46,258 bases of DNA from contig SKZV01000002.1 of assembly GCA_007127165.1 (NCBI GenBank), positions 1-46,258 on the forward strand. Reading direction: 5' to 3'. Positions 1 through 46,258 of this stretch are shown here, in pieces. The translations under genes and the position numbers were made by a program. Positions within the stretch are counted from its first letter, which is position 1; the number at the start of each line of letters is the position of its first letter. The DNA is from Rhodovibrio sp. Lineage in GTDB: Bacteria; Pseudomonadota; Alphaproteobacteria; Kiloniellales; Rhodovibrionaceae. Below the pieces are notes generated by a model. That model was not told the DNA's origin. It saw nothing but the letters and a program-made list of their open reading frames with translations, and made no database searches.

Positions 1-608
1 AGGTCCGCCGCCAGGGCGGCCAGCGCCGCGTCGCCGGTGAGCGTGCCGCCGTCTCCAGACGGCTCCACGGGGGGCTGTTGAGCGGCGGGCGCTTGCGCCG
101 TCTGGGCGTTCATTCTTTGCAGATTGGCGCCGACGGTCATCGCGTTGGCCAGTGCCTGCGGGTCCGCGGCGGCGGCGCGCGCTTGGGCAGGCTGTGCGGG
201 CTCCGCTTGTTGCGGTTCGGATTCCGACTCGGCGAACTGCGTTTCCGGAGCCTGCCGTGGCAGCCCGTCCTCATCCTCGCCGCCGAAAAGCTGGGCCATG
301 ACGTGGCCGCCGACATCGCGGCCCGAGGACTCCTCCACCGTGGCGTCGAGCATGGCGTAGCCCATGCCGAGCGGCCCACCGTAGATCGCACCGCCCATAA
401 TGCGGGAGGGACCGCCGATCTCGTCGCCGGTCAGGTGGCGGTAGATCGTCGACACGATGGGAATGTGCTGCAGCGGGTTCACCGCATCGACCAGATCGCC
501 GAACGACATGGTTTTGGTTCCCGCGTGCGAGGGATGGCTAGGGTCCCGGCGGGCATGGGCCTCTAGCTGCGAGAGCGAGGCGGCTTGTCCGATGTTGAGA
601 TTCGGCAT
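1..608 (-). CDS. Conserved hypothetical protein, C-terminus cut off by window edge
   Basis: The reverse strand is open from an ATG at 608 to the window edge, giving 202 codons without a stop. The start is supported by AGGAAA eight bases upstream. Residues 1-33 are polar. Residues 34-105 form the conserved-looking part, with VDAVNPLQHIPIVSTIYRHL followed by a Gly-rich stretch (GGAIYGGPLGMGYAMLDA) that could be membrane-associated. From about residue 110 the chain is low complexity, rich in Pro, Gln, Ala and Glu, suggesting a disordered linker to a domain outside the window. I recognise no catalytic motif and assign no function. The downstream neighbour on the same strand lies beyond position 1; ribA upstream is co-oriented but 153 bp away. 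Codon use matches the rest of the window, so I consider it real. Confidence 0.7.
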   Translation of the reverse strand, partial: MPNLNIGQAASLSQLEAHARRDPSHPSHAGTKTMSFGDLVDAVNPLQHIPIVSTIYRHLTGDEIGGPSRIMGGAIYGGPLGMGYAMLDATVEESSGRDVGGHVMAQLFGGEDEDGLPRQAPETQFAESESEPQQAEPAQPAQARAAAADPQALANAMTVGANLQRMNAQTAQAPAAQQPPVEPSGDGGTLTGDAALAALAAD

Positions 609-761
609 GATGCGGTTTCCTGGCTCGCCCGAGATCCGGCGTTACCAGCAAGCCGATGCAAGCGCCATGCCAGCGCGCCCCGTCCAAAGCGCCCGAGTCG
701 CGGCCTGGAAAGGCGGAAAAATCTGCCGGGGCGGCAAGGCTTGCCCGGAACAGACGGAACG

Positions 762-1946
762 TTAGTACAAGTGCCCGAAGCGCCGCGCCTTGGTGGAGAG
801 GTATTGCTCGTTGTGGTCGTTCGAGGGGAAGTGGTGCGGCACCCGTTCCACAACATCGACGCCGCAAAGGGCGAGCGCCGTCACCTTGTCGGGATTGTTG
901 GTCAGCAGGCGCACCCGGTTCAGGCCAAGCTGGCGCAGCATTTCCCCCGCCGGTTCGTAAATCCGCTCGTCCGCGTCGAAGCCCAGCGCCTCGTTCGCCT
1001 CCAGCGTGTCCGCGCCCTTGTCCTGCAGCCGGTAGGCGCGGAGCTTGTTCACGAGGCCGATCCCCCGGCCCTCCTGCGCCAGATAGAGCAGCACCCCCGC
1101 GCCCGCCTCCGCCATTGACGCGATGGCCCCGCGAAGCTGGTCGCCGCAGTCGCAGCGCAGGCTACCCAGCAGATCGCCGGTGAAGCACTCCGAATGCACC
1201 CGCGTCAGCACCGCCTCATCCGGGCGCGGCTCGCCGATGACGATGGCCAGATGCTCGACCCCGCCGTCGGGCGGGCGGAAGGCGTGGACCCGCGCGTTCT
1301 CCGCGCCCAACAGCGGCACCCGCGCGTCGGCCACTTTGCGCAGTCCGCGCGCGGCGGCGCTGCGGTAGTCGCGCAGTTCGTCGGCGGAAATCTCCACCAG
1401 CGCGTGCTCGTCGGCCCAGCGCACAGGCTCCGCCGCCGCCAGCGGCGACAGCAGCGCCGCCGGAAGCAGCCGCGCCAGCTTCGCCAGCGTCAGCGCCCGG
1501 ATCGCCAGGGGATCGCCGGGCGACGCATCGACAATCGCGTCCGCCGCAATGTCGCCGGGCGCGCAGGGGTCCGCCAAGAGGTCTATCGGCGCGCTGTAGG
1601 GGTCTTTCAGCTCCAGCCGCATGACCGCGTCGCCGCGCTCCGGCGCCGCGACGCCGAGGTCGTGCGCCCGCCTTGCAGAGAGCGCCAGCAGCGGCGCATG
1701 TCCGCTCAAATCCTCCAGCCGCCGCGCACCCTCGGGCGCGCCCGCCTCCGCCGCCAGCACCAGAACCGCGCCGCTCGCGTCGTGGACGACGACCGGCGCA
1801 CCCCGGCGCATCTCGCTCACCGCGCGGTCGACGCGGTGAAGCAAGCGCTCGGGGAGCGGCTCGCCGGAGAGGTCGCCGGCGCGCGCGTTTGAGGGGAGCG
1901 TATCGGACATCGGGAGCACTTTACGGGCCTTCATCGGGCGTGTCAT
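762..1946 (-). CDS. ribA: GTP cyclohydrolase II with degenerate N-terminal domain
   Basis: Converts GTP to 2,5-diamino-6-ribosylamino-4-pyrimidinone phosphate, formate and pyrophosphate, the first step of riboflavin synthesis in the cytoplasm. The C-terminal half (about residues 195-394) carries the family signatures: RVHSECFTGD and LRCDCGDQL holding the zinc cysteines, the GTP-loop YLAQEGRGIGLVNK, LEANEALGF and LTNNPDKV near the end. The first roughly 170 residues resemble the position of the DHBP-synthase domain of RibBA but show no acidic RENEGD-type active-site motif, so only cyclohydrolase activity is expected. This two-part form is common in Alphaproteobacteria. Start is uncertain: ATG at 1946, 1934 or 1910 are all in frame and none has a good ribosome binding site. 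It is divergent from the hydrolase at 2075; the 128 bp between them must hold both promoters. Confidence 0.93.
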   Translation of the reverse strand: MTRPMKARKVLPMSDTLPSNARAGDLSGEPLPERLLHRVDRAVSEMRRGAPVVVHDASGAVLVLAAEAGAPEGARRLEDLSGHAPLLALSARRAHDLGVAAPERGDAVMRLELKDPYSAPIDLLADPCAPGDIAADAIVDASPGDPLAIRALTLAKLARLLPAALLSPLAAAEPVRWADEHALVEISADELRDYRSAAARGLRKVADARVPLLGAENARVHAFRPPDGGVEHLAIVIGEPRPDEAVLTRVHSECFTGDLLGSLRCDCGDQLRGAIASMAEAGAGVLLYLAQEGRGIGLVNKLRAYRLQDKGADTLEANEALGFDADERIYEPAGEMLRQLGLNRVRLLTNNPDKVTALALCGVDVVERVPHHFPSNDHNEQYLSTKARRFGHLY

Positions 1947-2074
1947 CGTTATCGTCTGAAAATTGTGCGTTGACGGGAAGATGGCACCGCGCGGGCGTGG
2001 GGGAAAGCCCCCGCGTGCCGGTCACTGAGGCGCGCGGCCCTAAAGCGCGGGAATCGGGAGGCGAAGAGAGAGCG

Positions 2075-2959
2075 ATGGCGGAGGCGATCTATCGCGGCTG
2101 GGACCGCGCGCGGCTGGACGCGGAGTTGAACCTGCGCGCCCGCTGGCCGGATCACGCCGAGATTTTCGAGCGTTGGGCGCGCGAGAGCCGCAAGGCGCGC
2201 AAGAGCCTGGGCGGGCGGTTGGAGCTTGCCTACGGCGAATCCCAAGGCGAGCGGCTGGACCTGTTTCCGGTGCCGGGACATAAACACGCGCCCTTGCTCG
2301 CGTTCATACACGGCGGCTACTGGCAGTCGCTCGACAAGTCGGATTTCTCCTATCTCGCACCGCCCTGGCTGGAGGCGGGCGTCGCCTTCGCCTCGCTGAA
2401 CTACGACCTCGCGCCCAAGGCGTCGCTGCCGGAGATGGTGGCGCAGATCCGCCGCGCCGTCGCGTGGCTATACAACCACGCGGCGCAGCACGGTATCGAC
2501 CGCGAGCGCATCTTCCTCGCCGGGCACTCCGCCGGGGGGCATCTGGCGGTGCTGGCGGCGGAGCGTGACTGGATCGAGCCGGGGAGCGATCTCCCGGTCG
2601 AGGCGGTGAAGGGCGGACTTTCGATCTCCGGCGTCTACGACCTGGAGCCGATCCGCCTGTCCTATCATCAGGCGGTGCTGCGCCTGAACCCGGATCAAGT
2701 CGCCGAAGCCTCTCCCCTGCGCCGCCCGCCGCGCAGCGCCGGTCCGTTACTGCTCGCGGTCGGCGACGAAGAAACGGAAGAGTTCCAGCGCCAACAGGCC
2801 GAGTTCCTGGAAACGTGGCGCAACCAGGGCCTGACGGCGGCCAGCGTCGACCTCCCGCGCCGCCACCACTTCACCGCGGTGGATGCCCTGGGCGAGCCGG
2901 AACACCCGCTCTTTGCGGCGATGCGGGCGATGATCGCGGGCGAGGTGGATAGAGGGTGA
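2075..2959 (+). CDS. Alpha/beta hydrolase, kynurenine-formamidase-like
   Basis: A 294-residue alpha/beta-hydrolase fold protein. The oxyanion motif HGGYW is at about residue 80, the nucleophile elbow GHSAGGH at about 149-155, a likely acid in VGDEETEEF near 230, and the catalytic His in RRHHFTAVD near 265. HGGYW plus GHSAGGH is typical of the arylformamidase (KFase) branch, which hydrolyses N-formylkynurenine in tryptophan breakdown, but related esterases and carbamate hydrolases share it. No other kynurenine-pathway gene is nearby, so the substrate is open. I chose the ATG at 2075 because it follows GAAGAGAGAG and opens a normal N-terminus; the frame is open upstream, but that part is antisense to ribA and compositionally not protein-like. 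Confidence 0.85.
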   Translation: MAEAIYRGWDRARLDAELNLRARWPDHAEIFERWARESRKARKSLGGRLELAYGESQGERLDLFPVPGHKHAPLLAFIHGGYWQSLDKSDFSYLAPPWLEAGVAFASLNYDLAPKASLPEMVAQIRRAVAWLYNHAAQHGIDRERIFLAGHSAGGHLAVLAAERDWIEPGSDLPVEAVKGGLSISGVYDLEPIRLSYHQAVLRLNPDQVAEASPLRRPPRSAGPLLLAVGDEETEEFQRQQAEFLETWRNQGLTAASVDLPRRHHFTAVDALGEPEHPLFAAMRAMIAGEVDRG

Positions 2960-3413
2960 GCGGTGTCGACACGAGTGGGCGGGCTCCAACAGATGCTCCT
3001 CGAGCGATTGTGGGCGTTATTACGGTATGAACTGTTCAGTCGTGTCCGCCTAGCTTAGTTCCATCCGGTCAGAATAAAGGCGGCTGTCGGATGAACACCG
3101 GACAAGCGGTTTGCGGGCGCAGTCGGCGGGGATGGGTCATAACCTGCCGCTGGTCTCTGGGGACATATGGTCGGCTTTTGGGACAGTTTCGGCATTTTCT
3201 CCTCTTGATGCATGTCCAGGCCGCCTTCGCCCGCGAGCGGAAGATCGCGGCGGCGGAGAGTCCCGAAGCGGCCATCGCGGGGCTGTTTGCGGGAGAGGCG
3301 GCTTGCGGCATGGCTTGAACAGTGGCCTCCCACTTGCTAATCAGGGGTGTAACGGGCGAAGGCGTCGTGTAACGTGAATCATCCGATTCGGTTGTTCCGG
3401 GAGTGCACCAAAC
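2960..3413. other. Intergenic region without recognised gene
   Basis: About 450 bp between the hydrolase and the response regulator. Short open frames on both strands (for example 3091-3318 on plus and 3069-3473 on minus) lack ribosome binding sites and protein-like composition. It must contain the promoter of the response regulator, but I could not place convincing -35 and -10 elements. No tRNA, hairpin terminator or repeat is visible. Confidence 0.5.
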
Positions 3414-4109
3414 ATGGCCGTGAATGCAGGCAAAAAAATCCTGCTCGTCGACGATGACGAGGCGCTGCGCCAATCTCTAGGCGAACAGCTACGTCTGCAC
3501 GAGGAGTTCACGACGACCGAGGGCGGCACCGGCAGCGCCGGGCTGGAAGCGGTCAAGCACGAGCATTTCGACGCGATCCTGCTGGACGTCGGCCTGCCCG
3601 ACATGGACGGGCGCGAGGTTTGCCGGGTGATGCGGCGCAACGGGGTTTCCTGTCCGATCATCATGCTGACGGCGGCGGAAACCGACGCCGACACGATCCT
3701 GGGGCTGGACGCGGGCGCGAACGACTATATGACCAAGCCGTTCCGTCTGGGCGTGTTGCTGGCCCGGCTGCGCGCGCAGCTTCGCCAGCACGAGCAGAGC
3801 GAGGACGCGGTCTTCACCATTGGTCCCTACACCTTCCGCCCCAGCGCTAAGGTTCTGGAGGAACCGGAAGCGGGCCGCAAGATCCGGCTGACCGAGAAGG
3901 AAACCGCGATCCTGAAGTTCCTCTACCGCAGCGGCGATAAGACCGTCGGGCGCGATACCCTGCTGGGCGAGGTTTGGGGCTACAACACCGGGGTGACGAC
4001 GCACACGCTGGAAACCCACGTCTACCGCCTGCGCCAGAAGATCGAGGCCGATCCGGCCAACGCGGAACTGCTGATCACCGAGCCGGGCGGCTACCGGCTG
4101 GTGCCGTAG
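3414..4109 (+). CDS. OmpR/PhoB-family response regulator, orphan
   Basis: A 231-residue two-domain regulator. The receiver domain (about 8-122) has the acidic cluster VDDDE at 12-16, phospho-acceptor Asp58 in LLDVGLPDMDG, the switch Thr86 and Lys108 in YMTKPF, so it should be phosphorylatable. The C-terminal winged-helix domain (about 130-231) contains the usual RLTEKETAILKFL, THTLETHVYRLRQKIE and PGGYRLV segments. GGGAG lies about seven bases before the ATG. No histidine kinase gene is adjacent, so its partner is unknown; the ChvG and DivL-like kinases 30 kb away are not obvious partners. Its last 19 bp overlap the 3' end of the convergent MFS gene, leaving no room for a dedicated terminator. 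Confidence 0.92.
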   Translation: MAVNAGKKILLVDDDEALRQSLGEQLRLHEEFTTTEGGTGSAGLEAVKHEHFDAILLDVGLPDMDGREVCRVMRRNGVSCPIIMLTAAETDADTILGLDAGANDYMTKPFRLGVLLARLRAQLRQHEQSEDAVFTIGPYTFRPSAKVLEEPEAGRKIRLTEKETAILKFLYRSGDKTVGRDTLLGEVWGYNTGVTTHTLETHVYRLRQKIEADPANAELLITEPGGYRLVP

Positions 4110-5326
4110 TTCGTTCCGCCGATCCGCCGCGACAGCCAGACTCCCAGCACGAGGGCGACGGCGGTGACGCCGCCGAGCATCGGCGCGGACCAGTTCCACC
4201 CGCCGGTCATGGCGAAGGCCTGCGCCAGCATCACCGGCCCGATCAGCACGCCGAGGTTGCGCCCCGTCATGATGATCCCGAAGGCGGTCGCGGCCGTGCG
4301 GCCATGCCCGGCAATCGCGCTGGGCATGGCGAAAAGGCAGGTCGGCACGACGCCCGCCGCCGCACCGTAGACGATCAGCGCCAGAACCCCGAACAGGCCG
4401 TCGCCCGCCAGCGGGAGCATGATCCAGCTAACCGTCTGCGCCGCCAGTCCGCCGACCAGCAAGCCGCCAAGCGCGACTCCCCGGTTCATTGCGTGTCCGG
4501 TGATCAGGATCGCGACCAGCAGCACCGAAACCGGCAGCGTATAGCCGAACAGCGCGCCGCCCAGGCTGAAACCCAGCGCCTCGACCAGATACTGCGGCAG
4601 CCAGGTCATATAGGCGAAATACTGCCCCGACCACAGCATGAAAATCGCACCGGCAAGGGCCAGCGACAGTCGTTGCGCGCGCGAAACGGTCGCGGGAGCG
4701 GCCTCTGCTTCGCCACTTACGGATGCACGTTGGCTGCCGGTCCGCACCGCAGGGTGGCCACGCCGCGCCAATGCGCCGACCCAGATCGCCAGCGCCACGG
4801 TGAGCGCCAGCGCGACCCACCAGAGCGACTGCCAGCCGAGGAGCGCGAATCCCGGCTGCGCCAGAAGGATCGCGCTCAACTGGCCGATGGGAATCCAGGC
4901 GGCGGTGAGCGCGATCACCAGCGGCAGATGGTCGCGCCCGGCGTTGGAATTCGCCAGCACCGGCCCGGCGATCGCCAGCACGGCGAAAGCTACGCCCTCC
5001 AACGTCCGCGCCGCCAGCACGAGCCAGCCCGACTCCGGCACCGCAAGCGTTGCGAGCGTGCCCAGCGCCATCAGCGACAGCGCGAGGAGAACCGCGCTCA
5101 CCGGCCCCCGGCGCTCCATGTGGCGTCCCAGCGCCAGCGACAGGAACAGCCCGGCCGCGGCATAGACCGACATGAAGCCGCCCGCCAGCGTGCGGTCGTA
5201 GCCGTAAGCGTCCAGCATCAAGGGCAAGGCGGGCGGCAGCTTGAACTGCTGGAAGGCGGCGTAGCTGGCCAGCGTGAGGCCCAGCGCCACTCCGGTCCAG
5301 TTGGTATGGCGCGAGGTCGTCTCCAC
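4091..5326 (-). CDS. MFS transporter
   Basis: A 411-residue inner-membrane carrier with about twelve hydrophobic segments, a central hydrophilic loop near residues 195-215, and the MFS loop 2-3 signature (A/G)R-H-MERRG after the second helix. The general pattern (NWTGVALGLTLASYAAFQQF, LPPALPLMLDAYGYD) fits the CynX/NimT-like or sugar-phosphate-type major facilitators, but the substrate cannot be told. The start is a GTG at 5324-5326 with only a weak upstream purine stretch. The gene converges on the response regulator and overlaps it by 19 bp; both stop codons lie inside the other coding sequence. Confidence 0.87.
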   Translation of the reverse strand: METTSRHTNWTGVALGLTLASYAAFQQFKLPPALPLMLDAYGYDRTLAGGFMSVYAAAGLFLSLALGRHMERRGPVSAVLLALSLMALGTLATLAVPESGWLVLAARTLEGVAFAVLAIAGPVLANSNAGRDHLPLVIALTAAWIPIGQLSAILLAQPGFALLGWQSLWWVALALTVALAIWVGALARRGHPAVRTGSQRASVSGEAEAAPATVSRAQRLSLALAGAIFMLWSGQYFAYMTWLPQYLVEALGFSLGGALFGYTLPVSVLLVAILITGHAMNRGVALGGLLVGGLAAQTVSWIMLPLAGDGLFGVLALIVYGAAAGVVPTCLFAMPSAIAGHGRTAATAFGIIMTGRNLGVLIGPVMLAQAFAMTGGWNWSAPMLGGVTAVALVLGVWLSRRIGGTNYGTSR

Positions 5327-5467
5327 GAGAGGGCCAGCTTCCGTCTAACAAAGGGGCCGAAGGACTTGTCCGACTAGGCGGCAGCGATAAAATCGAGGCG
5401 TATGAGTCGCAGGATTCACGCGTCGGTCACGGACTTCTGAAAACGAACCGAGAGCTCAGGCATTACC

Positions 5468-6850
5468 ATGGCCGACATGACGGAGCAAACACGCGGCTGG
5501 CGACGACAGACTCCCCTGTGGAATGCCCGGTGGAGCGCGCGGCAGGCACGCGCGCGACTGCCCGAGCGCGTATTGAATCAGGTTCGCGCGCAGCAGTCGA
5601 AAACCGAGTGCCTGATCGGCTGGATTCAGCTCGCCGTGGTGATCACCTTCACCGTGCTCTACACGCTTGCGCCCAAGACCTTCGCGGACCATGACACCTT
5701 CCAGCCGGTCCCCTACGCGCTATCGGCCTATTTCCTGTTCACCGTCGTGCGCCTGGCGTTGGCCTACCGGGTCCATCTGCCGGACTGGTTCCTCTATCTG
5801 TCGATCTTCATCGACATGGCGCTGCTATTCTTGTTGATCTGGTCGTTCCACCTGCAATACGAACAGCCGCCCGCCTTCTACCTGAAGGCGCCGACGCTGC
5901 TCTATGTCTTTATCTTCATCGCGTTGCGCGCCCTGCGGTTCGAGGCGCGCTTCGTCATCGCGGCCGGGGTGACGGCGGCGGCAGGCTGGCTGTTCATGAT
6001 GGGCTACGCCATCGCCCTCGATCCCCGCGACGACATGATCACCCGCGACTACGTGGAGTACATGACGTCGAACTCCGTGCTGCTGGGAGCCGAGTTCGAC
6101 AAGGTCATTTCGATCCTGATGGTGACCTTTATCCTCGCCGTCGCCATTGTCCGCGCCCGCGCGCTGCTGTTGTCTTCGGTGGCGGAGAGCACGGCGGCGC
6201 AGGACCTCTCGCGATTCTTCTCGCCCGAGGTGGCGCGGCGCATCGTGGAGGCCGAGGAGATCGGCATCGGTTCCGGCGAGGCCCGCAACGCCGCGATTTT
6301 GAACATCGACCTGCGTGGCTTCACGCCGATGACGGAAGCGCACAGTCCAGACGAGGTGATGCGCCTCCTGTCAGATTATCAGGCGGTGATGGTCCCGATC
6401 GTGCGCAAGCACGGCGGCAGCATCGACAAGTTCCTGGGTGACGGAATCCTGGCGACCTTCGGCGCGACGCGCGAGCACGGAACCTACGCCGCCGATGCGC
6501 TGCGCTGCCTGGAGGAGATCGTTTCGGCTGCGGAACAATGGCGTTCCGAACGCGAGGCACAGGGACAGCCGTCCTGTCCGGTGAACGCCGCCGTTGCCGC
6601 CGGGCGGGTCGTCTTCGGCGCGGTGGGGGAGGAAAACCGGCTGGAGTACACGGTCATCGGCGATCCGGTGAACCTTTCGGCCAAGCTGGAGAAACACAAC
6701 GTCGCGGCGCAGACGCGTGTGCTCACGACAGCCGCCACTTTCGACCTCGCCCGCGCGCAGGGTTTCGTGCCGCGCGGCGCCTGCCGCAGCCTGCCCGCGC
6801 AGAGCATGACCGGCGTGCGCAAGCCAATGGATCTCGTGGCCCTGGGGTAA
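5468..6850 (+). CDS. Membrane class III adenylate/guanylate cyclase
   Basis: A 460-residue protein with six predicted membrane helices (about residues 40-240) followed by a linker and a class III cyclase catalytic domain (about 270-455). Metal-binding Asp281 (NIDLRGFT) and Asp325 (FLGDGIL) are present. Lys321 in IDKFLGDG and an Asp in the VIGDP segment favour ATP as substrate, giving cAMP. Asn402 of the transition-state pair is present but the usual Arg four residues later is Lys406 (VNLSAKLE), a variant I recall in alphaproteobacterial homologues. The membrane part probably senses a signal; its ligand is unknown. It stands alone, transcribed away from the MFS gene, with 141 bp upstream holding its promoter. 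Confidence 0.88.
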   Translation: MADMTEQTRGWRRQTPLWNARWSARQARARLPERVLNQVRAQQSKTECLIGWIQLAVVITFTVLYTLAPKTFADHDTFQPVPYALSAYFLFTVVRLALAYRVHLPDWFLYLSIFIDMALLFLLIWSFHLQYEQPPAFYLKAPTLLYVFIFIALRALRFEARFVIAAGVTAAAGWLFMMGYAIALDPRDDMITRDYVEYMTSNSVLLGAEFDKVISILMVTFILAVAIVRARALLLSSVAESTAAQDLSRFFSPEVARRIVEAEEIGIGSGEARNAAILNIDLRGFTPMTEAHSPDEVMRLLSDYQAVMVPIVRKHGGSIDKFLGDGILATFGATREHGTYAADALRCLEEIVSAAEQWRSEREAQGQPSCPVNAAVAAGRVVFGAVGEENRLEYTVIGDPVNLSAKLEKHNVAAQTRVLTTAATFDLARAQGFVPRGACRSLPAQSMTGVRKPMDLVALG

Positions 6851-6937
6851 TGCGGGTTTCGCCTCTTTCGCCCGCCAAGCGCCTGCGCTAACGTGCCGTC
6901 GAGACTGTCCCTTCAGCGCCAAGGATCGAGCCGCCCC

Positions 6938-8023
6938 ATGACCGACTTGCTGTCCCGCCTGCTCAACGAGCGCGACTGGCTGCTTGCCGACGGAGCGACC
7001 GGCACCAACCTCTTCGCGCTGGGGCTGGAGCATGGCGATTCGCCGGAGACGTGGAATCTGCGTTATCCCGAGCGGGTCAAGCAGCACTACCGTTCATTTT
7101 TGGAGGCGGGCTCGGACATCATCCTCACCAACACCTTCGGCGGCACCCGCAATCGGCTCAAGCTGCACGGGGCGCAGGAGCAGGTGGCGGAAATCAACGG
7201 CGCCGCCGCGCGGCTTGCCCGCGAAGAGGTGGCGAAGCTCGACCGCCCGGCCGTGGTTGCGGGCTCGATGGGGCCGACAGGGGACCTGTTCCAGCCGCTG
7301 GGTGTACTGACTTTCGAGGACGGCAAGGCGGCCTTCGCGGAGCAGGCGGCGGCGCTGGCGGCGGGCGGCGTGGACGTCCTGTGGATCGAGACGATCTCGG
7401 CGGTGGACGAGTTGAAAGCCGCCGTGGCAGGCGCGGCGACCGCGGGACTACCGATTTGCTGCACGCTATCGTTCGACACAAACGGCCGCACGATGATGGG
7501 CGTCACGCCCGATCAGCTCGCTCAGCTCGTCCACGAGATGGACCCGCGGCCGCTGGCCTTTGGCGGCAACTGCGGCGTCGGCGCGGCGGAACTGGTGGTC
7601 GCGCTGACCAATATGGCTCAGGTGCTGGAGCCCGGAGACGTGCTGATCGCCAAGAGCAACTGCGGCATTCCCGAGTGGGTCGGCGACCGGATCGAGTATA
7701 ACGGCACCCCGGAACTGATGGCGGACTATGCGCGCCTCGCCCGCGACTGCGGCGCGCGCATCATCGGCGGCTGCTGCGGCACGACGCCCGAACATATTCG
7801 GGTGATGCGCGAAGCGCTGGAAACCTACACTCCCGATGGCGTGCCGAGCATCGAGACCATCATTGCGCGTCTTGGCGAAATCTCCACCGGCGCGCAGGCG
7901 CAATCGCTCAGCGGCCCCTCCGCCCTGCCGACCGGCGAGGCCGAGACCGCTGGAGGCCGCCGCCGCCGAGGCGGACGGGCGCGGCGCGAGGAAACCGGAG
8001 ACGAGACGCCGCCGAAGTTCTAA
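6938..8023 (+). CDS. bmt: Homocysteine S-methyltransferase (betaine-homocysteine type)
   Basis: A 361-residue zinc-dependent methyltransferase that makes methionine from homocysteine, probably with betaine as methyl donor. The N-terminal LLADGATGTNLFALGLEHGD opens the TIM barrel. The zinc site is GGNCGVG in the middle and GGCCGTTPEHIR near residue 275, supplying the three cysteines. There is no cobalamin domain, so this is not MetH; the length suits BHMT-type enzymes of Alphaproteobacteria. The ATG at 6938 follows AAGGAT and begins the conserved region; an in-frame ATG at 6893 lacks support. The last 40 residues are a Gly/Arg/Glu-rich tail (GGRRRRGGRARR) outside the fold, which looks disordered. 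The HAD gene converges 40 bp downstream. Confidence 0.88.
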   Translation: MTDLLSRLLNERDWLLADGATGTNLFALGLEHGDSPETWNLRYPERVKQHYRSFLEAGSDIILTNTFGGTRNRLKLHGAQEQVAEINGAAARLAREEVAKLDRPAVVAGSMGPTGDLFQPLGVLTFEDGKAAFAEQAAALAAGGVDVLWIETISAVDELKAAVAGAATAGLPICCTLSFDTNGRTMMGVTPDQLAQLVHEMDPRPLAFGGNCGVGAAELVVALTNMAQVLEPGDVLIAKSNCGIPEWVGDRIEYNGTPELMADYARLARDCGARIIGGCCGTTPEHIRVMREALETYTPDGVPSIETIIARLGEISTGAQAQSLSGPSALPTGEAETAGGRRRRGGRARREETGDETPPKF

Positions 8024-8063
8024 CGGACTCGTCCGGCCCCGCGCAGGTGCCTGAGACGCCGAG

Positions 8064-8750
8064 TCACAGCCTGCCTTGCAGCCACTGCGTCAGGTCTTCC
8101 GTGGCGTGATGAATGAAGTCTTCCCGCCCGGTATAGCCGAGACGGGCCCACTCGCTGTCGGTGACCACCCAAACCGTCGTCATACCCAAAGCCGCCGCCG
8201 GTTCCAGGTTGCGCGGCATGTCGTCAAAAAACACCGCGTGCTCCGCCGCGATGCCATGATGCGCAAGGCACTTTTCGAACGCCGGACGAGAAGGCTTGGG
8301 CAGGTAATCGGCGGCCGCGATGTCGAAGACTCCCCCGAAGTGCCGGGCGATCCCAAGACGGTCGAGCACCCCTGCCGCGTGCGCCTGCGAACCGTTGGTG
8401 TAAATCAGCTTTCGTCCCGGCAGCGCGGCCAGCGCCAAATCGAGGGCGGGGGACGCCGCCACCGGCGTGAGGTCGATGGCGTGCACATACTCCAGAAACG
8501 CCTCCGGCTCGACGCCGTGCACCTCCATCAGGCCGCGCAAGGTGGTGCCATGCTCGCGCAGGTACTTTTTCTGGATGCGCCGCGCCTCTGCCGGGTCCGC
8601 GATGGACAGGCGATCCTGGACGAACTCGCCCATCCGCCGGTCGACCTGGTCGAAAAGCCTGCACGAGGCGGGATAAAGGGTATTGTCCAAGTCGAAAAGC
8701 CAGACCGTCTCTTCGCCTTGGGGCATCGGGGGTGAGTCACTGTTCTTCAT
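8064..8750 (-). CDS. HAD-superfamily phosphatase, pyrimidine 5'-nucleotidase type
   Basis: A 228-residue HAD hydrolase. Motif I is LFDLDNTLYP with nucleophile Asp and acid Asp two residues later, motif II is IYTNGS, the conserved Lys is in LPKPSRPAF, and motif III is VFFDDMPRNLEPA. The DLDNTLYP signature and alpha-helical cap match the SSM1/Phm8 pyrimidine 5'-nucleotidase branch seen across Alphaproteobacteria. The most likely reaction is dephosphorylation of UMP or CMP, although promiscuous sugar-phosphate activity is common in this branch. Start chosen at the ATG at 8750 because conservation begins soon after; an in-frame start at 8813 would add 21 poorly conserved residues. It converges with the methyltransferase. 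Confidence 0.85.
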   Translation of the reverse strand: MKNSDSPPMPQGEETVWLFDLDNTLYPASCRLFDQVDRRMGEFVQDRLSIADPAEARRIQKKYLREHGTTLRGLMEVHGVEPEAFLEYVHAIDLTPVAASPALDLALAALPGRKLIYTNGSQAHAAGVLDRLGIARHFGGVFDIAAADYLPKPSRPAFEKCLAHHGIAAEHAVFFDDMPRNLEPAAALGMTTVWVVTDSEWARLGYTGREDFIHHATEDLTQWLQGRL

Positions 8751-8850
8751 GCCCCGAAGATGACGTCCCTGTCCTGCCACGGCAAGGGGGAATGGCGAGG
8801 GAAACTGGGGCAACCCGCGCCGGGAACGCCCGCAGTGCCGCTCGGCGCAG

Positions 8851-8940
8851 CTAGACGATCACGTGATCGAAGATTGCGATCAAAGCGAAAAGCGCAGCAG
8901 CGGCTGCAATGAACGCCAATTCTGAACTATACTTTTGCAT
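8851..8940 (-). CDS. Putative 29-residue single-pass membrane peptide
   Basis: A short frame reads MQKYSSELAF, then IAAAAALFALIAIF, then DHVIV and TAG. It has a polar N-terminus with one Lys, one strongly hydrophobic helix of about 17 residues (8-24) and a short Asp/His end, the layout of a small inner-membrane protein. CGGAG sits eight bases before the ATG, a better ribosome binding site than many longer genes here. It lies in an otherwise empty 509 bp gap, about 100 bp upstream of the HAD gene on the same strand. No family is recognised. The alternative is a chance frame, but site plus hydrophobic helix plus clean stop argues for expression. Confidence 0.5.
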   Translation of the reverse strand: MQKYSSELAFIAAAAALFALIAIFDHVIV

Positions 8941-9130
8941 GACATAACTCCGTTATCTGTTCTGCATACCCGTTGGCTAGGAGTAAAGTTCCACATTCCC
9001 GTCCTTCAACCGTTTCAATATTTTTTTTTAACATAGAATACATGCCCGTTGGCGGTAGCCGCTCCACCGGAATGGCAGGATTCCAAACATGTGAACCCGT
9101 GGCGGAGCGGCGGGAAAATGATCGGTTGAA

Positions 9131-9146
9131 TTAAGCAGACATTAAC
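9131..9146 (+). promoter_or_regulatory. CtrA-type binding box TTAA-N7-TTAAC
   Basis: TTAA at 9131-9134, seven bases GCAGACA, then TTAAC at 9142-9146 is an exact match to the alphaproteobacterial CtrA consensus. It lies 114 bp upstream of the GGDEF gene and about 190 bp upstream of the small membrane peptide gene on the other strand, so it could serve either. CtrA commonly controls motility and cyclic-di-GMP genes, and a DivL-like kinase of the same pathway is encoded at 33029-35386. Confidence 0.55.
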
Positions 9147-9189
9147 GCCAATGCGCCAAACTCCGGGACATTCAACCTGCGGGGGCAGG

Positions 9190-9217
9190 GGTAGACCGGG
9201 TAGCGTCCCGGTCTACC
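9190..9217 (+). promoter_or_regulatory. Perfect hairpin in the leader of the GGDEF gene
   Basis: GGTAGACCGGG at 9190-9200 pairs perfectly with CCCGGTCTACC at 9207-9217 around the loop TAGCGT. It is 42 bp before the ATG at 9260. It may be an RNA hairpin in the 5' leader or a DNA operator; there is no T-run after it, so it is not an intrinsic terminator. Confidence 0.5.
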
Positions 9218-9259
9218 GGTTTCGCTCCGGCGACGTTTAAGGGACGGCATAAGAGCGCG

Positions 9260-10996
9260 ATGGCACGGAGCAACCCCTCGAAGAGCGCGGGTGACGGCAA
9301 AACCCGCGGCCGCAGCATCGACTCCGGCCTCGCGCTGTTTTCCCTCAACGGCCCGTTCGCACAGTACAGCGGCCCGGCCCTTGTGGCTGGACCGGCGGCG
9401 AGCGTGCTGGCGTCGAACGATGCGGCGGAGGAACTGGTCGAACTGATCAAGGGCAAGTGCCCGGCGGAGCTGCGCACGGCGCTCAACACCGCGATGGAAG
9501 GGCGCAGTGCCCAGATCAGCCCGCTGCTCTTGAACACCGGGCCGGAGGCAAGCGGCGCGGGAGACGAGGGCGTCCGCGCGCTTGAACTCACCATCCTGCC
9601 ATGGAGCGAGGGCTCGGCGGTGCTGGTGCTGGGCCGCGACGCGACGCTGGACCGGCGGCTGCGTCAGGCGCTCATCGAGTCGCAGCATCGCTACAAGGAT
9701 ATCGTCGGTCTCCTGACGCACGACTTCGCCTGGGAAACCGATGCCGAAGGACGATTCGTGTATGTCTCCGCGGACGGCGCTTTTGGCTACGCCGCCGACG
9801 ACCTTCTTGGAACCCCGGCAAGCGACCACGCGGCCGAGGCGGCGGCGGAGACAGCGCGCGCCATCTTCTCTACCCATAGCAAGCGCGCCGACCAGCCGCT
9901 GAACCTGACCAAGCGCGGCGGCGGCGAGGTCCCGGTGGTCGCCAGCGCCGTACCGTTGTTTTCCAGCGAGGGGCGCTGGACGGGCGCTCGCGGGCTATGC
10001 CGCGACATGAGCACCCGGACCGCCGCCACCCGGACCGCCGAACAGGGCCATAAGCGGGAGAAGCTGCTCTCCGCGATCCTGCGCATGTCGCGTGGATCCG
10101 CCTCTCCGCAGGCCATGCTCGATACCATCGCAGCCGGGCTGCCAACCGCGCTGGGCAGCGACGGCGCGGCGATCTATCGGCTGGTGGATGGCGCGTTCAA
10201 GCTTGCGGCACGGGCCGGTGGACCGGCTCCCGGCGCGGTGATGCACGACCTGTTGGCGCGCATCGAGGCGGGCGAACGCGATGTCGAGGGCGCCGACGAG
10301 GAGGTCGCGGTGGTCGCCCGCGCGACGACCCGCCATGAGGAGGTGAACGGCCTGCTCTATCTATGGCAGGGCCTCGGGGGGCCGTGCTGGTCGGACTACG
10401 ACCACGCGCTCCTCGGCGACATGACCGAGCAGGTGGGCGAGGCCCTGCGCCGCCTCGCGCGGCAGGAAGAACTTTCGCGCCTTTCGGCCAGCGATAGCCT
10501 CACCGGCCTTGCCAACCGCCGGAGCTTCGTCGACAGCCTCGCCAAACGCATCAGCGGCGAGGGGGCGTCGTCCCTCAAGCCCGGCAACCTGCTCTATATC
10601 GAGGCGACGAACTTCAAGCTCGTCAACGCCCGGCGCGGCCATCACGCCGGCGATCAGGTGCTGGCCGCAATGGCCCGTCTCATCCACAATCAGGTTGGGC
10701 CGGACGATCTGATCGGGCGTTTGGACGGCGACGCCTTCGCGATCTTCCTGGAAGAAGCGTCGAGCGACGCGGCGGTTCAGCGGGCGCGCAACCTCGTCAA
10801 GACCGTGCGCGAGGGATTTGGCGGCGAAACCGGCGATCCCGTTCAGCCACTGGGCATCGCCATCGGAGTCGCCGGCTACGACCCTTCCCGGCTCGAATCG
10901 GTGTCGGACCTGCTCGAGCGGGGCCATCGCGCCATGAGCCGGAAGAAGCGCAGCGGCGGCGATGCCGTCGGCCTCTGCGATCTCCGCCGGACCTAG
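9260..10996 (+). CDS. PAS-GGDEF protein with degenerate GGDEF motif
   Basis: A 578-residue soluble protein. A PAS-like domain lies at about 140-265 (YKDIVGLLTHDFAWETDAEGRFVYVS is its core), a GAF-like region at about 275-400, and a GGDEF domain at about 405-575. The GGDEF domain has LTGLANRRSF and FKLVNARRGHHAGDQVL, but the signature is DGDAF (residues 489-493) rather than GGDEF, and the metal-binding Asp of the D-x-D-x-FK motif is Glu in EATNFK. Loss of the signature Glu and first Gly argues against diguanylate cyclase activity; a role as GTP or cyclic-di-GMP sensor is possible. There is no EAL domain. The stop codon TAG is the first three bases of a palindromic repeat. A CtrA box and a hairpin lie upstream. 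Confidence 0.87.
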   Translation: MARSNPSKSAGDGKTRGRSIDSGLALFSLNGPFAQYSGPALVAGPAASVLASNDAAEELVELIKGKCPAELRTALNTAMEGRSAQISPLLLNTGPEASGAGDEGVRALELTILPWSEGSAVLVLGRDATLDRRLRQALIESQHRYKDIVGLLTHDFAWETDAEGRFVYVSADGAFGYAADDLLGTPASDHAAEAAAETARAIFSTHSKRADQPLNLTKRGGGEVPVVASAVPLFSSEGRWTGARGLCRDMSTRTAATRTAEQGHKREKLLSAILRMSRGSASPQAMLDTIAAGLPTALGSDGAAIYRLVDGAFKLAARAGGPAPGAVMHDLLARIEAGERDVEGADEEVAVVARATTRHEEVNGLLYLWQGLGGPCWSDYDHALLGDMTEQVGEALRRLARQEELSRLSASDSLTGLANRRSFVDSLAKRISGEGASSLKPGNLLYIEATNFKLVNARRGHHAGDQVLAAMARLIHNQVGPDDLIGRLDGDAFAIFLEEASSDAAVQRARNLVKTVREGFGGETGDPVQPLGIAIGVAGYDPSRLESVSDLLERGHRAMSRKKRSGGDAVGLCDLRRT

Positions 10997-11101
10997 AGCA
11001 TTTTCCGGCGAAGTGGACACCGGTTCGCCGCTAGAAAATGCGCAAAAACAAGAATCTAGAGCGCCGTTCCGATTCAATCGGAACGAAATGCGCTCTAGAG
11101 C
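10994..11101. repeat. Modular palindromic repeat, modules A and B
   Basis: A 108 bp unit starting at the TAG stop of the GGDEF gene. It matches 31213-31320 with about three mismatches. Module A (10999-11041) is a hairpin, GCATTTTC and GGCGAA pairing with TTCGCC and GAAAATGC. Module B (11059-11096) pairs GAGCGC with GCGCTC outside and GTTCCGATT with AATCGGAAC inside. Both modules are bounded by CTAGAGC or TAGAGC. Confidence 0.9.
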
Positions 11102-11146
11102 ATTTTCCGGCGAAGTGGACACCGGTTCGCCGTTTCGAAAATGATC
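11096..11146. repeat. Second copy of repeat module A
   Basis: Begins TAGAGCATTTTCCGGCGAAG and repeats the stem of module A (GGCGAA with TTCGCC, ATTTTC with GAAAAT). The distal arm differs: GTTTCGAAAATGATC instead of GCTAGAAAATGCG. It directly abuts the preceding unit, sharing the TAGAGC linker. Confidence 0.85.
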
Positions 11147-11161
11147 ACAAACAATGAGTTG

Positions 11162-11199
11162 GAGCCTATTCCGTGGGCCCGTGCGAACGAAATAGGCTC
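11162..11199. repeat. Palindromic repeat module D
   Basis: GAGCCTATTCCGT pairs with ACGAAATAGGCTC with one mismatch around GGGCCCGTGCGA. It follows the A-B-A array and has the same GAGC...GCTC boundary, but I see no second copy of it in the window. Confidence 0.65.
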
Positions 11200-11294
11200 T
11201 AAACGTCGCCCAGGGCGGCTGTCAGGCCGTTCTGCCACCCTCTGAGGCGGATGTGGCGATTTATCACGCCCAGATTTGATCCAGCGCAATTTAC

Positions 11295-11322
11295 TTGAAA
11301 TAGTTCTAAGTTAGAATATGAA
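11295..11322 (+). promoter_or_regulatory. Promoter with palindromic operator for the exported sulfur-protein unit
   Basis: TTGAAA (11295-11300) and TATGAA (11317-11322) are separated by 16 bp, and the spacer contains the perfect palindrome TTCTAAGTTAGAA (11304-11316). The first gene starts 31 bp downstream. An operator between -35 and -10 is the usual arrangement for ArsR-type repressors. A related site lies before the YeeE/YedE pair at 13757-13784. Confidence 0.55.
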
Positions 11323-11353
11323 GATCTGCTAATTTAACAAATGGAGATCGTCC

Positions 11354-11809
11354 ATGTTCTCACTTCCACGCCTGCCGCTCGCCGCCGTGGCCATGGCCGC
11401 AGCCCTGGCTTTTGCCGCCCCGAACCCGGCTGTTGCGGAAGAGGACGACGGGGAATTGGACCTTCTGGTGATTCTCGGCTCCGACAGTCTGCAGACCCAG
11501 GCGATGGCGATGATTCTGGCCAACCACACGCTGGAGCGCGGTCGCACGGTGAACATCCTGCTCTGCGACGATGCGGGCGATCTTGCCCTTGAAGGAGCCG
11601 AGGCGGAGCCGGTGCAGCCGCCCGACCGCTCGCCGGTCCAACTCATGCAGATGGCGATGGAGATGGGCGCGACGGTCCAGGTGTGCGCGATCTATCTGCC
11701 GACCTCCGGGCTTGAAGAGGACGCGCTGGCCGAGGGCGTGAGCGTCGCCGCCCCGCCGGAAATCGTGGAGCTCATGGTCGATCCCACGCGCCAGCTCATG
11801 TCGTTTTGA
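11354..11809 (+). CDS. Exported DsrE-like sulfur-relay protein
   Basis: A 151-residue protein with a Sec signal peptide (positive start, hydrophobic 8-22, cleavage after AVA at 28). The mature part resembles the DsrE/TusD fold: a first strand LDLLVILGSDS, then NILLCDDAGDLAL with Cys71, VQLMQMAMEMGATVQVCAIYLP with Cys111, and a C-terminal strand region. Cys71 and Cys111 are candidates for persulfide carriage or a disulfide. GGAG is seven bases before the ATG. The rhodanese gene follows after 27 bp in the same unit, so I infer a joint periplasmic sulfur-handling role. Family assignment is by pattern only; the exact subfamily is uncertain. Confidence 0.75.
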   Translation: MFSLPRLPLAAVAMAAALAFAAPNPAVAEEDDGELDLLVILGSDSLQTQAMAMILANHTLERGRTVNILLCDDAGDLALEGAEAEPVQPPDRSPVQLMQMAMEMGATVQVCAIYLPTSGLEEDALAEGVSVAAPPEIVELMVDPTRQLMSF

Positions 11810-11836
11810 TTTCCGACCCCGGATTGGGAGAGAGCT

Positions 11837-12775
11837 ATGCGATTTCAGAACGCCTTGACCGGGTTCGGCGTCTTGACGCTTGCCGCCGCGATTGCCGGAC
11901 CGGCCGCCGCCGAGCGCCTCACCCCCGGGCCGGTGGTGGACGCGGACTGGCTGGCCGAGCATCATGAAGAGGTCCGTATCCTCGACGTACGCCGCGATAC
12001 CGCAACCTTCGAGGACGGCCGCATCCCCGGCGCGGCGCTGCTGGCCTGGGACGAGGTCCGCGCCGACCGCGACATCGAGGGCGTCGAGTTCCAGATGATC
12101 CTGCCGGAGCCGGAGATTTTCGAATCCCTGATGCGCGACGCCGGGATCGGCAACGACGATACGATCGTCATCATCTCGCCCGGAGAGGGCGCACCGGATC
12201 TCACCATCGCCGCGAGGGTCTACTGGCAACTCATGTACTTCGGCCACGAGGACATGGCGATCCTTGATGGTGGAACGCTTGGATGGGAGGAGGCGGGGCA
12301 CGAGCTCGACACCGGTGCGGTGAGCCCGGAGTCCGGCGACTTCTCGGTCACCGCGCAAAACGACGAGATTCTGGCGGACGAGGAGTTGCTGCACGCGGCC
12401 ATCGATGACCCGGATATCCAGCACATCGACAACCGGCCGCAGCACTTCTACCTGGGACTGGCGCAGGAGGATTACGTCTATGCGCTAGGCCACATTCCCG
12501 AGGCGATCAACATTCCCTTCACGCTGAACGTGCCGATGCAAGGCGCGGCCCACCTCTACGACCGGGATCAATTGATGGCGGCCTATGAAACGCTGGGCAT
12601 GAACCCGGAGAGCGAAACCCTGATCGCCTACTGCAACAGCGGCCACGTTTCCGCCCTTACCTGGTTCGTGATGAGCGAGGTCATGGGACTGAAACAGGCG
12701 CGGCTCTACGACGGGTCCATGCACGCCTGGACGCTGGACGAAGACCGCCCGGTGACGAACCCGCTGACACATTAG
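11837..12775 (+). CDS. Exported two-domain rhodanese (sulfurtransferase)
   Basis: A 312-residue protein with a signal peptide (cleavage after AAA near residue 25). It has two rhodanese domains: an inactive N-terminal one (about 33-155, VRILDVRRDTATFEDGRIPGA) and a C-terminal one (about 175-310) with Cys266 in the active-site loop YCNSGHVSA. The pattern is that of thiosulfate or 3-mercaptopyruvate sulfurtransferases; the loop CNSGHVS lacks the usual CRKGVT of either subtype, so the donor is uncertain. It acts in the periplasm, probably with the DsrE-like protein encoded just upstream. The stop TAG starts the sequence TAGAGCGCGATGA shared with intergenic repeats, and a strong terminator follows at once. 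Confidence 0.87.
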   Translation: MRFQNALTGFGVLTLAAAIAGPAAAERLTPGPVVDADWLAEHHEEVRILDVRRDTATFEDGRIPGAALLAWDEVRADRDIEGVEFQMILPEPEIFESLMRDAGIGNDDTIVIISPGEGAPDLTIAARVYWQLMYFGHEDMAILDGGTLGWEEAGHELDTGAVSPESGDFSVTAQNDEILADEELLHAAIDDPDIQHIDNRPQHFYLGLAQEDYVYALGHIPEAINIPFTLNVPMQGAAHLYDRDQLMAAYETLGMNPESETLIAYCNSGHVSALTWFVMSEVMGLKQARLYDGSMHAWTLDEDRPVTNPLTH

Positions 12776-12786
12776 AGCGCGATGAA

Positions 12787-12826
12787 CCAAGCCCGCCCGG
12801 CGGTGAGTCCCACCGGGCGGGCTTGG
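12787..12826. terminator. Strong bidirectional hairpin between convergent sulfur genes
   Basis: CCAAGCCCGCCCGGCGG pairs with CCACCGGGCGGGCTTGG (one mismatch) across a short loop. It lies 11 bp after the rhodanese stop and 20 bp after the YeeE/YedE pair's end on the other strand. There is no long T-run on either side, so it may act mainly as a transcript 3' end stabiliser or convergent barrier. Confidence 0.7.
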
Positions 12827-12846
12827 CGTTCAGGCCGGGCTGGGCG

Positions 12847-13287
12847 TTAACCTGCCGGCGCCGACGAGCGGCCGAAGAACGTGGGGCCGTAGCGCACGCA
12901 CACCATTCCGAACAGCATCGCCGCCAGAAACACCAGGGTCCCCGGCTGCAACGAAGCCGCCGAGGCCACCGCCGGACCAGGGCAATAGCCGGAGAGCCCC
13001 CAGCCCACGCCGAACAACGCCGCGCCGCCCAGGAGCCGCGAGTCCATCTCGCTGCGGGCCGGCAAGGCGAAGGTCTCCGCGAACACCGGCGCGGGCCGCC
13101 GCAGCACGAGGCGGTAGCCGATAAAGGTGGTCACCACCGCACCAAGCAGCACGAAGATCAGCGTCGGGTTCCAGTCTCCGGCGACGTCCAGGAAGCCGAC
13201 GACGATGCGCGGGTCGGTCATCCCGCCAACCGCGAGCCCGCCGCCGAACAGCAGCCCCGCACCAAGCCCGCTCATAATCTCACGCAT
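12847..13287 (-). CDS. YeeE/YedE-family sulfur transporter half (DUF6691/PmpB-like)
   Basis: A 146-residue inner-membrane protein with four hydrophobic segments. Motifs GGGLAVGGMTDPRIVVGFLDV and GWGLSGYCPGPAVAS carry the conserved Cys of the family. It is the second half of a split YeeE/YedE transporter; homologues move thiosulfate or another reduced sulfur compound. AAAGGAG seven bases before the ATG overlaps the end of the upstream partner gene (12 bp gap), so both are translated from one message. The family function is known; the exact substrate is inference. Confidence 0.85.
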   Translation of the reverse strand: MREIMSGLGAGLLFGGGLAVGGMTDPRIVVGFLDVAGDWNPTLIFVLLGAVVTTFIGYRLVLRRPAPVFAETFALPARSEMDSRLLGGAALFGVGWGLSGYCPGPAVASAASLQPGTLVFLAAMLFGMVCVRYGPTFFGRSSAPAG

Positions 13288-13299
13288 GGCTTTGCTCCT

Positions 13300-13722
13300 T
13301 TAGGCGATGAGGTGGCGGACGATAAAGACCGTCACGATGGCGGTGGCGAGGAAGGTCGCCGTCGCCGCGATGGAGCGGACGGAGAGGCGCGCCATGCCGC
13401 ACACGCCGTGCCCGCTGGTGCAGCCCGCACCCATGGTCGTGCCCACGCCGACCAAAAGGCCGGCCAGCGCCAGCACCGGCACCGAAGCGACCGTCGGTCC
13501 GAGCGGGGTGGTGCCGCTGAAGGCCCAGACCACAAGCGGTCCGAGCACCAATCCGCCGACAAAGGCCGCACGCCAGTTGCGGTCCCGGACCGGTTGTTCG
13601 TTCGGAAGCAGGCTCGCCACGATGCCGCTCACACCGGCGACGCGGCCAAGCAATGCCATTAGCATAACCGCCGAGATACCGATCATGACCCCACCGGCCA
13701 GACCGAAAAGTATGCCGTCCAT
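13300..13722 (-). CDS. YeeE/YedE-family sulfur transporter half (PmpA-like)
   Basis: A 140-residue inner-membrane protein with about four hydrophobic segments and the family hallmark GAGCTSGHGVCGMARLS, whose two cysteines are the proposed sulfur path. Together with the following gene it makes up a full YeeE/YedE-like channel. The ATG at 13722 is chosen because GAGG stands about eight bases upstream and the hydrophobic start MDGILFGLAGG follows; the in-frame extension to 13767 would add a non-conserved segment overlapping the promoter. The unit is convergent with the exported DsrE-like and rhodanese genes. Confidence 0.85.
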   Translation of the reverse strand: MDGILFGLAGGVMIGISAVMLMALLGRVAGVSGIVASLLPNEQPVRDRNWRAAFVGGLVLGPLVVWAFSGTTPLGPTVASVPVLALAGLLVGVGTTMGAGCTSGHGVCGMARLSVRSIAATATFLATAIVTVFIVRHLIA

Positions 13723-13756
13723 GGTTGCCTCACAGGATACGAAGAAACTTCGGTTG

Positions 13757-13784
13757 AACATAAGCATTTTCTAAAATAGATCAA
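13757..13784 (-). promoter_or_regulatory. Promoter with palindromic operator for the YeeE/YedE pair
   Basis: On the reverse strand TTGATC (13784-13779) and TATGTT (13762-13757) flank 16 bp. The plus-strand sequence TTCTAAAATAGAT at 13769-13781 agrees with TTCTAAGTTAGAA at 11304-11316 in 10 of 13 positions and has its own TCTA-AAA-TAGA dyad. The gene start is 34 bp downstream. Confidence 0.5.
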
Positions 13785-13964
13785 CGACGCACGCACGCCG
13801 CTGGCCTTCGGAACCCTTGGCCGCGCTTGCCCGGCCGCAGCTTCCGCCCTACTGCCGAATGCGTCTTGCACTCATATTCAGGGGGTCATAAGACGAGCCG
13901 GGCCAAGGCCCTCCAGTCTCGCTCTCCTCCCTCACCGGGTAGGACAACAACAAAGGGAAGCCCG

Positions 13965-14915
13965 ATGCAACCCATATTGCCCGATACCCTGACCGCCGCC
14001 CTCTGGGCCACGAATCTCGCTGTGCCGCTGAACGGGATGAATGCCTGGGCCGCTGCGATCGACGCACGGATGGCGGAAGCGCGCGCTCAAGGGGCGGAGA
14101 TCCTGGTGATGCCGGAATATGCCTGTGCCCAATGGCTTTCGTTCGCCCCATCCGGGCTCGCAGCGACGGAGGAAATTCCTTGGATGGCGGAGCAGGCGCC
14201 AGGTGCTGTCGAGGCGATAGCCGGGCTTGCGGAAAAACACGAGATGGCGCTCTTGGCCGGGAGCATGCCGTGGTGGCCCGAGGCGCAGGAGCGGGGGCCG
14301 GAGGAGGCTCCAGCCGATAAGCCGCTCAACCGGGCTTGGCTGCTGCTGCCGGACGGGCGGCGATACCATCAGGACAAACTCTGCCTGACGCCAAGCGAGC
14401 AAGACCCTGAAGGCTGGGATCTGGACACCGGAGAGCGCATCCAGTTGGTGAACTGGCGGGGAATGAAGCTCGCCACGATAATCTGTCTGGACGTCGAGCT
14501 GCCGGCGGCCGCCGCGCGGCTGGCGCCGCATCGCCCGGACCTGCTTCTAGTGCCGTCGATGACCGCGCGCCTCTCCGGCCATCACCGGGTGCATAGCTGC
14601 GCCCGCGCAAGGGCGGTGGAGTTGCAGGCGGCTGTTCTCACCGTGGGCTGCATCGGCGACGCCGCAACCGGACGGCCGCGCGAAGGCAATACCGGCGGCG
14701 CCGCCGTCTATCTGCCCAGCGAGCCGGAGCTTGGCCATACCGGTATTGCCGCCGAGCATCCCGCCGCCGCCGAAACCGAAGGGCCGGGGCCGATGCTCTT
14801 GACGCGCGTACCTCTGGGGGGTATCCGAACCCTTCGCGACGGCGAGGCGGAAGTCTGGCCCGGCGCCTGGCAGGCCGAGCACTTGGTAATTCTGGAAGAC
14901 AGGGAAAGCACGTGA
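13965..14915 (+). CDS. Carbon-nitrogen hydrolase (nitrilase superfamily)
   Basis: A 316-residue nitrilase-superfamily amidohydrolase. The Glu-Lys-Cys triad is visible: Glu51 in LVMPEYA, Lys138 in YHQDKLCLTPSE and Cys174 in ATIICLDVELP. Cytoplasmic, no signal peptide. The substrate is not evident; the GTG start of the acetylpolyamine-deacetylase homologue overlaps its stop by 4 bp, so a polyamine-derived amide, as for N-carbamoylputrescine amidase, is a reasonable inference. AAAGGGAAG precedes the ATG at 13965; the open frame continues upstream to 13827 but without a site or conservation. Insertions such as WPEAQERGPEEAPADKP set it apart from the core family. Confidence 0.85.
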   Translation: MQPILPDTLTAALWATNLAVPLNGMNAWAAAIDARMAEARAQGAEILVMPEYACAQWLSFAPSGLAATEEIPWMAEQAPGAVEAIAGLAEKHEMALLAGSMPWWPEAQERGPEEAPADKPLNRAWLLLPDGRRYHQDKLCLTPSEQDPEGWDLDTGERIQLVNWRGMKLATIICLDVELPAAAARLAPHRPDLLLVPSMTARLSGHHRVHSCARARAVELQAAVLTVGCIGDAATGRPREGNTGGAAVYLPSEPELGHTGIAAEHPAAAETEGPGPMLLTRVPLGGIRTLRDGEAEVWPGAWQAEHLVILEDREST

Positions 14916-15943
14916 ACATTGTCTTCAGCGACGAGCAGCGCCTGCACCACGGGCGCGGCGAATTGGGCGACGGTCGTCTGATGCCGGTGGTGGAGATGCC
15001 GCGCCGCGCCGAGATGATCCTGGCGCGGGCGCGCGAAGTCGGGCTAGGAGAGGTCATCGCGCCGGAGGATTACGGCCGCGCGCCCTTGGAGGCCGTACAC
15101 GCGCCGGACTACCTCGACTTCCTAGAGACAGCCTGGAACGATTGGGAAGCCGAGCACGGCGGCGAGCATGACGCCCTGCCGCTGATCTGGCCGGTGCGCA
15201 GCCTGCGCAATGTTCCCCCCGATCATATCGATGGGCGGCTCGGTTACTACGCGCTCGGCGCAACTACGCCAATCACCGCACATACGTGGCGCTCCGCCAC
15301 CGCCAGCGCCAATACGGCGTTGAGCGCTGCGGCGCTGCTGGCGGAGGGAGAGCGGGCGGCCTTCGCACTCTGTCGCCCGCCCGGTCACCATGCAACGAGG
15401 GATCAATTGGGCGGCTACTGCTTCCTGAACAACGCGGCGATCGCGGCTGAGTGGCTGCGCGAGCGCGGCAGCGCGCGTGTCGCGGTGCTGGACGTGGATT
15501 ATCATCACGGCAACGGCACGCAAGCGATCTTCTACGACCGGCCGGATGTCCTCTTCATCTCGACCCACGCCGACCCGCGACAGGAGTTCCCCTACTTCCT
15601 GGGCTATTCGGACGAGTGCGGCGCGGGCGCGGGTGAGGGCTTCAACCTGAACCTGCCGCTTGCCTGGGGCAGCGACTGGACGGCCTTCGCGCCGGCGCTG
15701 GAGGCCGCCACTTCGCGCATTGCGGACTTCGCGCCGGAGGTGCTGGTGGTATCGCTGGGCGTCGACACCTTCGAGCGCGACCCGATCTCCCGCTTCAAGC
15801 TGACCAGCGACGCCTTTCCCCGGGTCGGCGCGAAGCTCGCCGCGCTGGGGCTGCCGACTCTCTTCGTGATGGAAGGCGGCTACGCCGTCGAGGAGGTCGG
15901 GGTAAATGCGGTGGGCGTGCTAACGGGCTTCGAGGACGCATAG
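14912..15943 (+). CDS. Histone-deacetylase-family acetylpolyamine amidohydrolase
   Basis: A 343-residue zinc hydrolase of the HDAC/AcuC/AphA fold, the length of Mycoplana ramosa acetylpolyamine amidohydrolase (341). It has the active-site pair His159-His160 in CRPPGHHATRD, zinc ligands Asp196 and His198 (LDVDYHHGNG) and Asp285 (SLGVDTFERD), and the transition-state Tyr324 in MEGGYAVEE. Expected to remove acetyl from acetylputrescine, acetylspermidine or a related N-acetyl amine. Starts with GTG inside the stop of the nitrilase-family gene (GTGA overlap), so translation is coupled. A polyamine-type ABC importer is encoded at 24.4-28.4 kb. Confidence 0.87.
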   Translation: MNIVFSDEQRLHHGRGELGDGRLMPVVEMPRRAEMILARAREVGLGEVIAPEDYGRAPLEAVHAPDYLDFLETAWNDWEAEHGGEHDALPLIWPVRSLRNVPPDHIDGRLGYYALGATTPITAHTWRSATASANTALSAAALLAEGERAAFALCRPPGHHATRDQLGGYCFLNNAAIAAEWLRERGSARVAVLDVDYHHGNGTQAIFYDRPDVLFISTHADPRQEFPYFLGYSDECGAGAGEGFNLNLPLAWGSDWTAFAPALEAATSRIADFAPEVLVVSLGVDTFERDPISRFKLTSDAFPRVGAKLAALGLPTLFVMEGGYAVEEVGVNAVGVLTGFEDA

Positions 15944-16098
15944 CTTCACTTGCGCTGATCTTTCCGTGATGCTGCGAGGGCACAGCGGAGCTTGCAAAGC
16001 GTGCTATTGACAGGCAATCCTTAAGCTTGAGGAAGGCGTCCCGGCTGGCGGGTCCTGGGCGGGCGCAAAACAACAGCAGACACAGGGGGAGTAAGACC

Positions 16099-17211
16099 AT
16101 GAAGACGCGCGCAGCGGTAGCCTTCGAAGCTGGAAAGCCGCTTGAAATTGTCGACGTCGATCTCGAAGGACCGAAGGCCGGCGAGGTCCTGGTCGAGATC
16201 AAAGCCAGCGGGCTTTGCCACACCGATCTGTTCACGCTGTCCGGCGAGGACCCCGAGGGCGCTTTCCCGGCGATCCTGGGCCACGAGGGCGCGGGCGTCG
16301 TGGTGGATGTCGGCCCGGACGTGCGCTCGCTGAAAAAGGGCGACCACGTCATTCCGCTCTATACGCCAGAATGTCGGGAGTGCGAGTACTGCCTGAACCC
16401 CAAGACCAACCTGTGCAGCAAGATCCGCACCACGCAGGGCCAGGGCGTGATGCCGGACGGCAGCAGCCGCTTCTCGCTCGACGGCAAGCCGATCCGCCAT
16501 TACATGGGCTGCTCGACCTTCTCGAACTACACCGTCCTGCCGGAGATCGCGCTGGCGAAGGTCCGTAAGGACGCGCCGTTCGAGTCGATCTGCTACATCG
16601 GCTGCGGCGTTACCACCGGCGTCGGCGCGGTGATCAACACGGCGAAGGTGGAGCCCGGCTCCAACATCGTGGTCTTCGGCCTTGGCGGGATCGGCCTCAA
16701 CGTGATCCAGGCCGCGCGCATGGTCGGCGCGGACAAGATCGTCGGTGTGGACATCAACCCGCAGAAAAAGGCGGTCGGCGAGCAGTTCGGGATGACCCAC
16801 TTCGTCAACCCGAAGGACATCGGCGACAAGGATCTCGTCGCGCATCTGGTCGAAGTGACCGGCGGCGGCGCGGACTATTCCTTCGAATGCATCGGCAAGA
16901 CACCCTTGATGCGTCAGGCGCTGGAGTGCTGCCACAAGGGCTGGGGTGTTTCGGTCATCATCGGCGTCGCCGGGGCCGGAGAGGAAATCTCCACCCGTCC
17001 GTTCCAACTCGTCACCGGCCGCACCTGGAAGGGCACGGCTTTCGGCGGCGCGCGCGGGCGCACCGACGTGCCGAAGATCGTCGACTGGTACATGGACGGC
17101 AAAATCTCCATCGACCCGATGATCACGCACAAGCTCTCGCTCGATCAGATCAACGAGGGGTTCGAGTTGATGGAAAAGGGCGAGTCGATCCGGTCCGTCG
17201 TGGTGTATTGA
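16099..17211 (+). CDS. frmA: S-(hydroxymethyl)glutathione dehydrogenase (class III ADH)
   Basis: A 370-residue zinc, NAD-dependent class III alcohol dehydrogenase that oxidises the glutathione adduct of formaldehyde to S-formylglutathione. Catalytic zinc ligands Cys40 (GLCHTD), His62 (GHEGAG) and the Cys of IGCGVTTG are present, as are the four structural-zinc cysteines 92, 95, 98 and 106. The NAD fold has VFGLGGIGLNVIQ and the following VGVDIN. The conserved PFESICYIGCGVTTG block is class III specific. GGGGGAG stands about nine bases before the ATG at 16099; earlier in-frame codons lack support. S-formylglutathione hydrolase follows after 4 bp. Also active as S-nitrosoglutathione reductase in this family. 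Confidence 0.95.
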   Translation: MKTRAAVAFEAGKPLEIVDVDLEGPKAGEVLVEIKASGLCHTDLFTLSGEDPEGAFPAILGHEGAGVVVDVGPDVRSLKKGDHVIPLYTPECRECEYCLNPKTNLCSKIRTTQGQGVMPDGSSRFSLDGKPIRHYMGCSTFSNYTVLPEIALAKVRKDAPFESICYIGCGVTTGVGAVINTAKVEPGSNIVVFGLGGIGLNVIQAARMVGADKIVGVDINPQKKAVGEQFGMTHFVNPKDIGDKDLVAHLVEVTGGGADYSFECIGKTPLMRQALECCHKGWGVSVIIGVAGAGEEISTRPFQLVTGRTWKGTAFGGARGRTDVPKIVDWYMDGKISIDPMITHKLSLDQINEGFELMEKGESIRSVVVY

Positions 17212-17215
17212 AGCA

Positions 17216-18079
17216 ATGAGCGGAATCGATGTCACCAAGCTGGAGGTCTTGAGCGAACAGCGCTGCTTCGCCGGGCTCCAGGGATTCTATCGTCACCACT
17301 CCGAGGCCTGCGGCGGGGCCATGACCTTCGCGCTCTACGAGCCGCCGCAGGCGCGCAACGGCGGCGGCAACCTCCCGGTCGTGACCTACCTTGCCGGGCT
17401 GACCTGCACGCCGGAGACCTTCACCATCAAGGCGGGGGCGCAGCGCGTCGCCGCCGAGCTTGGCGTGGTGCTGGTCATGCCGGACACCTCGCCACGCGGG
17501 GCGGGCCTGCCGGGCGAGGACGACAGCTACGACTTCGGGACTGGGGCCGGGTTTTATCTGGACGCGACGGAAGCGCCCTGGTCGCGGCACTACAACATGG
17601 AAAGCTACATCACCCGCGAGCTTCAGGCCGCCGTGGAGCAGAATTTCCCCGTGGACATGACGCGGCAAGGGATTTTCGGTCACTCGATGGGCGGGCACGG
17701 CGCGTTGACGCTGCACCTGAAAAACCCGGAACTTTACCGCACCGTCTCGGCCTTCGCGCCGGTGGTCGCGCCAATGCAGGTTCCCTGGGGGCTGAAGGCC
17801 TTCACCAGCTATCTCGGGGAGAACCGGGAAGCCTGGCGCGCCTACGACTCCTGCGAACTGGTTCGCGCCCGTCCCTCGGGCGCGCCGATCCTGATCGACC
17901 AGGGCACCGCGGATCAGTTCCTGGACGAGCAGTTGAAGCCGGAGTTGTTCGAGGAAGCCTGCGCCAATGCCGGGCAGCCGTTGGAACTGCGGCGGCAGCC
18001 GGGCTACGACCACTCCTATTACTTCATCCAGACCTTCGTGGAGGACCATCTGCGCCACCACGCCAAGGGGCTGGCGTAG
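17216..18079 (+). CDS. fghA: S-formylglutathione hydrolase
   Basis: A 287-residue esterase-D-type serine hydrolase that splits S-formylglutathione to formate and glutathione, completing formaldehyde detoxification. It has LAGLTCTPETF (oxyanion region), the nucleophile Ser157 in IFGHSMGGHGAL, Asp in DQGTADQFL and His in GYDHSYYFI. Starts 4 bp after the dehydrogenase stop, so the two form one transcription unit ending at the terminator at 18096. Confidence 0.95.
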   Translation: MSGIDVTKLEVLSEQRCFAGLQGFYRHHSEACGGAMTFALYEPPQARNGGGNLPVVTYLAGLTCTPETFTIKAGAQRVAAELGVVLVMPDTSPRGAGLPGEDDSYDFGTGAGFYLDATEAPWSRHYNMESYITRELQAAVEQNFPVDMTRQGIFGHSMGGHGALTLHLKNPELYRTVSAFAPVVAPMQVPWGLKAFTSYLGENREAWRAYDSCELVRARPSGAPILIDQGTADQFLDEQLKPELFEEACANAGQPLELRRQPGYDHSYYFIQTFVEDHLRHHAKGLA

Positions 18080-18095
18080 GCGTTTTTCGGCAAGG

Positions 18096-18135
18096 CTGGG
18101 GACGGATCTCAACGATCCCGTCCCCAGTTCTTTCC
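18096..18135 (+). terminator. Rho-independent terminator after fghA
   Basis: CTGGGGACGG pairs with CCGTCCCCAG (18096-18127), extended by GGATC and GATCC around TCAAC, and is followed by TTCTTTCCT. Sixteen bases past the fghA stop. Confidence 0.75.
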
Positions 18136-18346
18136 TACCTCTCCAGACATCCGGCTATTCCACGGTACGCTTAACGCTAGTGCCGCGTCACGCGCGCGTA
18201 ACGCGGGTTTGCGGTCCTGGAACCGCCGATCCTGTTCCGTTAAAGCCAGGATCAAGCGCCGCTTGCGGTCGGCGGGAAGTTCGGAGATAACCGTAAATGA
18301 CCTCGATACACGCCCGGCAACCGGGAATGGCAGGGAGTACCCGTGA

Positions 18347-18850
18347 ATGGCTGAGAGCGCACCGCTGGTCGGTGTGGTGATGGGGAGCCAGTCCGACTGG
18401 GCAACCATGCATCACGCGGCGGAGACCCTGACGGCGCTTGGCATCGCGCATGAAACGCGCATCGTCTCCGCGCACCGCACGCCCGAGCGTCTGGTCGACT
18501 ACGCCAAGTCGGCGCGCGAGCGCGGCTTGAAGGTGATCGTCGCGGGGGCCGGGGGCGCGGCGCACCTGCCCGGTATGCTGGCGGCGATGACGGCGCTGCC
18601 GGTCTTTGGCGTTCCGGTCGAGAGCAAGGCGCTCTCCGGCATGGACAGCCTGCTTTCCATTGTGCAGATGCCGCCCGGCGTGCCGGTGGGGACGCTGGCC
18701 ATCGGCCGCCCCGGCGCGATCAACGCAGCACTCTTGGCGGGCTCCGTCGTGGCGCTGAGCGATCCCGCCGTGGCGGCGGCGCTGGACGACTGGCGCGCCC
18801 GGCAGACGGCGGCGGTCGAGGATGCGCCGCGCGGGGACGGCACAGCATGA
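18347..18850 (+). CDS. purE: N5-carboxyaminoimidazole ribonucleotide mutase
   Basis: A 167-residue class I PurE that moves the carboxyl group of N5-CAIR to give CAIR in purine synthesis. The signature [10 protein letters not shown] at the start, [11 protein letters not shown] with the catalytic His, [12 protein letters not shown] and [22 protein letters not shown] are complete. GGGAG stands nine bases before the ATG. The last four bases ATGA are also the start of purK, so the pair is coupled. The 220 bp upstream contain no other gene I can support. Confidence 0.96.
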
Positions 18851-19989
18851 CGGCACAGACCGCACCGCTGCCGCCCGGCTCCATCATTGGCATTTTAGGC
18901 GGCGGGCAGCTTGGACGCATGACCGCGCTGGCCGCCGCGCCGCTGGGCTATCGCTGTCACATCTATTGCCCGGAAGCCGGAGTCCCGGCAACTCAGGTCT
19001 GCGACCGCGCGACGATTGCCGCCTATGACGACGCCGAGGCGCTGGCGGCCTTTGCCCAGGCGGTCGATGTGGTGACCTACGAGTTCGAGAACGTACCCGC
19101 CGCGACGGCGGAAGTGCTGGCGCGCAACGTCTTGTTGCGGCCCCGGCCCGAGGTTCTGGCGATCTGTCAGGACCGGCTGAAGGAGAAAGACTTTCTGCGC
19201 GCCATCGGGATTGCGACAGCGGCCTATGCGCCCGCCGCCGATACCCGTGCGCTGGGTCGCGCGGTGGCGGAGATCGGGCGGCCGGCGATCCTGAAATCGG
19301 TGCGCATGGGCTATGACGGCAAGGGTCAGGTGCCGCTTCGCTCGGGTACCGATCTGGGCGAAGCCTGGGCGGAGATGGCCGGTTCGATCCCCGACGCCAG
19401 CGGCATCGTCGAGCGGCGCGTGGAGTTCACGATGGAGATCTCCGTCGTCGTGGCGCGCGGCGTCGGCGGCGACCTCGCGGCCTATGTCCCGGTGGAAAAC
19501 CGGCACGAAAGTCACATCCTGGCGCAAACCATCGCTCCCGCGCCGATTTCCGCGAAGCTCCGTGGCGAGGCTGGCGCCATCGCGCGGCGGATCGTGGAGG
19601 CGCTGGACTTCGTGGGGGTGATGGGTGTGGAGATGTTCGTTACCGAAGACGGTCATATCCTGGTGAACGAGTTGGCCCCGCGTCCGCACAACTCCGGCCA
19701 CTGGACGCTCGACGCCTGCGCCACCTCGCAGTTCGAGCAGCATGTGCGCGCTGTCGTGGGGTTGCCGTTGGGCGACTGCGAACGCCACTCCGACGCCACG
19801 ATGAAAAACCTGATTGGCAGTGATGTCGAGGCTTGGCAAGAGCTTGCGGGGGAACCGCAGGCGCATCTGCACCTCTACGGCAAGGGCGCCCCCCGGCCGG
19901 GCCGGAAGATGGGCCACGTCACCCGCCTGTCGCCGCGCGGCAATCCCCTGCGCGCCGACGACACCGATGCTAGCGAAGAACTAGACTGA
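18847..19989 (+). CDS. purK: 5-(carboxyamino)imidazole ribonucleotide synthase
   Basis: A 380-residue ATP-grasp enzyme converting AIR, ATP and bicarbonate to N5-CAIR, the substrate of PurE. Visible are [12 protein letters not shown] at the N-terminus, YEFENVP, the ATP-binding [12 protein letters not shown], and the metal and phosphate region [28 protein letters not shown]. Its final 20 bp overlap the 3' end of the convergent TauE/SafE gene. Confidence 0.96.
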
Positions 19990-20725
19990 GGCCGACCACG
20001 ATCAGGACGATGGTGACCGCGTGGCGGAACTGCTTTTCCGGGAGATAGCCTCGCACCCGGCCGCCCAGCGCCATCCCCGCCGCGACCGGCAGGCAGGCCA
20101 GCAACGACAGGATCGCCTCGCTCTGCCGGAACTCTCCGGCGAGGATAAGGCCCCCGTAAAGCGGCAGTCCCCCGGCCAGGAACAGGAACGCCGTGGCCGA
20201 CAGGAAGTCGCCGGGCTTCAGGCGCAACGCCATCAGATAGATCACCAGCGGCGGCCCAAAGGCATTGGACATCCCGCCCACGACACCGGCCACCGCTCCG
20301 GCGGCCAGTCCGGCAGGCCGCTCAAAGCGCTCCGTCACCCGCACCCGCCCGCCAACCAGGGTTTGCAGCAAGATCACCCCGATCACGATTGCGCCCAGCG
20401 CGGTGCGGGCGCTTCCGGCGTCGATGTTGACCAGCACCAGCGTACCCACCGCGGTCGCGGCGATCAAAACCGCCGTCACCGGCCAGAAGCGCCGCGCCGT
20501 CACCCGGACGTCGCCGCAGGTCGCGACCTGCCACAGATTGCTCGCCACGATGGGCAGCATCATCACGGCAATCGCCTGCGCGGGCGGCATTTTCAACGCC
20601 AGCAGGGGGATTGTCACCAGCGGCAGGCCGATCCCCACCACGCCCTTGACGAAACCGCCAAGCAGCAATGCCCCCAGCAGCAGCGCCAAAAAGACCGGAT
20701 CGCCGCCGAATGCGTCAAGGGTCAC
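19970..20725 (-). CDS. TauE/SafE-family sulfite/anion exporter
   Basis: A 251-residue membrane protein with about eight helices and the family repeats GGFVKGVVGIGLPLVTIPLLAL and AGVVGGMSNAFGPPLVIYLMAL. TauE/SafE proteins export sulfite, sulfoacetate or other small organic anions. It begins with GTG overlapping the amidase stop by 4 bp (GTGA), so it belongs to the amidase unit and probably exports a product or by-product of that catabolic locus. Its end overlaps purK by 20 bp. Confidence 0.86.
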   Translation of the reverse strand: MTLDAFGGDPVFLALLLGALLLGGFVKGVVGIGLPLVTIPLLALKMPPAQAIAVMMLPIVASNLWQVATCGDVRVTARRFWPVTAVLIAATAVGTLVLVNIDAGSARTALGAIVIGVILLQTLVGGRVRVTERFERPAGLAAGAVAGVVGGMSNAFGPPLVIYLMALRLKPGDFLSATAFLFLAGGLPLYGGLILAGEFRQSEAILSLLACLPVAAGMALGGRVRGYLPEKQFRHAVTIVLIVVGLSLVLR

Positions 20726-22137
20726 GGCAGATCCGGCCGACCGAGGCGCTCCGCCGCTTGCCCCAACACGCCCTCCGCCGCCAGCCCCGCCGACAGCAGC
20801 CGCCGCTCACCGTGGCCCGGCACGCCATGGCCCGGGGCGATCAGATGCAGCCCGACCGGCATTCCCGCCGCGTCGAGCCCAACCGGCATGGTCAGCGCGC
20901 ACATCCCCAGGCAGTTCACCACCCCGGTATTGCGCAGCGCCAGCAGGTTGTTGCGCTTGTAGGCTTCGGGCTCCGCGACCTCCTCGACACCCGGCGGCGT
21001 CACCGGGACCGTCGGCGTCGCCACAACATCCACATCGCGGAACCAGGCAACGGCTTTGGCGGCCAGCCGCTGGAAACTGCGGCAGCGCACGATGTATTCG
21101 GCGGCGGATAGCTCGCCCGCCATGTCCACACGCGCCTTGACGCCAGCATCCAGCGTCTCGTGCCACTCGGGCAGGTCCTGGCGCAGCGTCGCGAGCAACT
21201 CCGGCGCGGCGAGCCCGCCCTTGGCGAAGATTTCAGACGCAGCCGCGCACTCCGGTGTCCGGATGGGTTTCAGCGTCGCCCCGGCCCGTTCAAGCTCGCT
21301 GAGCGCCGTCTCGACCGCTTCGCCGACGCCGGGCGACATCTCGTCCCAGAAAAAGCTCTCCGGCACGCCGATACGCAGGCCGCCGATGGCCAGCGCCTCG
21401 GGACTCTCCGCCGTCGTCACATGGCCCAGGGCCATCTCCAGGGCGGGAAAGGCAAAGGCCGCGTCGGCCACGCTGCGCACCAGGAAGCCGGGCGAATCGA
21501 GGCTGGTGCTCAGCGGCACGATGCCCTGCGTGGGCCAATACCCGTAGGTCGGCTTGAAGCCGACGGTGCCGGTCATGCTCGCCGGGATGCGCACCGATCC
21601 CGCGGTGTCGGTTCCAAAGGCCAGCAGCGCCGAGCCCTCGACAAGGCTAATTCCAGCCCCGGCGCTGGAGCCGCCCGGCACGCGATGGGCTTTGCTGTCC
21701 CAGGGGTTGCGCGGCGTGCCGTGATGCGTGTTGACCCCCAGGCCGCCGAAGGCGAACTCGACGGTATGGGTCTTGCCCTGGAAGACGGCGCCGCCGCGCG
21801 CCACGCCTTCGATCAGCGGCCCCTGCGCCTCCCAGGCTTCCGGCAGCGCCCTTGGCGTTCCGGCGTGGGTGCGATAGCCCTCCAGCCCGTATATGTCCTT
21901 CACCGACAGCGGAATACCCATCAGCGGCCCAAGGTCCCGGCCCAGCGCCAGCGCGAGATCGGCGAGTTCGGCTGCCTTGCGGCCCCGCTCCTCGTCGCGC
22001 GCGATATAGGTGTGGAAGCGTTCGTCGCAGGCTTCCGCCCGCGCCCGGCACGCCTCGAACAGGGCCGAAGCCGTGATACCGCCCGCCCGCAACTCCTGCG
22101 CAAGGCTCCGTAGCGATCTCTCCGCATAGGCGTGCAT
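20722..22137 (-). CDS. Amidase signature family hydrolase
   Basis: A 471-residue amidase-signature enzyme. The Ser-cisSer-Lys triad is present: Lys80 in PLSVKDIYGL, the Ser157/Ser158 pair in VPGGSSAGAG, and nucleophile Ser181 in GTDTAGSVRIPAS. Cytoplasmic. Such enzymes release ammonia from primary amides or cleave N-acyl bonds; the substrate cannot be deduced. AGAGG eight bases before the ATG at 22137 marks the start; the frame is open to 22221. It lies 115 bp after the EutC-like gene on the same strand and overlaps the TauE/SafE gene by 4 bp, so it reads as part of the importer-dehydratase-reductase locus. Confidence 0.88.
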   Translation of the reverse strand: MHAYAERSLRSLAQELRAGGITASALFEACRARAEACDERFHTYIARDEERGRKAAELADLALALGRDLGPLMGIPLSVKDIYGLEGYRTHAGTPRALPEAWEAQGPLIEGVARGGAVFQGKTHTVEFAFGGLGVNTHHGTPRNPWDSKAHRVPGGSSAGAGISLVEGSALLAFGTDTAGSVRIPASMTGTVGFKPTYGYWPTQGIVPLSTSLDSPGFLVRSVADAAFAFPALEMALGHVTTAESPEALAIGGLRIGVPESFFWDEMSPGVGEAVETALSELERAGATLKPIRTPECAAASEIFAKGGLAAPELLATLRQDLPEWHETLDAGVKARVDMAGELSAAEYIVRCRSFQRLAAKAVAWFRDVDVVATPTVPVTPPGVEEVAEPEAYKRNNLLALRNTGVVNCLGMCALTMPVGLDAAGMPVGLHLIAPGHGVPGHGERRLLSAGLAAEGVLGQAAERLGRPDLP

Positions 22138-22252
22138 TTTGGGACCTCTTGAAGGGAAACGTGCCGCAGGGGAGCACTCTGCGCGACCTATTGCAAGGCC
22201 CTTGCATGACGAAACGCGCATCTGGCAGAGTCGGAGCAGTCCGCCGGACGTC

Positions 22253-23242
22253 TCACGTTTCTACGGACACGCCATAGCCCTTTGCGACGGCTTTGCGATA
22301 GGCGACCGTGGCGATGGCGGTGTCCTGCACGCCGGTTCCAGTCAGATCGCAGATCGTGATTTGGCTGTCGTCGTCGCGCCCGCGCGCCCGGCCCGAGGTG
22401 ATCGCGCCAAGCTCCGTCACCGGCGCGTCCTCGGCCAGCGCGCCGCTTTCCACCGCGCTGCGCAGTTCGCCCAGCGTGCGGCACTGCGCGCGGCTGTCCA
22501 CGATCACGCGGTCGGCCTTGGCCAGCGCCTGCGGGTCGAGTTCGTTCTTCTCCGCCGAATCCGAGCCCATCGCGGTGACGTGCACGCCGGGCTTCAGCCA
22601 GTCGGCGAGCAGGATCGGCTTCGTCGCCGGGGTCGTGGTGACGACGATATCGGCCGCCTCCACTGCCTCCTGCGCCGAAGCGCACGCCTGCACCGGAATA
22701 CCCAGCGTCTCGGACATCTCGCGGGCGTAGGCTTCGGCCTTGCCGCTGTCGCGCGCCCAGACCAGCACCCGTTCGATGTCGCGCACCAGCCGCAGCGCCT
22801 CGACCTGCAAGCGCGCCTGAAGGCCGGTCCCGAGGACCGCCGCCACCTTGGCATCGGTGCGCGCGCAGTGCCGGGCGGCGACGGCTCCGGCGGCGGCGGT
22901 ACGCACGTCGGTCAGGTAGCCGTTATCCAGCAGCACGGCCCGCACCTGTCCGGTCTCGGAGTCCAGCAGGTTCATCAGCCCGGAGAGCGACGGCAGGCCC
23001 TTCTTCGGATTGTCGAAGAAACCGGTCGAGACCTTCAGCGCGAAGGAGTCGAAACCCGGCACATAGGCGGTCTTCACATCCATCTCGCCGTTGTGCTCCG
23101 GCACCATCAGATGCACCACCGGCGGCATTTGAACCCCGCCTTTCGCCAGCGCGGTGAACGCCTCGGAAACCGCCGCCACCGCCTCGCCGTCCAGACGCAC
23201 GCAGTCGCGCAGTTCGCGCTCGTTCAGGATCGTGATCGCCAT
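22253..23242 (-). CDS. Ornithine cyclodeaminase/mu-crystallin family, EutC- or BhcD-like
   Basis: A 329-residue NAD(P)-binding protein of the OCD/mu-crystallin family. It has MPPVVHLMVPEHNGEMDVKTAYVPG, the substrate Lys in FALKVSTGFF, DNGYLTDVRTAAAGAVAA and the Rossmann motif VLGTGLQARLQ. Relatives include EutC of ectoine catabolism and BhcD, the iminosuccinate reductase of the beta-hydroxyaspartate cycle. Pairing with an EutB/BhcB-like dehydratase 19 bp upstream supports a joint step in which the dehydratase product imine is reduced to an amino acid. The ATG at 23242 has GGGGAGG six bases upstream; the GTG at 23257 overlaps this site and is unlikely. Substrate unproven. Confidence 0.85.
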   Translation of the reverse strand: MAITILNERELRDCVRLDGEAVAAVSEAFTALAKGGVQMPPVVHLMVPEHNGEMDVKTAYVPGFDSFALKVSTGFFDNPKKGLPSLSGLMNLLDSETGQVRAVLLDNGYLTDVRTAAAGAVAARHCARTDAKVAAVLGTGLQARLQVEALRLVRDIERVLVWARDSGKAEAYAREMSETLGIPVQACASAQEAVEAADIVVTTTPATKPILLADWLKPGVHVTAMGSDSAEKNELDPQALAKADRVIVDSRAQCRTLGELRSAVESGALAEDAPVTELGAITSGRARGRDDDSQITICDLTGTGVQDTAIATVAYRKAVAKGYGVSVET

Positions 23243-23261
23243 AATCCGCCTCCCCACTTCA

Positions 23262-24242
23262 TCAATCCGCTTGCGAAACGACTTGCGTGAAGGCGTTCAT
23301 GTCGACGTTGCAACCGCTCACGATGGTCGCCACGGTCCCGCCATTGCGCGGCTCCACCTTGCCGCAGAGCAGCGCCGCCACGCCGACCGCCGCGCCACCC
23401 TCGGCCACGAGGCGTTCCTCGCGGTAGAGGTGGCGCATTCCGGCGGCGATCTCCTCCTCGCTCAACAGCACGAAGTCGTCGCCCAGGTCGCGCACCAGGG
23501 GATAGCTCCAGCGGTTGTCCAACCCAATGCCGCCGCCCAGGCTGTCGGCAAGGCTCGCTTCCTCGCGGACCTGCACCGGCTTTCCGGCGCGGATGCTCTC
23601 GATCATCGCCGCGCCGCACTCCATCGACAGGCCGATCACGCGCAGCTTCGGGTTCGCCGCCTTCGCCGCGACCGCCATCCCCGCCATCAGGCCGCCGCCG
23701 GAGAGCGGAACCAGCAGCGTATCGATCTCCGGCGCATCCTCCAGCAGTTCCAGGCCCGCCGTGCCCTGCCCGGCGATCACCTGGGGATGGTCGAAGGTGT
23801 CGATCAGCGTCATCCCCTCCTCGCGCACGAGCCGGTAGGCTTCCTCGAACGCCTCGTCCTGGCTCTTGCCGACGATGATGGTTTCGGCCCCCAGCGCGCG
23901 GATCGCGGCCAGCTTGTTTTCCGGCACCAGTTCCGAAAGCGCGACCTTCGCCCGCACGCCCAGCCGCCGCGCGGCCTCCGCCACCGCGCGACCGTGGTTA
24001 CCGGTGGAGCAGGCGACGACGCCGCGCGCGCGGTCCTCCTCGGACAGATGCAGCATTCGGTTCGTCGCGCCACGCAGCTTGAACGAGCCGGTGTGTTGCA
24101 GCGCTTCCACCTTGAGCGCAACCGGAACGCCCAGACGCGCCTCCAGGCTCGCCGACGCAATTGTGGGGGTGCGTAGCACATACGGCGCGATCCGCCGCCG
24201 CGCCGCCAGAATATCTTGGAGAGTGACGCCGGATGGTTGCAT
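23262..24242 (-). CDS. PLP-dependent threonine-dehydratase-like enzyme, EutB- or BhcB-like
   Basis: A 326-residue fold-type II PLP enzyme. Lys55 in HTGSFKLRGA is the cofactor lysine, CSTGNHGRAVAEAAR the phosphate-side Asn loop, and PLSGGGLMAGMA the glycine loop. It lacks the C-terminal ACT domain of biosynthetic threonine dehydratase. Length, sequence style and pairing with the OCD-family gene fit EutB (annotated hydroxyectoine utilisation dehydratase) and BhcB (beta-hydroxyaspartate dehydratase). The reaction should be elimination from a 3-hydroxy amino acid. GGGAAGGGA precedes the ATG. None of the other ectoine-degradation (EutD, EutE) or beta-hydroxyaspartate-cycle (BhcA, BhcC) genes is in the window. 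Confidence 0.86.
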   Translation of the reverse strand: MQPSGVTLQDILAARRRIAPYVLRTPTIASASLEARLGVPVALKVEALQHTGSFKLRGATNRMLHLSEEDRARGVVACSTGNHGRAVAEAARRLGVRAKVALSELVPENKLAAIRALGAETIIVGKSQDEAFEEAYRLVREEGMTLIDTFDHPQVIAGQGTAGLELLEDAPEIDTLLVPLSGGGLMAGMAVAAKAANPKLRVIGLSMECGAAMIESIRAGKPVQVREEASLADSLGGGIGLDNRWSYPLVRDLGDDFVLLSEEEIAAGMRHLYREERLVAEGGAAVGVAALLCGKVEPRNGGTVATIVSGCNVDMNAFTQVVSQAD

Positions 24243-24255
24243 GCCCGCTTCCCTT

Positions 24256-24283
24256 CCCGTGACACCGGGTCCCGTGACACGGG
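24256..24283 (-). promoter_or_regulatory. Two tandem short palindromes before the EutB-like gene
   Basis: CCCGTGACACCGGG (24256-24269) and CCCGTGACACGGG (24271-24283) are near-identical, each palindromic around CCCGTG/CACGGG, one base apart and 13-41 bp upstream of the EutB-like ATG. They look like a doubled operator, or the arms of an RNA structure after the terminator hairpin. Confidence 0.45.
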
Positions 24284-24305
24284 ATGTTGAGCGACAAAGG
24301 AAAAT

Positions 24306-24337
24306 CGCGGGGCGGGATTCGGTAATCCCGCCCCGCG
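24306..24337 (-). terminator. Long perfect hairpin between the binding-protein and EutB-like genes
   Basis: A 14 bp perfect stem (CGCGGGGCGGGATT with AATCCCGCCCCGCG) and a four-base loop. Read on the reverse strand it is followed by ATTTTCCTTT. It lies 44 bp past the binding-protein stop and 64 bp before the EutB-like ATG. It may terminate, attenuate or protect the transporter message. Confidence 0.7.
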
Positions 24338-24380
24338 TCTCAGCAATACCTGCCGCTCACGCGCGCGGCGGCTGACCGCG

Positions 24381-25439
24381 CTATTGCAGCACCCGCGTCC
24401 ACACCCGGTCGCGCAGCTCGTCGGAGCGCTGGCTGCACGGCGGGATCATCTTCAAGCGGTCGCCGAATTCCTCCGGCACGTTCACGGCGGGCGACTCCCG
24501 CAGATCGTCCGAGAGCATCGCCGACGCACCGCGCACGGTGTTCGAGTAACCGGTGAAGTTGGACGTCATCGCGGCGGCCTCCTCGCTCATCATGAAGTTG
24601 ATGAACTTCTTGGCGTTCTCGATGTTCCGCGCGCTGTTCGGAATCACCATGTTGTCGGCCCAGAACACCACGCCTTCCTCGGGGTAGAGGTAGTCGATGT
24701 TCGAATCCTCGCGCCATGCCCGATGCGCGGCGCCGTTCCACATGTGATGCATCAGGATTTCGCCCGATACCAGCGAAGCGTCCGTTCCGGTGGCGCTGTA
24801 GACCTTCACGTGCTCGCGCTGGTCGAGCAGCAATTCCTGGATTTGCCGCCAGTCGTCCGGGTCCTCGGTGCAGGCGTCGATGTCGAGGTAGAAGGCCGCC
24901 GCCTGCATCACGTCGCCGATCTCATCCAGCATGCCGATCTCGCCCTGGAACTGCTCGCGCGGCTCGAAGAGTTCCTTCCAGCTATGCTCCAACTCCTCGC
25001 CGTCCTCCAGCGCGGCCTTGTTGTAGCCGATTCCCGTGGTGCCCCACATGTACGGAGCGGAGTATTGCCGTTCCGGGTCGTAATAAGGCGCGTCGTGCGG
25101 CTCCGTCACGTTGTCGAAGTTCGACAGCGAGCGCGCATCGAAGGCGTGCAGCATGTCTTCTTCGATCATCCGCGCCACATAGCTGTCCGACGGCAGGGCC
25201 ACGTCGTAGGTCGCGCCGCCCGCCCGCAGCTTCGCCATCAGGTCCTCGTTCGAGGTATAGACGTCGAGCGTGACGGAGATACCGGTTTCCTCCTCAAACT
25301 TCTCGATCACCTCGGGCGAGGTGTAGTTCGTCCAGTTGAAGACGAACAGCTCGTCCGCCTTGGCGGAGCCCGCCCCACCGAACACCATCCCGGTGAGCGC
25401 GGCGACACTGACCGCCGCCATCCAGGTTTTCTTGCTCAT
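24381..25439 (-). CDS. potD: Periplasmic polyamine-type substrate-binding protein
   Basis: A 352-residue PotD/PotF-like solute-binding protein with a Sec signal peptide (cleavage after AKA near residue 28). The mature chain starts DELFVFNWTNYTSPEVIEKF, the classic polyamine-binder opening, with GTTGIGYNK, the hinge region and FWADNMVIPNSARN further on. It delivers the ligand to the permease pair encoded upstream. The ATG at 25439 has GGGAGA nine bases upstream; a TTG two codons earlier is less likely. Ligand specificity within the family ranges over putrescine, spermidine and other cations, and the downstream enzymes point to a substrate other than a plain polyamine. Confidence 0.9.
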   Translation of the reverse strand: MSKKTWMAAVSVAALTGMVFGGAGSAKADELFVFNWTNYTSPEVIEKFEEETGISVTLDVYTSNEDLMAKLRAGGATYDVALPSDSYVARMIEEDMLHAFDARSLSNFDNVTEPHDAPYYDPERQYSAPYMWGTTGIGYNKAALEDGEELEHSWKELFEPREQFQGEIGMLDEIGDVMQAAAFYLDIDACTEDPDDWRQIQELLLDQREHVKVYSATGTDASLVSGEILMHHMWNGAAHRAWREDSNIDYLYPEEGVVFWADNMVIPNSARNIENAKKFINFMMSEEAAAMTSNFTGYSNTVRGASAMLSDDLRESPAVNVPEEFGDRLKMIPPCSQRSDELRDRVWTRVLQ

Positions 25440-25469
25440 TATCAAAACTCTCCCTGTTTTTCGTCGTTT

Positions 25470-26279
25470 TCAAGTTTCGCGCCGCGAGAGCAGCAACGCA
25501 ACCGTAACAAGCACCAGCGATACCAGAAGCAGCAGCGCCGAGACCGCATTTACTTCCGGCGTCACGCCGGTGCGGATCATGCCGTAGATGTAGACCGGCA
25601 GCGTCGTCGAACCCGGCCCGGACACGAAGAAGGTGATCACGAAGTTGTCCAGCGACACGATGAACGCCAGCAGCAGTCCCGAGAGGATTCCCGGCCACAG
25701 AAGCGGCAGGGTCACGCGGAAGAAGGCTTGGCGCTCGTTGGCGTAGAGGTCGAAGGCGGCCTCGCGCAGTGACGGGTCCATTCCCTCCAGCCGGGCGCGG
25801 ATCGGCAAATAGGCGAAGGGGATGCAGAACACCGTGTGCGCCGCCGTGATCGTCAACAGCCCCAGCGGCATTCCGATCGCGACGAAGAAGATCAGCGTCG
25901 CCACGGCGGTCACGATCTCGGGGATCAAGAGCGGCAAAGCGAGGCTGCCGTTCACCACCTCCTGACGGCGCATTGCACGGCCCTGCGTCATGGCTAGCGC
26001 CGCCAGCGTGGCCGCCATCGTGGCGATGACCGAGGCGAAGGTCGCGACGATCAGCGAGTTCTGCGCCGCGCGGAGCACGTCCGCATTGCCCAGGACCAGT
26101 GGATACCAGTCGAAGGTGAAGCCGGTCCAGATCGTGGCGATCCGGTTCTCGTTGAACGAGAGGAAGACCACGAAGAGGATCGGCAGATACAGGTACACGA
26201 AGAAGAAGGCCGCCCCCGTGGCAAGGCCGGGAAACCGCTTCAACGAGACGGGTTTTGGCGCGGCGGTCCGGTTAGCCAA
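25470..26279 (-). CDS. potC: ABC transporter permease, PotC/PotI type
   Basis: A 269-residue inner-membrane permease with six helices. The cytoplasmic EAA loop is recognisable in MDPSLREAAFDLYANERQAF followed by VTLPLLWPGILSG. Start is TTG at 26277-26279, chosen because AAGGAGGT stands five bases upstream within the end of the PotB-type gene; the two genes overlap by 8 bp. It forms the translocation channel together with that partner. Confidence 0.9.
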   Translation of the reverse strand: MANRTAAPKPVSLKRFPGLATGAAFFFVYLYLPILFVVFLSFNENRIATIWTGFTFDWYPLVLGNADVLRAAQNSLIVATFASVIATMAATLAALAMTQGRAMRRQEVVNGSLALPLLIPEIVTAVATLIFFVAIGMPLGLLTITAAHTVFCIPFAYLPIRARLEGMDPSLREAAFDLYANERQAFFRVTLPLLWPGILSGLLLAFIVSLDNFVITFFVSGPGSTTLPVYIYGMIRTGVTPEVNAVSALLLLVSLVLVTVALLLSRRET

Positions 26280-27276
26280 TCTCCACCTCCTTCAGCGAGG
26301 TGCCGGAGCGCCGCGCGCGAAGCGCCCAAAGCACCAGCGCCAGCAGCACGATGGCGAGCAGGATGAACGCCAGCGCAGCGCCGAAAGGCCAGTTCTGCGA
26401 CGCGCCGAATTGCAACTGAATCAGGTTGCCGATCATCAGGTTGCGCCCGCCGCCCAGCAACTGCGGCGTGATGTAGGCTCCCAGCGACGGCACGAACACC
26501 AGGACCGAGCCCGCGATGATGCCGGGCTTGGCCAGCGGTATGATGACCCGCTTCAACGCCTCCCAGCGGTTGGCGCCCAGGTCGTAGGCCGCCTCCACCA
26601 GCCGCCAGTCCAGCTTTTCCAGGCTGGCGTAGATCGGCAGCACCATGAAGGGAATGAACGAATACACCAGCCCCAGCGTGATTCCGAAGTTGTTGTAGAT
26701 CAACGGCAGCGGTTGCGAAATCACGCCCAGGTCCATCAGCGTGTTGTTGATCAGCCCACGGTCGCGCAGCAGCAGAATCCAGGCGTAGTTGCGCACCAGA
26801 AGATTGGTCCAGAACGGAATCGTCACCAGGAAGATCAGCATGGTGCGGTACTTCGGCGGCTGCAACGCGATGAACAGCGCCGCCGGAAAGCCGATCAGCA
26901 GCGCGACGCCCATCGTCGCCAGGGAGAGCCCGAAGGAGCGCGCGAAGATGCGCAGGTAGGTGTCGTTGAACAGCAGGCTGTCATCCAGATCACGCACGAA
27001 GAGGAACTGGAGATAGGCGTCGGTCGAAAACTCCCAGATCACCCCGCCGTAGCGCGCCGAAGTCAAAAAGGAGTAGGTGAGCATCAACGCCAGCGGCACG
27101 ACCATGACGAGGATGATGATCCCCATCGCAGGGGTCAGCAGCGCCAGCCGCCGCGCCATCTCCCGCCGAACCGCGCCAAGATCGCCGCGCATAGCTCCTT
27201 TCGCGGCTTGCGGCGCGGATTGGGGCGCGGCTTGCGGCTCCACCGGCCGCTCGGCTTGCGCTTCCCGCGTGCTCAT
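26272..27276 (-). CDS. potB: ABC transporter permease, PotB/PotH type
   Basis: A 334-residue inner-membrane permease. A proline- and alanine-rich cytosolic N-terminus of about 35 residues leads into six helices, with the EAA loop LVEAAYDLGANRWEALKRVIIP near residue 235. Its ATG shares one base with the stop of the ATPase gene (TGATG), so translation is coupled. Paired with the PotC-type permease that follows. Confidence 0.9.
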   Translation of the reverse strand: MSTREAQAERPVEPQAAPQSAPQAAKGAMRGDLGAVRREMARRLALLTPAMGIIILVMVVPLALMLTYSFLTSARYGGVIWEFSTDAYLQFLFVRDLDDSLLFNDTYLRIFARSFGLSLATMGVALLIGFPAALFIALQPPKYRTMLIFLVTIPFWTNLLVRNYAWILLLRDRGLINNTLMDLGVISQPLPLIYNNFGITLGLVYSFIPFMVLPIYASLEKLDWRLVEAAYDLGANRWEALKRVIIPLAKPGIIAGSVLVFVPSLGAYITPQLLGGGRNLMIGNLIQLQFGASQNWPFGAALAFILLAIVLLALVLWALRARRSGTSLKEVEIG

Positions 27277-28364
27277 CAGTCGCGCAGCACTTGAATGGCG
27301 TCGGGCGCGAAGGAAATGCCGACCGTGCTGCCGATACCCGCCGCCGCCATGCCGCCGTTGACGTTCTGGCTGCGCACCCGGAACAGCCCGACCTCGTTCA
27401 CCGAAACCTGATAGAGCGTATCCGTGCCGAAGTAGACGACATTCTCGATCCGCCCCCTGAGCGGCGCGTCCGGGTCGTCGGAAAGCTCCGCCCGCTCCGG
27501 GCGCAGCGCCAGCGTGACCTCCGCGCCCGCGCTCAAGCCGTCACGGCTGCGGCCCTGCACCCGCGCGCCCGACGGCAGGCGGAACGTCCCGCTTTCGCCA
27601 TCGGCCGAATCGACCCGCGCCACCAGCAGATTGGTCTCGCCGATGAAGTCCGCCACGAAACGGTTTTCCGGATGCTCGTAAATCTCCCGAGGCGAGCCGA
27701 TCTGGAGGGCCTTCCCGCTGTCCATGACCACGAGGCGGTCGGACATGGTCAGCGCCTCCTCCTGATCGTGGGTGACGAAGACGAAGGTGATTCCGGTGTC
27801 GTTTTGCAGGCGCTTCAACTCGATCTGCATTTCCTTCCGCAGCTTCAAGTCCAGCGCCGATAGGGGTTCGTCCAGCAGAAGCACCTTGGGCCGGTTCGCG
27901 AGCGCGCGGGCCAACGCCACACGCTGTTGCTGCCCGCCGGAAAGCTGGGCGGGCTTCCGCCGCCCGTAGCCCGCAAGCTTCACAAGCTCCAGCATCTCAT
28001 CGACCCGGCGGCCGATTTCCGCCTTCGACGTTCCTTGCATCTCAAGGCCGAAAGAGACGTTCTGCGCCACCGTCATGTGCGGGAAGAGCGCATAGCTCTG
28101 GAACACGGTGTTGACCGGTCGCCGGAAGGGCGGCAGGCCGGAAAGCTCCTGCCCGTGCAGCCGGATTTCGCCCTGGGTCGGCTGTTCGAAGCCCGCCAGC
28201 AGGCGCAGCAGCGTGGTCTTGCCGCAGCCCGATGGCCCCAAAAGCGTGAAAAACTCGCCGTCACGGATTTGCAGAGATACAGCGTCCAGCGCCCGGACTT
28301 CGTCGGGGCCGCTGCCGAATACCTTGCTGACGGCGCGAAGATCGATCGCGATGTTTTCAGCCAC
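27276..28364 (-). CDS. potA: ABC transporter ATPase, PotA type
   Basis: A 362-residue ATPase that powers the importer. Walker [13 protein letters not shown]-loop [13 protein letters not shown], signature [15 protein letters not shown], Walker [13 protein letters not shown] and switch His in [10 protein letters not shown] are all intact. The C-terminal third (about 250-362) is the TOBE domain usual for this family. I place the start at GTG 28364 ([17 protein letters not shown]), just ahead of the conserved region; a TTG at 28415 would add 17 unconserved residues. First gene of the array running to the TauE/SafE gene. Confidence 0.92.
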
Positions 28365-28512
28365 GCGCCTGTCGAGCCTTTCGTGGTTGTGCCCTGTCAG
28401 CCGATCCGGGACCAATCGGCCAATCCGGAGGCAACCGGCCTGTCTTCCGATAGCCTAGAAGTGTGGCTCTGCAATGGCAAGCCAGGGATGTAAAGCAGAG
28501 GCGCAAGCCCAC

Positions 28513-29310
28513 CTATAAACGGTCCTGCAACTGCGTGAGGAAGTTGCGCACACGCCTTGCGTTGGTGCCGAGATCGCTTTGCCCGACGCGCGAGGCGGAG
28601 CGCATATCGATCAGGGTCATGCCGTCTTCGGGGCCGGTAATGCGGATGACCACATCATCGCGGAAGCCAAACCAGAAAGTGCGGTCGATCGCCTCGATGC
28701 GTCCCTCGACCGGATTGGCCTCGACCACGCGCCACCCCTGGTCGCGCGCCAACGCCTCCGCCACCTCGAACACCACTTCCGGCTCCGCATCCACGCGAAC
28801 CGTCGTGATCCCCGGATAGGCCGCGTTCTGCTGTTGCGCCACCCGCTCGCCCGGATGCTCCACCGCGTTCGGCGCGGCTTCGCGCGCATCGCTGAGAGCG
28901 ACAAAGGCGGGGGGATCGTCTAGATCGGTGGAAATGTCGTGGATCGGCGGGGCCTCCATCGACCGTTGCATATGGATCAGCGGCGGGGCGATCACCGCAG
29001 CGCCGATGACCAGGGCCGGGAGCGCCGCAACCACCAGCCAACGCCGTATGAGCAGCGCGGCGGTAACGAGCCCGACTGCGGAGACGGCCATCCCCGCGAG
29101 CACCACATACACGCCCCAGCGCAGGACCGAGAATCCGGTGCCGATGCCCCACCAGCCCCAGCGATGACCGAGCCCGCTCGCGGCGCTGGTCAACGCTCCG
29201 CCAAGAACCAGGGCCAGCCCGACCGCCAGAAGCACGGCCATGGCGGTGTTGCGGGGTGAGTCAGTCAGTCTCCCTCTCCGCCGATCGCCGGGGTCGCTAT
29301 GGTCGCTCAC
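28513..29310 (-). CDS. DUF1499 membrane protein
   Basis: A 265-residue protein with three hydrophobic segments between about residues 22 and 112 and a C-terminal DUF1499 domain (about 120-262). The domain is marked by PPIHDISTDLDDPP, YPGI, GWRVVEANPVEGRIEAIDRTFWFGFRDDVVIRI and a final SASRVGQSDLGTNARRVRNFL, all typical of the family. Function of DUF1499 is unknown. It starts inside the stop of dusA (4 bp overlap), so it is co-translated with the tRNA enzyme, though no functional link is known to me. Confidence 0.85.
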   Translation of the reverse strand: MSDHSDPGDRRRGRLTDSPRNTAMAVLLAVGLALVLGGALTSAASGLGHRWGWWGIGTGFSVLRWGVYVVLAGMAVSAVGLVTAALLIRRWLVVAALPALVIGAAVIAPPLIHMQRSMEAPPIHDISTDLDDPPAFVALSDAREAAPNAVEHPGERVAQQQNAAYPGITTVRVDAEPEVVFEVAEALARDQGWRVVEANPVEGRIEAIDRTFWFGFRDDVVIRITGPEDGMTLIDMRSASRVGQSDLGTNARRVRNFLTQLQDRL

Positions 29311-30353
29311 TGCGCCGCCTCCAACTGCTGAGGGTTCGCCACCTCACCGCCGACCTTGGCAAAGGCCTCGGCGATGACCTCGGGACCGGCCTCGGGATGG
29401 CGGCCGACTTCGCTCAGGTGCCGCCGCCATGCGCGCGCGCCCGGCAGGCCGGCGCACAGTCCCATGATGTGGCGGGTCAGCAGCTTCGTCGGCAGCCCCT
29501 CCGCCCGCAGCCGCGCCGCGTAGTCCATCAGCGCCGCGACCACCGCCGCGCGCTCCGGCAGCGGCGCGGCCGCCTCGCCGAAGATGCGCCGATCCGCCTC
29601 GGCCAGAACCCAGGGCGTGTGATAGGCCGCGCGGCCCAGCATCACACCGTCGACACCCGCCGCCAGATGGTCCTCCGCCTCGGCCAGGGTCTGCACGCCA
29701 CCGTTCAAAACGATTTCCAGATCCGGGCGAAGTTGTTTCACGCGAAACACCCGGTCGTAGTTCAGCGGCGGAACCTCCCGGTTCTCCTTGGGGCTCAGCC
29801 CCTTGAGCCAAGCCTTGCGGGCGTGCAGGGTAAACGAGCGGCAACCTGCGGCGGCCACGGTGTCGAGGAAGGCCAGAAGCTCCGCCTCGCTGTCCCGCTC
29901 GTCCACGCCGATGCGGGTCTTCACGGTCACCGGAATCGTAACCGCCGCGCGCATCGCCGCAACGCAGTCCGCCACCAGCGCCGGTTCCGCCATCAGGCAA
30001 GCCCCGAAACGCGCACTTTGAACCCGGTCGGACGGGCAGCCGACATTGAGGTTCACCTCGTCGTAGCCGTAGCCCTCGGCGATTTTCGCGCTCTCGGCCA
30101 AGGCCGCAGGCTCCGCGCCGCCAAGCTGAAGCGCCACCGGGTTCTCGCTGGCGTCGAACCCGAGCAACTTGTCGCGGTCGCCGCGCAGCACCGCGCCGGT
30201 GGTGACCATCTCGCTGTAGAGCAGCGTGCGCCGCGTGATCCGCCGCAGGAACCAACGGTCGTGCCGGTCGGTGCACTCCATCATCGGCGCGACGGAGAGG
30301 CGGCGGGTCGGGGGCCGTGAACTGCCGGAGGGTTCTGAAAAGGCTTGCTTCAT
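29307..30353 (-). CDS. dusA: tRNA-dihydrouridine(20/20a) synthase
   Basis: A 348-residue flavin enzyme reducing uridine 20/20a in the tRNA D-loop. It opens RLSVAPMMECTDRHDRWFLR as DusA does, then VALQLGG, the active-site Cys in NLNVGCPSDRVQ with FGACLM, VKTRIGVDERDS, HARKAWLKGLSPKENREVPPLNY and LNGGVQTL and GVMLGRAAYHTPW for FMN binding. The ATG at 30353 gives normal family length; the frame is open upstream to 30635 but that part faces the divergent PCMT gene and is not conserved. No clear ribosome binding site is seen. Confidence 0.93.
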   Translation of the reverse strand: MKQAFSEPSGSSRPPTRRLSVAPMMECTDRHDRWFLRRITRRTLLYSEMVTTGAVLRGDRDKLLGFDASENPVALQLGGAEPAALAESAKIAEGYGYDEVNLNVGCPSDRVQSARFGACLMAEPALVADCVAAMRAAVTIPVTVKTRIGVDERDSEAELLAFLDTVAAAGCRSFTLHARKAWLKGLSPKENREVPPLNYDRVFRVKQLRPDLEIVLNGGVQTLAEAEDHLAAGVDGVMLGRAAYHTPWVLAEADRRIFGEAAAPLPERAAVVAALMDYAARLRAEGLPTKLLTRHIMGLCAGLPGARAWRRHLSEVGRHPEAGPEVIAEAFAKVGGEVANPQQLEAAQ

Positions 30354-30477
30354 GGGTTTCTTATACCGATTTCCGTTCGAATTTACGACAGACAAACCAG
30401 CCGGTGACTCGGCGAGCGGGCGAGGTTGCTCTATACTCGACAAGACAAAACCTGTCGCGGTGCGCTGGAGGGTCCCG

Positions 30478-31215
30478 ATGTTCCGTTCCGTCTTCGCTTT
30501 TGCTCTACTGATCGCAATGACGTCTCCCGCCGCTGCCGACACGGCCAAGGACTTCGCCGAAGAGCGCGAGCGCATGGTACGCGAGGTCATAGCGCGCGCG
30601 CATGCGACCCAGATGATGACGGGCATTTCCCGCATCGACCCAAATGTGCTGGAGGCAATGCGGACCGTCCCGCGCCACGCCTTCGTCCCGGAACCGCTGC
30701 GCGCCTTTTCGTATCAGGTAACGCCGCTGCCGCTCGGCTACGGTCAAAATCTGTCCTCGCCGTTTATCGCCGCGCTGATGCTGCACATCGCCGGCATCGA
30801 AGTGGGCGACCGGGTCTTCGAAACCGGCACCGACTCCGGCTATCAAGCGGCGCTTCTGGCCGAAATGGGGGCGGAGGTCGTCAGTATCGAGATCGTCGAG
30901 GAACTGGCGAACGAAGCCCGCGTCAATTTGATCGAGACCGGCTACGGTCAAGTCCGCACCCGCATCGGCGACGGCTTTTTCGGCTGGCCCGAGGGCGCGC
31001 CCTACGATGTGGTTCTGTTGAAGGAAGCGGTGAATACCATACCCGATCCGTTGGTGGAGCAGCTTGCGGCTGGCGGGCGAATCGTCGCGCCGGTGGGTTC
31101 GCTGAACGGTGCCCAGGAGTTGACCAGGATCACCAAGGACGAAGAGGACGGCCTCACCCGCGAGCGTTTCCTGGAGGTCCGATTCTCCCCCTTGCAAGGC
31201 GGCGAGCGCATTTAG
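30478..31215 (+). CDS. PCMT-family methyltransferase with signal peptide
   Basis: A 245-residue protein-L-isoaspartate O-methyltransferase homologue. Residues 1-21 are a clear Sec signal (MFRSVFAFALLIAMTSPAAA, then D). The methyltransferase part has VPRHAFVPEP, LPLGYGQNLSSPFIAALML and the SAM loop RVFETGTDSGYQAALLAEMG. The usual loop is E-I-G-T-G-S-G-Y; here Ile and the second Gly are replaced (ETGTDSGY). The enzyme normally repairs isoaspartyl residues in the cytoplasm with SAM. GGAGGG six bases before the ATG at 30478 supports this start and hence the signal. The TAG stop is the first part of a palindromic repeat. Confidence 0.85.
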   Translation: MFRSVFAFALLIAMTSPAAADTAKDFAEERERMVREVIARAHATQMMTGISRIDPNVLEAMRTVPRHAFVPEPLRAFSYQVTPLPLGYGQNLSSPFIAALMLHIAGIEVGDRVFETGTDSGYQAALLAEMGAEVVSIEIVEELANEARVNLIETGYGQVRTRIGDGFFGWPEGAPYDVVLLKEAVNTIPDPLVEQLAAGGRIVAPVGSLNGAQELTRITKDEEDGLTRERFLEVRFSPLQGGERI

Positions 31216-31320
31216 AGCATTTTCCGGCGAAGTGGACACCGGTTCGCCGCTAGAAAATGCGCAAAAACAAGAGGCTAGAGCGCCGTTCCGATTGAATCGG
31301 AACGAAATGCGCTCTAGAGC
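31213..31320. repeat. Modular palindromic repeat, modules A and B (second locus)
   Basis: Matches 10994-11101 over 108 bp with about three mismatches, two of them in the spacer between modules and one in the loop of module B (ATTGAAT for ATTCAAT). The loop change keeps the stem intact. Starts exactly at the TAG stop of the PCMT-family gene. Confidence 0.9.
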
Positions 31321-31370
31321 GCGATGACCTCAAGCCACTCCGGCTTGAGGTCTGAATCACCCAGTTAGAC
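31315..31370. repeat. Palindromic repeat module C
   Basis: TAGAGCGCGATGACCTCAAG begins a 56 bp unit whose stem GACCTCAAGCC/GGCTTGAGGTC is perfect over 11 bp with loop ACTCC. It ends TCTGAATCACCCAGTTAGAC. A second copy is at 32924-32979. It shares the TAGAGC linker with the preceding module. Confidence 0.85.
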
Positions 31371-31495
31371 AAGACCTTAGCCTGGAGACCTCGGGCTTAC
31401 GAGGGTTTGAAAAGGGGAGCGCGGTTTGTTGTGACAGCGCTAGAGAGGAGTGAGCTGTCGTCGGAGCCTGAACATCTGGAGCAAAAAGGAGCGTC

Positions 31496-32794
31496 ATGCT
31501 CAAACACATCCACGTCATCGGGTTGGACAGCTTCAATCTTGAAGAGCTTAGAAGCGTCCCCCACGCCGAGGATTACGCGTTCCACCCGCTCGTGCCCTAT
31601 CCGATGATCGTCAACCCGCCGTCCTATCCCATGGAAAGCATCATGGAGACGGCGTGGCGTGAGCTGGAGGCCGCTCCGGGGGTCGATGCGATTATCGGGC
31701 ATTGGGACTTTCCCACCACGTCGATGCTGCCCATCCTGCGCCGCGCGTACGGATTGCCGACGCCAAGCCTGGACTCCGTGCTCATCTGCGAAAACAAGTA
31801 CTGGGCGCGCCTGGCGATGCGCGATGCGGTGCCCGAATGCACGCCATCCTTCCAACACATCGACCCCTTCGACGAGGACCCTTGGAATCAGGTCCAGTTG
31901 GACTTGCCTTTCTGGCTCAAGCCGAACGTGGCGTTCTCCTCCTATCTGGGCTTCTACATCGAGAGCAGGGCGCGGTTTCAGGAGGCTATCCGCCAAATGC
32001 GCCAAGGCATCGCCCGCTTCGCCGAGCCGTTCGAATACTTCATGGACCACGTCGAGGACCGCGAGGCGCTGCCGGCGGTGGGCAGCGGCGGCACCGGCAT
32101 TATGGAAGGCATCATCTACGGTGACCTGTGTACCCTGGAAGGATTCGTGCTGAATGGCAAGGTCGTGGTCTACGGCGTAATCGATTCCCTGCGTGACCCC
32201 AAGAAGGGCAGTTTCTTCAGCTATCAGATACCTTCGCAACTGCCACCGGAAGTGCAGAACCGCATGATCGGGGCTGCCGGTCAGGTCCTTACGAGAATCG
32301 GGTTGGACGACACGCCGTTCAACATGGAGTTCTTCTGGAATCGGGAGACGGACCGGATCTGGCTCCTGGAGATCAACCCGCGGATCTCCAAGTCGCACTG
32401 CCCGATCTTCCGGATGACGGCCGGCGCGTCGCACCACGAGGTGGCGATCGACATCGCCCTGCGCCGGCACCCCAAGTTCCCGCGGCACGAGGGGCAGTTT
32501 TCCATGGCCGCCAAGTTCATGCCGCGCGTTTACGAGGACGCGCAGGTAACGCGGGCGCCAAAGCCAGAGGATATCGAGAGGCTTTGCCGACGTTTCCCGG
32601 AGTTGGTCGTCCACATACACGTCACGGAAGGGACGCGGCTTCGCAATCTGCGCAACCAGGACAGCTATAGCTTCGAGATCGCCGATGTGTTTCTCGGCGG
32701 TAACAGCGAGGAGGAGCTGCACGCCAAGTTCAGCGAGGTCATGACCCTCCTGGACTTCCGCTTCTCCCATGCGGTTCCAACAAACTATGAGTAA
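31496..32794 (+). CDS. Orphan ATP-grasp ligase of unknown substrate
   Basis: A 432-residue protein with an ATP-grasp core. The N-terminal domain (1-100) has the pattern IIGHWDFPTTSMLPILRRAYG; the ATP lobe starts with LICENKYWARLAMRD and WLKPNVAFSSYLG (nucleotide-binding Lys), and the metal site is FNMEFFW...IWLLEINPRISKSH with Glu, Glu and Asn in place. The C-terminal 100 residues (MAAKFMPRVYEDAQV onward) resemble the extra domain of carboxylate-amine ligases such as carnosine-synthase-like proteins. It should join a carboxylate to an amine or thiol at the cost of ATP, but no substrate or pathway partner is encoded nearby. AAGGAG six bases before the ATG is strong. Repeats flank the gene on both sides, and it may be a mobile or recently gained singleton; composition does not obviously differ. 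Confidence 0.82.
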   Translation: MLKHIHVIGLDSFNLEELRSVPHAEDYAFHPLVPYPMIVNPPSYPMESIMETAWRELEAAPGVDAIIGHWDFPTTSMLPILRRAYGLPTPSLDSVLICENKYWARLAMRDAVPECTPSFQHIDPFDEDPWNQVQLDLPFWLKPNVAFSSYLGFYIESRARFQEAIRQMRQGIARFAEPFEYFMDHVEDREALPAVGSGGTGIMEGIIYGDLCTLEGFVLNGKVVVYGVIDSLRDPKKGSFFSYQIPSQLPPEVQNRMIGAAGQVLTRIGLDDTPFNMEFFWNRETDRIWLLEINPRISKSHCPIFRMTAGASHHEVAIDIALRRHPKFPRHEGQFSMAAKFMPRVYEDAQVTRAPKPEDIERLCRRFPELVVHIHVTEGTRLRNLRNQDSYSFEIADVFLGGNSEEELHAKFSEVMTLLDFRFSHAVPTNYE

Positions 32795-32923
32795 GGAGAC
32801 GCTGCGGATCTCCCCGCGCACCATGCTCGAGCGGGTCCTTACCGGCGGGCTTTGTCCTCCATTGCTGTCCGCCCATCCTCCGCTCGTCCCCTACTGCTTA
32901 TATCAGCGGCATGCCGATGGTAT

Positions 32924-33015
32924 TAGAGCGCGATGATCTCAAGCTACTTCGGCTTGAGGTCTGAATCGCCTCGTTAGACACGTCGTTCGCGCGATGATCT
33001 CAAGCTACTTCGGCT
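32924..33015. repeat. Module C repeat plus truncated second copy
   Basis: A full 56 bp module C at 32924-32979 (TAGAGCGCGATGATCTCAAG to GTTAGAC) and a partial copy at 32989-33015 (GCGCGATGATCTCAAGC to CGGCT) that lacks the second arm. The partial copy stops 14 bp short of the DivL-like kinase stop codon. Stem GATCTCAAGC/GCTTGAGGTC has one compensable mismatch. Confidence 0.85.
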
Positions 33016-33028
33016 GGGGAGCGGTTCC

Positions 33029-35386
33029 TCAGGAGGCCTGGCTGCAAAGCGATTGAACGGCTTCCTGGCGTAGAGGCAGATGGCAAACGACGCGGGTCCC
33101 CTCGTCCGGCCATGATTCGATCTCCACGGTGCCGCCGTGCAGTTCGATCAGGCTTTTTACCAGCGCCAGTCCCAATCCGGCGCCGGACTTGCGCGAATGG
33201 GCCCGGGTAAACCTGTCGAAAACTTGACCTTGAGTCTCCGGCGGAATGCCGATGCCGGTGTCGCTCACCGCGAGACAAAGGGCGTCGGACTTGCGCCGGG
33301 CAACGAGCCGCACGCGCCCTCCATCGGGCGTGAAGTTCAGTGCATTCGACAAAAGGTTGAACAGCGCCTGCTTAATGCGGCGGCCATCGCCTTGAATCGA
33401 GCCGGTTTCCGGCGGGCAGTCGAGTTCCAGGTGAATGCCCCGGCTGTGCGCACGTTCGTGGGCGATCGTGTAGAGGTCCTGCATCATCTCGTCCACATCC
33501 ACCTGCTGCACGTCGAGTTCCATGTAACCCGCCTCGATCGTGGCCAGGTCGAGGATGTCGTTGATCAGGCTGATCAGCCGTTGCGAAGACTGCACGATGG
33601 CGCTCGCATACTCCTGCTGGCGCGTGTTCAGCGTGCCGAAGAACTGGTTTTCCAGAATCTCGGCAAAGCCGACGATGGCGTTGAGCGGCGTGCGAAGCTC
33701 GTAGGAAATGTTGGCGATGAATTCCGACTTCAGCCGGTCGGCCGTTTCCAGCGCCTCGGTCCGGTCGCGCAGAGCACGCTCCACGGTCGTCGAATCGCTC
33801 ACGTCCAGATAGGTGAAGAGGCTTTGACCGTTCGGTAGGGGCACCTGCGCCCACTGCAGAACCTTGTCGTCCGCGCGTTCCAGTTGCCCGCTCCGCGCTT
33901 CGGGCTCGCTCGCGTTCGCGACGATCCGCTCCATCGTCGCCGGCCACTGCGCGTCCGAGTCGGCAAAAAACCGGCGCGCCTGCTCGGTCAGCTTGCGCAC
34001 ATGCGGGCGTTCGGCGAGCAACTCCTCGTCATGCTCCCAGAGCCGCGCGTAAGCCCCATTGTACAAGCCGAGCCGCCCGTCGGAGCCGAAGACCGCCACG
34101 GCCTCGTAAAGGTTGTCGATCGTCGCGCGCTGGACGTCGATCAAAGTGTTGAAGCTGCGCTCCAGCGTCAGCCGGTCGGTCACGTCCTCATAGATCGCGA
34201 TAACACCGCCGAACGGGTGCGGGCTCATCGTGACTTTGAGCGTACTGCCGTCCGGGCGATGCATCATCTCCTCGCTGGAACTCAGCAGATTGCGCATCGC
34301 CTGGATGGTCTCGCGGCGGAAGGCCGGAAAGTCGGTCTGTTCCGGCAGCCGCCGCATCTCCCGCAGCGCTTCCATGACATCGGACACATGCGGCTCCGAA
34401 TCCAGGAACGACTCACTCAGGCCCCACATCTCGACGTATGCACCGTTGTAGAACTTCAGGCGCAGGTCGCGGCCGTAGATCACGATCGCGGTCCCGAGAT
34501 TTTCCAGCACTTCCCCATGCGCGGAGACGTGACGGGCAAGTTCCTCCTGCAACTCTTCCACGCGGGTGCGATCCACCGCGAGTCCGATGGTGCCCCCATC
34601 GGGTAGCGGAGCCTCTGTAAGCTCCAGCAGGCGGCGCGCGCCCTCGATCACGACATGGTGGGATTCGCGCGCGGGCCGAGCGGTGTCGCCAGCACGTCGA
34701 GCGATCGCGCCCGCAGCCTGCCTTGACTGCTCGCCAAGCAACTCGACAGCCTCCGCAATAGCCTCGACCTTCGGCCGGTCCACGGCCTGCGCGTAGCTGT
34801 CGTTGCAATCGACCAGTTCATAGGCTGCATTGCGGCGCCAGAGCGGATAGGGCAGTTGCTCGAACGCGTCCCAGAGTTGGTCGCGTTGGGCCTCTGCTTC
34901 ACGGCGAGCGCTTTCCTGCCCGGTGACATCGGCGAGCCAGAGCGTCGGCCCGGCGGGACCGGTCCCGCCGCGCGCCATGTAAAAGCGGCCTCCGTCGGCG
35001 CGCGCGACGGTAAGATCGAACCGTGTCCCACGGCGGCGCAGATCCTCCGCCGCCTGGGCCAGCCGGACTCCGTCCGCCTCGGTCAGCGCCTGACAAATGG
35101 TTTCAAAGCTCTCCGGCTTCGCGTTCAGCGCCAGCAGGCTCGCCAGATTGCCGAAGGGTCCCGAGCTCTCGTCCTCGAAGACAAAGCCGCCAAGCGGAGC
35201 TTCCGCCAGCAGCGCCTCGCGGTCCTCCAGCCGTGCGGTGGTGACGCTGCAGCGTTCCACCTCCCGGCGCCAGCGGCTCCGGTAACCGAAGACGGCGCCA
35301 GCCAGCCCTAGAATCGCCAGGGCCATGGTGCCGCCGGTGAAGAGCGTCAGGCTCAAGGCCCGGCCCTCCACGGCCGAATTCCCCAC
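33029..35386 (-). CDS. divL: DivL-like sensor kinase with Tyr in place of phospho-His
   Basis: A 785-residue protein. One membrane helix is near residues 20-35, followed by several PAS domains (about 55-160, 175-275, 290-410, 420-530), a dimerisation helix and an HATPase domain (about 655-775). The H-box reads FIANISYELRTPLNAIVGF, with Tyr562 (codon TAC at 33703-33701) where other kinases have His. This matches DivL of Caulobacter (769 residues, Tyr550), which works as an allosteric regulator of CckA and thereby CtrA rather than as a normal kinase. N-box (KQALFNLLSNALNF), G1 (VSDTGIGIP) and G2 (GAGLGLALVKSL) are intact, so ATP binding is likely. Start uncertain: GTG at 35386 has a stop two codons upstream; TTG at 35356 has a better-placed GGAGGG. 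On the same strand as chvG but 140 bp away. Confidence 0.82.
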   Translation of the reverse strand: MGNSAVEGRALSLTLFTGGTMALAILGLAGAVFGYRSRWRREVERCSVTTARLEDREALLAEAPLGGFVFEDESSGPFGNLASLLALNAKPESFETICQALTEADGVRLAQAAEDLRRRGTRFDLTVARADGGRFYMARGGTGPAGPTLWLADVTGQESARREAEAQRDQLWDAFEQLPYPLWRRNAAYELVDCNDSYAQAVDRPKVEAIAEAVELLGEQSRQAAGAIARRAGDTARPARESHHVVIEGARRLLELTEAPLPDGGTIGLAVDRTRVEELQEELARHVSAHGEVLENLGTAIVIYGRDLRLKFYNGAYVEMWGLSESFLDSEPHVSDVMEALREMRRLPEQTDFPAFRRETIQAMRNLLSSSEEMMHRPDGSTLKVTMSPHPFGGVIAIYEDVTDRLTLERSFNTLIDVQRATIDNLYEAVAVFGSDGRLGLYNGAYARLWEHDEELLAERPHVRKLTEQARRFFADSDAQWPATMERIVANASEPEARSGQLERADDKVLQWAQVPLPNGQSLFTYLDVSDSTTVERALRDRTEALETADRLKSEFIANISYELRTPLNAIVGFAEILENQFFGTLNTRQQEYASAIVQSSQRLISLINDILDLATIEAGYMELDVQQVDVDEMMQDLYTIAHERAHSRGIHLELDCPPETGSIQGDGRRIKQALFNLLSNALNFTPDGGRVRLVARRKSDALCLAVSDTGIGIPPETQGQVFDRFTRAHSRKSGAGLGLALVKSLIELHGGTVEIESWPDEGTRVVCHLPLRQEAVQSLCSQAS

Positions 35387-35525
35387 ACCTCATGGCCCGG
35401 TAAGGCGCGCCGGAAGCAAGACCGATTCACAGGCGTGTCCCCCACTAGCCCCTAACTCCCATAAACTACGCGTTGCGGCGGCCAGGGACAACCGTTGGTC
35501 GGCTTCGAAACTGGCTAAATCACCT

Positions 35526-37256
35526 CTATTGACTGGCAGGCAGACGCACGGTAAAGCGCGCGCCGCTCACCTCGCCCGCCGCGTCGGTGCGGTTTTCCGC
35601 CACAATGCTCCCACCGTGCGCCTCGACGATCTGTTTCGAGATCGACAATCCAAGGCCGGAATGGGTGCCGAATTTTTCGCTTTTCGGACGTTCTGTATAG
35701 AACCGGTCGAAAATCGCTTCCAACTTTCCTTCGGGAATACCGGGCCCCTCGTCCTCCACCGTGATCACCACGCCGTCCTGCTCTTTCCGGGCCGTCACGG
35801 TAACGGTTCCGTCATTGGGGCTGAAGGTGGCGGCGTTGGCGAGCAGGTTGCGGAACACCTGCCCGAGCCTGCCTTCAAGGCCCGGAACTGTGAGAGAATC
35901 GCCCGGCTCCGCCCCGGCGCGCCCCTCCTCGGGAGGCAATTGCAACTCGAAAGCGGGTCCGCCGGTTTCCTCGACGGTGGCGCGGTGAATCTCCACCAGG
36001 GCATGAAGCAACCGGCCCAGCTTCACCGGTTCGCTTTCCGCGCGAGACAGTTCCGCATCCAGCCGCGATGCGTCGGAGATGTCGCTAATCAGGCGGTCCA
36101 GGCGTTGCACGTCGTCGAGGATGATCGCCATCAGGCGTTTTTGCTGCTTTGGATCGTCCAGCCTCGCCGCGGTTTCGACGGCGCTGCGAACCGAAGTCAG
36201 CGGGTTCTTGATCTCGTGCGCCACGTCGGCGGCGAAGCGCTCGATGGCGTCCAGACGGTCCCAGAGCGCCTCGGTCATTTCCTTCAGCGCGGCGGAGAGG
36301 TCGCCCACCTCGTCACCCCGCCGCGACAGGTCGGGGATCTCCACCTGCCGCCGCCCGTGCGCGCGGCGGACCTGATCGGCGGCATCGGCCAGCCGCTGGA
36401 TCGGCCGCGCGATCGTGCTCGAGAGGTAGATCGAAAGCAGAACGGTAACCGCAAGCGCGACGGCAAAGACCAGGAGGATGTCGAAACGCCGGTCCCGGAC
36501 CGCCTCCTCTACCTCGCGTCCGTCGGCGGACAGCATCAGCGCGCCCAGCACCTGGCGGTAGCGTTGCACCGGCGTCGCAACCGAGAGCACGAGCCCGCCG
36601 CCCCGATGGCGGCGCACCTCGCTCGCAACCTCGCCCGACAACGCGGCTTTCACCTCGCGGTATTGCTCCGCATCCTGGACCAGCGTTTCTTCGTAGAGCG
36701 GCAACTCGCGGCGTCGCGGCAGCCAATCCAAAAACGCCTCGTAAACCCGGTCGATCGTCCGGCCTACCGCTCCGCGATTGCGCGGCGGCGGCAGTTCTTC
36801 AACCTCCACCTGACCGCTCGGCCCCATCAATACGAAGCTGTCGGCCATTAACTGGCCGTCGGGAAAGAACAGCCGGGCGCGCACCCGCGAATCCGGCAGC
36901 AGCGCGCGCATGGCGTGGCGCGTGCCCTCCGGCAGCAGTTTCTCCTCACCGTCCTGGGTCACCACGACGGCGCTTCCCGCAAGCGTGGTCGAGAACGCGC
37001 GGGCCTGGGTCCGCAACGCGTCCAGTTCGCTCTCGATCAGGCTTTCCCGGTATTGCTCCAGATGCAACAGCCCGAGCACCGGGATCGCGAGCACCAGCAC
37101 GTTCACCGCGAGAATCCGCAAGGTGAGTGGAGAGCGCCATGTCCGCCGGCTGCGCCGCCGCGTCAACATGGCCGTCTCCGCCCGCCATGCCGCGCAGTTC
37201 GGCGCTCGACCTTTGGCGATTTCATTCCGCTGGAAGCCGGTGGCGGCGCGGGCCAT
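35526..37256 (-). CDS. chvG: ChvG-type sensor histidine kinase
   Basis: A 576-residue membrane kinase. After a basic cytosolic start there is a first helix (about 47-65), a periplasmic sensor region to about 260, a second helix (about 262-285), HAMP (RPIQRLADAADQV region), the H-box FAADVAHEIKNPLTSVRSA with phospho-His, and an HATPase domain with NLLANAATFSP, VEDEGPGIP and GTHSGLGLSISKQIV. In rhizobia the periplasmic inhibitor ExoR holds ChvG off and acid stress releases it; whether that applies here is unknown. ATG shares its A with the chvI stop (TGATG), so translation is coupled. Confidence 0.92.
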   Translation of the reverse strand: MARAATGFQRNEIAKGRAPNCAAWRAETAMLTRRRSRRTWRSPLTLRILAVNVLVLAIPVLGLLHLEQYRESLIESELDALRTQARAFSTTLAGSAVVVTQDGEEKLLPEGTRHAMRALLPDSRVRARLFFPDGQLMADSFVLMGPSGQVEVEELPPPRNRGAVGRTIDRVYEAFLDWLPRRRELPLYEETLVQDAEQYREVKAALSGEVASEVRRHRGGGLVLSVATPVQRYRQVLGALMLSADGREVEEAVRDRRFDILLVFAVALAVTVLLSIYLSSTIARPIQRLADAADQVRRAHGRRQVEIPDLSRRGDEVGDLSAALKEMTEALWDRLDAIERFAADVAHEIKNPLTSVRSAVETAARLDDPKQQKRLMAIILDDVQRLDRLISDISDASRLDAELSRAESEPVKLGRLLHALVEIHRATVEETGGPAFELQLPPEEGRAGAEPGDSLTVPGLEGRLGQVFRNLLANAATFSPNDGTVTVTARKEQDGVVITVEDEGPGIPEGKLEAIFDRFYTERPKSEKFGTHSGLGLSISKQIVEAHGGSIVAENRTDAAGEVSGARFTVRLPASQ

Positions 37257-37957
37257 CAGACATCTCGATAGCGGTAGCCCACGCCATAGAGCGTCTCGAT
37301 CTGAGCGAAGTCGTCGTCCACCAGCTTAAACTTCTTGCGCAGCCGCTTGATGTGGCTGTCGATCGTGCGGTCGTCGACGTAGATGCTTTCGCCATAGGCC
37401 ACGTCCATCAACTGATCGCGCGATTTCACATGGCCGGGACGCTGCGCCAGCGCCTTCAAAATCAGGAACTCGGTCACCGTCAGGTTCACCTCCCGGCCCT
37501 TCCATGTGCAGAGGTGGCGGCTTGGATCGAGCGTCAAGTCGCCGCGCCGCATGGCGTTTTCGTCGTATTCTTCCCCCTCGCCCGCGGCGGCCAGCCGTTC
37601 GCGGCGCAGCAATGCGCGGATACGCTCGATCAGCAGGCGCTGCGAGAAGGGCTTGGTGATGTAATCGTCCGCACCCATGCGCAGACCCAGAACCTCGTCC
37701 ACCTCGTCGTCCTTGGACGTCAGAAAGATCACCGGCAGGTTCGAACTCTCCCGCAGCCGGTTCAACAACTCCATACCGTCCATGCGCGGCATTTTTATGT
37801 CCAGCACCGCAAGATCCACCGGGTCGGTGCTGAGTCCCCGCAACGCCTCCGCGCCATCGGTATAGGTGCGCACCTTGAAGCCTTCCGCCTCCAGCGCGAT
37901 CGATACCGAAGTGAGGATGTTGCGGTCGTCGTCAACCAATGCGATCGTCTCAGGCAT
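37256..37957 (-). CDS. chvI: ChvI-type response regulator
   Basis: A 233-residue OmpR-family regulator: receiver with DD at 10-11, phospho-acceptor Asp53 ([11 protein letters not shown]), Lys102 in YITKPF, and a winged-helix DNA-binding domain ending [11 protein letters not shown]. The [24 protein letters not shown] block is characteristic of ChvI. Start placed at the second ATG (37957) because GGGAG is six bases before it, but directly abuts the ATG at 37963. A perfect 9 bp palindrome lies 16 bp further upstream. Partner of ChvG in envelope and acid stress control; divergent from pckA as in Rhizobium relatives. Confidence 0.93.
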
Positions 37958-37972
37958 CCCCATCTCCCAATT

Positions 37973-37998
37973 ATTTACTCCGCATCTAAGGAGTAAAT
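37973..37998 (-). promoter_or_regulatory. Palindrome in the chvI leader
   Basis: ATTTACTCC (37973-37981) and GGAGTAAAT (37990-37998) are perfect inverted repeats around GCATCTAA, 15 bp before the chvI start. It may be an autoregulatory operator or a leader hairpin. The rest of the 300 bp chvI-pckA gap shows no gene. Confidence 0.5.
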
Positions 37999-38203
37999 CC
38001 CCTGAAATCTACAACCTTTTCCATAGAAGGACACAAAAGATGCGGCGAGTTCACGGCAGCAAGATGGCGCAAGCGCGACAGTGCACTTAACCATACCGTC
38101 AGAAATCCGGTCACCCGGCTCGTTTGGGGCTTCGCACCTTAAGTGTCCCCGGTGACTCCCATTCGCCTGTTGAATGCCACGCCGAGTCCGGCTAGACCCC
38201 CAG

Positions 38204-38225
38204 GAACCGAAAATTTTTTCGGTTC
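38204..38225 (+). promoter_or_regulatory. Palindrome in the pckA leader
   Basis: GAACCGAA (38204-38211) and TTCGGTTC (38218-38225) are perfect inverted repeats around AATTTT, 32 bp before the pckA start. A regulatory operator or a leader RNA hairpin are both possible; the following sequence carries a run of seven T at 38236-38242. Confidence 0.45.
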
Positions 38226-38257
38226 ACATGACAAGTTTTTTTGGGAGGGGACTTGCT

Positions 38258-39874
38258 GTGACTATGAACATCACCGGCTTGGCGCCATCGCGTCATGATT
38301 TGTCTCGCAACGGCCTTCAAAACGTGAAGACGGCCCACTGGAATTTGACGGCTCCGGCGCTCTACGAACATGCGTTGCGGCGTGGCGAAGGCATGATCGC
38401 GCAAGGCGGCGCGCTGGTGGTCGAAACCGGCGAGCATACCGGTCGCTCGCCCAACGACAAGTTCATCGTCGAAGACGAGATGACCCGCGACAGCGTGTGG
38501 TGGGGCAAGGTCAACGCGGCGATGACGCGCGAGGCCTTCGACCGGCTGCACGCAAAGGTTCTGGCCCATTTCGATGACCGCGAGGTTTTCGTGCAGGACC
38601 TTTATGCCGGAGCGGACGAGACCTATCGCCTGCCGGTGCGTGTGGTGTGCGAGCGGGCGTGGCAGAGCCTTTTCGCCCGCAACATGTTTATCCGCCCCCC
38701 GGTGGAGGATCTGGCGGAGTTCGAGCCCGGCTTCACGGTGCTTCACGCGCCGGGGCTGCTCGCGGACCCCGAGAGCGATGGCACCAACTCATCGACCTTC
38801 ATCGCCGCCGACCTGTCGCGCCATCTGGTCCTGATCGGCGGCTCGGAATACGCCGGGGAGATCAAGAAATCAATCTTCACCGCCCTGAACTACATCCTGC
38901 CCGAGCACGGCGTGATGCCGATGCACTGCTCGGCCAACATGGGGCCGGAGGGTGACGTTGCGATCTTCTTCGGGCTGTCCGGAACGGGCAAGACGACACT
39001 GTCCGCCGACGCCGCGCGTCCGCTCATCGGCGACGACGAGCACGGCTGGTCCGACAGCGGCGTCTTCAACTTCGAAGGCGGCTGTTACGCCAAGGTCGTG
39101 CGCCTCTCGCGCGACGCGGAGCCGGAAATCTACGCCACGACGGAGCGTTTCGGCTCGCTCCTGGAGAACGTGGTGATCGACCCGGTGACGCGTGAACTCG
39201 ACCTGGACGACGCCAGCCTGACCGAGAACACACGCTCCAGCTATCCGATCGACTTCATCCCGAACGCGCTGCCCTCGGCGCAGGGCGGCCATCCGCGCAA
39301 TCTCGTCATGTTGACCGCCGATGCCTTCGGCGTGCTGCCGCCGATCAGCCGATTGACGCCGGAACAGGCGATGTATCACTTCCTCTCCGGCTATACCGCC
39401 CGCGTCGCGGGGACCGAACGGGGCATGGGCAGCACCCCGGTCGCCGCCTTCTCGACCTGCTTCGGGGCGCCCTTCATGCCGCGTCACCCCAGCGTCTACG
39501 CCAAGCTTCTCGGTGAAAAGATCGCCGAGCACGGGTGCAATTGCTGGCTGGTCAATACGGGCTGGACCGGCGGCGCCTACGGCGAAGGGCGGCGCATGGC
39601 GATTCAGCACACGCGGGCGATGCTGCGCGCCGCGCTGGAAGGACGATTGAACGATGTCGAAACCGAGGTGGATCCGCATTTCGGCCTGATCATCCCCAAG
39701 ACCTGCCCGGAGGTGCCGTCCGAGATTCTGAACCCCCGCAATGCCTGGGCGGACCCGCAGGCCTACGATAAGACCGCGCAGCATTTGACCCAGCGCTTTG
39801 CGCAGAACTTCGAGCAGTTCGTCGCCTATGTGGACGATCCGGTGAAGGCGGTCGCGATCAAGGCTGCCGCCTGA
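38258..39874 (+). CDS. pckA: Phosphoenolpyruvate carboxykinase (ATP)
   Basis: A 538-residue enzyme that converts oxaloacetate and ATP to phosphoenolpyruvate, the first committed step of gluconeogenesis. Motifs: [33 protein letters not shown] then TGKTTLS (kinase-1a P-loop), GDDEHGWSD (kinase 2) and the C-terminal [16 protein letters not shown]. This is the ATP-dependent type. GTG at 38258 has GGGAGGGG seven bases upstream and ATG at 38264 is two codons later; both are credible, with the GTG better spaced. Divergent from chvI across 300 bp that contains two palindromes. Confidence 0.95.
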
Positions 39875-39967
39875 ACGCGCCGGACCGCAGGCCATAGACC
39901 CGGCCCCAGGCCGTAGCCCCGGCAAAGACACTGGACGGAGCGGGCGCGCCTGTGTCACGAGAAGGCC

Positions 39968-40984
39968 ATGCCGAGTGTCCAGGATATTATCGTACTGACG
40001 CTGCTCTGCGCCCTGCTCGCGATGCTGTCATGGGCAGCCGTCGCGGTGCTGCGGCCCGTTCTGATCCGCTACCGCGTGGTCGACGCGCCGAACGCACGCT
40101 CCTCGCACAGCGCGCCGAAACCGCGCGGCGCGGGACTGGGGTTGCTTACGGTGGCGCTGCCCGCCTGGGCGGCGAGCGGCCTGATGCTGGAGGCGCCCGG
40201 CGGCACCTGGACGGTGCTGGTGCTGGCGCTGGCGCTGGCGGCCGCCTCGTTCGTGGACGACGTGCGGGGGCTTCCGGCCCTGCCGCGCTTTGCCGCGCAG
40301 GGTTTGGCGGTGGCGCTCGGACTTGCGGCTTTCGACGCCGGGCCGGTGTTTCAGGGGCTCTTGCCGCCGTGGCTGGACGGGCTGATGGCGGGGTTGCTCT
40401 GGCTGTGGTTTGTCAACCTGTTCAACTTCATGGACGGGATCGACGGGATCACCGGGGTGGAGACGATCAGCCTCGGCCTCGGCCTCGCGCTGATCGCGCC
40501 GCTCGCAGGTTTTCCGGCGGGACAGGTTTTACCGGGGCTGGTCCTTGCGGCGGCGGCGGCGGGATTCCTGGTCTGGAACTGGGCGCCGTCGAAGGTGTTC
40601 CTCGGCGACGTCGGCTCGGTGGCGCTGGGGTATCTGCTGGGCTGGCTGCTGTTGCTGGCGGCAGCGGAGGGGCAATGGGTGGCGGCCCTGATCCTGCCCG
40701 CGTATTATCTGGCCGACGCGACGCTGACGCTGCTGGCCCGCCTGCTGCGCCGGGAGAAGATTTGGCAGGCGCATAAACAGCACGCCTACCAGCGGGCGGT
40801 GCAGCGCGGCTGGAGCCACGCCCGCACGGCCGGATGGATCGCCGCCGGGAACGGCCTTTTGATCCTCTGCGCCCTCGCGGCGGCGGCGGGCTTGCCGTGG
40901 GCTGCGCTGGCGAGCGCATCTATGGTGGTATTCGCGATGCTGTGGACTTTCCGCTACGCTGCCTCTCCGGTAAGACAGGAATAG
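39968..40984 (+). CDS. WecA/MraY-family glycosyl-phosphate transferase
   Basis: A 338-residue polytopic membrane protein with about ten helices. Conserved cytosolic motifs: VVDAPNARSSHSAPKPRGAG, VDDVRGL with the Asp pair, LFNFMDGIDGITG, WNWAPSKVFLGDVGS and the basic HKQHAYQRAV loop. It transfers a sugar-1-phosphate from a nucleotide sugar onto undecaprenyl phosphate, initiating O-antigen or capsule repeat synthesis. The CapD-like gene 81 bp downstream would supply the sugar. GAGAAGG stands before the ATG. Confidence 0.9.
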   Translation: MPSVQDIIVLTLLCALLAMLSWAAVAVLRPVLIRYRVVDAPNARSSHSAPKPRGAGLGLLTVALPAWAASGLMLEAPGGTWTVLVLALALAAASFVDDVRGLPALPRFAAQGLAVALGLAAFDAGPVFQGLLPPWLDGLMAGLLWLWFVNLFNFMDGIDGITGVETISLGLGLALIAPLAGFPAGQVLPGLVLAAAAAGFLVWNWAPSKVFLGDVGSVALGYLLGWLLLLAAAEGQWVAALILPAYYLADATLTLLARLLRREKIWQAHKQHAYQRAVQRGWSHARTAGWIAAGNGLLILCALAAAAGLPWAALASASMVVFAMLWTFRYAASPVRQE

Positions 40985-41065
40985 AACCGGGCGGCTCGCG
41001 CAGAAGACGCCCCCGGAAGACGCCAAGGCCAGCAAGACCCTGCGAACAAAGAGACAAGCGCCAAG

Positions 41066-43132
41066 ATGACGACCCCTCTGCCATCAGGAGAGCCGCCAGC
41101 AAGCGAGAGGGCCCTGAATCGCTCCCGGCTTCCCAACAAGCGCGCCTGGGTGGCGTTCGCTCACGACGTGGCCATGGCGGCGCTTTCGTTCATCATCGCG
41201 ATGGCGTTGCGCCTGGGCGAAGACGTCATGGCCTTTCTACGCGAGCCTGCCACGATGCAGGCGCTGGCGATCTTCACGGTCATCTGCGCGGTGATATTCT
41301 GGTTTGCCGGGCTTTACCGTGGCATCTGGCGCTATGCCTCATTGCAGGACGTGGCGAATATCGTTCGGGCGGTGACGCTCGCGCTCCTGCTTTTCCTGCC
41401 GCTGACCTTCCTCGCCACCCGGCTGGAGGCGCTGCCGCGCTCTTTCTTGATCATCGACTGGTTCGTGCTGATCTTCCTGCTGGCGACGCCGCGCATTCTT
41501 TACCGCGTGCTGAAGGACCGAGGGTTCGATCACCTGCTGGAGAAGCGCACGATCTTTCGCGTGCCGGTGCTGCTCGTCGGGGCGAGCGACGCGGCGGAGA
41601 TGTTCATTCGCGACCTGAGCCGCGATCCCGCCCGCAGTTACGATGTGGTGGGGATCCTGGACGAAAAGGGCACCCGCGTCGGGCGGCAGATTCGCGGCGT
41701 ACAGGTGATGGACGACCTGGATCATCTGGACCGCGCGGTGGCCGAACTCCGGCGCAACGAGAAGGCGCCGCAGCGGCTGATCGTGACCCGCAAGCTGTCC
41801 CGCGAGCAGATGGCCCGCTTGCTCAGGGCAGCCGAATTGCACGGCATGACCCTGGCCCGCCTGCCGCGCCTGACCGACTTCAAGACCGGTTCGGATGGTG
41901 ACGAGGCGCAGCGGATGGCGCTGCGTCCGGTCGCCATCGAAGACCTTTTGGGCCGTCCGCAGGCAAGCCTCGACAAGGCGGCGATGGAACGCCTGATCGC
42001 CGGGCGGCGGGTTCTGGTGACCGGCGCGGGCGGCTCCATCGGCTCCGAGTTGGCGCGGCAGGCGGCGCAGTACGGACCCGCGCGGCTGGTGCTGCTCGAT
42101 CATTCGGAGTACCTGCTCTACAGCATCGATATCGAACTGTCCGAGATTGCGCCCGCCCTGGACCGCCGAGCGGTGCTGTGCGACGTCGGCGACCGGGCGG
42201 CGCTGGAGCGGGTTTTCCTGGGCGAGCGTCCGGCACTGGTGCTGCACGCGGCGGCGCTGAAGCATGTTCCGCTGGCCGAGGCGAACCCGGAAGCGACCGC
42301 GCTCACGAACGTTGGCGGAACCCGCAACGTGGCCGAAGCCTGCCGCAGCTACGGCGTCGCCGCGATGGTGCAGGTCTCCACCGACAAGGCGATCAACCCC
42401 ACCGGCGTGATGGGGGCGAGCAAACGCCTCGCCGAGAGCTTTTGCCAAGCCATGGATCTGGCGGAGCGGGGCCGTGTGGTGACGGGGAAGAACGATCATT
42501 GCGCATCCGGTAGCGGGACGCGTTTCGTCACCGTACGCTTCGGCAACGTGTTGGGCTCCAACGGCTCGGTGGTCCCGCTATTCCAGCGCCAGCTTGCGCG
42601 CGGCGGCCCGATCACCGTCACGCATCCGGAGATGCGCCGCTACTTCATGACGGTGCGCGAAGCGGTGCAACTCGTGCTCCAGGCATCGGCGCTGGGCCTG
42701 AGCGACGGCGAGGCGGAGGAGGTCGGCAAAATTTATGTGCTGAACATGGGCGAGCCGGTGAAGATCGTCGATCTGGCACGCCAAGTGATCCGCCTCGCCG
42801 GGTTCACGCCCGACAAGGACATCGAGATCGTCTACACCGGCCTGCGCCCCGGCGAGAAGCTGCACGAGGAACTGTTCCACGACGGCGAGCCGATGCTTGC
42901 CACCTCGCACCCGGATCTAAAGCTGGCAGCCGCCCGGACCGCCAACCTGGACCTTCTGAATCGGGGAATCGACGAGATGCTCGACCACGCGCGCAACGGG
43001 CGCGGCGGCGAGGTGTTGGCGACGCTGCGCCGTCTGGTGCCGGAATACGCCGAGTACGCGGAGTTCAGCGAGGCGGACGAGGAAGCCGGCGAGCCGGCGG
43101 CGATGCAGCGCGTTCAGCCCGCGGCGTCCTGA
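41066..43132 (+). CDS. WbpM/CapD-type UDP-sugar 4,6-dehydratase
   Basis: A 688-residue inner-membrane enzyme. Four N-terminal helices (about 30-140), a first nucleotide-binding-like region (about 165-280), then an SDR-type catalytic domain (about 310-630) with VLVTGAGGSIGSELARQA, AALKHVPLAEANP, the catalytic block VSTDKAINPTGVMGASKRLAE, and RFGNVLGSNGSVVPLF. As in WbpM-type large dehydratases the active-site Tyr is Met (GVMGASK). Likely makes UDP-4-keto-6-deoxy-N-acetylglucosamine for surface polysaccharide. Residues around 468-485 (RGRVVTGKNDHCASGSGTR) form an insertion relative to the short versions. Follows the glycosyl-phosphate transferase on the same strand. Confidence 0.9.
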   Translation: MTTPLPSGEPPASERALNRSRLPNKRAWVAFAHDVAMAALSFIIAMALRLGEDVMAFLREPATMQALAIFTVICAVIFWFAGLYRGIWRYASLQDVANIVRAVTLALLLFLPLTFLATRLEALPRSFLIIDWFVLIFLLATPRILYRVLKDRGFDHLLEKRTIFRVPVLLVGASDAAEMFIRDLSRDPARSYDVVGILDEKGTRVGRQIRGVQVMDDLDHLDRAVAELRRNEKAPQRLIVTRKLSREQMARLLRAAELHGMTLARLPRLTDFKTGSDGDEAQRMALRPVAIEDLLGRPQASLDKAAMERLIAGRRVLVTGAGGSIGSELARQAAQYGPARLVLLDHSEYLLYSIDIELSEIAPALDRRAVLCDVGDRAALERVFLGERPALVLHAAALKHVPLAEANPEATALTNVGGTRNVAEACRSYGVAAMVQVSTDKAINPTGVMGASKRLAESFCQAMDLAERGRVVTGKNDHCASGSGTRFVTVRFGNVLGSNGSVVPLFQRQLARGGPITVTHPEMRRYFMTVREAVQLVLQASALGLSDGEAEEVGKIYVLNMGEPVKIVDLARQVIRLAGFTPDKDIEIVYTGLRPGEKLHEELFHDGEPMLATSHPDLKLAAARTANLDLLNRGIDEMLDHARNGRGGEVLATLRRLVPEYAEYAEFSEADEEAGEPAAMQRVQPAAS

Positions 43133-43175
43133 GCGGCGCGGACTAACCGGCCCCGCTTTTTTCCGGACGAACGCT

Positions 43176-43709
43176 CTACAGGTGCTCGCGCAGGCGCGGC
43201 ATAAGCTCGACCAGATTGCACGGGCGCTGGCGCGAATCGAGCTGCGGCCGCAGCACCTCCTGCCAGCCGTCCTTGCACGCCCCCGGAGAGCCCGGCAGGG
43301 CGAAGAGGTAGGTCCCGTCGGCAACGCCGCCGATCGCGCGCGACTGCATCGTGGACGTTCCGATCTTCTGGTAGGAAATCCACCGGAACAGCTCGCCGAA
43401 GCCCTCGATTTCCTTGTCGAACACCTGGCGGAACGCCTCCGGCGTCACGTCTCGGCCGGTAATCCCGGTGCCGCCGGTGGAGATCACGCAGTCGATGGCC
43501 GGATCGGCGATCCAGCCGCGCAGGGTTTCAACGATCAGGGGAACCTCGTCGCGCACGATGGCGCGTGCGGCCACGCGGTGGTCCGCCGCCTCGATCATCT
43601 CGCACAAGCTCCGCCCGGAGCGGTCGTCCGCCTCCTGACGGGTATCGGATACCGTCAGCACCGCGATGTTGACCGGCAGGAACGGCCGGTCGCTGCTTGT
43701 CGTCGTCAT
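43176..43709 (-). CDS. moaB: Molybdenum cofactor biosynthesis protein B
   Basis: A 177-residue MoaB/Mog-fold protein, involved in adenylylating molybdopterin. Motifs LTVSDTRQEADDRSGRSL, ISTGGTGITGRDVTPEAF, then SRAIGGVADGTYLFALPGSPGACKDGW are complete. AGAGGTGA stands eight bases before the ATG at 43709; the frame is open further upstream but inside the transglycosylase gene. Starts 7 bp after the transglycosylase stop on the same strand. No other molybdenum gene is near. Confidence 0.93.
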   Translation of the reverse strand: MTTTSSDRPFLPVNIAVLTVSDTRQEADDRSGRSLCEMIEAADHRVAARAIVRDEVPLIVETLRGWIADPAIDCVISTGGTGITGRDVTPEAFRQVFDKEIEGFGELFRWISYQKIGTSTMQSRAIGGVADGTYLFALPGSPGACKDGWQEVLRPQLDSRQRPCNLVELMPRLREHL

Positions 43710-43716
43710 TGTCGCG

Positions 43717-45513
43717 TCACCTCTGGGCCACTTCTTGCGGACGCCTGTCCAACGACAGGTAGCGCGGCCAGTCCCCGCCTGCAACATCGGCAAGCGAGGG
43801 GACGGATTGTCCCAGGCGTTTTCGATAGATCCAGAAGTTCGTAAAGACCCTCTCGACGAAGCCCCGGGTCTCGGTCGAGGGCAGGCTCTCAATGAACAGC
43901 AAGGGATCGTCCTCGCGGCCGATCGCGCGCTCCCAGCGGATCAGATTGCCCGGTCCGGCGTTATAGGCCACCGCCATCTTGAACAGGTTACCGGACACGC
44001 TACCGTTTTCCAGCAAGTAAGCCACGTAAAGCTGGGCCAGATCGAGATTCGTTTCCGGCCGGTACAGGGCCGCGCGGCTGTAGCTGAAGTTGTTGCGCTG
44101 GGCGATGTAGTTGGCGGTGGCCGGCATTAACTGCATCAACCCGCGAGCCCCCGCACCGGAGCGCGCGCGCGGATTGAAGGCCGATTCCTGCCGCATCAGT
44201 GCGAACAGCAACGCCCGGTCGACCTGAAATCCCGCAGCCGGCTGCCACGGCGGAATGGGATAGAGGGCCGCGTTGATCGACGCCTCCGGCCAGTCCGGCG
44301 CCGAATGGGCGGTCATCTGGTTCGCCACCCGGAAAGCCAGCGCGGGCAGGCCGCCCGCTTCGGCCGCGAGCAGCAGACTCCCCGCGCTCTCCGGCTCATC
44401 CCAACCGGATATCCCCATCAGTTCGTCGCGGGCCCGCTGACGCTCGCCCACTTGCATCAGCGCCAGGGCGCGCCGACCGGCCGGTTGCTCCAGCAACTCT
44501 TCAACCGATTCGCGCGCCTCCAACGGCGTGTTGAGGGGAAGCGCGTCCTGAATGCCGAGCGCTTCGCTGGCGATCAGGCCGTAGAAGGTGTGCGGATAGG
44601 CCGCAGCCTTGCGCAGCCAACCGCTGACCTCGGCGGGCTGCTCCAGACGCAGATGCGCCCGCGCGGCCCAATACGCGCCCGCGCTGCGAGCCCAGAGCGA
44701 GGCTTTCCCGGAGTCGGCCAATTTCTCGAAGTAACCCAGCGCCGCCGCGGGGTCCTCGCGCCGCCACGCCGCCAAACCCGCGATCCACTTCGCCCGCGGC
44801 ACCTCCGCGCCGGAGCGATCCGCCGCCCGCGAGGCCATTGCGAACGCCTTGTCGGCATTGCCGTAGTAATACCAACCCGCGGCAACCTCGGCGTAGGCGG
44901 CGTCCATCTCGGCCGGGCGCAGTTTTGCGGCAATGTCGCCGCGCTCCAGGTATTCCTCGGTAATCGTGAGCCGTCTGTTTGCGACGTTCGCCGAAACTTG
45001 GCGCATGATCCCGCGCACCTCGCGCCGGAACGACGTTGAGCGCAGCGGTATATTGCGCCGCTGCATTCCGCTCGCGCGCGCACCGCCACTGATGCGCGCC
45101 TGCCGGTAGGCGGGCGCCGTCACCGCAGCGGCGTCGGCGGGCTTGCGCTGCTGAGCGAGCCGGTACAAGCGCCTCGCTTGCGGATGATCGTTATACTCGG
45201 CCAACCAGTCGCGGAGTTCATGGAAGGGTGTCCGGTACTTGGTCGGATGCAGGTAGCGCTGCGCCAGCACGTGCCCCATCAAGGTCTTGTCATCCAACCG
45301 CGCCGCCAGTGCATCGACCGCGTCCCAATCCCCTTCCTCGCCGAGCGCGAACATGTCGCGGTAGAGACCGGCATCGCTGCTCGACAACACAGTCGGCTGT
45401 GCGCCGGGCCCGGCGGCCTGCATGCTGGGAGCATCGCCGTTCGCCGCCATGACCGGATTTAGCCCAAGCAGAAGCCACACGCCAGTCAGCGCGGCCACCA
45501 ACACCGTTTTCAA
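43717..45513 (-). CDS. slt: Soluble lytic murein transglycosylase
   Basis: A 598-residue periplasmic enzyme that cleaves peptidoglycan between MurNAc and GlcNAc. A TTG start at 45513 follows a G-rich site (six G, six bases ahead) and opens a signal peptide (KTVLVAALTGVWLLLGLNPVMA). A long alpha-helical, TPR-like region (about 60-430) precedes the SLT domain, which has catalytic Glu in ALMRQESAFNPRARS, then GARGLMQLMPATA and AYNAGPGNLIRW. The in-frame ATG at 45678 would put 55 residues ahead of the signal and overlap the neighbouring aminotransferase, so it is less likely. Confidence 0.9.
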   Translation of the reverse strand: MKTVLVAALTGVWLLLGLNPVMAANGDAPSMQAAGPGAQPTVLSSSDAGLYRDMFALGEEGDWDAVDALAARLDDKTLMGHVLAQRYLHPTKYRTPFHELRDWLAEYNDHPQARRLYRLAQQRKPADAAAVTAPAYRQARISGGARASGMQRRNIPLRSTSFRREVRGIMRQVSANVANRRLTITEEYLERGDIAAKLRPAEMDAAYAEVAAGWYYYGNADKAFAMASRAADRSGAEVPRAKWIAGLAAWRREDPAAALGYFEKLADSGKASLWARSAGAYWAARAHLRLEQPAEVSGWLRKAAAYPHTFYGLIASEALGIQDALPLNTPLEARESVEELLEQPAGRRALALMQVGERQRARDELMGISGWDEPESAGSLLLAAEAGGLPALAFRVANQMTAHSAPDWPEASINAALYPIPPWQPAAGFQVDRALLFALMRQESAFNPRARSGAGARGLMQLMPATANYIAQRNNFSYSRAALYRPETNLDLAQLYVAYLLENGSVSGNLFKMAVAYNAGPGNLIRWERAIGREDDPLLFIESLPSTETRGFVERVFTNFWIYRKRLGQSVPSLADVAGGDWPRYLSLDRRPQEVAQR

Positions 45514-45652
45514 AGAAGTCCCCCCGCCAAAGTTCTGCCCCCGAACGCTTTGATCCACGATTCTTGTTAATGGAATATGGGGCTGCCCCACAGCCTCGCC
45601 CAGGTCACCCTTTGGCTTTGCCGATTCTGAGTACAAATACCTTAGAAAGTAG

Positions 45653-46258
45653 TTAATCCGCCCCAAAGGCTTGCGCATAGGCGGCCCGCGCGGCAGCGGT
45701 CGCCGAGCCCTCCCCGCCCGCCGGGAGCCTCCGCCCGTCGATCACGCTCAGCGGGCGCACGCCCAAGCTGTTGGTGAGGAAGGCTTCCTCCGCCGTTTCC
45801 AGGTCGGCCGCATCGATCGGCTCCTCCACCACGTCCAGGGCCTGCAGCAGAACCTTGCGCGCGATGCCCGGAAGCGCCCCTTCGCTGACCGGCGGCGTGC
45901 GCAAGCGGCGGCGGCTTACCAGAAAGACGTTCGCAACCGACGCTTCGGCCAGCCTCCCCCGCGTGTTCAGCAGCAACCCCTCCTGAACGCCGCGCGCCTC
46001 CGCCTCGTGCCGGGCGAAAACGTTGTCGAGGTAACTCAGCGACTTCACCCGGCTCGTGGGCGAAAGTTCGTTGCGCCGAACCTCCCGGCACAGCACGGCC
46101 TCCACCGGGGTCATCTCGGGCAACGCGGCCGCGGCGGTGACCAGCACGCGCGGACTGTCGCAACCGGCCGTCGAGACCCCGCGCGCGCCCGCGCCCCGCG
46201 TCACCGTCACCCGAATCACGCCGCGTTCAAGGGCATTCGCCGCAATCACCCGCGCCAC
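45653..46258 (-). CDS. Class IV aminotransferase-like protein, N-terminus cut off by window edge
   Basis: The reverse-strand frame runs open from the window edge to its stop at 45653 (201 residues). Visible parts of the PLP fold-type IV domain: SRVKSLSYLDNVFARHEAEARG, LLLNTRGRLAEASVANVFLV with the catalytic-site Glu, LPGIARKV and EAFLTNSLGVRPL. The beginning, with the substrate-side residues, lies beyond the window. Candidates are aminodeoxychorismate lyase (PabC), D-amino acid aminotransferase and branched-chain aminotransferase; the ending FLTNSLGVRPLSVIDG is closest to PabC-like lyases. Separated from the transglycosylase by 139 bp. Confidence 0.85.
   Translation of the reverse strand: MARVIAANALERGVIRVTVTRGAGARGVSTAGCDSPRVLVTAAAALPEMTPVEAVLCREVRRNELSPTSRVKSLSYLDNVFARHEAEARGVQEGLLLNTRGRLAEASVANVFLVSRRRLRTPPVSEGALPGIARKVLLQALDVVEEPIDAADLETAEEAFLTNSLGVRPLSVIDGRRLPAGGEGSATAAARAAYAQAFGAD

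Follow-up and report, generated by a model that had tools for sequence, protein, structure and literature searches.

A parallel in gene content is provided by the SqrR/BigR and bigR/pmp operons, whose targets likewise include blh/pdo, a YeeE/YedE pair and a rhodanese, whose operators have the form ATTC-N8-GAAT and, in the case of bigR/pmp, whose regulator gene lies in or beside the operon. YgaV of Escherichia coli, an ArsR protein of the SqrR superfamily encoded next to a rhodanese, is a repressor footprinted near the -35/-10 elements, and its authors relate the YgaV site to ATTC-N8-GAAT (PMC9774250). HlyU of Vibrio cholerae, a persulfide-responsive ArsR protein, possesses a cysteine pair and the recognition helix QSALSQHLAxLRxDGLV. 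According to excerpts of the HlyU reports (PMC10509353, PMC4330345), the DNA used for HlyU binding (hlyO) includes CTAAATTAG, GSSH abolishes this binding, the site lies far upstream with HlyU acting as an activator, and the palindrome named by the authors is another one, shifted and 17 bp long. NolR of Sinorhizobium, a homologous ArsR protein, acts on symbiosis targets, and the consensus of its boxes, as given in an excerpt of PMC12445080, is (A/T)TTAG-N9-A(T/A). The zero-valent sulfur importer YedE1E2/PmpAB is composed of two short, cysteine-bearing YeeE-family halves; the excerpts of its reports (PMC10812762, PMC11582611) link it neither to an exported DsrE-rhodanese unit nor to the operator described below.

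The window analysed here, i.e. the whole 46,258-nucleotide stretch of contig SKZV01000002.1 of Rhodovibrio sp., contains a sulfur module of two converging units, DsrE-like plus rhodanese on the + strand versus a YeeE/YedE pair on the - strand, with the following features:

11295-11322, + strand: putative promoter of the dsrE unit, TTGAAA-16-TATGAA, read from the sequence, a weak match to the consensus
11304-11316, no strand assigned: candidate operator site 1, TTCTAAGTTAGAA (core CTAAGTTAG), within the -35/-10 spacer
11327-11339, no strand assigned: weaker copy TGCTAATTTAACA (core CTAATTTAA, 1 mismatch), in promoter 1 at about the expected transcription start
11354-11809, + strand: exported DsrE-like protein (predicted), 151 aa, Pfam DsrE E=2.8e-5
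11837-12775, + strand: exported two-domain rhodanese-like protein (predicted), 312 aa, Pfam Rhodanese E=4.2e-26
12847-13287, - strand: YeeE/YedE partner half (DUF6691, PmpA/YedE2-like), 146 aa, Pfam DUF6691 E=1.1e-38
13300-13722, - strand: YeeE/YedE half (PmpB/YedE1-like), 140 aa, Pfam Sulf_transp E=2.2e-8
13757-13784, - strand: putative promoter of the yeeE unit, TTGATC-16-TATGTT, read from the sequence
13769-13781, no strand assigned: candidate operator site 2, TTCTAAAATAGAT (read on the minus strand, ATCTATTTTAGAA), which extends from the end of the -35 hexamer into the spacer

The DsrE-like protein, which gave no match to solved structures at E 0.1, appears from its sequence to carry a signal peptide, and its Cys71 and Cys111 are invariant in an alignment of 18 homologues. 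The rhodanese-like protein, probably exported as well, has a single cysteine, Cys266, and matches the NCBIfam 3-mercaptopyruvate sulfurtransferase model below its cut-off. Both YeeE-family halves are short and cysteine-bearing (Cys101/108 and Cys102/130), like those of PmpAB/YedE1E2, and the PmpB/YedE1-like half matches NCBIfam TsuA below the cut-off; the pair is therefore a putative PmpAB/YedE1E2-type importer of zero-valent sulfur. The module would thus consist of a periplasmic arm (an exported DsrE-like carrier and an exported rhodanese) and a membrane arm (the importer).

The sequence-only reading placed two 13-mers, identical at 10 of 13 positions, in the promoters of these units, and both their coordinates and their agreement were confirmed. 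The hexamers were also found where it had put them: TTGAAA at 11295-11300 and TATGAA at 11317-11322, with the dsrE ATG at 11354, and on the minus strand TTGATC at 13784-13779 and TATGTT at 13762-13757, with the yeeE ATG at 13722, each pair with a 16 bp spacer. A promoter consensus scan listed neither pair, because each is too weak for it, and gave at promoter 1 a shifted pair, TTTACT/TAGAAT, instead. Site 1 forms an odd palindrome whose arms pair perfectly and contains the core palindrome CTAANTTAG exactly, while site 2 is an imperfect one (4 of 6 arm positions pair), with 1 mismatch to the core and 1 to the consensus WTCTAANTTAGAW. The core CTAAATTAG of hlyO is shared with the window sites (HlyU excerpts, PMC10509353, PMC4330345), but these overlap the -35/-10 elements, so repression rather than activation is expected, and the targets, unlike those of HlyU, are sulfur genes. 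The half-site (A/T)TTAG is common to the window sites and the NolR boxes, although the latter, as the excerpt of PMC12445080 gives them, continue with 9 bp and then A(T/A) as their second half. The weaker copy TGCTAATTTAACA in promoter 1 had been overlooked by the sequence-only reading.

Taken alone, the 10/13 agreement is weak and the pair as first described only suggestive, because shuffled promoters often do as well: in Markov shuffles of the two 100-bp promoters, 38 of the 60 trials had some pair of 13-mers at least 10/13 alike; the given palindrome was matched at 10 or more of its 13 positions in 2.1% of the promoter 2 shuffles, and 3.6% of those of promoter 1 contained a perfect palindrome of 13 bp. 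The case for a shared operator is raised by independent evidence from the same genome and from other genomes. Exact WTCTAANTTAGAW appeared in 0 of 5000 shuffles of promoter 1, and with at most 1 mismatch in 0.04% of those of promoter 2, values to be read with the motif's origin in mind: it was defined partly from other genomes, but was written after site 1 and some gammaproteobacterial sites had been viewed, and site 1 also shaped it. The core CTAANTTAG, derived from ArsR promoters of other genomes, gave 0.12% (exact, promoter 1) and 3.1% (at most 1 mismatch, promoter 2). At this tolerance the 3.37-Mb genome has just two occurrences of WTCTAANTTAGAW, namely sites 1 and 2, which supports the proposal that one repressor serves both promoters; the backwards control of WTCTAANTTAGAW also yields two genome sites. 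With the looser pattern of the sequence-only reading, TTCTAANNTAGAW, at most 1 mismatch gave 8 forward and 5 reverse matches (backwards control, 6 and 11), most of the others lying in or between unrelated genes, and a wider regulon based on it was dropped.

It could be argued that AT-rich promoters of a GC-rich genome simply yield look-alikes and that no operator is shared, in line with the shuffles of the bare pair and the similar genome counts of the backwards controls. We regard this as unlikely, given that both genome-wide WTCTAANTTAGAW sites fall at the two promoters of one module, that the core taken from other genomes has the shuffle frequencies given above, and that the motif recurs before dsrE in three genera.

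These genera emerged from a search of homologous loci for the palindrome and for a linked ArsR gene, as the sequence-only reading had suggested; a single DsrE protein as query gave nothing in the genome contigs, and an alignment query gave matches. Exact WTCTAANTTAGAW stands in 4 of 78 dsrE promoters (Marinobacterium stanieri, two Nitrincola and Neptunomonas antarctica; 5 of 78 at one mismatch or fewer), it ranks first of 180 letter-permuted palindromes in these promoters, and in two of the palindrome-bearing genomes it is the sole exact site. The refuting outcome named by the sequence-only reading, orthologous loci without the palindrome, was seen in Alphaproteobacteria, where WTCTAANTTAGAW with up to 1 mismatch was found upstream of 0 of 20 dsrE and 0 of 53 yeeE homologues; alphaproteobacterial conservation (0 of 73 regions) was thus ruled out as support, and its lack favours the chance explanation. 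A linked regulator was met in Modicisalibacter only, where among 80 named loci an ArsR gene adjoins dsrE; the intergenic region contains ATCTATTTTTTAA, 11/13 alike to site 2. In the other gammaproteobacteria searched, the SqrR-type arsR gene lies away from dsrE, and the arsR promoter is without the full palindrome. Loci with an ArsR gene near yeeE had the exact core in 0 of 12 cases.

As the sequence-only reading had noted, the window has no regulator gene: none was seen among the genes of the module that were read, in contrast to bigR/pmp, and the three cysteine-pair ArsR genes of the genome (C179, C220 and C221) all lie outside it. The reading had named BigR/SqrR-type ArsR proteins as candidates. 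This is supported for the superfamily, as all three are two-cysteine members of the persulfide-sensing ArsR superfamily, and is not supported for the BigR/SqrR group in the strict sense: ATTC-N8-GAAT is mismatched at 2 and 3 positions in the window promoters, none of its 17 exact genomic sites falls in the window, and it was rejected as the window motif. Its spacing and half-sites are also unlike those of sites 1 and 2.

C221, the single genome member of its subtype, has the recognition helix GQSALSQHLAKLRHDGL together with Cys30 and Cys96, and its best solved relatives are HlyU proteins, which share that helix and whose cysteines align with these; the search of solved structures also returned NolR. 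Of 256 palindromes with the same layout, CTAA-N-TTAG is the most frequent in a set of 38 C221-type arsR promoters (only 7 have it exactly, against 0.03 expected), and ATTAG is the top 5-mer there (20 against 6.5 expected); SqrR/PDO-type promoters had the palindrome in 0 of 14. Upstream of genes with the helix QSALSQHL, ATTAG/CTAAT occurs in 28 of 48 cases and an exact SqrR site in 0 of 48; for genes with LSQQL or other helices both counts are 4 of 27. Of 15 ArsR genes that relatives have in linkage with yeeE, pdo or dsrE, 9 showed ATTC-N8-GAAT and 0 showed WTCTAANTTAGAW, each at no more than 1 mismatch. As motif and recognition helix both point there, the regulator probably belongs to the HlyU/YgaV-like rather than the SqrR/BigR subgroup. 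YgaV itself has a different helix, SASATSQHL, and the ygaVP promoter of E. coli contains ACTTAATTTAGAA, with 2 mismatches to the motif, which could be a chance match in an AT-rich promoter.

Both gene groups bear copies of the same DNA switch, which related reactive-sulfur-sensing proteins appear to use elsewhere, and they are therefore probably under the control of a single sulfur sensor whose gene lies on another contig. We lean, somewhat beyond even chances, towards a single repressor acting on both units as a sulfane-sulfur module, most likely the HlyU/YgaV-like C221. In its reduced state, C221 would occupy CTAA-N-TTAG between -35 and -10 as a dimer and obstruct RNA polymerase; rising persulfides would form a sulfur bridge between Cys30 and Cys96, which would release the dimer from the DNA and allow joint transcription of both units. 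C221 is unlinked to the module and its own promoter is without the core, but linkage or self-control is not universal in the family, as the exact core precedes just the 7 of 38 arsR genes mentioned. Azospirillum genes resembling C221 (58-67% identical) lie near tusA (annotated in 3 of 4 loci; the fourth is without annotation) and the core was absent from the tested regions of all 4, which speaks against a universal ArsR-core link.

The single regulator might instead be C220 or C179 with classic SqrR/BigR specificity. In favour of this, the cysteine pair is present in both, C179 is part of a sulfur operon (MBL hydrolase-arsR-SulP permease), and C220, which stands alone, is the closest relative (53%) of the dsrE-adjacent Modicisalibacter ArsR, at whose locus ATCTATTTTTTAA resembles site 2. 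Still, the mismatched ATTC-N8-GAAT, the scarcity of ATTAG/CTAAT upstream of genes with LSQQL or other helices, and the lack of the palindrome in both their promoters make this quite improbable. A regulator from an unrelated family is very unlikely, as promoters of HlyU-helix ArsR genes are enriched in the core and the HlyU operator, at least as the excerpts give it, contains it. Among the genes read, none beside dsrE at the palindrome-bearing gammaproteobacterial loci encodes a regulator, which would suit such a family. So would the different palindrome, GTGACNNNGTCAC, of other dsrE promoters, and other families therefore probably control dsrE genes too.

More broadly, it is conceivable, though we put it slightly short of even, that an operator code exists in which the helix QS(A/P)LSQHL goes with CTAA-N-TTAG and other helices with ATTC-N8-GAAT, that the HlyU-like class runs periplasmic DsrE/rhodanese modules in Alpha- and Gammaproteobacteria, and that the twin operator described here switches the periplasmic and import arms together. 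If so, the exported DsrE-rhodanese unit would be tied to a persulfide sensor and a sulfur importer, and the module would gain a testable function, sulfane sulfur handling in the periplasm; the recognition helix would hint at the operator type, out of two, on which a persulfide-sensing ArsR acts, and regulons would be predictable where the regulator gene is unlinked. A plasmid of Methylobacterium oryzae, on which the element CTAAATAAGAG stands both before an arsR gene of the C221 helix class and before the adjacent yeeE pair, is, judging by this arrangement, a precedent for the twin operator.

The sequence-only reading had proposed matching operators in the two promoters of a sulfur module, and the two 13-mers are indeed found in the sequence where it placed them, together with a weaker copy:

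11304-11316: site 1, lying in the 16-bp spacer between TTGAAA and TATGAA and taking up most of it (promoter 1)
11327-11339: weaker copy, TGCTAATTTAACA, near the expected transcription start of the first (dsrE) unit
13769-13781: site 2, which in TTGATC-16-TATGTT overlaps the spacer and the end of the first hexamer, minus strand (promoter 2)

Site 1 lies approximately 38 bp upstream of the ATG of the exported DsrE-like protein, which forms the plus-strand unit with a two-domain rhodanese, and site 2 approximately 46 bp upstream of the first YeeE/YedE half (ATG at 13722). The minus-strand unit consists of the Sulf_transp and DUF6691 halves, and the two units converge. Zero-valent sulfur is imported by YedE1E2, to which PmpAB is related, according to PMC10812762 and PMC11582611. 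Between the GGDEF gene and dsrE, two identical 38-nt copies of CTAGAGCATTTTCCGGCGAAGTGGACACCGGTTCGCCG with inverted repeats (10993-11132, spacing 102 nt) look like a dispersed intergenic repeat.

Taken alone, the likeness of the two sites is weak: when the two promoters were shuffled, 38 of 60 trials gave some pair of 13-mers matching in at least 10 of 13 positions. A perfect 13-bp palindrome arose in 3.6% of promoter 1 shuffles, and a match to the given palindrome in 2.1% of promoter 2 shuffles. The looser pattern TTCTAANNTAGAW showed no genome-wide enrichment versus its backwards control. The 13-bp consensus, WTCTAANTTAGAW, occurs with at most one mismatch at two places in this genome, a count that is not high, because the backwards control likewise gives two; the telling point is the position of both sites, which are those of the two promoters. 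It is likely that one operator is common to both promoters, while a chance resemblance between promoters without a common operator, with which the shuffled pairs would agree, is improbable. Another sequence, TTTTAACATAGAA (9026-9038, approximately 220 bp upstream of the GGDEF gene at 9260), with one mismatch to the reader-type pattern (that of the sequence-only reading), is probably a chance match.

Conservation of the palindrome in orthologous alphaproteobacterial loci was not borne out. With at most one mismatch, neither the reader-type pattern nor the later consensus occurs in any of 20 dsrE and 53 yeeE upstream regions (the genomes available for comparison include 61 from the order and three from the family); the 9-bp core, CTAA-N-TTAG, was found in one of the 20 dsrE regions at one mismatch and in none exactly. 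A profile search of named genomes yielded 80 dsrE loci (L177-L256), 78 with enough upstream DNA. Here the reader-type pattern (at most one mismatch, 360 bp) was present in six, versus 0.6 in shuffles and three in the backwards control. WTCTAANTTAGAW ranked first among 180 letter-permuted palindromes and occurred exactly within 210 bp at four loci (Marinobacterium stanieri, two Nitrincola and Neptunomonas antarctica), or at five with one mismatch allowed (the fifth in Marinobacterium weihaiense), which amounts to about three independent lineages, as the two Nitrincola are closely related and so are the two Marinobacterium. The exact pattern was present in 6 of 10 genomes searched, at 12 places, four of them dsrE promoters; M. 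stanieri and N. antarctica have no exact match other than that at dsrE.

DsrE-like, rhodanese and YeeE/YedE genes also occur together outside the window. In the alphaproteobacterial genome G155, the YeeE pair comes third in a row on one strand, after genes for an exported DsrE and a rhodanese-like protein. Within the flank examined, a YeeE homologue accompanied only 3 of the 80 named dsrE loci and a homologue of the two-domain rhodanese one; small exported rhodaneses follow dsrE in several of the loci inspected. A precedent for the twin operator is provided by a Methylobacterium oryzae plasmid (L295, 2600-2919 and 3244-3558), in which an element with CTAAATAAGAG stands upstream of both arsR and the yeeE pair that comes after it. 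The copies are identical at 21 of 30 positions (best 27-mer 21, versus a maximum of 19 in 60 shuffles).

A different palindrome, GTGACNNNGTCAC (at most one mismatch), lies upstream of dsrE in 31 of the 78 named loci, nearly all Marinobacter, e.g. approximately 150 bp upstream of 5001 in L177. G155 (L147) has it without mismatch ahead of its DsrE-rhodanese-YeeE run. It seems that the dsrE operator has been exchanged.

The BigR/SqrR-group repressor suggested by the sequence-only reading was less well matched by the sites. The SqrR site, ATTC-N8-GAAT, was rejected for the window promoters, to which it has two and three mismatches. Where an ArsR gene is linked to yeeE, pdo or dsrE (15 cases), the SqrR site was present at one mismatch or fewer in nine and WTCTAANTTAGAW in none. 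ArsR-yeeE promoters of other Alphaproteobacteria (L083, L084, L096, L154, L161, L166) carry long palindromes such as ACATTCATATATTCGAATGTATGAATGT, clearly a SqrR-type operator set.

The window's genome encodes three ArsR proteins that have the cysteine pair of persulfide sensors; their genes are named here after their contigs. Two of these genes are:

C221 arsR: adjoins a DUF302 gene
C220 arsR: stands alone

The third, on C179 (L104), is SqrR-type and stands in one run between genes for an MBL-fold (persulfide dioxygenase-like) hydrolase and a SulP permease; both the SqrR site and the window palindrome are missing from the promoter of this run. Among solved structures, C221 is best matched by HlyU proteins, which share its helix (QSALSQHLAxLRxDGLV) and have cysteines that align with its own, followed by ArsR structures 6o8k-6o8o, which we take to be SqrR, then YgaV, NolR and BigR. 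Each of the ten gammaproteobacterial genomes encodes at least one relative, in eight of them (L279-L286) closest to C221 and with this helix. The M. oryzae plasmid ArsR belongs to the same helix class.

A k-mer search made without the window motif on 38 promoters of C221-type arsR genes (29 alphaproteobacterial loci and nine plasmids) gave ATTAG as the most over-represented 5-mer (20 promoters, versus 6.5 in shuffles) and CTAATA as the 6-mer (14 versus 1.7). CTAA-N-TTAG was the commonest of 256 palindromes with 4-base halves (H-N-rc(H); seven versus 0.03, runner-up two), and was absent from 14 SqrR/PDO-type promoters. When 75 loci were sorted by helix (L140, L335, L338 and L340 left out; L341-L344 duplicating other loci), those with QSALSQHL had ATTAG or CTAAT upstream in 28 of 48, the full core in six and exact ATTC-N8-GAAT in none, versus four, one and four of 27 with other helices, counts that are not independent events because the loci are related. 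Promoter windows in the comparison loci may be misplaced by tens of bases, since genes and their starts were called roughly there (simple ORF scoring, transporter genes partly miscalled).

On balance, we slightly favor a HlyU/YgaV-like ArsR, C221 first, as the candidate protein for the operator. Against this stand the lack of conservation of the site in alphaproteobacterial homologues, the absence of the exact core from all 12 examined loci with ArsR near yeeE, and the fact that the C221 gene is neither linked to the module nor autoregulated through this site. In the literature searched, no paper was found joining TTAGAA, ArsR and persulfide, and titles and abstract openings revealed no work on such an operator at DsrE/rhodanese/YeeE genes. 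The HlyU papers (PMC4330345, PMC10509353) report that the footprint and anisotropy DNA of the Vibrio cholerae protein contains CTAAATTAG and that GSSH abolishes its DNA binding. The palindrome named by the authors is a shifted one, TAATTCAGACTAAATTA. The NolR consensus is (A/T)TTAG-N9-A(T/A) (PMC12445080). YgaV gives a footprint near -35/-10 of its own promoter (PMC9774250), and this promoter contains ACTTAATTTAGAA, with two mismatches to the motif.
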